Shown here one piece after another: positions 1-43,028 of a DNA stretch of 43,028 nucleotides. The first letter of the stretch is position 1. Each line of letters starts with the position of its first letter. The position numbers and the translations under genes are program-made. The notes under the pieces are model-generated. The model was given only the letters and a program-made list of their open reading frames with translations, did not search any database and was not told the DNA's origin. Where the stretch lies: assembly GCA_023662875.1 (NCBI GenBank), contig JAMPIG010000023.1:1-43028 (forward strand), read 5' to 3'. Source of the stretch: Roseburia sp. (GTDB lineage Bacteria > Bacillota > Clostridia > Lachnospirales > Lachnospiraceae).

Positions 1-35
1 TTGAATTAAACAAATATTTTGTACTTTATGTATAA

Positions 36-67
36 GGCTTGCTTCTTTAAAAATCAAGCCCTTTTTT
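36..67 (+). terminator. Rho-independent terminator of an upstream gene
   Basis: GGCTTG (36-41) pairs with CAAGCC (55-60) around a 13-nt A/T-rich loop and is followed at once by CTTTTTT. This is a standard intrinsic terminator for plus-strand transcription coming from left of the window. It insulates the small genes that start at 177. Confidence 0.6.
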
Positions 68-93
68 ATTGCAAAAAAATTTTAAAAAAGTGC

Positions 94-122
94 TTGACGT
101 GTCGTCTTTTCAGAGTTAAGAT
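94..122 (+). promoter_or_regulatory. Sigma-A type promoter
   Basis: TTGACG (94-99) and TAAGAT (117-122) are separated by exactly 17 nt, each one mismatch from the consensus. Transcription should start near 129 and reach the genes at 177 and 419. This is the clearest housekeeping-type promoter in the window, so these two genes may be expressed independently of the phage lytic programme. Confidence 0.75.
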
Positions 123-176
123 ACACACACCTTAAGGGAAGAACAAAGAAAACGGAAGCAAGAAAGGCGGTACAAA

Positions 177-416
177 ATGGCAAAAAATTATATAGAATGT
201 CTTAATGAAGAATACGAAAAGGCCGAAACAGCTTTTAATGAAGCGAAGGCCGAAGCAATCCGGGAAATTGAAAATATGACTCCGTTTATAGCAGTAGACT
301 ACGGCGCGGGCTATGCTTCCCATATCGAAAGAATAACAAAGGCGGCGGCAAGCATGAAGGCAATAGCGGAAGCTCGTAGCGCGTATGAATATTTTTTAGA
401 AAAGAAGGAGGCCTAA
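177..416 (+). CDS. Hypothetical small protein (79 aa)
   Basis: The ATG at 177 follows an AAAGGCGG-like ribosome binding site about 7 nt upstream and lies downstream of the promoter at 94-122. The 79-residue product is predicted mostly helical and rich in Glu, Ala and Lys (AEAIREIE, AEARSAYEYFLEKKEA). It has no signal peptide or membrane segment. No family is recognised. It is the first gene of a two-gene plus-strand unit, 2 nt before the next gene, and runs against the direction of the rest of the phage. Plausible roles are a moron or a small regulatory protein; the sequence does not decide. Confidence 0.6.
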   Translation: MAKNYIECLNEEYEKAETAFNEAKAEAIREIENMTPFIAVDYGAGYASHIERITKAAASMKAIAEARSAYEYFLEKKEA

Positions 417-418
417 TT

Positions 419-715
419 ATGAAGCTGAATAAAGAAAAATTCTTAAAAACGGAAGTAGGGGCGGAGCTTAAGTGCTGTATTATCTCCTGGGACAAGGCTC
501 TGGATAGCTGTAGAAAATATTCCTGGGAAACGGAAGAATATAAGCGCAACCGCAAGGTCGCCGACTGGTGCCAGGCTCAATGGGAAGTTTATAAAATGGT
601 CCTCCGACAGTTCTTCGGCGTGGAATACTGCTTTACTCGGACGGATGAATATTTCGGCCTTGTAACCAAAAACGAGGAAAACTGGTTATTTAAAGTAGAA
701 CGGGCGGCGGCATAG
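419..715 (+). CDS. Hypothetical phage protein (98 aa)
   Basis: The start is ATG 419 with a strong AAGGAGG site at 405-411, inside the end of the preceding gene, so the two are translationally coupled. The soluble 98-aa product is aromatic- and Trp-rich; its second half contains FFGVEYCFTRTDEYFGL. Small proteins with a comparable FTRTDEYFG stretch are, from memory, common hypothetical proteins in clostridial phages; function is unknown. It is followed directly by the structured non-coding stretch at 725-1015, so the same transcript could carry that RNA in its 3' part. Confidence 0.6.
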   Translation: MKLNKEKFLKTEVGAELKCCIISWDKALDSCRKYSWETEEYKRNRKVADWCQAQWEVYKMVLRQFFGVEYCFTRTDEYFGLVTKNEENWLFKVERAAA

Positions 716-724
716 CTGCTGCCC

Positions 725-1015
725 TGGCACTAAACCACCGACGGCCGGTCCAAAGCCCGGCGGGAAGAAGTAAAGCAAGCTCCCCGGCTTGCGGGATGGG
801 TGCCATGTATAAATCAGGCTTCCCGGTCTGAATGTCGTTCAACAAGTTTTACTGATTTTTAATGTGAAAATCTTATAGCCGCCTGGGGAAGCGGTGCAAC
901 TTGTAAACCTCGTAGGCTCCGCGCCTGGCGCGTGGAAGAAAGGTAAAAGGTGATGTGTAGCCGAGCTCTGCAGGCTCTACCCTTCGGGCCGTATCGAAGG
1001 GCGACCGGGAAGTCT
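725..1015 (+). ncRNA. Candidate structured non-coding RNA
   Basis: This stretch has no credible ORF but many perfect pairings. Domain 1: TGGCAC (725-730) with GTGCCA (800-805), enclosing GCCGG (744-748)/CCGGC (757-761) and GCAAGC (775-780)/GCTTGC (787-792). Domain 2 is closed by a 13-bp long-range helix, 816-828 with 1003-1015, containing one G-U pair. Inside it are TGAA/TTCA (829-832/838-841); ACAAGTT/AACTTGT (842-848/898-904) enclosing GATTTT/AAAATC (854-859/867-872) and CCGC/GCGG (879-882/891-894); AGGC/GCCT (914-917/923-926); GAGC/GCTC (963-966/974-977); and CCTTCG/CGAAGG (981-986/995-1000). The strand is inferred from the flanking plus-strand genes and the TTTT after the closing helix. 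I do not recognise a known RNA family. Confidence 0.5.
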
Positions 1016-1031
1016 TTTATATAAAAATCTG

Positions 1032-1045
1032 TTGCGACGTCGCAA
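1032..1045. promoter_or_regulatory. 14-bp perfect palindrome, candidate operator
   Basis: TTGCGACGTCGCAA is a perfect palindrome ending 16 bases before the ATG of the AbrB-like gene. The same 14-mer recurs at 28071-28084 and 29035-29048. Its position suggests an operator for this gene, possibly autoregulatory; that role is inference. Confidence 0.5.
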
Positions 1046-1061
1046 GAAAGAAGCTGGAAAA

Positions 1062-1250
1062 ATGAAAGATAAAGAACGCCCCGCAAAGCGGGAATTAAAT
1101 TTAATGTTTGCAAAGGCAGGCTCCGGCTCTATAAGTTGCCGGGTCACTATTCCTAAGCCCTGGGCGGATGCCCTGGGTGCAAGTCCGGACGACCGTTCTG
1201 TCGTTGCCGTGTTCGACGGCGAGAAAATTATAATTTCTAAGAAAAAATAG
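1062..1250 (+). CDS. AbrB/MazE/SpoVT-type small DNA-binding protein
   Basis: The 62-aa product has a central GSGSISCRVTIPKPWADALG segment followed by DDRSVVAVFDGEKIIISKKK, the strand pattern of swapped-hairpin AbrB/SpoVT domains. The frame is open from a TTG at 1032, but that codon lies inside the palindrome, so ATG 1062 is preferred; the ribosome binding site is weak (GAAGCTGG). Such proteins are dimeric transition-state-type regulators or antitoxins. No toxin partner is adjacent. The gene is on the plus strand, convergent with the late operon; its last codons overlap the late-operon terminator. The palindrome just upstream could be its own site. A second AbrB-like gene lies at 39685-39864. 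Confidence 0.65.
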   Translation: MKDKERPAKRELNLMFAKAGSGSISCRVTIPKPWADALGASPDDRSVVAVFDGEKIIISKKK

Positions 1251-1279
1251 GCCCCAACTGCGAAGCTGCAGCGGGGCCT
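1241..1279 (-). terminator. Rho-independent terminator of the late operon
   Basis: AGGCCCC (1249-1255) pairs with GGGGCCT (1273-1279), with an inner CTGC/GCAG stem (1258-1261/1268-1271). Read on the minus strand the hairpin is followed by ATTTTTTCTT, a proper U-tract. On the plus strand there is no U-tract. It therefore ends late transcription 93 nt after the endolysin stop codon, and its U-tract is the complement of the lysine-rich 3' end of the AbrB-like gene. Confidence 0.75.
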
Positions 1280-1371
1280 TCCCTGCGTCCTGGGGCCTGG
1301 GGTTTTACCCCCTAAGACCCCCTCCTGGCGCACATCATACTACACCCTTTTTAATCAGTCAAGCGGTATTC

Positions 1372-2955
1372 TTAAAGTTTCTCAAGGATGGAAGGGTGCG
1401 CCCATCCCTGGCGTACTCCGCCCGGCTTCGCGGCAAGGCCTATATAATATTTATATGTCGCGCTGCTTACCAGGCCTACGACGTACATCGTCGCTCCGTT
1501 CTTCGTGATCGCTCCTCCGGTTCCGTTTCCGTTCCCGTAGAAAGTCCCGGTAACTTTTACCTTGTCCCCTATGGCGTAGGAAGTGACGGCGCTGCCGGTG
1601 CTGGTGCTGGCTCCTGTTGTTGTGACGTATGCTGCGGAAACAAAGCCGTACTTACCGGCCTTATTTTTAATATAATACCACTTGGAACCGTCGGCCGCCT
1701 TAAGCTCGTCGCAGATGCTTATCTCCTCTCCGTCTGCAAGCGGGCTAAAGCTGCATTCGCCGTTCTCTGTCCCGGCCCACTTCCTTACCTTCAGCGTGGT
1801 GGTGGTTCGGCCGGTCCACTTCGTTTCCCTGCTCAAGCTGCCGCCGCTGCTTCCGGATCCGGTGCTGGTGCCGGTGCTGGTGGTGGTTCCTGCTGCCGGT
1901 GCCGCGCTGCTGTTTGCAGTATACTTCGGGCAAATAAAGCCCCGGATATATCTGCCGTTTACTTTAAGTTCCCGTACTCCTACGGCGTTACTCATATTAC
2001 CCTCAATAACATAAATCGTGCTTCCCTCAACTTTCCAAACGGTCCCGACGTGCTCCGGGCTCCCCTGGTTGTCTGTGGTGGCGTAGTTCGCGCCGTCGTC
2101 CCAATCGTATAAGACGGCGTCTCCCGGTGCCGGTATGTAAGCATCGTTTTCCTGCCAGATGCCCATCCGCTTCGCTGCCTCAATCAAATAATAGCAGCTA
2201 CATTCTACGGGCATAATCGCCGTATAGCCTGCCTTCGCTGCTGCCGCGCTCCAGGTTCCCGCGCACCAGGCGTCCGTGTAAGATAATTTGTAACCGCGCG
2301 GGCGCGGGCTCAAGGTGTTATAAAGGTCGATGATCGCCTTGTGGGTGCTGTCTCCCTGCTTCGCTCCGCGCCATCCTAAAAGAATATTTACAATGACGTT
2401 TCTATCGTATGCCATATCTTTGTTGCCTCCTTCCTGTGCCTGTTTATAAAGTTTCTCGTACTCCAGCCCGTAACCTGCGCGCTTATCCTGGGCCGCCTTG
2501 CTCTGGTCCGCCGGTGCCTCAAACTTAAGCATAACTGCGCTGGAAGCCTCGCTTATGCTGGCGGCTGCCTTAAGTACCTTAAGGACGGCCGGGAAGCTCT
2601 CAGAAAGCTCTTTGTAAATAAATTCTTTCTGCGTCTCCAGGTCGCCTACGGATTTCCCCTTGCTTCGGTGGTATTCAAGCATGGCCTGTTTCCGGCTCCA
2701 ATAAGTCCACTGTGCCAGGCCGTAGCCTGCAGCGTCGCGTATGAAGTTTGTATAACTTCCGGCGTCTACTGCTGCCGTGTAGCTCTCATCCGTGAAGCCG
2801 AGCTTTTTCTCGTAGCTGTTCTGCAGGTTCTTCGGGTTAAGCTGACTCTCTGCGTATAAATTCCCCATAAGGCCAAAAATACCAAAATCGCAAAGGCCGC
2901 GCGCCTTATAGAAGTCGTAAAAGCCCTGCTCTAAAGTTCCCCACTTAATTGCCAT
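1372..2955 (-). CDS. Modular endolysin: phage-tail-lysozyme-like + CHAP + two wall-binding-like domains
   Basis: The 527-aa product lyses the host peptidoglycan. Residues about 1-175 resemble the phage tail lysozyme family (GLMGNLYAESQLNP, AAGYGLAQWTYWSRK). Residues about 185-345 form a CHAP amidase/endopeptidase with the nucleophile in DAWCAGTWS (Cys near 231) and a His in PEHVGTVW (near 302). An SH3b-like domain (about 380-450) and a second small C-terminal domain starting YAIGDKVKV follow. ATG 2955 is chosen over a longer frame to 2991 because AGGAGG lies 7 nt upstream of it. An in-frame ATG at 2415 (residue 181) has its own AGGAGG (2426-2431) and could yield a 347-aa CHAP-SH3 isoform. There is no signal peptide, so export depends on the holin. 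Confidence 0.88.
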   Translation of the reverse strand: MAIKWGTLEQGFYDFYKARGLCDFGIFGLMGNLYAESQLNPKNLQNSYEKKLGFTDESYTAAVDAGSYTNFIRDAAGYGLAQWTYWSRKQAMLEYHRSKGKSVGDLETQKEFIYKELSESFPAVLKVLKAAASISEASSAVMLKFEAPADQSKAAQDKRAGYGLEYEKLYKQAQEGGNKDMAYDRNVIVNILLGWRGAKQGDSTHKAIIDLYNTLSPRPRGYKLSYTDAWCAGTWSAAAAKAGYTAIMPVECSCYYLIEAAKRMGIWQENDAYIPAPGDAVLYDWDDGANYATTDNQGSPEHVGTVWKVEGSTIYVIEGNMSNAVGVRELKVNGRYIRGFICPKYTANSSAAPAAGTTTSTGTSTGSGSSGGSLSRETKWTGRTTTTLKVRKWAGTENGECSFSPLADGEEISICDELKAADGSKWYYIKNKAGKYGFVSAAYVTTTGASTSTGSAVTSYAIGDKVKVTGTFYGNGNGTGGAITKNGATMYVVGLVSSATYKYYIGLAAKPGGVRQGWAHPSILEKL

Positions 2956-3031
2956 AACTGTCCTCCTGCTCAAATCGAAAAAGGGCGGCAAGCTGCCGCC
3001 CGGTTCTGTGTGTTGTGGCTCTCCTCCGCTC

Positions 3032-3268
3032 TTACTCCTCGGATTCCTCCACCTCGATGCCGATCTCCGCCTCGGTGTTGGCCGCGTCGGTCAGGCCCTC
3101 GCCGATAATGTAGGCTACAACGGAAGCCCCGGCCATAATAAGCGCCGTTACCTGCGTCGCGGTGCTGTCGGTGCCGCCCGTCGCTACGATCATCATGGAA
3201 ACGAAGGAAGCGACCGCCGTCCAAAGTTTCCGGCTCGTAAGTTTTCTTACCCAGTTAATCTGTTTCAT
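3032..3268 (-). CDS. Holin (small two-TM membrane protein)
   Basis: The 78-aa protein has a short basic N-terminus (MKQINWVRKLTSRKLW), then hydrophobic segments at about residues 15-33 and 38-58, and a strongly acidic tail (EAEIGIEVEESEE). Small size, two membrane segments, a charged tail and position just upstream of the endolysin match a class II-type phage holin, which forms membrane lesions that release the endolysin at the time of lysis. ATG 3268 has a good AGGAGG site 9-10 nt upstream. The call rests on architecture and context; I do not assign a named holin family with certainty. Confidence 0.7.
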   Translation of the reverse strand: MKQINWVRKLTSRKLWTAVASFVSMMIVATGGTDSTATQVTALIMAGASVVAYIIGEGLTDAANTEAEIGIEVEESEE

Positions 3269-3297
3269 AGTGTTATCCTCCTTTAAGGTTTTATTTT

Positions 3298-3325
3298 GCG
3301 CCGGTGCTGCTCTGCGATCCGGCGC
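3298..3325. other. GC-rich perfect hairpin between lysis genes
   Basis: GCGCCGG (3298-3304) and CCGGCGC (3319-3325) form a perfect 7-bp stem with a 14-nt loop. On the coding strand it is followed by A-rich sequence rather than a U-tract, so it is not a canonical terminator. It lies between the one-TM protein and the holin and may affect mRNA stability or lysis timing. Confidence 0.4.
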
Positions 3326-3341
3326 GGTTGTTCTGCGGTGG

Positions 3342-3611
3342 CTACTTGTGCGCCTCCTGGTTCATGTGTTTCTCAATCTTATCAATGGCCGCCGTCACGG
3401 GGCCGTTGCAGCCCTTCTCCTTAAGCCCCTGCAAACAAGCTAAAACTCCGTAGGTCAAAAGGCACATTTCTTCCTTCATGGCTCTTATGTCCTCGTCTTG
3501 CTTGTTCTGCCGCTGGTACCAGCGGTAAGCTGAAAAAAGCGCACCCAGTAATGCCGTTCCGGCTCCCAATACGGCGGCCGCTGTTATAATGGTCTGAGCG
3601 TCTACATACAT
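3342..3611 (-). CDS. One-TM lysis-cassette protein (holin-like or accessory)
   Basis: The 89-aa product has an N-terminal hydrophobic segment (residues about 7-29, AAAVLGAGTALLGALF), then a basic stretch (RWYQRQNK) and a mostly helical cytoplasmic tail with KEEMCLLTYGVLACLQGLKEKG. One membrane helix plus a soluble tail, and location between tail genes and holin, suit a second holin, an antiholin or a XhlA-type accessory lysis protein. Which one cannot be told from sequence alone. The GAAGGAGGG-type ribosome binding site is close upstream of ATG 3611. The terminator-like hairpin at 3641-3684 separates it from the preceding gene. Confidence 0.55.
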   Translation of the reverse strand: MYVDAQTIITAAAVLGAGTALLGALFSAYRWYQRQNKQDEDIRAMKEEMCLLTYGVLACLQGLKEKGCNGPVTAAIDKIEKHMNQEAHK

Positions 3612-3640
3612 CCTGCTCTCCCTCCTTCCTGCAATAAAAT

Positions 3641-3684
3641 AAGCCCTCTCTGCGGCGCGCTGTACGCCGTTTCCTGGGCTTTTT
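3641..3684. terminator. Terminator-like hairpin before the lysis cassette
   Basis: AAGCCC (3641-3646) pairs with GGGCTT (3676-3681); an inner CGGCG (3653-3657)/CGCCG (3665-3669) stem completes the structure. Both flanks are U-rich in their own direction (TTTTT on plus; ATTTTATT on minus), so it could work both ways. It lies inside the late operon and would reduce transcription of the lysis genes relative to the tail genes. Confidence 0.5.
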
Positions 3685-3703
3685 GCCTTTTAGTGTGGAA
3701 TTG

Positions 3704-3898
3704 TTAGTCTAAGCCGATTCCGGCCCTTATTTGCGCCGCCTGGTTAATCCTGGCAACGCAGGGAAGGCTCCCGGCCTCCTCGGCGCTTATATGCTGCATA
3801 AGAAGTATGAAAAGCTCGTCAATTACGCCAGACTGGATCCGTATAATTGCGTTTTGCTGCTCAACTATCTTAAGCGGGTCTATGTCTCTATTCCCCAT
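3704..3898 (-). CDS. Hypothetical small protein after XkdX (64 aa)
   Basis: The soluble 64-aa product has a helical first half (IVEQQNAIIRIQSGVIDELFILL) and ends AAQIRAGIGLD. Its ATG (3898) lies inside the last codons of the XkdX-like gene (stop at 3888), so the two are translationally coupled by an 11-base overlap. The helical segment could form a coiled coil. Its position between XkdX and the holin genes is that of small accessory tail or lysis proteins of unknown role. No family is recognised. Confidence 0.6.
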   Translation of the reverse strand: MGNRDIDPLKIVEQQNAIIRIQSGVIDELFILLMQHISAEEAGSLPCVARINQAAQIRAGIGLD

Positions 3899-4031
3899 AA
3901 GCCTCCCCCGTGATCTCCTGGTAGTCGGCCTCGGTGATGGTTCCCTTCTCTACCCGTTCCCCGACCTGCTCCTTCGTAACTCTGCCCGCCGTGTAAAGCC
4001 GTTTAAGGCTGCTTACTAAAATACTTGCCAT
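3888..4031 (-). CDS. XkdX-family phage protein (47 aa)
   Basis: The 47-aa product begins MASILVSSLKRLYTAGRVTK and continues through EKGTITEADYQEITGEAYGE, the conserved pattern of the XkdX family. These are very small phage proteins encoded near holin and endolysin genes in Gram-positive phages; the function is unknown. The ATG at 4031 overlaps the stop of the preceding gene in a TAATG arrangement, and its 3' end overlaps the next gene by 11 bases. It was found by direct reading because of its short length. The match to the family is by recognised motif and context. Confidence 0.8.
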   Translation of the reverse strand: MASILVSSLKRLYTAGRVTKEQVGERVEKGTITEADYQEITGEAYGE

Positions 4032-4306
4032 TATAAAAGTCCTCCTTCCATAAGCTGCATCGTGTACTCGTCAATAGCCGCGTTCACGGCCTCCTTCGTC
4101 TGGATCTCCTCAATGCTCTTAAGCATCGCGTATTCGTTCTCGGTGATCTCCCGGCTCTCGCATACGTAGTCGGTATATGCTGCCATGCCGTCCCGCTCCT
4201 CGTGCTCCTGCTCCGTAATGTTCCGGCGCTGGATATAAAGGTTAGGCGCTACAAGCTGCAGCTCCTCCGGCCGGTGATCGCTTCTTTCCTCTGTCCACTG
4301 CTTCAT
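4031..4306 (-). CDS. Hypothetical phage tail-region protein (91 aa)
   Basis: ATG 4306 is preceded by a strong AGGAGG site and lies inside the 3' end of the reverse transcriptase gene (65-base overlap in another frame). The 91-aa soluble product has a variable N-terminus (LQLVAPNLYIQRRNI) and a conserved-looking C-terminal half (YVCESREITENEYAMLKSIE, AIDEYTMQLMEGGLL). Proteins of this kind sit between tail fibres and XkdX in many clostridial phages; function is unknown. It is not avd-like: it is shorter and lacks the four-helix pattern. The arrangement suggests that the DGR cassette sits between the tail fibre and a gene that normally follows it. Confidence 0.65.
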   Translation of the reverse strand: MKQWTEERSDHRPEELQLVAPNLYIQRRNITEQEHEERDGMAAYTDYVCESREITENEYAMLKSIEEIQTKEAVNAAIDEYTMQLMEGGLL

Positions 4307-5477
4307 GGTTCTGCCTCCTATCTAATTTTGAAATAATTGCTTTAAGCCTGCTCAAGCGTATTAAGAAAGGTTTTATATAATCCCGGTAGCAATCGTAAGA
4401 GTCGGTATGCGTAAACCATCCCATATAGCTTAACATGGCTTTTATGTGTTTCGTAAAGTAGCCGCGCCCGGCTTCCCTGGCCCTGTGCATCTTTTTGGCC
4501 AGCCTGGTAGCTGCAAGCATAACGCGCCTCCGGATCGTGGTTCTGTCCCGGAAGAAAAGGAAGCCCATAAAATCAAGGGGCCGCCCTATGGCTTTCCCGT
4601 TGCGCTTTACAAAGTGAAACTTGCAGACCTGGTAAGTGTTCTTCAACTTAAGCCGGAAGCGTCGGCCTATAAATTTCCGGATTTCTATTATTGCCTGGTG
4701 TAGCTTCTTTTTGTTGTCGTCGAATATGGTCATATCGTCCATGTATCGCTCGTACTTATCAAAGCCCAGGATCTTTGTTATAAAATGGTCTAAAGGTTCA
4801 AGTAAATAATTCGCCAGCCACTGGGAAATATAGAAGCCTAAAGGAATACCCTTTTTAAACTCCTGCAGGCAAAGCTGAATAAAGTATAAAAACCACTCAT
4901 CCTTAATCCGGATCCGAAGCTCCCGCAAAAGAATATTTAAGCGTATGCTGTCGTAAAAATGGCGGATGTCAATCTTCGCAAAGTTGCGGATTCCTTTTCC
5001 CTTGCTGAACCAGCGTAAAAGCTGCTTCTTTCCGTAGTGCCCGCCGCGCTTCGGAAAACTCCCGCAAGAAAACGGGTAAGCCGTGGCCATTATAATAGGC
5101 TCCAAAACAAGCACTATTATGTGGTGCAGCCATTGCTCGTGTATCTCCGGCATGTATATTTTCCGGCGTTTCCCGTGTTCCTCTATGATCTTCGGTGTGT
5201 GCCGTTTGGGCTTAAATGCCAGCTCCGGGTGCTCAACTGGGACGCCCGGCGGTTTCGTGTTCTCAATCATGCGCCGCATCGCTGCGACCTCGTTGTCAAG
5301 ATCGGCGTCTATCGCCTGTATTTCCTTCCGTTTCGTTTTGCCTTTACGTAAGTTTTTGTATGCCTTCCGGATCGTTTCCTCCTCAAGCATACGGCGATAC
5401 AAATATTTGTATTGTTTAGCGCCTCCCGGTGGGGCGGCTTCCTCCTCGGCTTTCCGCCATAACTCTTTCCTCCGCAT
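4242..5477 (-). CDS. DGR reverse transcriptase
   Basis: The 411-aa product reverse-transcribes the template-repeat RNA to make mutated cDNA for mutagenic homing. Visible RT motifs in order: KIDIRHFYDSI (first catalytic Asp), GIPLGFYISQWLAN (about residues 211-223; the IPLG...SQ pattern is diagnostic of DGR enzymes), RYMDDM (about 243-248, catalytic YMDD box), KLKNTYQVCKF and PLDFMGFLFF (thumb-proximal motifs). The N-terminal 110 residues are basic and helical. ATG 5477 is preferred over TTG 5483 because TAGGAG lies correctly upstream. The last 22 or so residues are encoded within the start of the next gene in another frame. The gene follows TR directly. Group II intron RTs are excluded: there is no maturase domain and no intron structure. 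Confidence 0.95.
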   Translation of the reverse strand: MRRKELWRKAEEEAAPPGGAKQYKYLYRRMLEEETIRKAYKNLRKGKTKRKEIQAIDADLDNEVAAMRRMIENTKPPGVPVEHPELAFKPKRHTPKIIEEHGKRRKIYMPEIHEQWLHHIIVLVLEPIIMATAYPFSCGSFPKRGGHYGKKQLLRWFSKGKGIRNFAKIDIRHFYDSIRLNILLRELRIRIKDEWFLYFIQLCLQEFKKGIPLGFYISQWLANYLLEPLDHFITKILGFDKYERYMDDMTIFDDNKKKLHQAIIEIRKFIGRRFRLKLKNTYQVCKFHFVKRNGKAIGRPLDFMGFLFFRDRTTIRRRVMLAATRLAKKMHRAREAGRGYFTKHIKAMLSYMGWFTHTDSYDCYRDYIKPFLIRLSRLKAIISKLDRRQNHEAVDRGKKRSPAGGAAACSA

Positions 5478-5483
5478 AAACAA

Positions 5484-5669
5484 ACTCCTATAAGAATATT
5501 TTTTCTTCTATCCTCTACGGACGGCAGGTGCGACCGCTTTACCGCCCGCCCTGTATCAAGTTAATTTACCACTTACCTCTCCAATAATGGCGGTTAAGAC
5601 GTGTTTCAACGTCCAGGGGTGTAGGAAGGGGACCGGCTTTAGGTTTATTCTCCGTTGTGGATAGAATAA
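5484..5669 (-). other. Non-coding DGR spacer between TR and reverse transcriptase
   Basis: About 190 bases with no ORF of useful length. By analogy with characterised DGRs, RNA downstream of TR is needed for cDNA priming, so this probably belongs to the functional template RNA. Inverted segments such as GGCGGTAAAGCGG are visible on the minus strand, but I cannot give a confident fold. No avd gene fits here. Confidence 0.6.
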
Positions 5670-5778
5670 GGCGGCCCCGATGTTCCAGTTCGCGTTCCCG
5701 GCGGTGTTGTTCCAATTACGCGCGCGCGGGCCTCCATTCCGGCCGTTGTTGCAATTACCGAAGCGAAGGGCGACCGCC
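5670..5778 (-). repeat. DGR template repeat (TR)
   Basis: This 109-bp segment is 90% identical (98/109) to 5908-6016 at a constant offset of 238 and without gaps. Differences are at 5683, 5690, 5706, 5707, 5708, 5716, 5733, 5737, 5738, 5747 and 5749. Ten of the eleven are T on the plus strand, that is A in the coding-strand template; TR has 23 such positions. In the frame of the target gene TR carries ten AAC/AAT codons, which cannot give a stop codon by substituting the first two bases. The segment lies between target gene and reverse transcriptase. Confidence 0.96.
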
Positions 5779-5840
5779 CCAGGTGACGCCGGTCCTCTCC
5801 CCTATTTTATTTACGTTTAATTAAAAGCAAATTTTATCTA

Positions 5841-5866
5841 CTGGGGGAATTGCTACGCACCCCCAG
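5841..5866. other. Hairpin/cruciform just downstream of the variable gene
   Basis: CTGGGGG (5841-5847) and CCCCCAG (5860-5866) form a perfect 7-bp inverted repeat with a 12-nt loop, 6 bases after the stop codon of the variable protein. In the Bordetella phage DGR a hairpin just 3' of the variable repeat promotes homing; this one has a comparable position. There is no U-tract on either side, so a terminator role is less likely. Confidence 0.55.
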
Positions 5867-5871
5867 ACCCC

Positions 5872-7131
5872 CTAAGCGGCTACGCCGACAGGTGGTAACA
5901 GAAGAATGGCGGCCCCGATGATCCAGTACGCGTTCCCGGCGGTAGAGTTCCAAGTACGCGCGCGCGGGCCCCCACCCCGGCCGTCGGTGCAATTACCGAA
6001 GCGAAGGGCGACCGCCGTGATCGTCGTCTGGCTGGCATGTCTGTAAAGGCCGTCGCACCCTCCGGTAGAAGTGGAACCCTTATAAGGGGCCACCGGTATG
6101 GAACCATAACCGGGTACGCTCCGGTAAAGGTGGGGATAATTCCACCCGTTACTCTCCGGCCGGTTCTCTACGTTGATCCCGGTATCTGAATAGCCCGCCC
6201 CGGTAACGTCGTAAGCGTAGTTTTTACTTACCTTTACCCGGCCGTTTACTACTACTTCGTAGGGATCCCGCATCCACTGCTGGTAGCTGCCCAGGACGAT
6301 GCTGTGGAAAATCTTATTAAGGGTCTGGCCGTCTGATGTCCCATAAAACTGGCCGCCGCCTACTACGGCGTTCCGCTTTACTCCGTAGGTCGGCTCTAAG
6401 CTGGCGTCGTAGCCGCTCATATTTCCGCACCCGTAGGCCGTCTGCAGCTCCGTGGTCTTTGCGAACATCATAAGCAAGTCAATAATTGTTTCTACAATCG
6501 GCCCGCCTAAAAACTTCGCCCTGCTGCCGAAGGCGTCTATTGCCGTTTTCTGCGCTGCGGTGGCCTTATTGTAATCCGGCTGTACGCCGGAAATACAGCG
6601 CATCTTGTCGCTTACAATGGAACCGTAGAACATGGGCAGCCATACGCCCTCAAGCTCCTTATTATCCGGATCCAGGAAGCCTACGGGCTCGAAGCCGTCC
6701 GCCTTCTCAAACCGGAAAAGGACGTAACGGTCGTCGCCTGCCATGTACTCCCGCTTATAAATCTTCATAAGCCAGGAAAAAGCGCCGCCGTTGTAGCTGG
6801 TGCTCGCAACGTCTGAGGCGCTGCCGTCCTCTTTCTTCGTGTAGTCGCTCTCATCCAGCCTGTAATCCGGGGTACCGTCGGCCTTTACCATGTAAGGCTT
6901 ATTCGCCTTAAGGACCGGGAAGTCCGCCCACCCGTTAAGGCTGAACCCTCCGCCCATCGTTACGGTAAGCGGCGCGTAATCCCTGTTTAATCCGATGTAC
7001 TCGATCCGGCTGCCGGGGGATAAAATATTGTTGTGCTCAATGAAGCCGTAGACCGGCTCCGTAGCAAGCATATTATAAATCTTGTCCAGCGTCTCCTTGT
7101 CTGCAATATAAATCTTTTCTCCTGCTGCCAT
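5872..7131 (-). CDS. DGR variable protein, receptor-binding tail tip (C-type-lectin-like C-terminus)
   Basis: The 419-aa protein ends in the diversified segment. Its last 120 residues (from about PHLYRSVPGYGS through TITAVALRFGNC and WIIGAA) have the Gly/Trp/Arg-rich look of the C-type lectin fold of DGR targets such as Mtd. The variable repeat covers about residues 371-407. Codons changed from AAY in TR encode I, Y, S, T, G, D and T in this copy. Upstream residues 1-290 form a phage-specific tail domain without recognised motifs. The ATG overlaps the stop of the tail-collar fibre gene (TAATG), so both are co-translated and probably assemble together at the fibre tip. The likely role is adhesion to host surface ligands, by family knowledge. 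Confidence 0.88.
   Translation of the reverse strand: MAAGEKIYIADKETLDKIYNMLATEPVYGFIEHNNILSPGSRIEYIGLNRDYAPLTVTMGGGFSLNGWADFPVLKANKPYMVKADGTPDYRLDESDYTKKEDGSASDVASTSYNGGAFSWLMKIYKREYMAGDDRYVLFRFEKADGFEPVGFLDPDNKELEGVWLPMFYGSIVSDKMRCISGVQPDYNKATAAQKTAIDAFGSRAKFLGGPIVETIIDLLMMFAKTTELQTAYGCGNMSGYDASLEPTYGVKRNAVVGGGQFYGTSDGQTLNKIFHSIVLGSYQQWMRDPYEVVVNGRVKVSKNYAYDVTGAGYSDTGINVENRPESNGWNYPHLYRSVPGYGSIPVAPYKGSTSTGGCDGLYRHASQTTITAVALRFGNCTDGRGGGPRARTWNSTAGNAYWIIGAAILLLPPVGVAA
5908..6016 (-). repeat. DGR variable repeat (VR)
   Basis: This is the recipient copy within the tail protein gene. On the coding strand it ends with the invariant GC-rich stretch ATCGGGGCCGCC shared with TR, after which the two sequences diverge completely; that stretch is where an initiation-of-mutagenic-homing element would be expected. 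Three template AAY codons are still unchanged and seven are altered, one of them (AAC to TCT) at all three positions. Confidence 0.95.
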
Positions 7132-7733
7132 TACTCATCTACCTCCTGTATATAAATTAGCCCGTTATCGATTCCGATCTTGTATTTCTGTTTCGTCGTA
7201 TCGTCCCGGAGCTTGTTGGCATCCTCCGCCAAAAGGGCGGCGCCCGCGCTGTTAATGGTTACTTCTGCAGAATTATCAACCGTAGCAAAATAATCCTGTA
7301 CGATCTGCGCCGGGTTGTACCCATTGTACGGCGGCATGAAGTCGCCGTTTTCTCCTGCTGTGACCGTAATGCTGTAAAGCACCTCGGCGCTGTCCGGTTC
7401 CCCTGCGGGCTTCGCGTATAAGCCCATCTCGTTAATGTAGTAGCCCTGTTTTACAAGGATTTCCCGCGTTACCGGATCCAGGTTAGTAATAAGGGCCGTT
7501 ACCTTGACGCTGTAGTCGCTGAAAACATCAATATCCGATAACGGGTAGCTGTTTTTTTGCGACTTGAGTGCGGCTCTGGCCTGCAAGGCTGCCAGCGTCT
7601 TTTCCGCTGCGGAGTAGGTTCCGTTTCCGGTGGCGATCCGGGTAAACTGGATCTTAACCTCCCCGGCCTGCGCCCTGGTAAGAAGCCGGGCGCCCGCGTT
7701 CGTCATGACCGCGTTGTTAAATGGTTGTGGCAT
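7131..7733 (-). CDS. Phage tail-collar fibre protein
   Basis: The 200-aa product starts MPQPFNNAVMTNAGARLLTR and continues with KIQFTRIATGNGTYS and YYINEMGLYA, the signature of the N-terminal tail-collar fibre domain (P2 gpH/DUF3751-like) that anchors side fibres to the baseplate. Here the protein is short (families often exceed 300 aa) and stops just before the variable protein, suggesting that the fibre is split into an adaptor (this gene) and a variable tip (next gene). It follows gpI with a 17-base overlap, the usual P2-type order J-I-H. Confidence 0.85.
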   Translation of the reverse strand: MPQPFNNAVMTNAGARLLTRAQAGEVKIQFTRIATGNGTYSAAEKTLAALQARAALKSQKNSYPLSDIDVFSDYSVKVTALITNLDPVTREILVKQGYYINEMGLYAKPAGEPDSAEVLYSITVTAGENGDFMPPYNGYNPAQIVQDYFATVDNSAEVTINSAGAALLAEDANKLRDDTTKQKYKIGIDNGLIYIQEVDE

Positions 7734-8754
7734 CGTCTGATCCTCCTTCTCTTATAATTGTTTTTGTGTATCTACTATTTAGCGCCAATCCGGCGAAAAT
7801 AGACTCCTTTGCGGCTTCCGCCTCCTGGGTGTAGCCGTCAATGATGGCGGCCGGTTTTGCCGCTCCTTCTCCTGCGGCCGTCCCGGCGCTTCTGGCCGTG
7901 GCCTCTATAGTCCCGCCCTCCTGGATGTAACCATCAATAATTGCGGCTGGTTTCGCCGTTCCTGTGGCCGCTGTGCCTGTTTTAAGGGGCTCGGCGTGTA
8001 TTCCTTCGCCCTCGAAGCTTAACGCCTCTCTGACGGCCTCCTGGCGTGTCTGGCTGGCCTCCGCTGTGCCTGCATGGACTACGTTGCCGGAAGTCCTGGC
8101 CTCCTCGTAACCGTCTATAATTGCAGCAGGCTTATATTCCGGGAAGGCCGTAGCCGCCGCGTGGATCGTCTGGTCTATCTGGCGGCCTACTTCGTAGCCG
8201 TCAATGATGGGCGCCGGTCTGTAATGCGGATCCGCGCAGGCTCCGGCAAAAAAGGGCTGCTCTATTGTCCGATGGATCTCTATGGCCTGTATATGGCTTC
8301 GGGTGTTCTTTACTCTCCGGATCATGTCCGAAAAGAAAGTAAGCATATCCTCCGTCATAATAGCGTTGGTCTTAATCTTGAACCAGTACGGATCCCCGCC
8401 GTACTCGAACCACTCCGCGACCTCCCCCTCGCCGAAAACAATAGCGACCAGCTCCTCAACGGCTGCCGGTGTTCCGGATGTCATATACCAAATTAAGGTA
8501 TTGCGTACAAGGCCGCGCTTTACGTCGAGCTCCATTGCGTCGCTGTAATATTGCGTTCTCAGCTCTTTTGCCAAAAGGTCTATGACGGGCTCCGGGGCCG
8601 TTTCAATATTGCAGTAAACGTAGCAAAGCTGCGTATATTTATATAAAAGCCTGGTTCCTTCCCGGATGGCTGCGCTGAACGCCTGGGCGGCTGGCTCCTG
8701 CGTTAAATTGCGGGGGAGAATGTCTGTTATTTGCCCGTCAAAGTATTTAATCAT
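7717..8754 (-). CDS. Baseplate protein I-like (phage tail protein I) with IIDGY repeats
   Basis: The 345-aa product has an N-terminal P2 gpI-like domain (about residues 1-170; DILPRNLTQEP, LRTQYYSDAMELDVKR) that forms the baseplate wedge. The remainder is unusual: four copies of PA(A/P)IIDGY, encoded near 7831-7853, 7928-7950, 8107-8129 and 8196-8218 and separated by Ala/Gly/Thr/Glu-rich linkers. This looks like an extended linker that reaches towards the fibre. ATG 8754 overlaps the J gene. The C-terminal 17 bases overlap the tail-collar gene. The function of the repeats is unknown. Confidence 0.82.
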   Translation of the reverse strand: MIKYFDGQITDILPRNLTQEPAAQAFSAAIREGTRLLYKYTQLCYVYCNIETAPEPVIDLLAKELRTQYYSDAMELDVKRGLVRNTLIWYMTSGTPAAVEELVAIVFGEGEVAEWFEYGGDPYWFKIKTNAIMTEDMLTFFSDMIRRVKNTRSHIQAIEIHRTIEQPFFAGACADPHYRPAPIIDGYEVGRQIDQTIHAAATAFPEYKPAAIIDGYEEARTSGNVVHAGTAEASQTRQEAVREALSFEGEGIHAEPLKTGTAATGTAKPAAIIDGYIQEGGTIEATARSAGTAAGEGAAKPAAIIDGYTQEAEAAKESIFAGLALNSRYTKTIIREGGSDDATTI

Positions 8755-9901
8755 TCTCGATCCCCCCGTATATGATATTTGTATTTGTAACCTTAGCCAC
8801 CTCTGTATCTGCCAACACCTTAAATACCGGCTGGCGGATATCCGCCCTTTTTATCCCCGCTTTCTTAAGGTAGGCCATAAGCTCGTCGGGGTTTATGTCC
8901 CGCCCGATCCCGGTACATTGCCACAGCTCATACTCCTGGACCGCCTGCTGCGCCTGGGCCTGTATCTGTGTAGCGCTGCTCATGTCGCTTGCGTTTATGA
9001 AGTAAGTAAAATCTACGCTATAGGTTACAACGTCCGGCGCCGCGACCTCTACCTTGTCCGTAAGCGGCCGCTTGCTTCTCTGCTGCAGGTGTTCTGCCAT
9101 TCCGGCGATCATGGTCTCGTTTGGGATGCTCCCGTCCTTAAGTATGAAACGTATATCTACTACGCCCGGCGTCGGGGAAGTTGGTAAAACGTCGCCGACC
9201 TCCTGGCTGTAGCTTTTCGCGTGGTAAATATAAGCGTCGTCCGGTCCGGCCGTGGAGAAGCTGGAGGGCGCCAGGTAAGTCCGCTCCGCTATGCTCTGAT
9301 CGGACTCATCCCCGGTTCCTTTTGCCGTCGTCTCAATGTTGGCCACGCTGTCAATGAAGGCGACCGGATCAACTAAGACGGAAAGCTCCCCGGCCATGTA
9401 GCCGTTGCCCTGCTCCCCGGCCTCGGTGCAATACATCATCAAAACTATTTCTTTTTCGCCTGCCGGGATTTCCGCGTAGTCTGCCGTTTCAAAATAGACC
9501 GCGTAGTCCGCCGTTATCCTGCTCCCGGCCGGGATAGGCGTCGCGGCCTCCCTGGGATCCGCAAGCTTCCAGCGCACTTGTACTTGCGCCTTCTCCGGCT
9601 CTTTGGCCGTAACCCTTTTAAGCGCTGCCAGGTTCTTAAGGTAATCTCCGTAAGCGTATTTAAGAAAATTCATCTTGCCTGCCCTGTCTACCTGCTGTAA
9701 GCCCTGGTAAATAACCTGCGCTGTGGAAAGCATCATAACGCGGTACGGATCCGCCCTTGCAAGCGTTATCTTTTTCCCGGTGATGGCTTTGTAATTTTCG
9801 TAGAAGGCGTTAAGTAAAAGCGCCTGTACCTCCTCCAGCGTTAAATTATCTATAAAGCTTATATCCGGTAATTTGTCTATGCTCTCAAGCATATCCGCCA
9901 T
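8747..9901 (-). CDS. Baseplate J-like protein
   Basis: The 384-aa product matches the gpJ/baseplate J family: the central PIPAGSRITADYAVYFETAD, then AGEQGNGYMAGELSVL and DESDQSIAERTYLAPSSFSTAGPDDAYIY (quoted in parts: DESDQSIAER, AGPDDAYIYHAKS) are typical of the domain. It forms the baseplate wedge with gpW/gp25 and gpI and connects hub to fibres. Length fits the family. It lies between gp25-like (12 bases upstream) and gpI (8-base overlap), exactly as in P2 and clostridial myophages. Confidence 0.92.
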   Translation of the reverse strand: MADMLESIDKLPDISFIDNLTLEEVQALLLNAFYENYKAITGKKITLARADPYRVMMLSTAQVIYQGLQQVDRAGKMNFLKYAYGDYLKNLAALKRVTAKEPEKAQVQVRWKLADPREAATPIPAGSRITADYAVYFETADYAEIPAGEKEIVLMMYCTEAGEQGNGYMAGELSVLVDPVAFIDSVANIETTAKGTGDESDQSIAERTYLAPSSFSTAGPDDAYIYHAKSYSQEVGDVLPTSPTPGVVDIRFILKDGSIPNETMIAGMAEHLQQRSKRPLTDKVEVAAPDVVTYSVDFTYFINASDMSSATQIQAQAQQAVQEYELWQCTGIGRDINPDELMAYLKKAGIKRADIRQPVFKVLADTEVAKVTNTNIIYGGIEND

Positions 9902-9913
9902 AAATCTCGCCTC

Positions 9914-10267
9914 CTATTCTTCTTCGCCTTCCTGATCCTCCTCGTCCGCCTCCTCCTCGTATTCGTCGTCCGGTCCGATCAAGAAAATATTTGTTATTGT
10001 TCCGTTTTTGGGATCGCCCTCTATAGTGACCTCCCTAAGCTGCGCCCTCGGCTCGTAGACTGCCAGCTTCTCAATAACGGCCAGGGCCGCCTGGTTCTTT
10101 GCTACATCTGCCGGAAGCCCGACAAATTCCTGCGATATGCCGTAGGATCTGTCCCCTGGGCAGGTCCCTTCCGGCGTCTCGATTAATGCCGTAACATTCC
10201 GCTTTATCTCCGCTACGAGCCCGGCGCTCAAGTAGTCGAAGCCTACAAACTTTACTATTGACGCCAT
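9914..10267 (-). CDS. gp25/gpW-like baseplate wedge protein
   Basis: The 117-aa product carries the lysozyme-like fold signature of T4 gp25/P2 gpW wedge proteins (EIKRNVTALIETPEGT, LREVTIEGDPKNGTI) and ends in a very acidic tail of about 20 residues (EEEADEEDQEGEEE). ATG 10267 is chosen over the longer frame to 10300 because GAAGGAGG is positioned just upstream of it and the extra residues (RSTRSRKEER) look like read-through of the ribosome binding site. It is the usual partner of J and follows the gpU-like gene. Confidence 0.85.
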   Translation of the reverse strand: MASIVKFVGFDYLSAGLVAEIKRNVTALIETPEGTCPGDRSYGISQEFVGLPADVAKNQAALAVIEKLAVYEPRAQLREVTIEGDPKNGTITNIFLIGPDDEYEEEADEEDQEGEEE

Positions 10268-10280
10268 GCGCTCCTCCTTC

Positions 10281-10679
10281 CTACTCCGGGTACTCCTCAA
10301 GAGTCAGATCTGCGGAAGCTCTTACAAGCTCGCCGCCGTTCCATACCTCATCCCAGGTCTCGCTAATGCTGTTTATGGTCATCCTGTTGCTGCCTACTTT
10401 TTTCCCGCCGATAACAAGGTTTTCCGGCGTCCCCTTCCGGACGTGCTTCTCTATAGCCTCTAACGTCTTGCGCGGCTTCACTCCGTGTCTGGCGTCAAGC
10501 TTTATAGTAAAGGTCGTTTTTTCTATGTCCGGCCCCAGGAACTGGCGCAGCGGCTTCTTTCCGATCCTGGAATGGCTGGCCCATCGTCCGGATACTTCGC
10601 GCTTTATGTTCAGCGGGCTCAATATCCTTTTGTCATTCGTCTCAAAGGTGATAAGCTTTCCAAAATTGCCTATAGCCAT
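10281..10679 (-). CDS. P2 gpU-like tail protein
   Basis: The 132-aa product starts MAIGNFGKLITFETNDKRIL and contains RWASHSRIGKKPLRQFLGPD, the pattern of P2 gpU, which is found between tape measure and hub and acts in tail completion. The length equals the family norm. The gene lies between the spike (V-like) and the gp25-like protein. In P2 the order is U then X-D; here X, D and V come first, which is common in Firmicutes phages. Soluble, no membrane segment. Confidence 0.85.
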   Translation of the reverse strand: MAIGNFGKLITFETNDKRILSPLNIKREVSGRWASHSRIGKKPLRQFLGPDIEKTTFTIKLDARHGVKPRKTLEAIEKHVRKGTPENLVIGGKKVGSNRMTINSISETWDEVWNGGELVRASADLTLEEYPE

Positions 10680-10694
10680 CCTTCCCCGCCTCCC

Positions 10695-11183
10695 TTACCC
10701 TAATTTTCGTATAATCTCCGCCAGGGTTATGGTCCCGGCGCTGCAGGTAAATGTTATAGTATCGCCTTTAAGGGTGGCGGCTCCTGCTGCCTCTATGCCT
10801 ACGGTGTCCCCTACGGCATCTATGTCGGAACCGGTCAAGGATAAATTGTCGCCATGCAGCTCCAGCTTCTTTTCCTCCTCATCGTAGTCCGTGTAGGCTT
10901 CCCCCTGCTTCGTCGCGTACTCTTTTCTATATACGCCTTTTCCGCTCCTGCCTGGATCGTTTGCCGCATTCCAGAATGTCCCCATAGCGTAGGCGGCTTC
11001 CGTCCCGTTGCTCAAATGTCCGACTAAAACATACTGACCTACCTTCGGCATCTTGTATTCGTCGTTAAAGGTCAATACCGGCAGAGGCTTTGTGACGGAT
11101 CCGTCGCGGTCTGTATAAACCACGCGGATCATGCCGTTGTCGTAATCAATGTTTGAAACTTTCCCGATCCTCAATTCTGCCAT
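10695..11183 (-). CDS. Baseplate assembly protein V / tail spike-like
   Basis: The 162-aa product begins MAELRIGKVSNIDYDNGMIR and has KMPKVGQYVLVGHLSNGTEA, an OB-fold start typical of gpV-type spike proteins. The C-terminal part (KKLELHGDNLSLTGSDIDAV, then AAGAATLKGDTITFTCSAGT) is a repeated beta-strand pattern expected for a trimeric beta-helix that punctures the envelope. It follows the hub gene at 9 bases. No catalytic residues are expected. The spike is shorter than P2 gpV (211 aa), which fits a Gram-positive target without an outer membrane. Confidence 0.8.
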   Translation of the reverse strand: MAELRIGKVSNIDYDNGMIRVVYTDRDGSVTKPLPVLTFNDEYKMPKVGQYVLVGHLSNGTEAAYAMGTFWNAANDPGRSGKGVYRKEYATKQGEAYTDYDEEEKKLELHGDNLSLTGSDIDAVGDTVGIEAAGAATLKGDTITFTCSAGTITLAEIIRKLG

Positions 11184-11192
11184 GCTGCCCTC

Positions 11193-12506
11193 CTATGCTT
11201 TTGTTAAGCTTCCTTTCTCGCACCATCCGTATCGGGTGCCGCCCTTGCGCTTGGCCACTCCGTACTGGTACTTATAGTTACTTCCTAAAATTTCCGTAAT
11301 GTACATTGTCATTCCGCTGCAGTTATTGCTCCGGCCGCCGTTGCCTGCGTAGTAGGCGGGGCCGTTTACTATTACCTTATCCCCGACGGCCAGGGCTCCG
11401 GTATCGGCTGCCGGTGTGCTTCCGGATGCGCTGCTGGTGCTTTGCTTCGTCGGCTTAATGGATGAGGAATTGGTAACATTTTTTATTTTGGTCTGAACCT
11501 TGTGCAGCTCAAGATCCATAGTGTAGGCGCCCTCGGCTTCTATTTTGTGCGTTACCTTATCAACAAAATATTTTCCGTTTATGTTATAAGCGCCTTTTAT
11601 CTTAATGCAAACTCCGGCTACTATTTTAAGATTCGCTTTTATTGTCACGCTCATGGTGACTGCCTTCCGGTTCTCTTTGTTTACTCTGGCGCAGGCCTTG
11701 ATCTGCGCATCCGGTAAGCTGTCGACCTTCTCGGTAATGTTTAGCATCCTGTTTCCGGATCCTACGGTGAGCGTCAGCTCCTCGTCATTGTCTCCTTTGG
11801 TGTATTTTATCGTTGCCCCCGTGTAGGTGCCTGTAAGCGTTGTATTGTAGCTCCAGCCGTCTCCGAAGTCGTTTATATGGTAGGTGTAAACAGCCTTTTT
11901 TGCTTCGTAGCGGTCTATATCGTAAATAATAATTTTCCCAAAATAGACCTTAATGTAAAGCCCGTAATCCTCGCATAACTTATTCAAAAATTCACAGTCG
12001 GTCTGTTTGTTCTGCTCAATGCTGGATATGTTTATCTTGTCCGCGTCGTAATGAAGGCTTAAGCCGTAGCGCTTGGCAATCTTCCGGGCGATTTCCTGTA
12101 TGGTTACTTTCTCCCAGTTATAGGTCCGCTGCGTTGCCCGGAAAGCCTGGCCCTCCGGTACCGAAACGCCGCCTATATTGCAAATAAGCGTAGGCCCGGA
12201 AAAAGAAAGGTCGTCGCAGCAAAATTTTCCGCATGAAAATGCCCGGTCTTTTCCTGCTGCTTCCCAACTGAATACTTTTATTTTGGCGACCATCTTGTCG
12301 CCTTTTTTTGGCAGCCACTTGTTTGCCCAGCGTAAATCTCTATTGCAAACCTTAAGGCTTATCGTGTCAGACTCTCCCGTGGCTGCGTCTGTGTAAGAAA
12401 AGCCCTCCTCGTACTCTGCCATTACGCCTGCGGTCCGCGTGGCCGCCTTGCCCTTTGGCGTGTAGGTTATATTTACTTTTGCCTTCCTGGGTGTTTCTTT
12501 TCCCAT
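11193..12506 (-). CDS. Baseplate hub (late control gpD/XkdQ-like) with C-terminal wall-binding-like domain
   Basis: The 437-aa hub has N-terminal GKATRTAGVMAEYEEGFSYT-type strands and a TIQEIARKIAKRYGLSLHYD segment found in gpD/XkdQ-type hub proteins, followed by INISSIEQNKQTDCEFLNKL. The trimer connects tube to spike. The last 66 residues (LAVGDKVIVNG...YKYQYGVAKRKGG...) are related to the C-terminal domain of the endolysin at 1372-2955, with shared GDKV, GNG, TMY, YKY and GG-R-GW positions. A Ser/Thr-rich linker (SSASGSTPAADTGA) precedes it. The tail tip therefore probably carries a cell-wall-binding or assembly module. Confidence 0.82.
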   Translation of the reverse strand: MGKETPRKAKVNITYTPKGKAATRTAGVMAEYEEGFSYTDAATGESDTISLKVCNRDLRWANKWLPKKGDKMVAKIKVFSWEAAGKDRAFSCGKFCCDDLSFSGPTLICNIGGVSVPEGQAFRATQRTYNWEKVTIQEIARKIAKRYGLSLHYDADKINISSIEQNKQTDCEFLNKLCEDYGLYIKVYFGKIIIYDIDRYEAKKAVYTYHINDFGDGWSYNTTLTGTYTGATIKYTKGDNDEELTLTVGSGNRMLNITEKVDSLPDAQIKACARVNKENRKAVTMSVTIKANLKIVAGVCIKIKGAYNINGKYFVDKVTHKIEAEGAYTMDLELHKVQTKIKNVTNSSSIKPTKQSTSSASGSTPAADTGALAVGDKVIVNGPAYYAGNGGRSNNCSGMTMYITEILGSNYKYQYGVAKRKGGTRYGWCEKGSLTKA

Positions 12507-12515
12507 GCCGCCCTC

Positions 12516-12761
12516 CTATTCGTCGTATGGATCGCGCTCGCTGTCCGTGGTCTCTGTCCGCCATGGCGGCAGATCGCCGTCCCGTTCCTCCGGCAAGGCC
12601 GGAGTATTAAGGACGGTACCCGCTGAAAAAACAAGAATATCTAAGAAGGCGTAATTACTTTGCATCAAAAAATCGGCGTGTTTCTCCTCGCCGTATACCT
12701 GCAGGGCTATGTTGTCCCATGTGTCTCCCTGCTTTGTGGTGTAGGTGGTTTTTCTTGCCAT
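12516..12761 (-). CDS. Tail protein X-like (LysM-type)
   Basis: The 81-aa product has the LysM-type opening MARKTTYTTKQGDTWDNIAL and LQVYGEEKHADFLMQSN, then VFSAGTVLNTPALP, as in P2 gpX and XkdP C-termini. These proteins sit at the tail tip/hub and may bind peptidoglycan or join tube to hub. It is located between tape measure and hub, with 13 and 9 bases to its neighbours. The acidic C-terminus (TTDSERDPYDE) is an addition. Confidence 0.82.
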   Translation of the reverse strand: MARKTTYTTKQGDTWDNIALQVYGEEKHADFLMQSNYAFLDILVFSAGTVLNTPALPEERDGDLPPWRTETTDSERDPYDE

Positions 12762-12774
12762 GCTGCTGCCTCCC

Positions 12775-15700
12775 TTAAAACTTCTTTCTATCGTTTTCCC
12801 GCTGCCACTGTTTCATCATCTGGTTAAATTCTGCCTGGCTCATGCGCTCCGCTTCTACTGCATCCTCCTTCGTGGCGCTCCCGTAAAGGTTATAGGTAGG
12901 CGAGTAGCTTATGTTTGGCCCGCCTGCTCCTGCAAGCTCCGGCCCTCCGGTTCCGCCGCCTCCTCCGGTTCCTATGCTCTGCAGCCGCTGCAGAAGGGAC
13001 TCAATAACGCCGCCCCCGCTGCTTTCTTTTATGGCGCTGTCAAGCATGGATTTCATTTTGCTCCACAAAGTATCAAGCGGCAGGACCGCTTCCGCCCCTG
13101 CTTCCCCTACGCCCTGGAGCCCGTTGCTGGCCGTGTTTAATACCGTAGGGGATCCGAAGATGCCGCCGAGTGCGTTCCAATTTACCGAAAACTGCGGGAC
13201 GCTTACGCTTCCGCCGTCTCCGTATGAAACAGAATTTGTTGAAACGCTTATAACCGGGATCCTTGGTTTAGGGATCGTTATGGTCATATTCTCGAAGGCT
13301 GATTTAACCGCTTGGGCCGCCGCCTGGGCTTTTGTCTGGACTGTGTTTACCAGGCTGCTCAGCGCGCTGTCTGCTTTGTTTTGCGCTGTGCTCCATCCGG
13401 CGTCTAATGCTCCGTTGACGTCGGTGGCCAGGCTGCTTGCCGCCGTTGTAACCGCTCCGGCGTTGTTGGTCATGCCGGTGCTTATTGCTGTAGCTCCTTC
13501 CGCTCCTGCGGTCGTGAGCGTCCCTGTAAGTCCTGCCGTATCTACGGCGATCCCGGATGTGTCTAAGGTCATCCCCGCCACGCTCTGGTTCAGGCTGCTC
13601 GTTAAAGCTTCGCCTCCGGCCGTTCCTGCTGCCGTCATATTCGTGGTAAGGGCTGCGGTGTCCATGCCCATCACCGAAGTATCAAACGTAAAGCCGCTTA
13701 AAGCGTCCGTCATTCCCGTGGTGTAGGCTGTGGCCACTGTGGTACCGGCGGACGTCGCGCCGCTGGTGTCCATATTGCTGAAAGCGTTTGTTGCCATGCT
13801 GCTGGCTGCCGTCGTAACCGCTCCGGCGTTGTTCTGTATTCCGGATGCGTAACTGTCTACTACGGCCGCGCTCTGGCTGGAAGTGTCCGGGATGTCAACC
13901 TCCCCGCCTGTAAACAGGCTCTTAATAGCGTTCCATAAGCTCTTTCCTGTGCTTATGATCCCATCAATAAGCCCTTTTATAATGTCAATTCCGACCTGCA
14001 GCCAGTTTGTTGTGAAAATGGCTTCTATAAGCGCCCCTATAAGCTGCGGTATAGCCGCTATGAGCTGCGGTATGGCCTGTATAAGTCCGGTCGCCAATGT
14101 TACAACAATCTGGACCGCTGCCTGCACAATATTGCCCAAATTTGAAATAATACCCTGTATCAAACTTATAATAAGCTGGATCCCGCCTTGTATAAGCATG
14201 GGAAGCATCGAAACAATACCGGTTACAAGCTGGGTTATGATCTGGACCGCCATCTGTAGCAATAATGGCAGGTTGCTTATAATGCCCTGCGCCAAACTCA
14301 AAATAAGCTGGATTCCCATCTGTAGAAGCTGGGGAAGCATCGAAACAATACCGAGCACCAAATTGCCTATAAGGTTAATCGCCGCCGCTATAAGCTGCGG
14401 AGCGTTTGCGCCTAAGCTGCTTACTAAAGTTTGCACCAAAGTAAGCCCGGCCGTTATGATATCGGGCAGCCGCTGCGTTATGCCGCTTACAAGGTTTTCT
14501 ATAGCCTGCGTTCCGTTCGTAATCAAAGTAGGAAGCTGCGAGGCTATGCTGTTCGCAAGCTGCGTTATAATGTCAATCCCGGCCAGTAATACCTGCGGGA
14601 TCAAAGTGAAAAGCCCGTTAATAAAAGTCGTCAATACCTGCGCCGCCGTGTCCGCAAGCTGCCCGGCGTTGTCTGCTATGCCTTGGACGAAGCTGCTTAT
14701 AAGGTCGACGCCCATTGATACTACCTGCGGGGCGTAGCCTGCTATTACGTTTACGGCCTCGGACAAACAATCGCCAACGGCTCCAACCATGCCCGCCATG
14801 CCGCCTTCGCTGTACGCCTGACTTAACTCCTCGACCATGCTCGTCCCTAATTGCGTCATTTCCCGCAGCGGGCCGTTTAGGTCTTTGTAAATACTGATCC
14901 CCAGGTCGGAAAGCCCGGATTGCAATATTTTTATATCGCCGTCCAAATTGTCAAGCTGTATAGAGTACATATCCTCGCAAGCTCCGGCGCTGTTTTCAAT
15001 GGCTGCGCTTAACTCATCCCACCTATCGGTGCAATTTGAAAGCATGGCGTTTGCCGCCGTAAGGTCTGTTTTGTTAAACAGCGTAGAAATAATACTGTCT
15101 TTCTGCGCTGCTGTCATTCCCTCCATGCCGCTCTGCAAGTCCTTAAATATATCGTTAAGGCCCCGCATATTTCCTTGGGCGTCGTATACGTCTACGCCTA
15201 AGCTCTGCAGCGCCTTGGAAGCGTCCCCGGTCGGACTCTGTAGGCTCAAGATCATATTCCGGAGGTGTGTGCCTCCTTCTGCTCCCTTAAGGCCGTTATC
15301 TGCAAGAATACCCAGCGCCGTGTTAAGCTCTGTCGTTCCTCCCGCCAGGCCCTTTGCTGTCCCGCCTACGGTAAGTATTGCTTCCCCCAACTGCGCGACG
15401 CTCGTGTTCGCCTTGCTGGCTGTCTGTGCCAACTGATCCGCGAAGGTGTTTAAGTTGGCTTCCGTGGCCTCAATCCCCAGGGCGCTCATGCTGTCTGTTA
15501 CCATGTCGCTGGCGGCTGCCAGGTCCATAGCTCCGGCCCCTGCAAGCTTTAGAACTGTAGGCAGCGCCGTGGCCGCCTCGTCCGCGTTGTACCCTGCAAG
15601 GGCTAAATAGTTTAAGGCTTCCGCCGCCTCCGTTGCTGAAAAGGCTGTTGTACGCCCGCACTCCCTGGCGGCCTCCTCAAGTGTGGCCATGTCGGCCGCT

Positions 15701-15954
15701 CCCTCCGCCGTGGAAGTGTCAAGAAGCATCGTAGCCTGTACCTGGCTCATGGCTGTCTCAAACTCTTTCCCTACGTTTACGGCTGCGGCGCCAATGGCTC
15801 CGACTGCTGCTGCAGCGGCGGCTGTGGCGGCTGTTATGGTTTTTGTAAGAGCCTGTATGCCGCTTCCGGCTTTGCCTAAAGCATTCGTAAATGAAGCCTC
15901 GACTTTACCCGCTATTTTTATAGCAAGCTCCATTTCCTTGCTGCTACTTGCCAT
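12775..15954 (-). CDS. Tail tape measure protein (TP901-like)
   Basis: The 1059-aa protein sets tail length and is the chaperone client. The N-terminal TP901 core includes FETAMSQVQATMLLD, TAFSATEAAEALNYLALAGY and GTHLRNMILSLQ. The middle (roughly residues 410-690) is highly hydrophobic and built from about 22-residue repeats that pair into exact 44-residue blocks (GIVSMLPQLLQ..., GIVSMLPMLIQ...). The C-terminal third has AGAVTTAASS repeats and ends in a charged, helical tail (AERMSQAEFNQMMKQWQREN). It follows the frameshifted chaperone with an 11-base overlap, as expected. At 1060 aa the predicted tail is about 150-160 nm, using the usual 1.5 Angstrom per residue rule. Confidence 0.93.
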   Translation of the reverse strand: MASSSKEMELAIKIAGKVEASFTNALGKAGSGIQALTKTITAATAAAAAAVGAIGAAAVNVGKEFETAMSQVQATMLLDTSTAEGAADMATLEEAARECGRTTAFSATEAAEALNYLALAGYNADEAATALPTVLKLAGAGAMDLAAASDMVTDSMSALGIEATEANLNTFADQLAQTASKANTSVAQLGEAILTVGGTAKGLAGGTTELNTALGILADNGLKGAEGGTHLRNMILSLQSPTGDASKALQSLGVDVYDAQGNMRGLNDIFKDLQSGMEGMTAAQKDSIISTLFNKTDLTAANAMLSNCTDRWDELSAAIENSAGACEDMYSIQLDNLDGDIKILQSGLSDLGISIYKDLNGPLREMTQLGTSMVEELSQAYSEGGMAGMVGAVGDCLSEAVNVIAGYAPQVVSMGVDLISSFVQGIADNAGQLADTAAQVLTTFINGLFTLIPQVLLAGIDIITQLANSIASQLPTLITNGTQAIENLVSGITQRLPDIITAGLTLVQTLVSSLGANAPQLIAAAINLIGNLVLGIVSMLPQLLQMGIQLILSLAQGIISNLPLLLQMAVQIITQLVTGIVSMLPMLIQGGIQLIISLIQGIISNLGNIVQAAVQIVVTLATGLIQAIPQLIAAIPQLIGALIEAIFTTNWLQVGIDIIKGLIDGIISTGKSLWNAIKSLFTGGEVDIPDTSSQSAAVVDSYASGIQNNAGAVTTAASSMATNAFSNMDTSGATSAGTTVATAYTTGMTDALSGFTFDTSVMGMDTAALTTNMTAAGTAGGEALTSSLNQSVAGMTLDTSGIAVDTAGLTGTLTTAGAEGATAISTGMTNNAGAVTTAASSLATDVNGALDAGWSTAQNKADSALSSLVNTVQTKAQAAAQAVKSAFENMTITIPKPRIPVISVSTNSVSYGDGGSVSVPQFSVNWNALGGIFGSPTVLNTASNGLQGVGEAGAEAVLPLDTLWSKMKSMLDSAIKESSGGGVIESLLQRLQSIGTGGGGGTGGPELAGAGGPNISYSPTYNLYGSATKEDAVEAERMSQAEFNQMMKQWQRENDRKKF

Positions 15955-16105
15955 ACGCTTCCGCCACCTCCTTCGCTACTTCTGTTAAGTCAAAAATAGA
16001 CAGGTCCTCGATGGTGTCGAGGCCTGTCCTCAATAAAATTGAAAGTCTTATAGTTAGCTTGCGAAGCTGCCGGCCGTCGGTGGCCTTTAGTCCTCGCCGT
16101 AGAAA
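15944..16105 (-). CDS. Frameshift extension (-1) of the tail assembly chaperone
   Basis: This reading frame lacks its own plausible start and ribosome binding site and becomes meaningful only from the slippery site on: RRGLKATDGRQLRKLTIRLS, then DTIEDLSIFDLTEVAKEVAEAYGK. It is fused by -1 frameshifting to the chaperone at 16087-16497, giving a long form like P2 E+E' or lambda gpGT. The extension would recruit the tape measure protein. Its stop lies 11 bases inside the tape measure gene. Only a fraction of ribosomes should make it. Confidence 0.75.
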   Translation of the reverse strand, partial: FLRRGLKATDGRQLRKLTIRLSILLRTGLDTIEDLSIFDLTEVAKEVAEAYGK

Positions 16106-16497
16106 AAATTTGTTACTTTGTTCTTTACCTTGATCGCCTCTTTCGGCGGCAGCGCCTGGAAGAACTCGACCGGCATCTTGGTGGCCTTGCTTGCGAAAAT
16201 ACAAGCATATTCCAGGCTCATCTCCGGCAATACGTTAATACTTCCGGATTTCTCCATCGTGCGCTGCGCCGCGATCATATCCTTCGCGCTCAAGTCCTCA
16301 AGTCCGCTCATGTCGATCTCGGTGTAGGTGTTGTCCTCCCAAACAAACGGCTTGCGGAACTTAATTAAATACTTGTTTTCCTCCTCCGGTTCCGGAGCCG
16401 CTGCTGCGGTGATGGCCGGTTCCTGCTTCTCCGTAGCCTGGGTCTGTCCCTTCAGCTCCTGCTCTTTTCCTGCTGCTTCAAATTCTCTCTTATCCAT
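16087..16497 (-). CDS. Tail assembly chaperone, short form (gpE/gpG-like)
   Basis: The 136-aa product has a disordered Glu/Ala-rich start (KEQELKGQTQATEKQEPAIT) and a helical domain (SAKDMIAAQRTMEKSGSINV, EYACIFASKATKMPVEFFQA, KEAIKVKNKVTNFF). This is the usual architecture of the myophage tail chaperone lying between tube and tape measure. Its 3' end contains the slippery run that leads into the -1 extension. It overlaps no upstream gene and follows the tube gene by 3 bases. Confidence 0.85.
   Translation of the reverse strand: MDKREFEAAGKEQELKGQTQATEKQEPAITAAAAPEPEEENKYLIKFRKPFVWEDNTYTEIDMSGLEDLSAKDMIAAQRTMEKSGSINVLPEMSLEYACIFASKATKMPVEFFQALPPKEAIKVKNKVTNFFYGED
16102..16111 (-). promoter_or_regulatory. 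Programmed -1 ribosomal frameshift site
   Basis: On the coding strand the sequence is AAATTTTTTC, read in frame as ACA AAT TTT TTC. It contains two overlapping X-XXY-YYZ heptamers, A AAT TTT and T TTT TTC, either of which supports tandem -1 slippage. The zero-frame stop follows five codons later. Position, direction and gene context equal the P2 E/E' system. Confidence 0.78.
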
Positions 16498-16500
16498 GCT

Positions 16501-17013
16501 TTACACCTGCTTTCTTACCTTTGCCAAAAGGTCTACATCGTTTACTTTATACACGAAGTTAAGCTTATCAAGCTCAAACTTCTTTTTACCGTTTACCTCA
16601 ATCAAGATATATATAATCTCGACTTTAACGCTGCTCCCGGTGCCTTCCCCCTGCTTTACCTTGCCGGAAGTGAAGCCCTTGCTTTTGCCCTTAATTACGA
16701 CCCGGCTCGGCATAAAGTCGGTCGCCATCGTGGACTCCTGCATTGCCTGGGTGCTCATCCTCAAAGTAAGGTTTACGGCGGATCCCTGGTTAAGAAGGCC
16801 AAACATATCTTCATTGAGCGTTCTGAAAGGGATCTCAATCTCCGAAGCTCCGAAGTGTCCTAAAAGCGGCTCGTCAATCTCTCCCAGGAAGCCCGGCCCG
16901 CTCAGCGTCTCGGTCAATGCCTCAAAGTCCGGCAGGGTGACCTCGTCGGAAAGTCCGACGAGTTTTGTTCCTGTGTTGTATACGTTATAAGCGTTAATTT
17001 TCGTAGCTAACAT
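16501..17013 (-). CDS. Major tail tube protein (P2 FII-like)
   Basis: The 170-aa product begins MLATKINAYNVYNTGTKLVG and has DEVTLPDFEALTETLSGPGF and GEIDEPLLGHFGASEIEIPF, all characteristic of the P2 FII family; VEIIYILIEVNGKKKFELDK completes the beta-sandwich. Hexamers stack to the inner tube. Length is the family norm. It follows the sheath gene with 2 bases spacing, standard for contractile-tail phages. Confidence 0.93.
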   Translation of the reverse strand: MLATKINAYNVYNTGTKLVGLSDEVTLPDFEALTETLSGPGFLGEIDEPLLGHFGASEIEIPFRTLNEDMFGLLNQGSAVNLTLRMSTQAMQESTMATDFMPSRVVIKGKSKGFTSGKVKQGEGTGSSVKVEIIYILIEVNGKKKFELDKLNFVYKVNDVDLLAKVRKQV

Positions 17014-17015
17014 CC

Positions 17016-18470
17016 TTATTCACCTCCCGTAAATGCTGCTTCCAAAAGATCCGGATCGAACTCCAACACGTCCAGAATGTCCTCCGCCGGTGTCCATGGC
17101 GCTAAATGGTGTAAAAACTGCATCTTGCCGCCCATAATGTCGTTTATGGTGTTCTCCTCCTCCCGCCATTCGATGTAGGCTCCGGCGCACTTGCCCTGTG
17201 CTGCAAGGGAATTTCCCTTGACGTTTTCGTCGTCTACTATGGCCTCGATCAAGCGCGGGTTGTTGGGATCGTCCACTCTCTGGTGGTAAGTCAAAATAAA
17301 GGAATTTCCCCACCAGCTAAAGAAGCGGCGGCAGCAGAGCCATCTATCCTTCGGATCCGTAGAAGTCGGGTAAATGGCTGTATTATTTCCCCAGGTAGTC
17401 CATCCGGAGAAATTATTGAACGTGCAAACGCCGAAGCTGTTTACAATGTTCGCCTGCTGCTCGTCTAATACGACCTCGGTCCCGTCCTCAAGGCAAAGGC
17501 CGGAAATGCCGACGGCTTTATTGGAAGGGCTAAGGCTCGGCACGTCGTCGTTGCCTGCGTCTACGTATGCAATAAGCGCGGCCTTGATGGCGCTTGCGTG
17601 GTAAATCTTTTCCCCGATCTTTACGCATGGCCACTCAACATCCAAATGTTCATTGATAAGGCCGGAAGCCTGCTTTACCTGCAGAACGTCCGTATATTTA
17701 CGGGCGCCGCTTTCCTCCGTGGTGTCGAGGTCTATTACTGCCTCGCAACTGAAAACGCCATTGATCCCGGTACACTTGGCCGCAATCGCCGCCGCGACGT
17801 TCGGCTGCTTACTCCATCCGGGTGAAACAATAAGGCCGGGCGTCATCTGCAGCTTCGGGAATACCTGGCGTATTACTTCCAGGCCCTTCTCCTCGCCGGT
17901 GCTTACGTTGTACCCTCCTATGATGTCCGTGTAAGTAATCGCCGAAGGATCTATAACGCTCCCGCTTACGGTAAGCTTCGTAATGCCGGTCGCGTCGACG
18001 AGGGTAATAAGCGCCATCCCGTCGTCATCGAAGGTGACTATATAGTCGGTGTCCGCCTCAAGCGTCCGCTCCCCTGTCTTAACCACCAACTTATCCGCAA
18101 GGATGCCGAAGGTGTCTATAGTCGCCTGCCCCTCTACTACGCTATACTCCTTTTCCTCAAGCGCTTTTTTGTGCGTCTTGGGATCCAAAACATTAATAAT
18201 TACAATGGGCGCAATATTCAAAACTCTGAAAGAAGCATCCACCGATTCGCAGATGTTATAGTCTTTGAAATTGTCGCAATACCCAACGGCCGCGCTTGCC
18301 TCTGCGAAGCTGTTAGCGATCATGGGTGTGTTCGTGGCGTTGTAAGGATCCTCCGCAAGATTGACCGGTGCTACGCCTACAATTACCTGCAGGCCTGCGG
18401 TTCCGTTGCGCGGTACCGTTAAGCTGGTCGGGTTCTCCAGGACTCTCACGCCATGGTTATATACTGCCAT
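17016..18470 (-). CDS. Contractile tail sheath protein (P2 FI-like)
   Basis: The 484-aa product has the N-terminal HGVRVLENPTSLTVPRNGTA and GVAPVNLAEDP, a central PGLIVSPGWSKQPNVAAAIA and the C-terminal sheath domain (FNNFSGWTTWGNNTAIYPTS, KDRWLCCRRFFSWWGNSFIL), all sheath signatures. Residues about 108-185 (YSVVEGQ ... TVSGSVIDPSA) form a surface-type beta domain inserted into the fold, seen in some sheaths and variable between phages. It defines the phage as a myovirus. It lies 18 bases after the previous gene. Confidence 0.95.
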   Translation of the reverse strand: MAVYNHGVRVLENPTSLTVPRNGTAGLQVIVGVAPVNLAEDPYNATNTPMIANSFAEASAAVGYCDNFKDYNICESVDASFRVLNIAPIVIINVLDPKTHKKALEEKEYSVVEGQATIDTFGILADKLVVKTGERTLEADTDYIVTFDDDGMALITLVDATGITKLTVSGSVIDPSAITYTDIIGGYNVSTGEEKGLEVIRQVFPKLQMTPGLIVSPGWSKQPNVAAAIAAKCTGINGVFSCEAVIDLDTTEESGARKYTDVLQVKQASGLINEHLDVEWPCVKIGEKIYHASAIKAALIAYVDAGNDDVPSLSPSNKAVGISGLCLEDGTEVVLDEQQANIVNSFGVCTFNNFSGWTTWGNNTAIYPTSTDPKDRWLCCRRFFSWWGNSFILTYHQRVDDPNNPRLIEAIVDDENVKGNSLAAQGKCAGAYIEWREEENTINDIMGGKMQFLHHLAPWTPAEDILDVLEFDPDLLEAAFTGGE

Positions 18471-18488
18471 TCTGTCTTTCCTCCTCTC

Positions 18489-18815
18489 TTATTCCTGCTT
18501 CGCGCCAATCTTGGCGGAAACGGCGTTATATAAATTATTGATCGCCGTCCCCTGGGTGGCGACGGCTACTCCTGCGGCCGCAAGGTTAGAAACGGGAACC
18601 AGCAGGCCTTTAAGTGCCGGTACCTCCTTAAGCTTCTCCTTCAATGCCTCCGGCAGCCCGCCGGTGTAGACGGTGCCATTGATCGCTACGTTCTTAAGGT
18701 CCGGCCCTAAATAGGCTACGGCTTCGCCTGCCTTTGCTTCCTTCGTGGCCGATGCTGCTCTGGTCTCCGCCGTAGCTGCTGCGGTTTCCTCTGCTTTTAC
18801 TGCTGTTTTGCTCAT
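18489..18815 (-). CDS. Hypothetical protein before the sheath (108 aa)
   Basis: The 108-aa product has a low-complexity, Ala/Thr/Lys/Glu-rich first third (TAVKAEETAAATAETRAASA) and a more ordered rest with VAYLGPDLKNVAINGTVYTG and EVPALKGLLVPVSNLAAA. Proteins of this design and position (between tail terminator and sheath) occur in clostridial myophages without a known function; it may be a neck or sheath-initiation component. Its ATG overlaps the preceding gene by 4 bases (ATGA type). Confidence 0.65.
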   Translation of the reverse strand: MSKTAVKAEETAAATAETRAASATKEAKAGEAVAYLGPDLKNVAINGTVYTGGLPEALKEKLKEVPALKGLLVPVSNLAAAGVAVATQGTAINNLYNAVSAKIGAKQE

Positions 18816-19339
18816 ACGTATGGATCCTCCCTTCTGATCTCTAATGTGTTGAAAGTTAAAGCCACTCCTCCGATAAAATACGGGTAGCTTTCCTCCTCCT
18901 GCAAAGTCCAGGTTATGGGATGTACTAACTCGTATTTTTGGGCTAATATAGCGTTTTTGGCGAAGCGCTCATAAATTTTTTGGATCATGTTCAATATGTC
19001 TTTGTGTCCCTGGTTCTTTAAGTCGTCGTTATAGGCGCCTAAAATTATAAGGACCGTCACTGCCTGGTTCCCGTCTATGGCTTCGATTTTTCCGTCCTCA
19101 ATACGTACTATCGCATAGGGGTAGGGATCTTCCGCCTTGACCGGATCCGTTGCTCCCAGGCCCTCCTCCAAATACTCCGGAGCTTCTCCCTCCGGCGGCT
19201 CCGCCGGTCCCGGTATCGGGAGGGCCTGGGGAAATACATTGATTTCGCTTAGCTCCCCTCCGGGGGTTTTATAGTGAAGGTCCTTAAAAATTGTTTTAAG
19301 CTCCTCCACCAGATCATCCTGTAAAAATGTAGCCACCAT
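18812..19339 (-). CDS. Tail terminator/completion-like protein (175 aa)
   Basis: The 175-aa product contains PYPYAIVRIEDGKIEAIDGN, then QAVTVLIILGAYNDDLKNQG and HKDILNMIQKIYERFAKNAI and ends in GGVALTFNTLEIRREDPYV. This alternating strand/helix arrangement with a terminal strand resembles tail terminator proteins (gpU/gp17 type) that cap the tube. A Pro/Glu-rich loop (LPIPGPAEPPEGEAPEYLEE) is inserted. The position, between the gpZ-like neck protein and the sheath block, agrees. Family membership is inferred, not certain. Confidence 0.6.
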   Translation of the reverse strand: MVATFLQDDLVEELKTIFKDLHYKTPGGELSEINVFPQALPIPGPAEPPEGEAPEYLEEGLGATDPVKAEDPYPYAIVRIEDGKIEAIDGNQAVTVLIILGAYNDDLKNQGHKDILNMIQKIYERFAKNAILAQKYELVHPITWTLQEEESYPYFIGGVALTFNTLEIRREDPYV

Positions 19340-19342
19340 TTC

Positions 19343-19924
19343 TTACGCCTCCAATACTTTCCTTACTTGCTTTTCTACGTTCTCCCGCAGGTTTTGCTCT
19401 ATACTCGGCCGGACTATGCCGTATACGCGCCTTTCGTTGCCCAGCATTTTGGGGATGCTGTTAGAAAATAATACCTTTACCGGAAGCCTGGAAGATCCGC
19501 GCCGCTGCGCCACTGATGCGTGTCCGCTTGCGAACTTTGTAACGAAGGCTTTTATATCGCCCTTCTGCAGCCCCTTCATGGAGCCTGCTGCTAATACTTT
19601 CGCCTTTGTAATACTGGGCCGCTTGGCTCCGGTTCTGGCCGTTGCCGGGCTGACCTTATAGTCCTTCAGCTCCATCGGCGCGCCGGTCGCTTTTATTGTT
19701 GCCTCAAGGCTTCCGGCAGTCGCGTTCTTAATTTTCATTGCTTTGTTGAAACGTCCGCTTTTTACAACGTAGGTTTTTTGTGCTTCCGTTGCCAGGTCCT
19801 TCCTGGCCTGCTTGGCCGTCTGGTTGATCGCGTTCTTAAGTACCTTCGAGGCCTCCGATTTCATCCGCCCTAATTTCCGCTCAACCTTGGCCAGCATATT
19901 CCGGTCATATTCTATCTGTATCAA
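19343..19924 (-). CDS. Minor tail protein Z-like / neck protein
   Basis: The 193-aa basic protein has MIQIEYDRNMLAKVERKLGR, KNAINQTAKQARKDLATEAQ and KTYVVKSGRFNKAMKIK, the pattern of the prophage minor tail protein Z family, a neck/tail completion protein (HK97 gp10-like in role). It is highly Lys/Arg-rich, which suits contacts with other virion parts or DNA. ATG overlaps the previous gene by 4 bases. Position between connector and terminator fits. Confidence 0.75.
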   Translation of the reverse strand: MIQIEYDRNMLAKVERKLGRMKSEASKVLKNAINQTAKQARKDLATEAQKTYVVKSGRFNKAMKIKNATAGSLEATIKATGAPMELKDYKVSPATARTGAKRPSITKAKVLAAGSMKGLQKGDIKAFVTKFASGHASVAQRRGSSRLPVKVLFSNSIPKMLGNERRVYGIVRPSIEQNLRENVEKQVRKVLEA

Positions 19925-20250
19925 CTTCTATTCGCCTCCAGGTGTATGCTGTAAAGCCCGTCCTCGTTGGTTGCGTTCGTAACCTTAAAAATACTCCCGT
20001 CAACCTTCAAAACGGAGCCAACGGCCGGAAGCGATCCGAAGTCTTTAGCCTTTACGTAAATAAGCGTTTCTTTTACGTAAATTCCGTCCATATTCGACTT
20101 CGCTTTTTTGGCCCGCTCTATAAGCTCGTTATTGTCAATCGTGACAAGCATCCGTTTTCCGTTTACCGTGTGGAAGGCTGCGAACTCGTCCGCGTTCATG
20201 AAAGTGTTGTCAATGTCGGCGCGCAATATGTCCTTAAAGGTCGGCATCAT
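19921..20250 (-). CDS. Head-tail connector-like protein (109 aa)
   Basis: The 109-aa product is beta-rich in its second half (GIYVKETLIYVKAKDFGSLP, VGSVLKVDGSIFKVTNATNE) with a helical N-terminus (FKDILRADIDNTFMNADEFA). The size and predicted fold match stopper/attachment proteins of the lambda gpFII or Siphovirus head-tail joining type (for example ATP-binding sugar transporter-like families), which seal the portal after packaging. Overlap of 4 bases on both sides indicates a tight neck operon. The specific family is not certain. Confidence 0.6.
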   Translation of the reverse strand: MMPTFKDILRADIDNTFMNADEFAAFHTVNGKRMLVTIDNNELIERAKKAKSNMDGIYVKETLIYVKAKDFGSLPAVGSVLKVDGSIFKVTNATNEDGLYSIHLEANRS

Positions 20251-20585
20251 GCCTGGGACTTCGGGGGCCTCTTGTCCGGTTCTTCAATAACGCCCCGCGC
20301 CTTTTTGCTTGGTACCTTCCCGGCCAGGTCGGCTTCCGCTCCGGTGGCAGGCTGCGCGATACCCGTGGCACCGGCCGGGGCTGTTTTCGGCCGCGCTTTG
20401 GCAGCCGTCTTTTTCTTCGTTGGTTTTTCTGCGGCGCCGTCGCTCTCATCCTCCCAAACAGCCGAGCCTGCTTCTACCCACGCGGAAGCGTAGGCCGGGT
20501 CGGTTTTTGGCAGCTCCTCCCCAGGCTGGTACTGTTTGTTTCCGTGAAGGATGGCGACCTGCGCAATTAAGCGCTTGGCCATCAT
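20247..20585 (-). CDS. Hypothetical neck-region protein with basic low-complexity tail (112 aa)
   Basis: Residues 1-45 form a small domain (KRLIAQVAILHGNKQYQPGE, YASAWVEAGSAVWED) of the kind found in small head proteins (DUF7302-like, from memory). The rest is a Lys/Pro/Ala-rich, probably disordered tail (KPTKKKTAAKARPKTAPAGA). A domain that binds a capsid or connector surface plus a basic tail is plausible; function is unknown. It lies between the decoration-like protein and the connector, with 4-base overlaps on both sides. Confidence 0.6.
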   Translation of the reverse strand: MMAKRLIAQVAILHGNKQYQPGEELPKTDPAYASAWVEAGSAVWEDESDGAAEKPTKKKTAAKARPKTAPAGATGIAQPATGAEADLAGKVPSKKARGVIEEPDKRPPKSQA

Positions 20586-20914
20586 CCTAAAAGCTTAACC
20601 TTTACTGTAGTATCTGCTGCAGCGGCTGCCTCCGTTGCATAACCGGCCGTAATGTCTCCGGCCGTTGCCGTGATCGCTCCGGCTTCGGCATCATAATATA
20701 CCGTTGCGCCCTCGGTGATGGCTTCGCTTTCCGCCTTGGGCATCTCAAATACTCCGAAAACGTGAAGGCTTCCGGTCTCCCCTACCTCGATAGGGGTACC
20801 GGCTACGCCCAGGCGCTTTCCAAATACGACGATCTCGTTCGCCTCGATCTTGGCCTCGGTGCTGTTCGTGAAGTCAATAACTTCTCCGCGCTGCCAGTAT
20901 TCTGCTTTACTCAT
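20582..20914 (-). CDS. Capsid decoration protein (DUF2190-like)
   Basis: The 110-aa product has the typical DUF2190 features: early AEYWQRGEVIDFTNSTEAKI, KRLGVAGTPIEVGETGSLHV and GATVYYDAEAGAITA, an all-beta small domain, followed by an Ala-rich end. This family forms trimeric capsid decorations next to the major capsid gene. Length is normal. It follows the capsid gene by 19 bases with an AGGAGG site. Confidence 0.82.
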   Translation of the reverse strand: MSKAEYWQRGEVIDFTNSTEAKIEANEIVVFGKRLGVAGTPIEVGETGSLHVFGVFEMPKAESEAITEGATVYYDAEAGAITATAGDITAGYATEAAAAADTTVKVKLLG

Positions 20915-20933
20915 GATCTCTTATCCTCCTCTC

Positions 20934-22472
20934 TTATTCTTCGGACGGGATCTTTACGCCCGGATTCATAACCATGCTGCGGAAGTCTCTTACGGCGATT
21001 CCCCAGTCAAGGTAAATATCCCAAACGAAGCCTAAAGTACCCGGCACCTCCATGCGGCGGACGGTCGGCGTCTCCTGGCCGTTTAAGTAGTCTACCTGGA
21101 TCCCTCTCGCGCCGCTGCCAAACATAAACCACGGGCATACGCCGTCGCCTGCAAGGGCGTTAAGGACGGGATCCTGTACCGTCTTAAGCGGGTAGTTGTA
21201 CAGCGGGTTAATGTCGTTATTGTTGCTTCCTACGACCTGGGCGCTGTGGAAAATAACGCTCAAGTCAAACTCGTAGCCAATCGGCACCACAATAGTCTGC
21301 GGCGTAATGTAGATCGGCTCGTCGAAGTGGTCCTTCTGCTTGCCCATCTTGGTGACCATTGCCTGGATGGAAGCCTGGGAAGGCTTGGAAGCTGTTTTCA
21401 TAATGTTGCTATGCTTATCGCAGAAAAGCTGCAAGCCGTCAAATACTTTTGCATTCTTGAAAAGAATAGTATAGACCTGCTTGTTAATGGTTTTCTTCGC
21501 TGCGGTCGCGTAAAGGCCGGGCACCTCCGTCAAAAAGCCGATATCGTCGTTAATGAACGCCTGGCGCGTCATGCTAAACTGCTTCCCGTAAGTATCAAGC
21601 TTACGCTGAGGCAGGAGCTCCGTTCTCGGCTTGTCCGGCTTGATCTCTCCGTTTTCCGGTACGATCAAGAAGTCCCCAACGCCGCCGATCACGTATTCGT
21701 GGTCCGCCGTCTGCTTAAAGTCCTTCAGGCTGCCCTTTGTGGTGATGGCCTCGAAGGTCGTAGGTACTGCGTTGTAAAGCTGCACAATGCTCTTTCGGAT
21801 CGTGCTGTCAAGGATCGCCGGGAAGGCTGCGGAAGGGTTGTAAAACTGGCGGCTTAATTCGCCGTAAAGCTCGTCCGAGCTCATCCTTAAAAGGGTTCCT
21901 ATGTTCTGGCCTTCTCTGCTCAAGCACTCGATCCCCAGGTCTCTTAAGCTCATAGCTCTAAACTCGTCCGATCCTTCGGTCGGGTTTTCAAGGCGGACTC
22001 CTGCGCGGAGCAGAAGGGCGTCGGTTGCTCTCTGCCGGAAAGTGTCGCCCTCGTCCCTGGTGACCTGTACGTTTGCCGGACTTCCTGTCTTTTTCATCCC
22101 GTCAAGGATGGCAGCGCGGACCTGGTCTATGGTGGCGCCGGTGCGGATGTGCTCCGCCGGATCTACTTCAAACTCGCGGCAAAGGTCAGAAATGCTCTGT
22201 ACCCTCTGGCGCTCCTCCGCCACTGCTCTGGTCGCTGCGTCCTCCTGGCCTGCTGCTCCTGCAGGTGCTCCGGTTCCGGCCGTCTGCTGTCCGGCTGCCG
22301 CCTGGGACTGCTGGCGCTCCTCCGCTTCGATCTCAAGCGTCAGGGCGTCGATCTCTCTCTGCAAGGCATCAAACTGCGCGCTTTCCTCCGCGGTCAGCTC
22401 TCTACCCGCTGCGCCACTTACAAGCGCCTGCTGTGCGGCGATCTTCATGGCTCTCTGCTGTCTCTTGTTCAT
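20934..22472 (-). CDS. Major capsid protein with N-terminal scaffold region
   Basis: The 512-aa product has a long N-terminal helical, Glu/Gln/Ala-rich region (FDALQREIDALTLEIEAEER, then an AAAGQQTAGTGAPAGAAG linker), expected to act as internal scaffold and be removed by the protease, and a C-terminal HK97-fold head domain (KQFSMTRQAFINDDIGFLTE, VPGLYATAAKKTINKQVYTI, VVGSNNNDINPLYNYPLKTV). The ALINDD-type motif recalls Mu gpT-like capsids. Lys/Asn cross-linking residues cannot be assigned. It lies between protease and decoration genes, as expected. Confidence 0.9.
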   Translation of the reverse strand: MNKRQQRAMKIAAQQALVSGAAGRELTAEESAQFDALQREIDALTLEIEAEERQQSQAAAGQQTAGTGAPAGAAGQEDAATRAVAEERQRVQSISDLCREFEVDPAEHIRTGATIDQVRAAILDGMKKTGSPANVQVTRDEGDTFRQRATDALLLRAGVRLENPTEGSDEFRAMSLRDLGIECLSREGQNIGTLLRMSSDELYGELSRQFYNPSAAFPAILDSTIRKSIVQLYNAVPTTFEAITTKGSLKDFKQTADHEYVIGGVGDFLIVPENGEIKPDKPRTELLPQRKLDTYGKQFSMTRQAFINDDIGFLTEVPGLYATAAKKTINKQVYTILFKNAKVFDGLQLFCDKHSNIMKTASKPSQASIQAMVTKMGKQKDHFDEPIYITPQTIVVPIGYEFDLSVIFHSAQVVGSNNNDINPLYNYPLKTVQDPVLNALAGDGVCPWFMFGSGARGIQVDYLNGQETPTVRRMEVPGTLGFVWDIYLDWGIAVRDFRSMVMNPGVKIPSEE

Positions 22473-22487
22473 GGTTTTCTCTACCTC

Positions 22488-23285
22488 CTATAAAATTTTA
22501 TTAAGATTTATTTGAAGCTGCCGCTCTCTTAAGGACGGCGCGCGCTTCTGTTTTTGTCCGTCGTTTGCCTCAAATTCCCGGCCTACTCCGACGGTAGGGT
22601 CTGCCGGTACTGAAACTATGGATATCTCGAAGGGCTCCCATTTCCTTGCAATATCGCAGGGGCCGGTAAAGCGCCCATCCGCGCTTGTCTTTCCCGGCAT
22701 GACCTCCTCTATGCTTTCGATCCGGTACCCAACGGAAACGCCTTTAAGGGTCCCGCTTTTAACCTTCTTGTAAATAACCTCCGAGGCCTCGTCGCTGTCA
22801 AATTCAACCTCCGCGCTACAGCGGCCGTTTTCAAGCCATGCCCGGTTAATCTTCCCCAGGACCTCGTCGCGCTTATGGTTAAAGAGAAGGACTCCTATTT
22901 CGTTAAGGCGGGTAAGATTTACGGCTCCGGGGCCGTGGTCTAAAATCTCAACGCACCAGCCTCTGTCGTATGGCTCCTCGGAAGAAAAAGAAAGAACAAA
23001 TTTACGCTCATTCCCTTCTCCTTCCAGCGCCTTTATCGTGGCGCCTGCGATCTCCCTTGTAAGTGATTTACTTTCCTGCCCCGGTTTCTTTTCCGGTTTC
23101 TCCGGATCCTTCCCCTCCGGCTTGCCCGGATTCTTTCCCTCCGGCTTCTCCTGGGGGTTCTTGTCCTCCGCCGGGGGATTCTTGCCCTGGCTGTCCTTCT
23201 GGTCCTCCTGGGGCTCCTGGGCCGCTCTGTGGCGGATCGTCCGGCTCGTTTGTTTCCGGGCTGAGCTCTTTCGCTCCCTTGTCAT
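22488..23285 (-). CDS. HK97-type prohead protease (U35) with long overprinted N-terminus
   Basis: The 265-aa product has the protease domain from about residue 80 (LSFSSEEPYDRGWCVEILDH, VLLFNHKRDEVLGKINRAWL with the candidate catalytic His, LKGVSVGYRI with the Ser, FEISIVSVPADPTVGVGRE). ATG 23285 has an excellent AGGAGGTG site 7 nt upstream, so the first 72 codons overlap the 3' end of the portal gene in another frame. They encode a Lys/Pro/Glu-rich stretch (repeats of GKNP, EKPEGK). It processes the scaffold part of the capsid protein and matures the head. Confidence 0.85.
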   Translation of the reverse strand: MTRERKSSARKQTSRTIRHRAAQEPQEDQKDSQGKNPPAEDKNPQEKPEGKNPGKPEGKDPEKPEKKPGQESKSLTREIAGATIKALEGEGNERKFVLSFSSEEPYDRGWCVEILDHGPGAVNLTRLNEIGVLLFNHKRDEVLGKINRAWLENGRCSAEVEFDSDEASEVIYKKVKSGTLKGVSVGYRIESIEEVMPGKTSADGRFTGPCDIARKWEPFEISIVSVPADPTVGVGREFEANDGQKQKRAPSLRERQLQINLNKIL

Positions 23286-24729
23286 AAATTACACCTCCTA
23301 ACTCTATTCCTTGTTCCCTGCCGTACTCTAATACCTCAGCCATATCGTCGACTACGTCCTTCCAATCGCGCCCGCTCTCGGCTGCTGCCTGCTGGAAAGT
23401 CTTTTGACCGGTCTGTACGGCGATCTTCATGGCCTGTACTTCTTTAAGCGGGTCTATCCATTTCTTTGGCGCCGCGATCCACTTATGGCTTAAATATTTT
23501 TTCTTTTTCTCCGGATCCCAAAAGTCCGGTATATCGAACAGGCCGCAAAGTACGCCGGATATAACGAAGGTTTCGTATACCTCGTCCCGGAACTCGTCGA
23601 AGAGCTCCCGGTCCTCTGCGTAGGTCTGCTCGTCCTCTATAATCCCCTGGCGGGCGCTGCTGTAGTTGCTCTGGCTCATGTCGCGGCTGGTTGCCTCGTA
23701 TGATAAGCCCTGCCCTGCTCCTATAAGCCGCTGCTGCTGCTTCACGAAGCTGGCGGCATCCGTGGCCTGCCCGGTCGGGTTTACCACCTGGATCTCGTCT
23801 CCGGCGTTGAGCTCCTTAATCATTCCGGGGGATATGCTTTTCCCCTCGTAGCTTATTTGCGGGCCGCCCTGCTGCTGCACTCCTCGCCCGATCCCGGTCG
23901 TCGGTATCGTCTTTTTAATGAATACCGATAAGCAGGCGGCGATCCGCTCCTTTACGCTGACGGCTGTCATAAACTCGTTGGCGTCCCGGATTCTGGTGGC
24001 TGTCGGGCTTAAGTCGCTCATCTCTCTTATCTGTGACGGGCGGCGCTTCGTAAATATGAAAATCATATCTTTTGCCGGAACATATACGGGCTGAATATTT
24101 GAGAAGCCGTCAAGGCTATATTGCTTTATCCAGTAGCCCATCGGCTTGTTATAGCTGTTATATTCGATCCCGCCGATTACCCGGTTCCCTTTTGTGTGCG
24201 GTACCATTGCCGAAGTGTCCAGCTCGTCAACCTCTAAAGCCTGCAAGCGGAAGGGAACTAAGCCGCCGCTTAAATAGCACTTCTTAAAAAGGATCCCTCC
24301 GTCTACCCGTTTCCTGGCTACTGCCATCCTGGTCATCTGTGAAAAGCTCTGTGTTTCCGTAACGTCGCAATTTTTACGCTTGCACCATTCCGCCCATGCC
24401 GCCTCTATAGTGTCATTTAATTTTTCGTTTGGCGTCTTTGCCTGCAAGGTTACGCCCAGGCCTACAATGTTACGCTTATACGCTCCGATCACGCTGTTGG
24501 CCATGTCGCTATTGCGCTCAAGGTCCCGCGCCCTGGCTCTTACCGTGTCCCTGCTGTAGCGGTCTGTTTGCTCCGCGCTCTGGTTATATGCAAGCCAGCC
24601 CGCGTTTAGCCGGTCAAAATTTCCGGCGTCGTAGTTTCTCATCTCCTCCAAATTACGCCGCCAGGCCTCCCGCCTGGCTCCGGCTTCCGGAGAAAAGAAG
24701 CCGATTACGCTGTCTAAAATATTCCCCAC
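23068..24729 (-). CDS. Portal protein (lambda gpB-like)
   Basis: The 553-aa product has RARARDLERNSDMANSVIGA and YKRNIVGLGVTLQAKTPNEK, typical of lambda-type portals, then KRVDGGILFKKCYL, HKWIAAPKKWIDPLKEVQAM. The dodecamer forms the DNA entry vertex. GTG 24729 is preferred over the longer frame to 24747 because AGGGAGG lies just upstream, and the longer start would overlap it. The last 72 residues (GGPEGQPGQESPGGGQEPPG and following) are low-complexity and share their DNA with the protease start. Confidence 0.9.
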   Translation of the reverse strand: MGNILDSVIGFFSPEAGARREAWRRNLEEMRNYDAGNFDRLNAGWLAYNQSAEQTDRYSRDTVRARARDLERNSDMANSVIGAYKRNIVGLGVTLQAKTPNEKLNDTIEAAWAEWCKRKNCDVTETQSFSQMTRMAVARKRVDGGILFKKCYLSGGLVPFRLQALEVDELDTSAMVPHTKGNRVIGGIEYNSYNKPMGYWIKQYSLDGFSNIQPVYVPAKDMIFIFTKRRPSQIREMSDLSPTATRIRDANEFMTAVSVKERIAACLSVFIKKTIPTTGIGRGVQQQGGPQISYEGKSISPGMIKELNAGDEIQVVNPTGQATDAASFVKQQQRLIGAGQGLSYEATSRDMSQSNYSSARQGIIEDEQTYAEDRELFDEFRDEVYETFVISGVLCGLFDIPDFWDPEKKKKYLSHKWIAAPKKWIDPLKEVQAMKIAVQTGQKTFQQAAAESGRDWKDVVDDMAEVLEYGREQGIELGGVIYDKGAKELSPETNEPDDPPQSGPGAPGGPEGQPGQESPGGGQEPPGEAGGKESGQAGGEGSGETGKETGAGK

Positions 24730-24733
24730 CGGC

Positions 24734-24961
24734 CTACCTCCCTTCAAAGACTGCGACGTAGCAATCGTCTAAAAGGCCCGGCGCTCCGCTGGCCACCTGT
24801 GCCTGCAGGTCTCTCTGCATCTCGTATAGCTTGGCAAGGTCGGCCCGGTTAAGCTGCCGGGATCCGATTTTATAAGACTGGCCGCCTGCAAGTACGTTCG
24901 TTATAGCCGCATTTACCTGCTTCAGCATTTCCTGTGGCGTCGGTGTCTGTGTATATGCCAT
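24734..24961 (-). CDS. Head-tail joining protein, gpW-like
   Basis: The 75-aa product (MAYTQTPTPQEMLKQVNAAI, GGQSYKIGSRQLNRADLAKL, YEMQRDLQAQV) matches the gpW pattern: two helices around a small beta hairpin, then a short C-terminal tail. In lambda, gpW closes the portal after packaging, and lies between terminase and portal just as here. Length is the family norm (about 68). It lies 12 bases after the terminase stop. Confidence 0.78.
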   Translation of the reverse strand: MAYTQTPTPQEMLKQVNAAITNVLAGGQSYKIGSRQLNRADLAKLYEMQRDLQAQVASGAPGLLDDCYVAVFEGR

Positions 24962-24973
24962 CTCAATTCCTCC

Positions 24974-26899
24974 TTATCCCTGGATCCATCCTTCGTTCTG
25001 CCGGATCCAGTTTTCTTCCGCCGGTGCCTGTTCTGTCTGCCTCGGCGCTTCCTGTGCCTGCTGCTCCTGTATGCTCTGCAGGTGCAACATCCGGACGCCT
25101 AACGTATCAGCGGCCGCCATGGCGTAAACTTCGGCATCTAAGTAGTGGTTATCGTTGTGGCTCTCTTTCTGTACCCACTCTTGTCTTATCTTGTTTCCGC
25201 TCTTAACATTGATTTTGTGCTCCGCCGTTACCTGGTCCGCGTATTCCTCGTCGCAGCCATGGTATACCATCCAACTCCCGCGACCGTTTGGCTTCCGCAT
25301 CCTCCCGGCGATCATGTCCTTGTACTTCCCGCCGTCAACTATTATTAGATTCATGCCGTAAGCTTTGGAGCTGTCCTTATTTACGGTACTAATCTTAAAA
25401 TGGTTCTGCATGGGGTTGCTGGCGCCCTTTACCGGCAGCGCCCACTCTGCGTTTAGTGCGCAAAAGTCGTATGTGCTGTCGGCGTCGTAGCCTGAGTCTA
25501 TTAAGCAAAGATTTACAACTACGGGAAGGCCGGAAGGCGTCTTAAATTCCATATTCATTACGGCTTCAACCTCCGCGAAGCTGTAAGCCTGGCCGTGTGC
25601 TATATTCTGGCTTGTTATATAATCGCCCCAGGCTCTTATGGTCCAATATACGCAGTTTTGCTGAACGTCTACGCCGCCGGTAAGAAGCTTCGCCCACTCC
25701 GGTACAACGTAGGCGGGCAGCTCCGTCTGGCGCTCAAGTACAAGCTCTTTACTCGTCTTAAGCTTCGTATCTTCCCAGGGCTCCGCCAGCCAACTGTTTA
25801 CAAAATTCTGCAGCTTTTCCGGATCGCCCTTCGCGTCCATAAATTTCTTCGCAACTTCCGCGAAGCGTACAAAAGGGCTGTATAAGGTATTAAGCCAGAA
25901 ACAAACCTTTTTCACGAACTGGGTGCGGCTCTTTACTGTCTCCCAATGGCCGCGCTTTACGGCCCGCTGTTTCTGCTGGTCCGTTATGACGCTTCCGCAC
26001 TCCTGGCAAACGTAAAAAGCAAACTCGGCGCGATCCGCGTCGCTCAAGCCTTCACTCTCTGGATCATCCTCCAGGGCGTTAAGCTGCTCTCGTATGTTTT
26101 CCGCCCCGTAGGCTTCGACCATGTCCTTATCCTTGCCGGGCCACTTAAGGTTATTAAACTTAAGCTCTATAAACTCCCCGCAGTGCGGGCAAGGAATGAA
26201 GTAATGCTTTTCGGCGTCGGCGCTCTCTTTGGCTTTCCAAATATGGCCGGTCCGTATGGTCGGCGTGGAAGTCTTAAAAACCTTCCGGCCTCTAAAGGTC
26301 TTGTTTCTTTCTTCCGCAAGGCTTACCGGATCCGCTTCCTTTTTGCTGGCGCCTGGGAACTTGTCTACCTCGTCAATAAAAAGATACTTCATGGCGAAGG
26401 AAGCAACGCCGACCGGGCTATTACTACCTACGATTTTTACAAACATATCCGAAAAATTAAGCTCAAGCATGGGGCTGTTCGCGTCGTATTTCTTCCGTAG
26501 CGGCTCGGATGCCAAAATCATGGGCTGCAGCCGCTTGCTGGATATGCTCTCCGCCATGGTCTCCGTCGGGTAAACCACTTCTGTCGGTGCCGGGTCCTGC
26601 TGTATAACGTAGCCGAGCATATTGTTCATGCACTCGGTTCCGCCGACCTGCGTAGGCTTTACAAATATAATTTCCTCGGTTTCGTAGTTTGTGAACTCGT
26701 CCATTATTCCCTTAAGGTATGGGGTCCGGTCGTTGTTCCATGGTCCTGGTTCCGCCGAGGTTTTACTGTCAAGGATCCTGTACTTTTCGGCCCACTCGGA
26801 TACTGTAATACTTTCCGGGGGCTTTAAGTATTCAAGCGCGCCCTTAATGTACTCCTTGCAAGTATATTTCCGCGTCCGGAGCCGTTTGGGTTTAACCAC
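24974..26899 (-). CDS. terL: Terminase large subunit (lambda GpA-like)
   Basis: The 641-aa product has the GpA N-terminus (SITVSEWAEKYRILDSKTSA, PWNNDRTPYLKGIMD), a deviant Walker A (KPTQVGGTE, near residue 82), Walker B (YLFIDEVDKFPGA, near 170), a zinc-like CPHCGEF...CQECGS pair, and the nuclease Asp in LCLIDSGYDADS (near 466). ATP-driven packaging through the portal with cohesive-end type cutting is expected by family. GTG start; it overlaps the small subunit by 8 bases. The family length is about 600-650. Confidence 0.94.
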   Translation of the reverse strand: MVKPKRLRTRKYTCKEYIKGALEYLKPPESITVSEWAEKYRILDSKTSAEPGPWNNDRTPYLKGIMDEFTNYETEEIIFVKPTQVGGTECMNNMLGYVIQQDPAPTEVVYPTETMAESISSKRLQPMILASEPLRKKYDANSPMLELNFSDMFVKIVGSNSPVGVASFAMKYLFIDEVDKFPGASKKEADPVSLAEERNKTFRGRKVFKTSTPTIRTGHIWKAKESADAEKHYFIPCPHCGEFIELKFNNLKWPGKDKDMVEAYGAENIREQLNALEDDPESEGLSDADRAEFAFYVCQECGSVITDQQKQRAVKRGHWETVKSRTQFVKKVCFWLNTLYSPFVRFAEVAKKFMDAKGDPEKLQNFVNSWLAEPWEDTKLKTSKELVLERQTELPAYVVPEWAKLLTGGVDVQQNCVYWTIRAWGDYITSQNIAHGQAYSFAEVEAVMNMEFKTPSGLPVVVNLCLIDSGYDADSTYDFCALNAEWALPVKGASNPMQNHFKISTVNKDSSKAYGMNLIIVDGGKYKDMIAGRMRKPNGRGSWMVYHGCDEEYADQVTAEHKINVKSGNKIRQEWVQKESHNDNHYLDAEVYAMAAADTLGVRMLHLQSIQEQQAQEAPRQTEQAPAEENWIRQNEGWIQG

Positions 26900-27479
26900 T
26901 GTCCTGGCTCTTTTCTGCCTCCGGTTTTTCTATGGCTCCGGCTACGACGAAGGCCTCAAGCATACGCTTGACTTCTCCGTTCATCTCCTTCTCAATCTTC
27001 CGGGCCTCCAGCGGATCTACGCTGTCCGTTATCATGCTTACAAGCCGCGCCGGTATGCTCAAGGCGAAGCGCTTAAAAACAATAAAAAATTTCTGGTAAT
27101 CAAGCGCGACCTCCTCAATGTCTATATATTTCCCAGCCGCAATCTCGCGGCGCATCCGGTGCAGCTCTCCCTGGGATTCTTTTAAGGCGATCTCCGCCTG
27201 CAGCTTCTGCTCTTTAAGCTCCGCCTCTTTCTCGGACTTCGCCTTGCCGTATGCTTTATCGCTCAAATACTGGATGTATGCCTGTATCGATCTGACAAGG
27301 TCATACCGGCGGCCCTGCCCTGGGACTTCCGTGGTCTTAAGCACTCCCTCCTGTGTGAGCTGCTGAATACGCCGGACCGATACGCCGAAAAACTGTTTTA
27401 ATATTTCAGGCTTTACGTACTGCGCGCCGCCGACCGATGATGTGTCCTGGGTGCTCTCCCTGGTTTCCTCATCTGCCAT
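26892..27479 (-). CDS. terS: Terminase small subunit (Nu1-like)
   Basis: The 195-aa product has an N-terminal winged HTH (KPEILKQFFGVSVRRIQQLT, EGVLKTTEVPGQGRRYDLVR) that binds the packaging site, a long coiled coil (SEKEAELKEQKLQAEIALKE) and a C-terminal part interacting with the large subunit. ATG 27479 is chosen over the longer GTG start at 27488 because AGGAGG is correctly spaced. It overlaps the methyltransferase gene by 11 bases. Nu1-like combination of HTH with coiled coil is characteristic of GpA-type systems. Confidence 0.88.
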   Translation of the reverse strand: MADEETRESTQDTSSVGGAQYVKPEILKQFFGVSVRRIQQLTQEGVLKTTEVPGQGRRYDLVRSIQAYIQYLSDKAYGKAKSEKEAELKEQKLQAEIALKESQGELHRMRREIAAGKYIDIEEVALDYQKFFIVFKRFALSIPARLVSMITDSVDPLEARKIEKEMNGEVKRMLEAFVVAGAIEKPEAEKSQDSG

Positions 27480-28833
27480 AAGCGTCACCTCCTCGTACTC
27501 TTACGGCCTTCCTGCCGGTGTACTCCTCCCAACGGTTTATAATGATGTCGCAATACTTCGGGCTTATCTCCATAAGGTATGCAACGCGGCCCAACTGCTC
27601 CGCCGCGATCAGCGTGGTCCCGGATCCTCCGAAGAAGTCCGCGACAAGCTCCCCGCGCCTGCTGCTGTTTGTCATAAGGCGGCCAACCAGGGCGACCGGC
27701 TTCATGGTCGGATGCATATCGCTCCGCGCCGGTTTCTTCTCAAACTGGACGGAAGTCTTGGCCATAAGCGCTTCCCGGATCTGCTCAATGTATGCGACCA
27801 GGTCGTCTTTCTTCATGGCCTTAAAGTCTATATCATCCTCTATGAAAACCGTATCTTGTGACCGGTCGTCTATGAAGTAGTGGCCTGCGCCTTCCTTCCA
27901 ACCGTAAAGGATCGGCTCATGCCTCCAGTGGTAATCCTGCCGCCCTATGACGAACTGGTTCTTTTCCCAAATAAGAACTTGCCGAAGCTTAAGCCCGGCT
28001 TCCTGGAAGGCCTGGCGGAAAGCAAGCCCTTCTGTGTCGGCGTGGAAAACGTAAAAAGCCGCTCCGGCTTTTGCGACGTCGCAATAGTTACCAAAAACCT
28101 GCAGAAGAAAATCGTAAAAAGCTTCGTCCTCCATCCGGTCATTGGTAATCTCGTTATTTGTCCGGGTGGTGTTCCTCTTATAGCTGTACTCCAGGGCCTT
28201 GTCCTTCGCCTCGTAGTCTACGTTATAGGGCGGGTCTGTGAGTATAAGGTCCGCTTCGCATCCGGCCATAAGGATCCCAACGTCGGAAGCGTCGGCGGCG
28301 TCTCCGCACATGAGCCGGTGCTCCCCCATCTGCCAAATGTCGCCGGGCTGGGTGATGGGCTCCTGCTCCTCCGCCTGCTTCTCGGCCTTCTCTATGTCGT
28401 ACTGGTCATCGTTTGCCTCCTGTGTAAGATCAACTTCCGCGAAAAGCTCCGATAAATCCTGGGTATTAAAACCGGCCGCCATTGTGTCATAACCTGCGCC
28501 CTCAAGCTGAATAAGAAGGCCCATAAGGGTATCTTTTTCAAATTCTCCGCTTATCTGGTTAAGCGCAATATTGGCCGCGATCTCGTCGTTCTTATCGGGT
28601 AAATTCACTATAATGACCTCGGCCTCCTCGTAGCCTAAGTCAAGCATTACGGTGCGGCGCTGGTGGCCGCCGATGATGGTGCCGTCCTCGTTTATAATAA
28701 TGGGATCAATATATCCATGCTTTTCAATGCTGGCGGCCAGCTTCTCATACTCCGGGTCGCCTGGCTTGAGCGCCTTGCGCGGGTTATATTCTGCGGGCTT
28801 AAGCTCTAACAATTTCCGCTTTTCAAGTCTCAT
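27469..28833 (-). CDS. ParB-N/DNA methyltransferase fusion
   Basis: The 454-aa product joins an N-terminal ParB/Srx-like domain (residues about 1-120; DPIIINEDGTIIGGHQRRTV, VNLPDKNDEIAANIALNQIS) to an N4/N6 methyltransferase with DLILTDPPYNVDY (DPPY box near 200) and FFGGSGTTLIAAEQ (SAM-binding motif I near 401). The order motif IV before I is the beta class. Such fusions are common in Firmicutes phages, often near terminase, and modify phage DNA against restriction or mark packaging sites. ATG 28833 follows AAGGAGG. It is the first gene of the late block. It carries an internal copy of the palindrome (28071-28084). The target sequence is unknown. Confidence 0.92.
   Translation of the reverse strand: MRLEKRKLLELKPAEYNPRKALKPGDPEYEKLAASIEKHGYIDPIIINEDGTIIGGHQRRTVMLDLGYEEAEVIIVNLPDKNDEIAANIALNQISGEFEKDTLMGLLIQLEGAGYDTMAAGFNTQDLSELFAEVDLTQEANDDQYDIEKAEKQAEEQEPITQPGDIWQMGEHRLMCGDAADASDVGILMAGCEADLILTDPPYNVDYEAKDKALEYSYKRNTTRTNNEITNDRMEDEAFYDFLLQVFGNYCDVAKAGAAFYVFHADTEGLAFRQAFQEAGLKLRQVLIWEKNQFVIGRQDYHWRHEPILYGWKEGAGHYFIDDRSQDTVFIEDDIDFKAMKKDDLVAYIEQIREALMAKTSVQFEKKPARSDMHPTMKPVALVGRLMTNSSRRGELVADFFGGSGTTLIAAEQLGRVAYLMEISPKYCDIIINRWEEYTGRKAVRVRGGDAYGR
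28071..28084. promoter_or_regulatory. Second copy of the 14-bp palindrome, inside the methyltransferase gene
   Basis: TTGCGACGTCGCAA identical to 1032-1045 and 29035-29048. It lies in coding sequence about 750 bases into the methyltransferase gene, where it could act as an auxiliary operator or roadblock site. Confidence 0.4.
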
Positions 28834-29033
28834 TTTGGTCGCCTCCTTATCTGCTAAGGCCGCCTCGCGTAACGAAACGGCAAATTTTTTTTTGATTTCA
28901 TGGGGAGAAAAACCGGGCCTTCCTCGCCCCGCATGGCTTATTCGCTTCGGGAAGTACCTTTTAACGCTTCGAGCGCGGCGCGCTGCTCACTTCCGCCCTG
29001 TGTCCCTGCCTGCCCTGTCTCTTTGCTCTCTTT

Positions 29034-29049
29034 GTTGCGACGTCGCAAC
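29034..29049. promoter_or_regulatory. 16-bp palindrome (third copy, extended)
   Basis: GTTGCGACGTCGCAAC is a perfect 16-bp palindrome containing the same 14-mer as at 1032-1045. It lies about 200 bases upstream of the first late gene, where a repressor could block late transcription. Confidence 0.5.
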
Positions 29050-29216
29050 TATGGAGGGCTCTCTCCGTATGCTTTGCTTACTGTGTATAAGCGCTCTCTA
29101 TGCGCTGCTATATATACCTCAAGGCCTGCTATGTATAAGGCCTCTCTATGTGCTGTGTGTGCTCGTGCTATGCCTCTATGCTGTGCTCTATGTAATAAAC
29201 TATAGGCACAATAATA

Positions 29217-29257
29217 GGGCTGCTTTATACGGTATATATAAAGCGGCCCTGTTTTTT
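29217..29257 (+). terminator. Strong intrinsic terminator oriented against the operons
   Basis: GGGCTGCTTTATA (29217-29229) pairs with TATAAAGCGGCCC (29237-29249) with one G-U pair, followed on the plus strand by G and six T. On the minus strand the tail is only TATTATTG, so the plus direction is favoured. No plus-strand gene precedes it, which suggests an antisense or non-coding plus-strand transcript from within 28860-29216, or protection of the early operon from readthrough. Confidence 0.65.
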
Positions 29258-29314
29258 AGGGGTATTATATGGGTATATAGTAGGGGGTGCTGTTTTTTAA
29301 GTCCTCCGACGCTA

Positions 29315-29335
29315 CTATAATACCATCTATTATAG
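29315..29335. promoter_or_regulatory. Inverted repeat around a -10-like box
   Basis: CTATAATA (29315-29322) and TATTATAG (29328-29335) are perfect inverted copies separated by CCATC. On the minus strand one arm supplies TATAAT. It may be an operator over a promoter, although no -35 hexamer is recognisable at the proper distance. Confidence 0.45.
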
Positions 29336-29477
29336 TCCAAAACAGTACAAAAAATAAAAAATTTTCGCTTCGCTTACATCCTCCTATATCTCCGCTTCTA
29401 AAATTGCCTGTAAAAATGGGCTTAAAAATACGGGGGTATTTTATAGGGCTATAAAAATCGGCTTCATAAAATCGGCT

Positions 29478-29503
29478 GAAAAATTCGCCCCAAAAATACG
29501 GGG
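29478..29503 (-). terminator. Weak terminator after the early operon
   Basis: On the minus strand CCCC GTATTTTT GGGG is followed by CGAATTTTTC, 16-40 bases after the stop of the sigma-like regulator. The stem is only 4 bp, so termination would be partial. Confidence 0.35.
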
Positions 29504-29518
29504 TATAAAATGGGGGTG

Positions 29519-30043
29519 TTATTTTTCGCCTTCGCCCGCCTCGTACTTTTTCAAGATTTCCCTTACCCTCTTAAAAGCAAGCAGCTTTTCAAGGCCTGCG
29601 CGGCGAAGGTTAAAAACCTGGCTCCGGCTTACGTCCATCTTTTCGGCTACGTCCTCCCAGGTGCATCCGTCTATGTAGTAAAGCTCAAGGGCTTCGCGCT
29701 CGTCGCTCTGCTTGTCTAAGTAGTCCATAATATCCATTATTTTCAAAAGGTCTTTCGTGGCTTCGTCCGCCTGCTCGTAGATCTTGAGCTCGCAGTCTGC
29801 GGTGCGGAAAGTAAAGCTTGCGCTCCCTTCGCTGATCTGATTCGTCGGCGCCTCAATCGGGGAATAGCCGACGGCCTTTATGGGGTTTTTCATATCCTCC
29901 CGGATCTCCATCAGCCTTTGCTCAAGGATGGCTTTTCTCCGCTTCGCCTTCCTGTACTGGCTTAAAAAGTTGCTTAAAATTTCTATTTCTTCATTGTGCT
30001 GCGCCTCCTTCGCGCTTATTTTTCGTTTTCTGCTCTGGCCCAT
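29519..30043 (-). CDS. Sigma-like late transcription regulator (DUF1492/ArpU-type)
   Basis: The 174-aa product has an N-terminal helical half (EEIEILSNFLSQYRKAKRRK, ILEQRLMEIREDMKNP) and a C-terminal sigma region 4-like HTH (EREALELYYIDGCTWEDVAE, KMDVSRSQVFNLRRAGLEKL). This is the design of DUF1492 and ArpU-type phage proteins, last gene before the late region, that activate late transcription. ATG 30043 follows GGGAGG. Position adjacent to the 685-base control region supports that role. Confidence 0.82.
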   Translation of the reverse strand: MGQSRKRKISAKEAQHNEEIEILSNFLSQYRKAKRRKAILEQRLMEIREDMKNPIKAVGYSPIEAPTNQISEGSASFTFRTADCELKIYEQADEATKDLLKIMDIMDYLDKQSDEREALELYYIDGCTWEDVAEKMDVSRSQVFNLRRAGLEKLLAFKRVREILKKYEAGEGEK

Positions 30044-30063
30044 CGTTAAATACCTCCCTTAAA

Positions 30064-30363
30064 TTATTCTTCCGGATTTTTGCGCTCCGCAAGGTAGAAA
30101 ATTTTTCCCCTTCGCATCTGCAGCCGGTAAAGCGTCCGCTTTTCGTCGTCCCAGTCGTATATGGAGACCTGGCGCTTCTCAAGCTGCCCTAAAAGGTTAT
30201 TGATTCCGGCTACGATCTGCGGAATGGGTAAATTGTCCACTACGCTCTGCGCGTTGCTTGCGGTGATGCCGGTGTCCGCCTTCGTGGCGGCTATGCTGGC
30301 TCTGTTATGCTTTGGCTTCGCCTTCGGCATCTGTATTAGGTTTCTTCTTTGTGCTCGGTTCAT
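30064..30363 (-). CDS. Hypothetical phage protein (MNRAQRR type, 99 aa)
   Basis: The 99-aa product begins with the basic stretch MNRAQRRNLIQMPKAKPKHN common to many small phage proteins and continues NLPIPQIVAGINNLLGQLEK and YRLQMRRGKIFYLAERKNPE. Function is unknown. ATG 30363 has a strong AAGAAGGAGG site inside the previous small gene, with a 59-base overlap in another frame. It sits at the end of the early operon before the regulator gene. Confidence 0.65.
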   Translation of the reverse strand: MNRAQRRNLIQMPKAKPKHNRASIAATKADTGITASNAQSVVDNLPIPQIVAGINNLLGQLEKRQVSIYDWDDEKRTLYRLQMRRGKIFYLAERKNPEE

Positions 30364-30460
30364 GGCGCTCCTCCTTCTTTCTCCGGCGCTTTTCCTGGCG
30401 CCTTATGCTGGCTATGGCCTGGGCGGCCGTCGGGTCGCTGTAGCCTTCTTTATTTTTCAA
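30305..30460 (-). CDS. Small basic phage protein (51 aa)
   Basis: The frame starts at TTG 30460 and gives MKNKEGYSDPTAAQAIASIR followed by RQEKRRRKKEERHEP and a Lys/Glu-rich end. Short proteins with a KEGY-DPTA opening occur in this place (before the sigma-like regulator) in other clostridial phages, from memory. The TTG overlaps the TGA stop of the previous gene (TTGA), and GGAGGAGG lies upstream at a slightly long spacing. Function is unknown. Confidence 0.6.
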   Translation of the reverse strand: MKNKEGYSDPTAAQAIASIRRQEKRRRKKEERHEPSTKKKPNTDAEGEAKA

Positions 30461-30813
30461 TCCTGGCCGCCTCCTCCTTCGCTTCTCATAATTTTTATGG
30501 ATCCATGCCTTATTCCGTAGGAAAGTTCCTCTAAAAGCTCAATATCTGAAAGTATGCGGCCATCTCCCTGTTCGATCTTGACCTGCAGGTCGTCCAGGCC
30601 GTGGCCGTCCTCCGGATTCTTCGCTAAAGAAAAATCGCACTCCAGCGCCTCAATCATCCCGGCGTATTTTGCCGTTTGGTCCTCTGCCTGGGCATTCCAA
30701 AGCGCCGCCCGGATCAGCTCAAGGTCGGAAGCGTGAAGGGTGAGGGCGCAAATTTCGTTTATCTCCTCCAGCCTCTCATCTAAACTTTCTATAAGCTCCT
30801 GCTCTCTGCTCAT
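30457..30813 (-). CDS. Hypothetical acidic protein (118 aa)
   Basis: The 118-aa product is acidic and helical (ELIESLDERLEEINEICALT, SDLELIRAALWNAQAEDQTA) with SDIELLEELSYGIRHGSIKI near the end and a Gly-rich terminus. No motif is recognised. It overlaps the VRR-NUC gene by 4 bases, so co-expression with this nuclease is likely. It might be a regulator or a structural partner; unknown. Confidence 0.6.
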   Translation of the reverse strand: MSREQELIESLDERLEEINEICALTLHASDLELIRAALWNAQAEDQTAKYAGMIEALECDFSLAKNPEDGHGLDDLQVKIEQGDGRILSDIELLEELSYGIRHGSIKIMRSEGGGGQD

Positions 30814-31223
30814 CTGCCGATCTCCTCCTTCAATATTTTCGTAACCTCGGCCGGGTAGGTAACAACGAAGGCCCGGCCGCCTGCCTGCTTAATCTGCTTT
30901 ATGGTCTGCTCCTGAATCTTGCTTAACACTCCGATCAATGGCCGCTTTACCTCGAAGCCGTAATAACGGCCGTTTATAACGGCGCATACGTCCGGGATCC
31001 CCTGGCGGCTATACGCTCCGGCTGCTGCCTTCCAAACGAAGGCGGAAGGCAGCAGCTCCCTTATGTGCTTTATGATCTTATCCTGGTAATAGCTTTCTTT
31101 TGGCAGGCGCTCCCGGATGTACTTTTTCGCCTTCTCCGTTGTCATCTTTGGATCGCAATCCTTAAGGGCTGCTATGGCCTCCGCCTCCGTCTTAAAGTCC
31201 TCCAGCGCTATCTTGTCCGCCAT
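30810..31223 (-). CDS. VRR-NUC domain nuclease
   Basis: The 137-aa product has AAAGAYSRQGIPDVCAVING and YYGFEVKRPLIG, the PD...(E)xK core of VRR-NUC nucleases, with a following Gln/Lys-rich helix (SKIQEQTIKQIKQAGGRAFV). In phages these are standalone Holliday-junction or flap-type nucleases in the replication module. An N-terminal 45-residue helical extension precedes the domain. ATG 31223 has an AAGGAGG site and overlaps the previous gene by 16 bases. Confidence 0.88.
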   Translation of the reverse strand: MADKIALEDFKTEAEAIAALKDCDPKMTTEKAKKYIRERLPKESYYQDKIIKHIRELLPSAFVWKAAAGAYSRQGIPDVCAVINGRYYGFEVKRPLIGVLSKIQEQTIKQIKQAGGRAFVVTYPAEVTKILKEEIGR

Positions 31224-31390
31224 GGCTTTTTGCCGCCTCCTTCCGGGTTGTACTTGTCGTAAATGGGCTCCAGCTTCTTCAACATCTCCATAGTCGCTCC
31301 GGCTATGACGAGCTTATCCTGTACCTCTAAACTGTTTTTATTTACTCTCTGTACCCAGGCATTAATTGCCTGCATCTTTTGGTCTGTCAT
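31208..31390 (-). CDS. Hypothetical small protein (60 aa)
   Basis: The 60-aa product (MTDQKMQAINAWVQRVNKNS, LEVQDKLVIAGATMEMLKKL, EPIYDKYNPEGGG) is helical and soluble. ATG 31390 with GTGAGGAAAG upstream is preferred over GTG 31405, which would place the ribosome binding site inside the gene. It overlaps both neighbours. No family is recognised. Confidence 0.55.
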   Translation of the reverse strand: MTDQKMQAINAWVQRVNKNSLEVQDKLVIAGATMEMLKKLEPIYDKYNPEGGGKKPWRTR

Positions 31391-31628
31391 GGTTACTTTC
31401 CTCACTTTCTTCTTTTTCTCTCTGCTCCTGAGCTACGGTCGCCATCTGTGCAAATAATAGCTCTAAAGGGTTTACGCTTTGCTGCTTCGGCATATTCAAG
31501 TCAATTACCATAATAACGGCCGTTGCTATCTGTGCCGCGAGATTCGGATTTCTCACTTCCTTCAAAGCAATATTGTAAGAATGAATATACGCCGCAGTGA
31601 GCGTTTCTGTTTTCTGTTTAATATCCAC
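31362..31628 (-). CDS. Hypothetical small protein (88 aa)
   Basis: Start is GTG 31628, giving MDIKQKTETLTAAYIHSYNI; AAGGAGG lies 7 nt upstream and the longer frame to 31661 would begin inside the previous gene. The product has a helical N-terminal half (ALKEVRNPNLAAQIATAVIM) and a charged C-terminus (EQREKEESEESNHDRPKDAG). No function is evident. It is one of a series of small, overlapping early genes. Confidence 0.55.
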   Translation of the reverse strand: MDIKQKTETLTAAYIHSYNIALKEVRNPNLAAQIATAVIMVIDLNMPKQQSVNPLELLFAQMATVAQEQREKEESEESNHDRPKDAGN

Positions 31629-31629
31629 T

Positions 31630-31905
31630 TTATTCCTCCTTATCTTCTCCCGGTTTCTCAAATATCGCCTCTATGCTCTGCTTAATCTCCTCAAGCTTTT
31701 TCGGACCGATCCCCTTCGTGGATCCTATCGCCTTGTATATAGCCGTAAGGTCAATCCCCGGAACGCTGGCCCGGCCGTCCTCGTAGCCGCTTTTGTAAAT
31801 ATCCGTACAAAAGCTTTCCATCTGCTGGTGGTCGAAGGCCTTTATACTCTTATAGCGCGCCCTCGTGATTATGTAGTTGTAATTATTGCTTTTCTTCTTT
31901 GCCAT
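31630..31905 (-). CDS. Hypothetical protein with helix-hairpin-helix-like end (91 aa)
   Basis: The 91-aa product has a basic start (MAKKKSNNYNYIITRARYKS) and a YKSGYEDGRASVPGIDLTAI segment. The C-terminal AIGSTKGIGPKKLEEIKQSI looks like a helix-hairpin-helix DNA-binding element (GIGPKK turn). It may be a small DNA-binding replication protein. Overlaps the ASCH gene by 23 bases. The HhH assignment is by eye. Confidence 0.6.
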   Translation of the reverse strand: MAKKKSNNYNYIITRARYKSIKAFDHQQMESFCTDIYKSGYEDGRASVPGIDLTAIYKAIGSTKGIGPKKLEEIKQSIEAIFEKPGEDKEE

Positions 31906-32359
31906 ACTGCGGTACCTCCTCTAATTCTCCGTTATATTCCCATAAGCGTTGCTCCCCTGCTGCCGGTATCGGTTTCTTAAATAGCACCGGCTGCTCAAGC
32001 CTCCAGGCGTAGCGGCCGACCGTGAAGTCTCCGTAAGCGAACTCCTCCGGGCAAAGATCCCTTGTAAAATCGTGGTAGGCCTGGTCTATCAGCTTGCAAT
32101 CCGTTAAAATTGCCGCGCCGATTATGGCTCCGGTGGGGAAACGCTCAAACCGGTTAAACGCCTCATACAATCCGAAGGAAAGTAAAACTTTCTCCCATGC
32201 TTCATCCGTCATGGCGCTTATGCCGAAAAGCGGATCTTTCTTTGCTGCGTGGATCAATATCGGTCCCCGGTACTTTGTCGCCCAGCCCCTGGTTTCGTCG
32301 TGCTTCTTTCCCTCCGCTAAAAGCTGCGCCCAGGGCTGCCATACTGTAATAGCCTTCAA
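31883..32359 (-). CDS. ASCH-domain protein
   Basis: The 158-aa product begins MKAITVWQPWAQLLAEGKKH DETR (split here) and continues KYRGPILIHAAKKDPLFGIS and FPTGAIIGAAILTDCKLIDQ, the complete ASCH fold. ASCH proteins bind RNA or nucleosides; the phage role is unknown and may involve modified bases or RNA. TTG 32359 is the start (TTGA overlap with the HD gene stop), which fits the conserved N-terminus exactly. Confidence 0.85.
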   Translation of the reverse strand: MKAITVWQPWAQLLAEGKKHDETRGWATKYRGPILIHAAKKDPLFGISAMTDEAWEKVLLSFGLYEAFNRFERFPTGAIIGAAILTDCKLIDQAYHDFTRDLCPEEFAYGDFTVGRYAWRLEQPVLFKKPIPAAGEQRLWEYNGELEEVPQYGKEEKQ

Positions 32360-33099
32360 TCTTCCCCGCCTCCTTCTATCGCCTCAGCCTCCTGGAAGTC
32401 GCAGCCCTCAGCCGGTTCCTGCTTCTCCGGTTCCCTGGCCGGTGCGCTTTCTTTGTTGCCGTTCTCGTCCTCCATCAATACGCTTGCTTCCTGGTCTGCT
32501 TCGTGAAGTGCAAGTATAAGCGGGTATTTTGCCATTGCCTGGGTGAGCTGCAGGTGGTTCTGCGGCGCCTCTGAAAATCCCATGTGCCAGCGTATGGCGA
32601 AGCGCTCCGGACCTGTAAGCCTCATAAACTGCTCTATCATCATTACGCTCTTTTCCCCGTGGCCGTATGGGACCTTATCGTCTACAACATAGACCGGTAC
32701 CTGCTCCCAAATGAAGGCGCCGCCGTTATCCTTCTTTACCTGCCAGCGTTCCGCCGCTGCGACCTTCTCCGGATCGTAGGTCTTTTGGTTCTTATAGTCG
32801 ACCTTGTAAAAGTGCGTTTTGCATAAATCGTGAAGAAGCGGGCAAATAATAAGGGCGTCGGATCCGGCTACTTCAAGTATGCCGCCCCAGGTGGCGTTTT
32901 CCTTCTTGCGCTGTAAGCTGTCGTATACGTTGAGGCTGTGCTGCAGCAGGCCGCCCTCGGTGCTCAAGTGAAAACGGGTAGAAGCTGGCGCCGTGTAAAA
33001 GTCGCTTTTCCGGATGTAGTCCATCAAGGCATCCTTGCCCTCCCTGGTGACCTGGCTCATCAATTCCTCAAATCTTTTAATGTTGCTCGTGCTGTTCAT
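32356..33099 (-). CDS. HD-domain phosphohydrolase
   Basis: The 247-aa product has TEGGLLQHSLNVYDSLQRKK, the signature HD pair in CPLLHDLCKTHFYKVDYKNQ, YGHGEKSVMMIEQFMRLTGP and AIRWHMGF...LHEADQEAS, all metal ligands of an HD phosphohydrolase. Possible substrates are nucleotides or cyclic nucleotides; a role in nucleotide metabolism or in evading signalling defence is conceivable but unproven. A charged, acidic tail ends the protein. The ATG follows AGGAGG. Confidence 0.85.
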   Translation of the reverse strand: MNSTSNIKRFEELMSQVTREGKDALMDYIRKSDFYTAPASTRFHLSTEGGLLQHSLNVYDSLQRKKENATWGGILEVAGSDALIICPLLHDLCKTHFYKVDYKNQKTYDPEKVAAAERWQVKKDNGGAFIWEQVPVYVVDDKVPYGHGEKSVMMIEQFMRLTGPERFAIRWHMGFSEAPQNHLQLTQAMAKYPLILALHEADQEASVLMEDENGNKESAPAREPEKQEPAEGCDFQEAEAIEGGGED

Positions 33100-33661
33100 G
33101 GTTATCCTCCTTTTTTGTGTCTGGCTTATCGCCTTTTATGAAAATCAATATTGCATCCCCTGGCGGCTTCTCTCTGGTTATCCACTCGCCGCTTTCTTCG
33201 CTCCAGAACTTGTCCACCAAATCGTTATAAATTAGCGGCGTTTCCGGATCCTCGGTCCAACACGGCCCGGCTGCATAAAGGCAGGTTTTCTGGTGGAAAA
33301 TCTTAAGAAGCTCCTCCCGGTATTTCTGGTTTATTTCTTCTGCAATCTTCCGGGCCTCCTCTATGCTGTAATGCTTATAAAGGGCTGTACCGATCTTTTT
33401 TGCGTAGCCGCCCGCCTCGTAAAGTCCGTTAAATGCTTCTGTAATCTCCTTCGCGTACTCCGCCTTTATCTTGCAATCCTCCAACCATTCCGGCCTTCTC
33501 GTTGCTATCGGCCTAATAAGCGCTATGGCCTCCTCCTTAATTTGCCCGGTCAGCTTTTCGTAGCCTGCTTTATATTTTGTTTTGAGAACGTCAAGAGGTA
33601 CTTTCTCTTTGTTTAGCTTCAATTTTGCAAGTAATGCCTCTATATTTTTCGCTTTTTCCAA
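33077..33661 (-). CDS. Hypothetical protein next to the candidate origin (194 aa)
   Basis: The 194-aa helical product (EKAKNIEALLAKLKLNKEKV, KYKAGYEKLTGQIKEEAIAL) contains EEARKIAEEINQKYREELLK and a Trp/Cys-containing stretch (HQKTCLYAAGPCWTEDPETP). The TTG start at 33661 is chosen because AGGAGG lies 7 nt upstream of it; the GTG at 33670 would overlap that site. It is the first gene after the repeat region and could be an origin-region protein. No family is recognised. Confidence 0.6.
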   Translation of the reverse strand: MEKAKNIEALLAKLKLNKEKVPLDVLKTKYKAGYEKLTGQIKEEAIALIRPIATRRPEWLEDCKIKAEYAKEITEAFNGLYEAGGYAKKIGTALYKHYSIEEARKIAEEINQKYREELLKIFHQKTCLYAAGPCWTEDPETPLIYNDLVDKFWSEESGEWITREKPPGDAILIFIKGDKPDTKKEDNHEQHEQH

Positions 33662-33672
33662 CCTCTGCACCT

Positions 33673-33967
33673 CCTAACAACTTTTTATTTCCTAACACCT
33701 TCTAAAATTCTTAGTTGTGTGGTAAAAAACCCTTATTTTATGCGGCTTGCAGGCCATTCCTAACACCTAACAACTAATTTCTGCAAATATACCGTGTTAT
33801 TTTAGAAAAAGGTCAGGATATTCTCGCCAATTTCCAAAATATAATACCTATGAAATAGGTGTAAGAGTTGTTAGGTTATTATATAAGGGGCCTCAAACCC
33901 GCATAAATACGGGATTTTTTACCTAACATCTAACCTAACACCTAACCTAACACCTATTTTTTAGGTG
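33673..33967. repeat. Iteron-like repeats, candidate replication origin
   Basis: Three tandem 12-bp units lie at 33922-33933 (CCTAACATCTAA), 33934-33945 (CCTAACACCTAA) and 33946-33957 (CCTAACACCTAT). Further copies are at 33673-33682 (CCTAACAACT), 33691-33700 (CCTAACACCT), 33759-33770 (CCTAACACCTAA) and inverted at 33866-33875 (AGTTGTTAGG). Inverted repeats ACCTAT-GAA-ATAGGT (33846-33860) and CACCTA-T5-TAGGTG (33951-33967) are interleaved. The stretch is A/T-rich, non-coding and adjacent to the primase-helicase. Confidence 0.7.
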
Positions 33968-34006
33968 ACAGGAAAAAATTGCAGCGCGCCCTTGCTTTTC
34001 GTTTTC

Positions 34007-36760
34007 TCAAAATGGAAGATCAAGCGTTTCCTGTGTTGCTTCTTCAAAGGGTGTTTTCATTCCTTCCGGTATCGGCTGGAAGCCGTCGCCGCCGGTTACT
34101 CCGGCCGCCTCCGCTGCCTCGTCCTCGTCTAAGGCATCCACCTGTTTGGCAAAGCGGCCTATATCGAACTCGGTAAAACGGCAGGTGCGGTTGTCAAACC
34201 ATTTTGTAACGCTGTAAACCTTTCCGCCTCCGGCCTTTGGAGAACTTGTTATTATGCCTTGATCCGCTAAGTATTTAAGCGTTTTCCGTGGGCTGTAGCC
34301 TGCTTTTGTCAGTGCTTGGTTAAGTAGTGAAGGGAATATATAGGCCTTCTTTCCGTCATGGCTCAAGGTACCCAGGCACGTCCCGATGGCTCTGTCTCCA
34401 AACTGGGCGCGATTGCTCAATATCCAATCAACTATAAATTGTGTCGCGTGTTCGTTGACGTCTCCGGATCCGGCCGCCTGCTGCTCTCTTATAATGGTTT
34501 CCGCCATCTTTACGGCCCGCTCCCATGCCTTTGGCGCAATCTTAAGCGGAAGCTTCGCCCCTGGCGCGTCTATCGCCTCCGGATCCGGTTCAAATATCCA
34601 GCCTTCCACCAATGCGTCCGCAAGGGCGACGGCGCTTATACCGGCTATATGGGCGCCGTTTGTGCCGTCCGCAATCTTGTAAACCTCCTCGACCATTCTG
34701 GCGTATTCGTCCCGGATGCTCTGCTCGTCCGTCTGCAGGATCCTCCGTATGAACTCCGGCCCGGCCCATCCGCAGTGCTGCGGCGCCTGCTGGTGCATAA
34801 GGCTTGCGGACTTCTCATCGTCAAAAGGTCCGCCGTATATCTCAAGGACGCGGGTGCTCACGCCCGTCTGTGTCGTGTCCGTACTTAAAGGCTCCTCGCC
34901 GGTGGCGATGGCTACGGTCCGCCAGGTATTAAGTGCCTGTAAGCCGCCGCCCTTGCTTCCCCTGGCACGCCCTGTGCCGCTGGCAATCATGTAAACAATC
35001 TTTTCCAGGGCCTCCTGCTTCTGGCCTGCAAGCTGCCGCTCGTCTATGCCCATCGGCAAATCGTTATAAAATCCCGCCATTCTCTCCAGTGCGACCTGGG
35101 TGGCGTTAAAGTTTACCATCAAGCGGTCCGGGTCTCCCCAGGCCGATAATGCTGCTTTAAGGGCGGCGGTCTTTCCTCCCTTGGATCCGCCCCAGTTATA
35201 TACAAAAAATATACGCTGCTGTAAAATTCTAAGCAGCGGCGCCGTGAAGCTGGCCGCCAATATGAAGCGGAACTTATCGCGCTCCCGGTGCGGCTGCATC
35301 AGCGCTTTCCAATCGTCAAAGGTTCCGCTATAGTGGTAAGCTGCAGCCCATCCCCTCAAGCTCGGCTCTATGTCCAGGATTATGTCGTCCCCGTGTCCCG
35401 GAAGGAACCGGCCGCGCGTCTGCCAGCCCATGGTGCTGGTGCTGTCTGCCCTCTCTATGATGTCTATGTTCTCAGCCTCCAATGCCTCAAGGAAGCGCAC
35501 TACCTGCTTCGCGTTCTCGCTGGTGATCGTGCATCCTAAGTCGGAAAGCGCCGTAATACTCCGGGCCGTAAAAATCGTAGAGCGTGGGAATATGGCTTTA
35601 TGCCAGGCTCCGTCTCTCTTAAAGGCGATCTCCATCTTCTCCTCGCCGGTCTCCATGCTCTTTAGGCGCTGCGTTAATATAATCGGCGTCCGGCATACCA
35701 TAACGGGAAGGCTTGTTTTTTCGTCTATGCGGCGGATCCCGCCCTCTGAATAGATCCAGCCTTCCGGCTGCCGAAGGTTTACCGGTGCGCCCTTTACGGC
35801 TTCCGGTACTGTCTCCGATATGTCGTCAAGGTCCAGCTTCTTGGCTCCTTTGATAGCTGCGTTCAATAAGTCTTTGACTTCCTTTTCCCCGTCCTCGCTG
35901 CCTCCTTTTTCAAGGAATAGTGCGGAAGGATCCTTTACTCCGTAGCCCTTGCAGCTCCAGGCGTAAACCTCGCCTATAAATTCCTCCTCGCGTAATACTT
36001 TAGTAACTTTCTGTAAAAATGTTTCTCCGCCCTTGTCCGGCTCTACGTGTACGAAAAGTTTTAGATCCTGCAGCTTCGGCACCATCTTCGGCCGGAAGTT
36101 TGCCGCTCCCGGAACTCCCAGCGCCGGAAAGCCTAAATACCATAATGTTTGGGTGTCGCTCTCGCCCTCCACTAATATTGCCCAGCCGCTTTTCCGGATC
36201 TCCGGCAGCCTCCAGTCTCCGTATAAAATCAGCTTCCCGGAACTGCCCCAGCTCCATCTAAACTCTTTATTTGCGTAACGCTTGCGGAAAATATGATCTG
36301 TTTTCTCCTCGTTAAAATAGGGCAGCTTAAGGAATGTCTTTTTGTCTCTGTCTTTCCCGTTGGAAGCTCCACAGGTATTCTTTAAGAAGTCAACCGGAAG
36401 CCGCTTATTAAAGGCGTACTCCTCCAGCGTGTAGGACTCCTGGCTCGGCGTTTTCTTTTTTGCTGGCGGCTGCTCCGGCTCGGATGCCACTCCATATTTC
36501 TCAAGAATGGCCTTGTATGCTTCCTTTGTGTCGGTTCCGTATGTCTCCGCATAGAAGTCTACAAAGTTTCCCCCGCGCCCTTCTGCGAAGCAGTACCACT
36601 GGCCGGTCTTTAAGTTGGCCGTGAAGCTCTCCTTTTTGTCGTCATGGAACGGGCAAACGCCGACCAACTGATCCCCGGTGATTTTATGCTTTTTTATGTA
36701 GCCGGTATACTCCGCCTTATAGTCGACCACCTGGTCTATGTTGATCTCTGGCTGTACCAT
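34007..36760 (-). CDS. Primase-helicase: CHC2 + toprim + DUF927
   Basis: The 917-aa product has an N-terminal CHC2 zinc finger (VGVCPFHDDKKESF ... GQWYCFAEGRGGN, residues about 36-62), a toprim-like centre (GWAILVEGESDTQTLWYLGF, GVPGAANFRPKMVP), and a DUF927 helicase with NWGGSKGGKTAALKAALSAW (Walker A near residue 523) and PMGIDERQLAGQKQ. It therefore combines primer synthesis with DNA unwinding. ATG 36760 is preferred over TTG 36778 (GAAGGAAGGG upstream). It lies directly downstream of the deoxyribosyltransferase-like gene, overlapping by 44 bases. The C-terminus (ALDEDEAAEAAGVTGGDG) is acidic. Confidence 0.9.
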   Translation of the reverse strand: MVQPEINIDQVVDYKAEYTGYIKKHKITGDQLVGVCPFHDDKKESFTANLKTGQWYCFAEGRGGNFVDFYAETYGTDTKEAYKAILEKYGVASEPEQPPAKKKTPSQESYTLEEYAFNKRLPVDFLKNTCGASNGKDRDKKTFLKLPYFNEEKTDHIFRKRYANKEFRWSWGSSGKLILYGDWRLPEIRKSGWAILVEGESDTQTLWYLGFPALGVPGAANFRPKMVPKLQDLKLFVHVEPDKGGETFLQKVTKVLREEEFIGEVYAWSCKGYGVKDPSALFLEKGGSEDGEKEVKDLLNAAIKGAKKLDLDDISETVPEAVKGAPVNLRQPEGWIYSEGGIRRIDEKTSLPVMVCRTPIILTQRLKSMETGEEKMEIAFKRDGAWHKAIFPRSTIFTARSITALSDLGCTITSENAKQVVRFLEALEAENIDIIERADSTSTMGWQTRGRFLPGHGDDIILDIEPSLRGWAAAYHYSGTFDDWKALMQPHRERDKFRFILAASFTAPLLRILQQRIFFVYNWGGSKGGKTAALKAALSAWGDPDRLMVNFNATQVALERMAGFYNDLPMGIDERQLAGQKQEALEKIVYMIASGTGRARGSKGGGLQALNTWRTVAIATGEEPLSTDTTQTGVSTRVLEIYGGPFDDEKSASLMHQQAPQHCGWAGPEFIRRILQTDEQSIRDEYARMVEEVYKIADGTNGAHIAGISAVALADALVEGWIFEPDPEAIDAPGAKLPLKIAPKAWERAVKMAETIIREQQAAGSGDVNEHATQFIVDWILSNRAQFGDRAIGTCLGTLSHDGKKAYIFPSLLNQALTKAGYSPRKTLKYLADQGIITSSPKAGGGKVYSVTKWFDNRTCRFTEFDIGRFAKQVDALDEDEAAEAAGVTGGDGFQPIPEGMKTPFEEATQETLDLPF

Positions 36761-37124
36761 CCGTTTCCCTTCCTTCAATAAGTTTTTTCGCCTGCGCTTT
36801 GCTTATGGCCACAAGCCAGCCCTGTTTCCCCGTCCCGGTCAAGTGTTCAATTTCTCTGCGCATCCCGGAACTTATAACGCCGCCTACAATAACAAGTAAA
36901 AAGCTGTCGCATTCGTCAAGGTCCTTTATGGCTAAGTCAAGGCCCAGGCGCCGCTCCTTCGGATCGTCATCGTCTATAAACTGTGTATAAAATAAATGCG
37001 GCGCGACCGGCCTCTTTCCTGCCTTTGCAATCTGTCTGCAGAAATACTTTGCAACCTCTTTATTAAAGCGGCGCTCGTGCCATGTCTTTGCTGAATACCG
37101 GGAAATAATATATACTTTTTCCAT
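36717..37124 (-). CDS. DUF7768/nucleoside 2-deoxyribosyltransferase-like protein
   Basis: The 135-aa product starts MEKVYIISRYSAKTWHERRF and continues NKEVAKYFCRQIAKAGKRPV, APHLFYTQFIDDDDPKERRL and GLDLAIKDLDECDSFLLVIV: the YIISRY / APHLF-TQF / LDECD pattern of DUF7768-type proteins, relatives of DUF4406 and nucleoside deoxyribosyltransferases. A role in nucleotide salvage or base modification is inferred. The C-terminus overlaps the primase gene and is not conserved in appearance. Confidence 0.8.
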   Translation of the reverse strand: MEKVYIISRYSAKTWHERRFNKEVAKYFCRQIAKAGKRPVAPHLFYTQFIDDDDPKERRLGLDLAIKDLDECDSFLLVIVGGVISSGMRREIEHLTGTGKQGWLVAISKAQAKKLIEGRETDGTARDQHRPGGRL

Positions 37125-37190
37125 CTGCCCTACCTCCTAAGAATAATAGCGGGAAGCTGGGCCGAAGCTCCGGCCTCCCGCAAGAAAAAC

Positions 37191-37997
37191 TTAATTAAAG
37201 GGCAGATCCGCGTCCTGGCCTTCGGGAATGTTCATAAAGCCTGCTTCATCTACCTTCGGCGGCGCCGTGGCCTCCTCGGTGCTCTTGGTGCTGTAGTCCC
37301 CGCTGTCGATCTCAATCGTTCTATAGGTATTCTTTACCACGTCCCTCATGGCCTTGGTCTGCTGCGCCTGCTCCGGCGTCAATTTGTCAACGAAGGCGAA
37401 GGCGGCCCGGCTGTAGACGATGCCGTCTTTGCTCTTTTCCTTCTTAAGCGTGATCTTTGTCAATACCTGCCAGCACCGGAAGCCCTTAAGTATAACGCGC
37501 TTCCCGATGTAGTCCCTCATATATTTAAGGCTGGTAGGCGGCAGGGAAAGAATAAGCGGCACCGGGTTATCCTCCCGGAGAATATATACGCGGTGTACGT
37601 TCTTACAAGCCTTCCCGGCGTTGTCGGATCCAAACTGGTTATAAGGGCAGGTGGCGCAGTTCTTAATCTCGCCGGTGATGCGGTCCACGCCCTGTTTCCC
37701 GTCGAAGCTGCTGCAGTCCGGCTGTTCGTTGCCGCCTGCGAACTTATTCGCCCAGTATGCATTGACCGGTCCGTGGTCCAAAATAACGCCGATCAGCTCC
37801 TGGGCGGTCTCGGTGTCGTCCTCCTCCTCTCCCGGTATCTCGAAGGCAAGGCCGCCGCCGGAAGGGATCTTTACCCGGTCAAAGGGAATAGTGCCGAGGC
37901 CGTCCATCTCCTCCGCTACTGCTTCAGCCAGATCTCCGGTAAGCGTAACAAGGTTAAAATCTGCCGCCTTTACTGCGAGCTCGTTCTTTTTTGCCAT
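37191..37997 (-). CDS. Probable single-stranded DNA-binding protein
   Basis: The 268-aa product ends DADLPFN, close to the D-(I/L)-P-F tail by which SSBs recruit partners. A cysteine group (QPDCSSFDGKQGVDR, NCATCPYNQFGSDN, KACKN) may bind zinc or another metal. The beta-rich middle (RVYILREDNPVPLILSLPPT, GKRVILKGFRCWQVLTKITL) could be the OB-type domain. Position in the replication block before the primase supports this. The OB fold is not certain by eye; the protein may be another replication accessory. Confidence 0.6.
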   Translation of the reverse strand: MAKKNELAVKAADFNLVTLTGDLAEAVAEEMDGLGTIPFDRVKIPSGGGLAFEIPGEEEDDTETAQELIGVILDHGPVNAYWANKFAGGNEQPDCSSFDGKQGVDRITGEIKNCATCPYNQFGSDNAGKACKNVHRVYILREDNPVPLILSLPPTSLKYMRDYIGKRVILKGFRCWQVLTKITLKKEKSKDGIVYSRAAFAFVDKLTPEQAQQTKAMRDVVKNTYRTIEIDSGDYSTKSTEEATAPPKVDEAGFMNIPEGQDADLPFN

Positions 37998-38015
37998 AAT
38001 AGTGTTCCTCCTTTT

Positions 38016-38342
38016 TTATTCTGCTGCCGGTGCCAGCGTGTCCTGGTCGGCGTGGTCTGCTGCGTCTGCTCCTGCTTCCTTTGCCACTACGCCATCGATC
38101 TCAACATCGAAGGCCTTAACCTTATAGCAAAAGTCAATAGAAGATATGCGGTACTTGATGGGCTCCTGCCCGGCCACCAGGGGCTTGGTTACAAAATAAC
38201 TGTTCTTATCAAGCTCAATGAACCGGCAGACAATGTCCTGCCCCTTTATGCAAATAACAATAAGGTCATCCCGCTTAATTTTCTTCCCGTCGGTGGTGGT
38301 GATCTCCACGTTCTTAATCTCTCTTACGCTTATACCTGCCAT
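38016..38342 (-). CDS. Hypothetical protein (108 aa)
   Basis: The 108-aa product is beta-rich in its first two thirds (VREIKNVEITTTDGKKIKRD, DLIVICIKGQDIVCRFIELD, YRISSIDFCYKVKAFDVEID) with a disordered Ala/Asp-rich tail. It may be a small OB- or SH3-like fold. No family is recognised. It sits between the putative SSB and an acidic protein, with close spacing. Confidence 0.55.
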   Translation of the reverse strand: MAGISVREIKNVEITTTDGKKIKRDDLIVICIKGQDIVCRFIELDKNSYFVTKPLVAGQEPIKYRISSIDFCYKVKAFDVEIDGVVAKEAGADAADHADQDTLAPAAE

Positions 38343-38798
38343 TTACTCCCCATCCTCCTCTCTGCCTGTCTCGTCGCCTTCCGCGTCCTCTGCGTCCTCC
38401 GCTTCCATGTACTCCTCCAGGGGCGTCCTCGGTTCCGCGTAGTAAAGGTCCGCAAGGATCCGGGAAGCCTGGGCGGCCATCAATATACCTTCCTGCGCCA
38501 GCTCCATGGCGGCGTTGTAAATAGTGCCTGCGACCTGGGTGGCTTCGCCGTCCGCGTCTAAAAGCTTCAGAAAGTCATCCATCTGGCCCTTAAGCGCCTT
38601 TTCTTTGCTGCAAACCTTCACAAACTGCTGCGCGGCGATCCCGTAGGCCTCCTGCTTGCTTTCTACGTTCTTTAAGGGGCGCCCGTTGTCCTCCAGGTCT
38701 TTCCGCATCTGGTCACCTGCGAACTTTGTAACGGCGATCAAATTCTCCTTTAAGCTCCGCTCATAATCCAGCCTTAAATCAAGCTCAAGTTGTCCCAT
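38343..38798 (-). CDS. Hypothetical helical protein with acidic tail (151 aa)
   Basis: The 151-aa product is helical (LDYERSLKENLIAVTKFAGD, EAYGIAAQQFVKVCSKEKAL) and ends in an acidic tail (EAEDAEDAEGDETGREEDGE), which may mimic DNA or contact replication proteins. It adjoins the previous gene by 1 base. No family is recognised. Confidence 0.6.
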   Translation of the reverse strand: MGQLELDLRLDYERSLKENLIAVTKFAGDQMRKDLEDNGRPLKNVESKQEAYGIAAQQFVKVCSKEKALKGQMDDFLKLLDADGEATQVAGTIYNAAMELAQEGILMAAQASRILADLYYAEPRTPLEEYMEAEDAEDAEGDETGREEDGE

Positions 38799-38803
38799 TC
38801 TGC

Positions 38804-39250
38804 TTATTCCTCCTTTTTCTGCTTCGCCTTTTTGGCTGTTTTATTTGTTTCCTTGCGCTTTTGAACGTCGTAGAACTGATAAACGCTTATATAGTCCTCG
38901 TATTCCTCCGGCAGCGTTCCGTCGTTCTCCTCGGCCACCTGCGCCATGGTGCCGTTCAATGTCTGCGCGTTTACGGTGCGCTTAATAATATCGCCGAGGC
39001 CGTTTTCCTCCAAAAGCTCAAAGAAGGCCTCCTCGTCCGCGTCTCCCTTTTTGTTATACTTGGTCTTGTCCTGCAGGCTGTATAAGAAGCCGTTGCGGCT
39101 GATCTTCGGCATCTCGGCGTCGATCATGGCCTGGGATAACTCTTTCAGGGCCTCCTCTATGGCCTTATTGTTTTCCGTCGTGGCTTCCTTCAGCTCGTCC
39201 TTCCGGTCTAAAAGCTCTTTGTACCGGTCAATCATTGCTACAATTTCCAT
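38804..39250 (-). CDS. Hypothetical phage protein of the replication block (148 aa)
   Basis: The 148-aa product has a helical N-terminus (MEIVAMIDRYKELLDRKDEL) and EMPKISRNGFLYSLQDKTKY, EEAFFELLEENGLGDIIKRT, VNAQTLNGTMAQVAEENDGT: the pattern of a phage family found in recombination/replication blocks, with a Lys-rich C-terminus (TKKAKQKKEE-like). I do not know its function. The gene lies 1 base from the HTH gene. Confidence 0.62.
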   Translation of the reverse strand: MEIVAMIDRYKELLDRKDELKEATTENNKAIEEALKELSQAMIDAEMPKISRNGFLYSLQDKTKYNKKGDADEEAFFELLEENGLGDIIKRTVNAQTLNGTMAQVAEENDGTLPEEYEDYISVYQFYDVQKRKETNKTAKKAKQKKEE

Positions 39251-39251
39251 G

Positions 39252-39692
39252 TTATTCCTCGCTTTCCGCAGCTCCTTCCTGGGTAAGCTGCTTTATATAT
39301 TTTCCTACTGTTATCGGGTGCAGGTGCATCTCGTCGGCAATTTTCGCGTTGCTCCATCCCGCTTTATGAAGCGCCATTATTTTCCCGGTGTCTATTTGCT
39401 TCCTGCCCTTTCGCCCATCGGGGGGGGTATTTCTTCCGGTGTCGTCCGGCTCATCTCTGGCCTTGTTCTCTGCAACCTCCGGCGGCCTCTCCTGCTGCTC
39501 GTCGATAACAAAACAACAATTTTTAAGCAAGTCCGAAAATAAAGAAAATTCGTATGTCCCGTCCGGGTGCTGCGGCTTCCTTCCCGTCCTTTTATTGCTC
39601 CGGTATGCCTCAGACTCAAGCTTAAATACTTTAACTTCCTTCCCTTCAAGCGTGGCCTGCAGCGCTTCCTTTTGCGTAATCTCTTTAAGCAT
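39252..39692 (-). CDS. HTH-containing DNA-binding protein (146 aa)
   Basis: ATG 39692 has GGAGGAAAGAGGG upstream and is preferred over the longer frame to 39752. The N-terminal 80 residues are unusual (KEALQATLEGKEVKVFKLES), then a charged linker (RDEPDDTGRNTPPDGRKGRK), then a resolvase/Hin-type HTH (ALHKAGWSNAKIADEMHLHP, ITVGKYIKQLTQEG). It is probably a phage regulator. It overlaps the AbrB-like gene by 8 bases. Confidence 0.7.
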   Translation of the reverse strand: MLKEITQKEALQATLEGKEVKVFKLESEAYRSNKRTGRKPQHPDGTYEFSLFSDLLKNCCFVIDEQQERPPEVAENKARDEPDDTGRNTPPDGRKGRKQIDTGKIMALHKAGWSNAKIADEMHLHPITVGKYIKQLTQEGAAESEE

Positions 39693-39864
39693 CCCTCTTT
39701 CCTCCTTCCTGTTTTGTAATAATAAAGGCCAGTTTACCGTCAATAACTGCAAGCGCCACCTCCACCGGCTCGTCCGGCGCGAAGCCTGCGGCTTCCCGGA
39801 AGTCTCCCGGAAGAATTAAGCGGCCTTTGCCGTCCAGCTTCCTGGTTACTTTTATAGCCTCCAT
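39685..39864 (-). CDS. AbrB-like small regulator
   Basis: The 59-aa product (MEAIKVTRKLDGKGRLILPG, DFREAAGFAPDEPVEVALAV, IDGKLAFIITKQEGG) is a typical SpoVT/AbrB swapped-hairpin domain. ATG 39864 shares its first base with the helicase stop (TGATG). A longer frame beginning at TTG 39882 is less likely. It probably binds DNA as a dimer or tetramer and regulates early genes. A second AbrB-type gene is at 1062-1250 at the other end of the window. Confidence 0.72.
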   Translation of the reverse strand: MEAIKVTRKLDGKGRLILPGDFREAAGFAPDEPVEVALAVIDGKLAFIITKQEGGKRDA

Positions 39865-41231
39865 CAAAAATACTGCCTCCAATCGTCAACGACCGTTTTT
39901 GCCAGGTCCTCTTTCTTGGCCAGCGCCTTAAGGATCGTTTCGTCTATGCTGTGCTCAACTACTAAATGGATGTAGGTGCAGCGGTTCCGCTGCCCGATTC
40001 TGTGAATACGGGCCAGGCTCTGGCTGTATGCTGCGTAATTGAAATTTACGCTATAATACACGCAGGTGTCGGCCGCCGTTAAAGTAATACCCAGGCCCGC
40101 CGTGTCAATCTGTGCAAGAAAAACCTTTACTTCCGGATCCGTCTGGAACTGCTTTACAATGTCGCCCCGGTCATTTATCTTTATATCTCCGTAAATGCTG
40201 GCGTAGCGGATCCGCTTTTTCTCCAGGCTCTTGCTTATCAAGTCTATCTCCGGCCGGAACCGGCAGAAAATAACAAGCTTCTTTCCGGCGCTTATGACGT
40301 AATCGTCTAAAATATCCTCAAGGGCGTTTATTTTTCCCTTAAATACAAATTCCGGCTTGAGTCCCTCGTCGGCCTGTATAAAGCCCCCTGTAAACTGCTG
40401 CAGCCTAAGAAGCTTCGTAAGTACCGTCGGGGCCGTAATCTGCCCGCCCTTCTCCAGCTCTGCGAAGCTGTCCCGCTTGATCCGGTTATAGAGCTCCTTG
40501 TCCTTCCCCTCAAGCGTTATATACTGGGTAAGAAAAGTTTGCTCCGGTAAGTCCAGGGCCTCCTCTTTGGTAACGCGGTAAGCTATGCTATGCTCCTTCT
40601 GGATCAGCTTGTCTAAGTCCTTATACCCTACAATCTGCCGCCGGTCGAAGCCGCCCATAATGGCGTAGCGGTTGCGGAAGGCGTAAAAGTTGCTTCCGAA
40701 GACCGAAGGGTCTAAAAATCTGTACTGGCTGTAAAGGTCTATCGCGTTATTCTGGATCGGCGTCCCGGAAAGTATAAGCTTATACTTTGCTATGTCTCCG
40801 AGCTCGTGCATGGCTTTACTCTGCTTCGCGCTTGGCTCTTTGATCCGCTGGCTCTCGTCGCAGATTATCATGTCCGGCTGCCAATCAAGAAGGGCCTCAA
40901 AAAGTCCCTCTCTCCAGGTGCTTTCGTAGTTAATTACTGCGACAAGAAGCGCCTTAAACGGGAAGGCTGCCAGACCTCGAAGCGTGGCGAGCCGCTTTTG
41001 CTTATCCCCCAAAAGGACGGCCACGTTGTACTTAAAGCCCGCGTACTCATCAAACTCTTTCGGCCATACGCTGCAAACCGAAGTAGGCGCTACGATCAAT
41101 ACCTTTTTAATGGCTCCCATCTCGTATGCCGCGCCCATCGTCGCTATCGCCGTTAATGTTTTTCCGCAGCCCATCTCGAAAAGGAAGCCGAAGCCTTTTC
41201 CCTGGGCGGCGGTCTTTTTGCCTGCTGCCAT
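39864..41231 (-). CDS. SNF2-family helicase, lacking the usual N-terminal Q-motif region
   Basis: The 455-aa product has GFGFLFEMGCGKTLTAIA (motif I, only about residue 21), MIICDESQRIKEPSAKQSKA (motif II), LILSGTPIQNNAIDLYSQYR (III), KKLVIFCRFRPEIDLISKSL (IV) and QSLARIHRIGQRNRCTYIHL (VI). It is a complete helicase core except that the conserved LYxHQ segment expected about 20-40 residues before motif I is missing here. A matching segment is found at 42898-43026. ATG 41231 has AGGAGG upstream. The role is phage DNA replication/recombination. Confidence 0.9.
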   Translation of the reverse strand: MAAGKKTAAQGKGFGFLFEMGCGKTLTAIATMGAAYEMGAIKKVLIVAPTSVCSVWPKEFDEYAGFKYNVAVLLGDKQKRLATLRGLAAFPFKALLVAVINYESTWREGLFEALLDWQPDMIICDESQRIKEPSAKQSKAMHELGDIAKYKLILSGTPIQNNAIDLYSQYRFLDPSVFGSNFYAFRNRYAIMGGFDRRQIVGYKDLDKLIQKEHSIAYRVTKEEALDLPEQTFLTQYITLEGKDKELYNRIKRDSFAELEKGGQITAPTVLTKLLRLQQFTGGFIQADEGLKPEFVFKGKINALEDILDDYVISAGKKLVIFCRFRPEIDLISKSLEKKRIRYASIYGDIKINDRGDIVKQFQTDPEVKVFLAQIDTAGLGITLTAADTCVYYSVNFNYAAYSQSLARIHRIGQRNRCTYIHLVVEHSIDETILKALAKKEDLAKTVVDDWRQYF

Positions 41232-41241
41232 ATCATTCCTC

Positions 41242-41796
41242 CTACCTGCTAAATACTGCCTTCATCAAATTCTCAATAGCCGCGCCGAGCTCCTTTTCTT
41301 TCTGCTCCTGCGTCGCGCCTTGAGACAAGGCTTTGCTTTTTGCCTCTAAGATCGCGCTTATGGCGTGAAGGTTAAAGGCGGCCATCATGGGGCTGCCATT
41401 CTGCCGCGTCTCAATGAAGGACGCCAGCAGGCTCCCTATGGTCTCCGCAAAAATCGGCTCCGGGATGTCCTTGCCTATAAAAACCTCCTGCGCTTCAATT
41501 ATCCGCGCTTTACCTGCCAAAAACTCCGCGCCCCTGTCAATCGTGAAGCAGAGTACCGTATCGGCCGCGATCTCCTTCCTGTGTCCGTCCGGGTGCTCAA
41601 TGGTTACTTTTGTTTTGCTCGTCATGCTTATATCTCCTTTTTTGGTTTTATCTATATCAAGGCTCAAGGCCTCAATAGCTGCTGTAAGGGCTTCCGCATC
41701 GTCCCGCCAGACGTCCTCCGGATCGTCCTTGTCGATCATGCTCTGGCAGTGTTCCAGAAGGCCCTCCAACTGTTTAATAACTTCCAATCTGTCCAC
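41242..41796 (-). CDS. Two-part phage protein (184 aa) with internal start at 41625
   Basis: GTG 41796 is the start (GAGGAGG 7 nt upstream); the frame to 41811 would include that site. Residues 1-57 (MDRLEVIKQLEGLLEHCQSM, DKDDPEDVWRDDAEALTAAI) form a small helical unit that occurs as a separate protein in related phages, from memory. The ATG at 41625 (MTSKTKVTIEHPDGHRKEIA) has its own AAAAGGAGATAT site at proper distance and begins a 127-aa second unit with IIEAQEVFIGKDIPEPIFAE and helical C-terminus. Either one fused protein or two proteins from one frame could be made. No function is assigned. Confidence 0.6.
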   Translation of the reverse strand: MDRLEVIKQLEGLLEHCQSMIDKDDPEDVWRDDAEALTAAIEALSLDIDKTKKGDISMTSKTKVTIEHPDGHRKEIAADTVLCFTIDRGAEFLAGKARIIEAQEVFIGKDIPEPIFAETIGSLLASFIETRQNGSPMMAAFNLHAISAILEAKSKALSQGATQEQKEKELGAAIENLMKAVFSR

Positions 41797-41807
41797 GCTT
41801 TGCCTCC

Positions 41808-42644
41808 TCAATAATCAACACCTATATAATCAAGCACTTTAGCCCAGCCGTATTTCTCGCCTGTTTCTTCGTCTATGCAACACTCATACATCCAAAAATT
41901 CCATTCTTTCGGGTGCTGCTCTTTTAATAAGTCAAATCTATGTGGACGCTTTTCAAGGTGGATTCCGAAGCCGCACATACTGCAACCGGTCCTTTGTGCT
42001 TTTGTCGTGTAAAGCGTTCCATCTTCTTTTCTCTCAATAGCTCCGTAGATCTCCGGTACTGGTACTTTTAAATCAAGGGCAAGCTGCAATAAATCCTGTC
42101 TGCTGAAAATCGCAAACGGGCAGGATCTGGTTGTTGACTTCCCAAAATAATTACAGCCGTTAATCCTAAGACTTTTTGCTCTCCTGCCACCTTCGGAAGC
42201 CATTAAGCCTAAATACGGAACGCTGTTATGTTCCTTCGCCCAATCGTCGCACGGCTTCTCCTTCAAGTAATAGCAACACTTGGAAGATACTTTAAACGGC
42301 GGAACCTGGTAATTTGTCCCCTCCACCTCGTTTGCGTAACCTCCGAACTTTTCAAGCCATTTCTGCGACATCTTCATCCTGCTGTTCTTTTGGAAGCCTC
42401 CGTATTCTCCGGTTTCTCCCGTTATAATTGCATGGCGGACAGTCTTGTTTTTCTCCGTCGGATTCGCCAGGGTTTCAATTTTTCCGGCTATTTCTTTTGA
42501 AAGAACCGGAAAGCCAAACTCTTGTAAAATCTGCTGCTTGCTCCATCTGTGTTCCATGCCGTTATCGTCCGTATACTGAACCGAAGACTTTAAACGCTCA
42601 ATCCCTAATTCCTTATGAATTTTCTGTATACTCTGATCCTCCAA
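41808..42644 (-). CDS. PAPS-reductase-like protein, C-terminal part (separated by a frameshift)
   Basis: This frame encodes the Cys-rich part of a phage phosphoadenosine phosphosulfate reductase-family protein: KCCYYLKEKPCDDWAKEHNS, GGRRAKSLRINGCNYFGKST, RSCPFAIFSRQDLLQLALDL and TGCSMCGFGIHLEKRPHRFD. The cysteines may hold an Fe-S cluster or zinc. The ATP-binding motif is in the neighbouring frame at 42605-42895. The apparent start (TTG 42644) has no ribosome binding site, so this is not an independent gene; it continues the N-terminal frame after a one-base shift near 42655-42660. Confidence 0.78.
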   Translation of the reverse strand: MEDQSIQKIHKELGIERLKSSVQYTDDNGMEHRWSKQQILQEFGFPVLSKEIAGKIETLANPTEKNKTVRHAIITGETGEYGGFQKNSRMKMSQKWLEKFGGYANEVEGTNYQVPPFKVSSKCCYYLKEKPCDDWAKEHNSVPYLGLMASEGGRRAKSLRINGCNYFGKSTTRSCPFAIFSRQDLLQLALDLKVPVPEIYGAIERKEDGTLYTTKAQRTGCSMCGFGIHLEKRPHRFDLLKEQHPKEWNFWMYECCIDEETGEKYGWAKVLDYIGVDY

Positions 42645-42895
42645 AAAAGAAACGCTAATCCTGGGGCATCAATATGTATGCTTTTCAAAAAAAGAAATAA
42701 TGTAATGCTGTCCAGCCCTCCTACGGAAACATGGTAATTCAATCCCCGTTTATAACATTCCTCTGCAAATTCGTTTGCGCGTATAGTTGCGTATTTTACT
42801 TTAAAATCGTATGGCTGTTTTTCTTTTACCATAAAGCTGGCAATCTTCTGTTTTGCGTCAATACGCTCCATGCGCTGTAAGACGTTTTCACTCAT
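42605..42895 (-). pseudogene. PAPS-reductase-like protein, N-terminal part, ending out of frame
   Basis: The frame starts at ATG 42895 with GAGAGGAGG upstream. Residues 57-63 (SVGGLDS) are the PP-loop nucleotide-binding motif of adenylyltransfer enzymes of the PAPS-reductase/ThiI class. After IDAPG the frame turns into an unrelated end (LAFLFWRIRVYRKFIRN). Adding one base near 42655-42660 restores VSFLEDQSIQKIHKELGI and joins it to the frame at 41808-42644. The product may be non-functional unless the shift is a sequencing error or translational slippage on the T6 run (42643-42648). A role in DNA modification is possible by family. Confidence 0.72.
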
Positions 42896-42897
42896 CT

Positions 42898-43026
42898 CTA
42901 TTCCTCCTCTCTGGGCGGCGCAATCAATCCGAAGGCGATAAGCGCCATATTTGCGCCGCGCGTCTGGTGCTGATAAAGCGGAAGCTTTACGGGGTACTTG
43001 TAAAGCGGCTCCGGCTTTTCCTTCAT
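42898..43026 (-). CDS. Short protein with helicase Q-motif-like LYQHQ segment (window edge)
   Basis: The frame MKEKPEPLYKYPVKLPLYQH, QTRGANMALIAFGLIAPP, REEE ends at TAG 42898-42900. LPLYQHQTRGANMALIAFG resembles the segment that precedes motif I in SNF2-type helicases. It lies about 1.7 kb before the helicase gene that lacks it. ATG 43026 is two bases from the window edge, so the gene may extend further right. It may be the separated N-terminus of the helicase or a small unrelated gene. Confidence 0.5.
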   Translation of the reverse strand: MKEKPEPLYKYPVKLPLYQHQTRGANMALIAFGLIAPPREEE

Positions 43027-43028
43027 CC

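Follow-up and report, generated by a model that had tools for sequence, protein, structure and literature searches.

The cassette described here lies in the tail module of a contractile-tailed phage and is a diversity-generating retroelement (DGR). Its source is contig C67 of a 3.7-Mb draft genome, and all 43,028 bases of this contig, hereafter the window, were analysed. We regard it as nearly certain that this is a phage DGR without a detectable Avd, in which the template repeat (TR) and the RT-4 RNA belong to one template RNA, and cDNA carrying errors at adenines rewrites the variable repeat (VR) of a tail protein. DGRs have already been published, and so has an Avd-less relative, that of the Faecalibacterium phage FP_Epona. 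The window contains the contractile-tailed phage genes for tail sheath, tape measure, portal, terminase large subunit, baseplate J, Tail_P2_I and tail lysozyme, the first five of which bear out the "myophage tail module" of the preliminary description. That description had called the DGR complete, and TR, VR, the reverse transcriptase (RT) and the target gene are indeed present, but the word needs qualifying because no Avd gene was detected.

Table 1. Positions of the cassette features in the window
Feature	Positions	Strand	Remarks
Small acidic ORF, 91 aa	4031..4306	-	PHROG 20201; pI 4.4; overlaps the 3′ end of the RT gene; companion of RT-4 cassettes
DGR reverse transcriptase, 411 aa	4242..5477	-	likelier start ATG 5477; RYMDD, IPLGFYISQ
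Proposed closing helix, 3′ strand (GGAUAGAA)	5506..5513	-	3′ end of RT-4
RT-4 RNA (Rfam RF03025)	5506..5623	-	full-length match in the TR-RT spacer; 112.3 bits, gathering 73.5
Proposed closing helix, 5′ strand (UUCUAUCC)	5659..5666	-	immediately 3′ of TR; not covered by the Rfam model
Template repeat TR, 109 nt	5670..5778	-	23 adenines; direct repeat of VR; identical in L065
GC-rich inverted repeat	5841..5866	-	7-bp stem CTGGGGG/CCCCCAG, 12-nt loop; 41 nt downstream of VR; candidate target-site hairpin
Variable target protein, 419 aa	5872..7131	-	predicted C-type-lectin/FGE-like tail protein; VR in frame; predicted model
Variable repeat VR, 109 nt	5908..6016	-	in frame near the 3′ end of the target gene

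In both the repeat listing and the minus-strand alignment, TR and VR form an ungapped direct repeat of 109 nt that is 90% identical, with starts 238 nt apart and similarity ending at both repeat borders. Ten of the 11 mismatches fall on the 23 TR adenines, and one (C to T) on the 86 other positions (hypergeometric P = 2.6e-7); the coordinates and counts first reported were reproduced exactly on re-alignment. VR spans codons 372-408 of the target ORF. Eight codons differ between the repeats, of which seven are Asn codons (AAC/AAT) in TR with a changed residue in VR, and the eighth is synonymous (GGA/GGG). The preliminary description took VR to be the 3′ end of a tail protein gene; it is in frame and near that end, but not at it, because 11 further codons come after VR.

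The same pattern was observed in relatives. A VR/TR pair with TR nearer to the RT and mismatches mostly at TR adenines was found in 75 of 85 loci carrying related RTs; of the remaining ten, nine have no more than 505 nt of upstream sequence and L086 is of a distant lineage. Over 54 distinct pairs including that of the window, counted up to position 108, 672 of 1311 adenines (51%) and 27 of 4521 other bases (0.6%) were changed. These pairs remained after removal of identical TR and VR pairs from a set of 65 (the window and 64 loci), which leaves out L041 with its partial pair, the distant loci and the loci lacking a pair. Positions past 108 were dropped: in some loci the repeat finder overran the real border of the repeat, and it was there that T mismatches were mostly found. 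Some relatives have further repeats of 75-110 nt listed.

Fifteen pairs of relatives were compared, and five of them show no difference in the 767-900 nt upstream of VR, in TR, or in the 1200 nt after TR. Their VRs nevertheless differ at 9 to 20 positions, nearly all of them TR adenines (13/13 for L028/L031, 9/9 for L030/L031, 15/17 for L006/L072, 15/18 for L006/L084 and 18/20 for L070/L071). A search of relatives for VR variants over a constant TR had been proposed in advance, and it thus yielded five phage pairs that are identical in about 2 kb and in TR, with a different VR. In L065, TR is identical to that of the window although the flanks are about 9-10% different, and VR differs at 15 of the 23 adenines and at one other site. 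Conversely, 15 of the 61 record pairs whose TRs differ at no more than two sites lack a VR difference at any TR adenine. In 13 of these the two records are near-duplicates, differing at 0-4 sites over 1867-2400 nt; in the other two, which pair L034 with L035 and L034 with L080, comparison without gaps was uninformative.

The RT frame is intact and matches Pfam RVT_1 (E 2.6e-14) and the reverse transcriptase family PHROG 1423 (E 4.5e-90). A mechanical TTG start gives an ORF of 4242-5483; judged from the sequence, the ATG is preceded by a stretch resembling a ribosome-binding site and is the likelier start. A YMDD enzyme with IPLG...SQ adjoining TR had been reported, and both motifs are found (Table 1); the predicted model superposes best on the DGR RT of BPP-1, the Bordetella phage that is the DGR prototype. 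Structure prediction of the target protein, also suggested beforehand, gave a C-type-lectin-like model that superposes best on TaqVP of Thermus aquaticus (PDB 5vf4), a solved DGR variable protein with only 9% sequence identity to it. Model confidence over the VR part is middling (pLDDT 61-83, by tens), and searches of the protein against Pfam and PDB sequences led nowhere. The varied residues probably lie at the tip of the tail protein in contact with the host surface, and by analogy with BPP-1 they may bind a receptor. The adenine-biased TR/VR, the DGR-type RT adjoining TR, the variable-protein-like target and the constant TR with variable VR in relatives uphold the DGR reading with which this analysis began.

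The spacer between TR and RT is occupied by the Rfam family RT-4, whose match covers model positions 1-118. No other family was listed for the window, and there was no listing of Phage_DGR (RF03022) in its spacer, which is the family found in the BPP-1 spacer (104.7 bits). RT-4 lies upstream of the RT in 47 of the 52 loci, out of the 85, that were scanned for Rfam families, not counting L087, which was itself found by RT-4. Of the five exceptions, L025 is on a contig that starts at the RT, and L057, L061, L062 and L063 have RTs that are only 23-27% identical. A separate scan added L056, L058, L061 (for the second time) and L064. When whole genomes were searched by the RNA first, RT-4 was found in 6 of 299 members of the family and 3 of 391 members of the class. 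These amount to seven distinct places including the window, two of them scoring below gathering, and all seven are preceded by an A-biased VR/TR pair and followed by a YMDD frame.

The stems of RT-4 covary in our alignment of 39 TR-spacer sequences. The fold comprises 31 pairs with 96.9% of cells paired, against 30-44% when it was slid, a comparison that favours the fold because the structure was drawn partly from the same alignment; changes on both sides of a pair were seen in 140 cells, where shuffles gave 44.4. Other DGRs have other RNAs at this place, namely RT-18 in LBR48 and MT835666 and RT-14 in BalMu-1, and FP_Epona has RT-4. The RNA-first search found an A-biased DGR in 3/3 places with RT-18 and 9/12 with RT-14; of the other three RT-14 places, two are on one contig with a weak pair only and one is in a locus cut short. 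The BPP-1 spacer is described as folding, recruiting the RT-Avd complex and priming cDNA from an internal adenine (passages of PMC12875486), and a conserved structure of the RNA trailing TR and its contact with RT are already in print (passages of PMC8867640). From its position and conservation, RT-4 most likely acts like the BPP-1 spacer, as the RT-binding part of the template RNA, and RT-14 and RT-18 are probably likewise spacers of DGR template RNAs. The papers examined for these names make no mention of RF03025, RF03022, RT-14 RNA or RT-18 RNA. We found no paper linking RT-4 to DGRs in the literature covered, outside which lies the paper defining RT-4, reportedly and probably Weinberg 2017.

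The linker directly 3′ of TR reads UUCUAUC and could pair with the GAUAGAA of the RT-4 3′ end, which suggests a helix closing the spacer RNA. This helix is lacking in the Rfam model because the model begins after the linker. All six pairs scored hold in 36 of the 39 sequences (the exceptions are L036, L051 and L054), with no covariation inside the clade in this alignment. At the same two places, other complementary sequences are found in BPP-1 and in several further lineages. In a lineage-swap test of 11 DGR lineages, in which the stretches were picked after the first helix search had been seen, own pairings beat swapped ones overall (permutation p 0.00035); the own pairing ranked first in only four of the 11 lineages and third in the window, and the helix was absent from L056, L058 and L061. 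When helices of every kind were allowed, the best one in the window did not surpass those in shuffled sequences (p 0.225). A different helix proposed by RNAalifold, TR AUCGG with spacer CCGAU, was rejected as a priming duplex: it shows no covariation, and its inner adenine is mutated in 27 of 54 pairs, so cDNA must start 3′ of it. The pairing as such may nevertheless form.

The invariant GAUA at the 3′ end of RT-4 could alternatively pair with UAUC beside the ribosome-binding site of the RT. All six pairs of this alternative are kept in 27 of the 39 sequences, and two of them change on both sides in some sequences; an RNA switch between template and message is therefore possible. This pairing speaks for a reading in which RT-4 is a leader controlling RT translation, outside the template RNA, and owes its place in the spacer only to being the RT 5′ UTR. 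We consider such a leader unlikely, because the same place is taken by Phage_DGR RNA in BPP-1, whose spacer is described as recruiting the RT complex and priming cDNA (passages of PMC12875486), and by RT-14 and RT-18 in other DGRs, and because the proposed closing helix would tie the RT-4 3′ end to TR-adjacent sequence. The leader and template-RNA roles could also coexist.

Two further explanations concern the repeats themselves. That the DGR is a decayed relic, which no longer works in the window phage and retains only old TR/VR differences, accords with a window that is one draft contig. In L119, the RT frame begins in the C-terminal part while a TR-like stretch and the companion ORF are kept, so decay or an assembly fault does occur in relatives. 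Nevertheless, we consider decay in the window very improbable, given that RT, TR, RT-4 and target gene are all intact there and that TR is conserved, with a differing VR, in the comparison with L065. For an ordinary duplicated segment drifted by general mutation it can be said only that two 109-nt copies lie this close to each other, but this reading is refuted by the adenine bias, in the window and across the 54 pairs, and is at odds with the linked RT of DGR RT fold; we give it practically no chance.

In the BPP-1 DGR, Avd is encoded between VR and TR and is needed, whereas none was detected here. The Avd model NF033474 (E 0.001) matched neither the genome of the window nor any of nine RT-4-bearing viral records. 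Five of ten bacterial genomes with RT-4 loci matched, at coordinates that would put the match 17 kb or more from the cassette if the two share a contig at all; as a control, 8 of 9 distant DGR records matched. A diverged or unrelated accessory protein may stand in place of Avd. The small ORF at the RT end has a homologue in 49/49 RT-4 loci tested; the 50th, L054, ends inside the RT and is without it. Among the 299 genomes its profile picks out the six that carry RT-4, at 1.3-1.5 kb from the RNA, and among 50,697 phage records only the two of FP_Epona. The ORF is missing from every other DGR lineage compared, and profile comparison with the genes downstream of the RT in LBR48 and Arawn led nowhere. 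Nor is it present in two tail modules with a related baseplate J, of which one gave no match to the RT and the other a weak match. An XkdX-like gene comes next (read by eye here, annotated in FP_Epona). The ORF at 4031-4306 may be an accessory protein or, equally, a tail gene travelling with the module, since it is acidic and lies before the XkdX-like gene.

FP_Epona shares the order target gene, TR, RT-4 RNA, RT, overlapping small ORF and XkdX, with an RT 65.7% and a small ORF 60.4% identical to those of the window. Its VR/TR is 106 nt, with 13/13 mismatches at TR adenines. It is a different phage (MG711462), of Faecalibacterium prausnitzii, and megablast aligns only 5% of a 20-kb query. Cornuault et al., in a passage on this phage, found no Avd and suggested another small protein (PMC5883640). 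We tentatively propose, as an idea that is unlikely to hold in full, that this cassette represents a DGR lineage lacking Avd, whose work would be divided between the RT-4 spacer RNA and the small acidic protein of 4031-4306, with RT-4, RT-14 and RT-18 as lineage-specific versions of a DGR RT-binding spacer domain closed by the helix between TR-adjacent sequence and spacer end.

The inverted repeat after VR has counterparts in 38/38 clade members examined: in each, a stem of 6-9 bp that includes GGGG lies 39-58 nt downstream of VR and encloses a loop of 4-28 nt. None of the 38 has a GRNA loop. Published phage DGRs are described as having a GC-rich stem of 7-10 bp and a 4-nt GRNA loop at 4-34 bp from VR (passages of PMC3240598), so that the window hairpin differs in its loop and in lying farther from VR. 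It may be the target-site element of this lineage or a transcription terminator.

In the mechanism we favour, a transcript running from TR through the spacer would serve as template RNA, with its 3′ part folded as RT-4 and presumably bound by the RT. The RT would copy TR into cDNA with frequent errors at adenines, and this cDNA would take the place of VR, close to the 3′ end of the gene for the tail protein, altering residues of the C-type-lectin-like domain, seven of which differ from the TR reading in the window copy. Spacer priming, the cDNA step and retrohoming are modelled here on BPP-1.

Where genomes with related RTs are named, most belong to Clostridia and Lachnospiraceae, and many are MAGs. 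Hypermutation that is targeted and repeatable is what DGRs provide in nature, and one more of them is by itself ordinary. The present set adds natural phage pairs that differ, within the stretches compared, only in VR, and 39 aligned spacer RNAs with covariation that may be used to work out how cDNA synthesis starts in Avd-less DGRs. It also suggests a likely job for RT-4, RT-14 and RT-18, Rfam families that are listed without one.

Among the relatives of the window cassette, the locus L074 carries a VR-like sequence at the position of the template repeat (TR), and this sequence differs from the window TR at 9 of 60 nt, 6 of these differences falling at adenines of the window TR. The start of the L074 contig lies within this VR-like stretch, and therefore either an assembly join at the repeat or an overwritten TR could account for it. 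In a second relative, L119, the TR-like stretch is kept together with the companion ORF, the small acidic ORF overlapping the 3′ end of the reverse transcriptase (RT) gene, and the RT frame, as read by eye, starts in the C-terminal part of the protein. Thus, L119 either seems to lack RT-4 (Rfam RF03025, the RNA of the TR-RT spacer) together with the N-terminal end of RT, or has been misassembled.

Separately, RT-14, another Rfam RNA of such spacers, was matched twice on contig C59 of genome G921 (L113 and L118), the matches lying 593 nt apart, and the stretch with both matches contains exact repeats of 105 and 112 nt at a spacing of 1245 nt.

Coordinates of the features described in this part
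Feature	Sequence	Position (nt)
VR-like sequence in TR position	L074	1-60
TR-like stretch, companion ORF and RT frame	L119	99-868
ORF pair matching PHROG 4523	window	20934-23285
454-aa protein	window	27469-28833

Elsewhere in the window, two neighbouring ORFs correspond to a single family, PHROG 4523 (major head and protease protein), one to its C-terminal and one to its N-terminal portion; what is one gene in that family is two genes here. The N-terminal region of the 454-aa protein has matches to ParB-like families, and the protein also matches families of DNA methyltransferases.

In all 34 target proteins compared, the tail proteins whose genes carry the variable repeat (VR) near the 3′ end, a conserved LLLPP tail follows VR outside the repeat. 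Non-adenine changes between TR and VR were rare in the 54 distinct pairs and were found mostly at T, where 17 of 1124 sites were changed compared with 10 of 3397 C and G sites (Fisher, P = 2.9 × 10-5, kinship ignored); 16 of the 17 changes at T were to G. This excess could represent a minor error type of RT, or could result from selection at a few shared sites.
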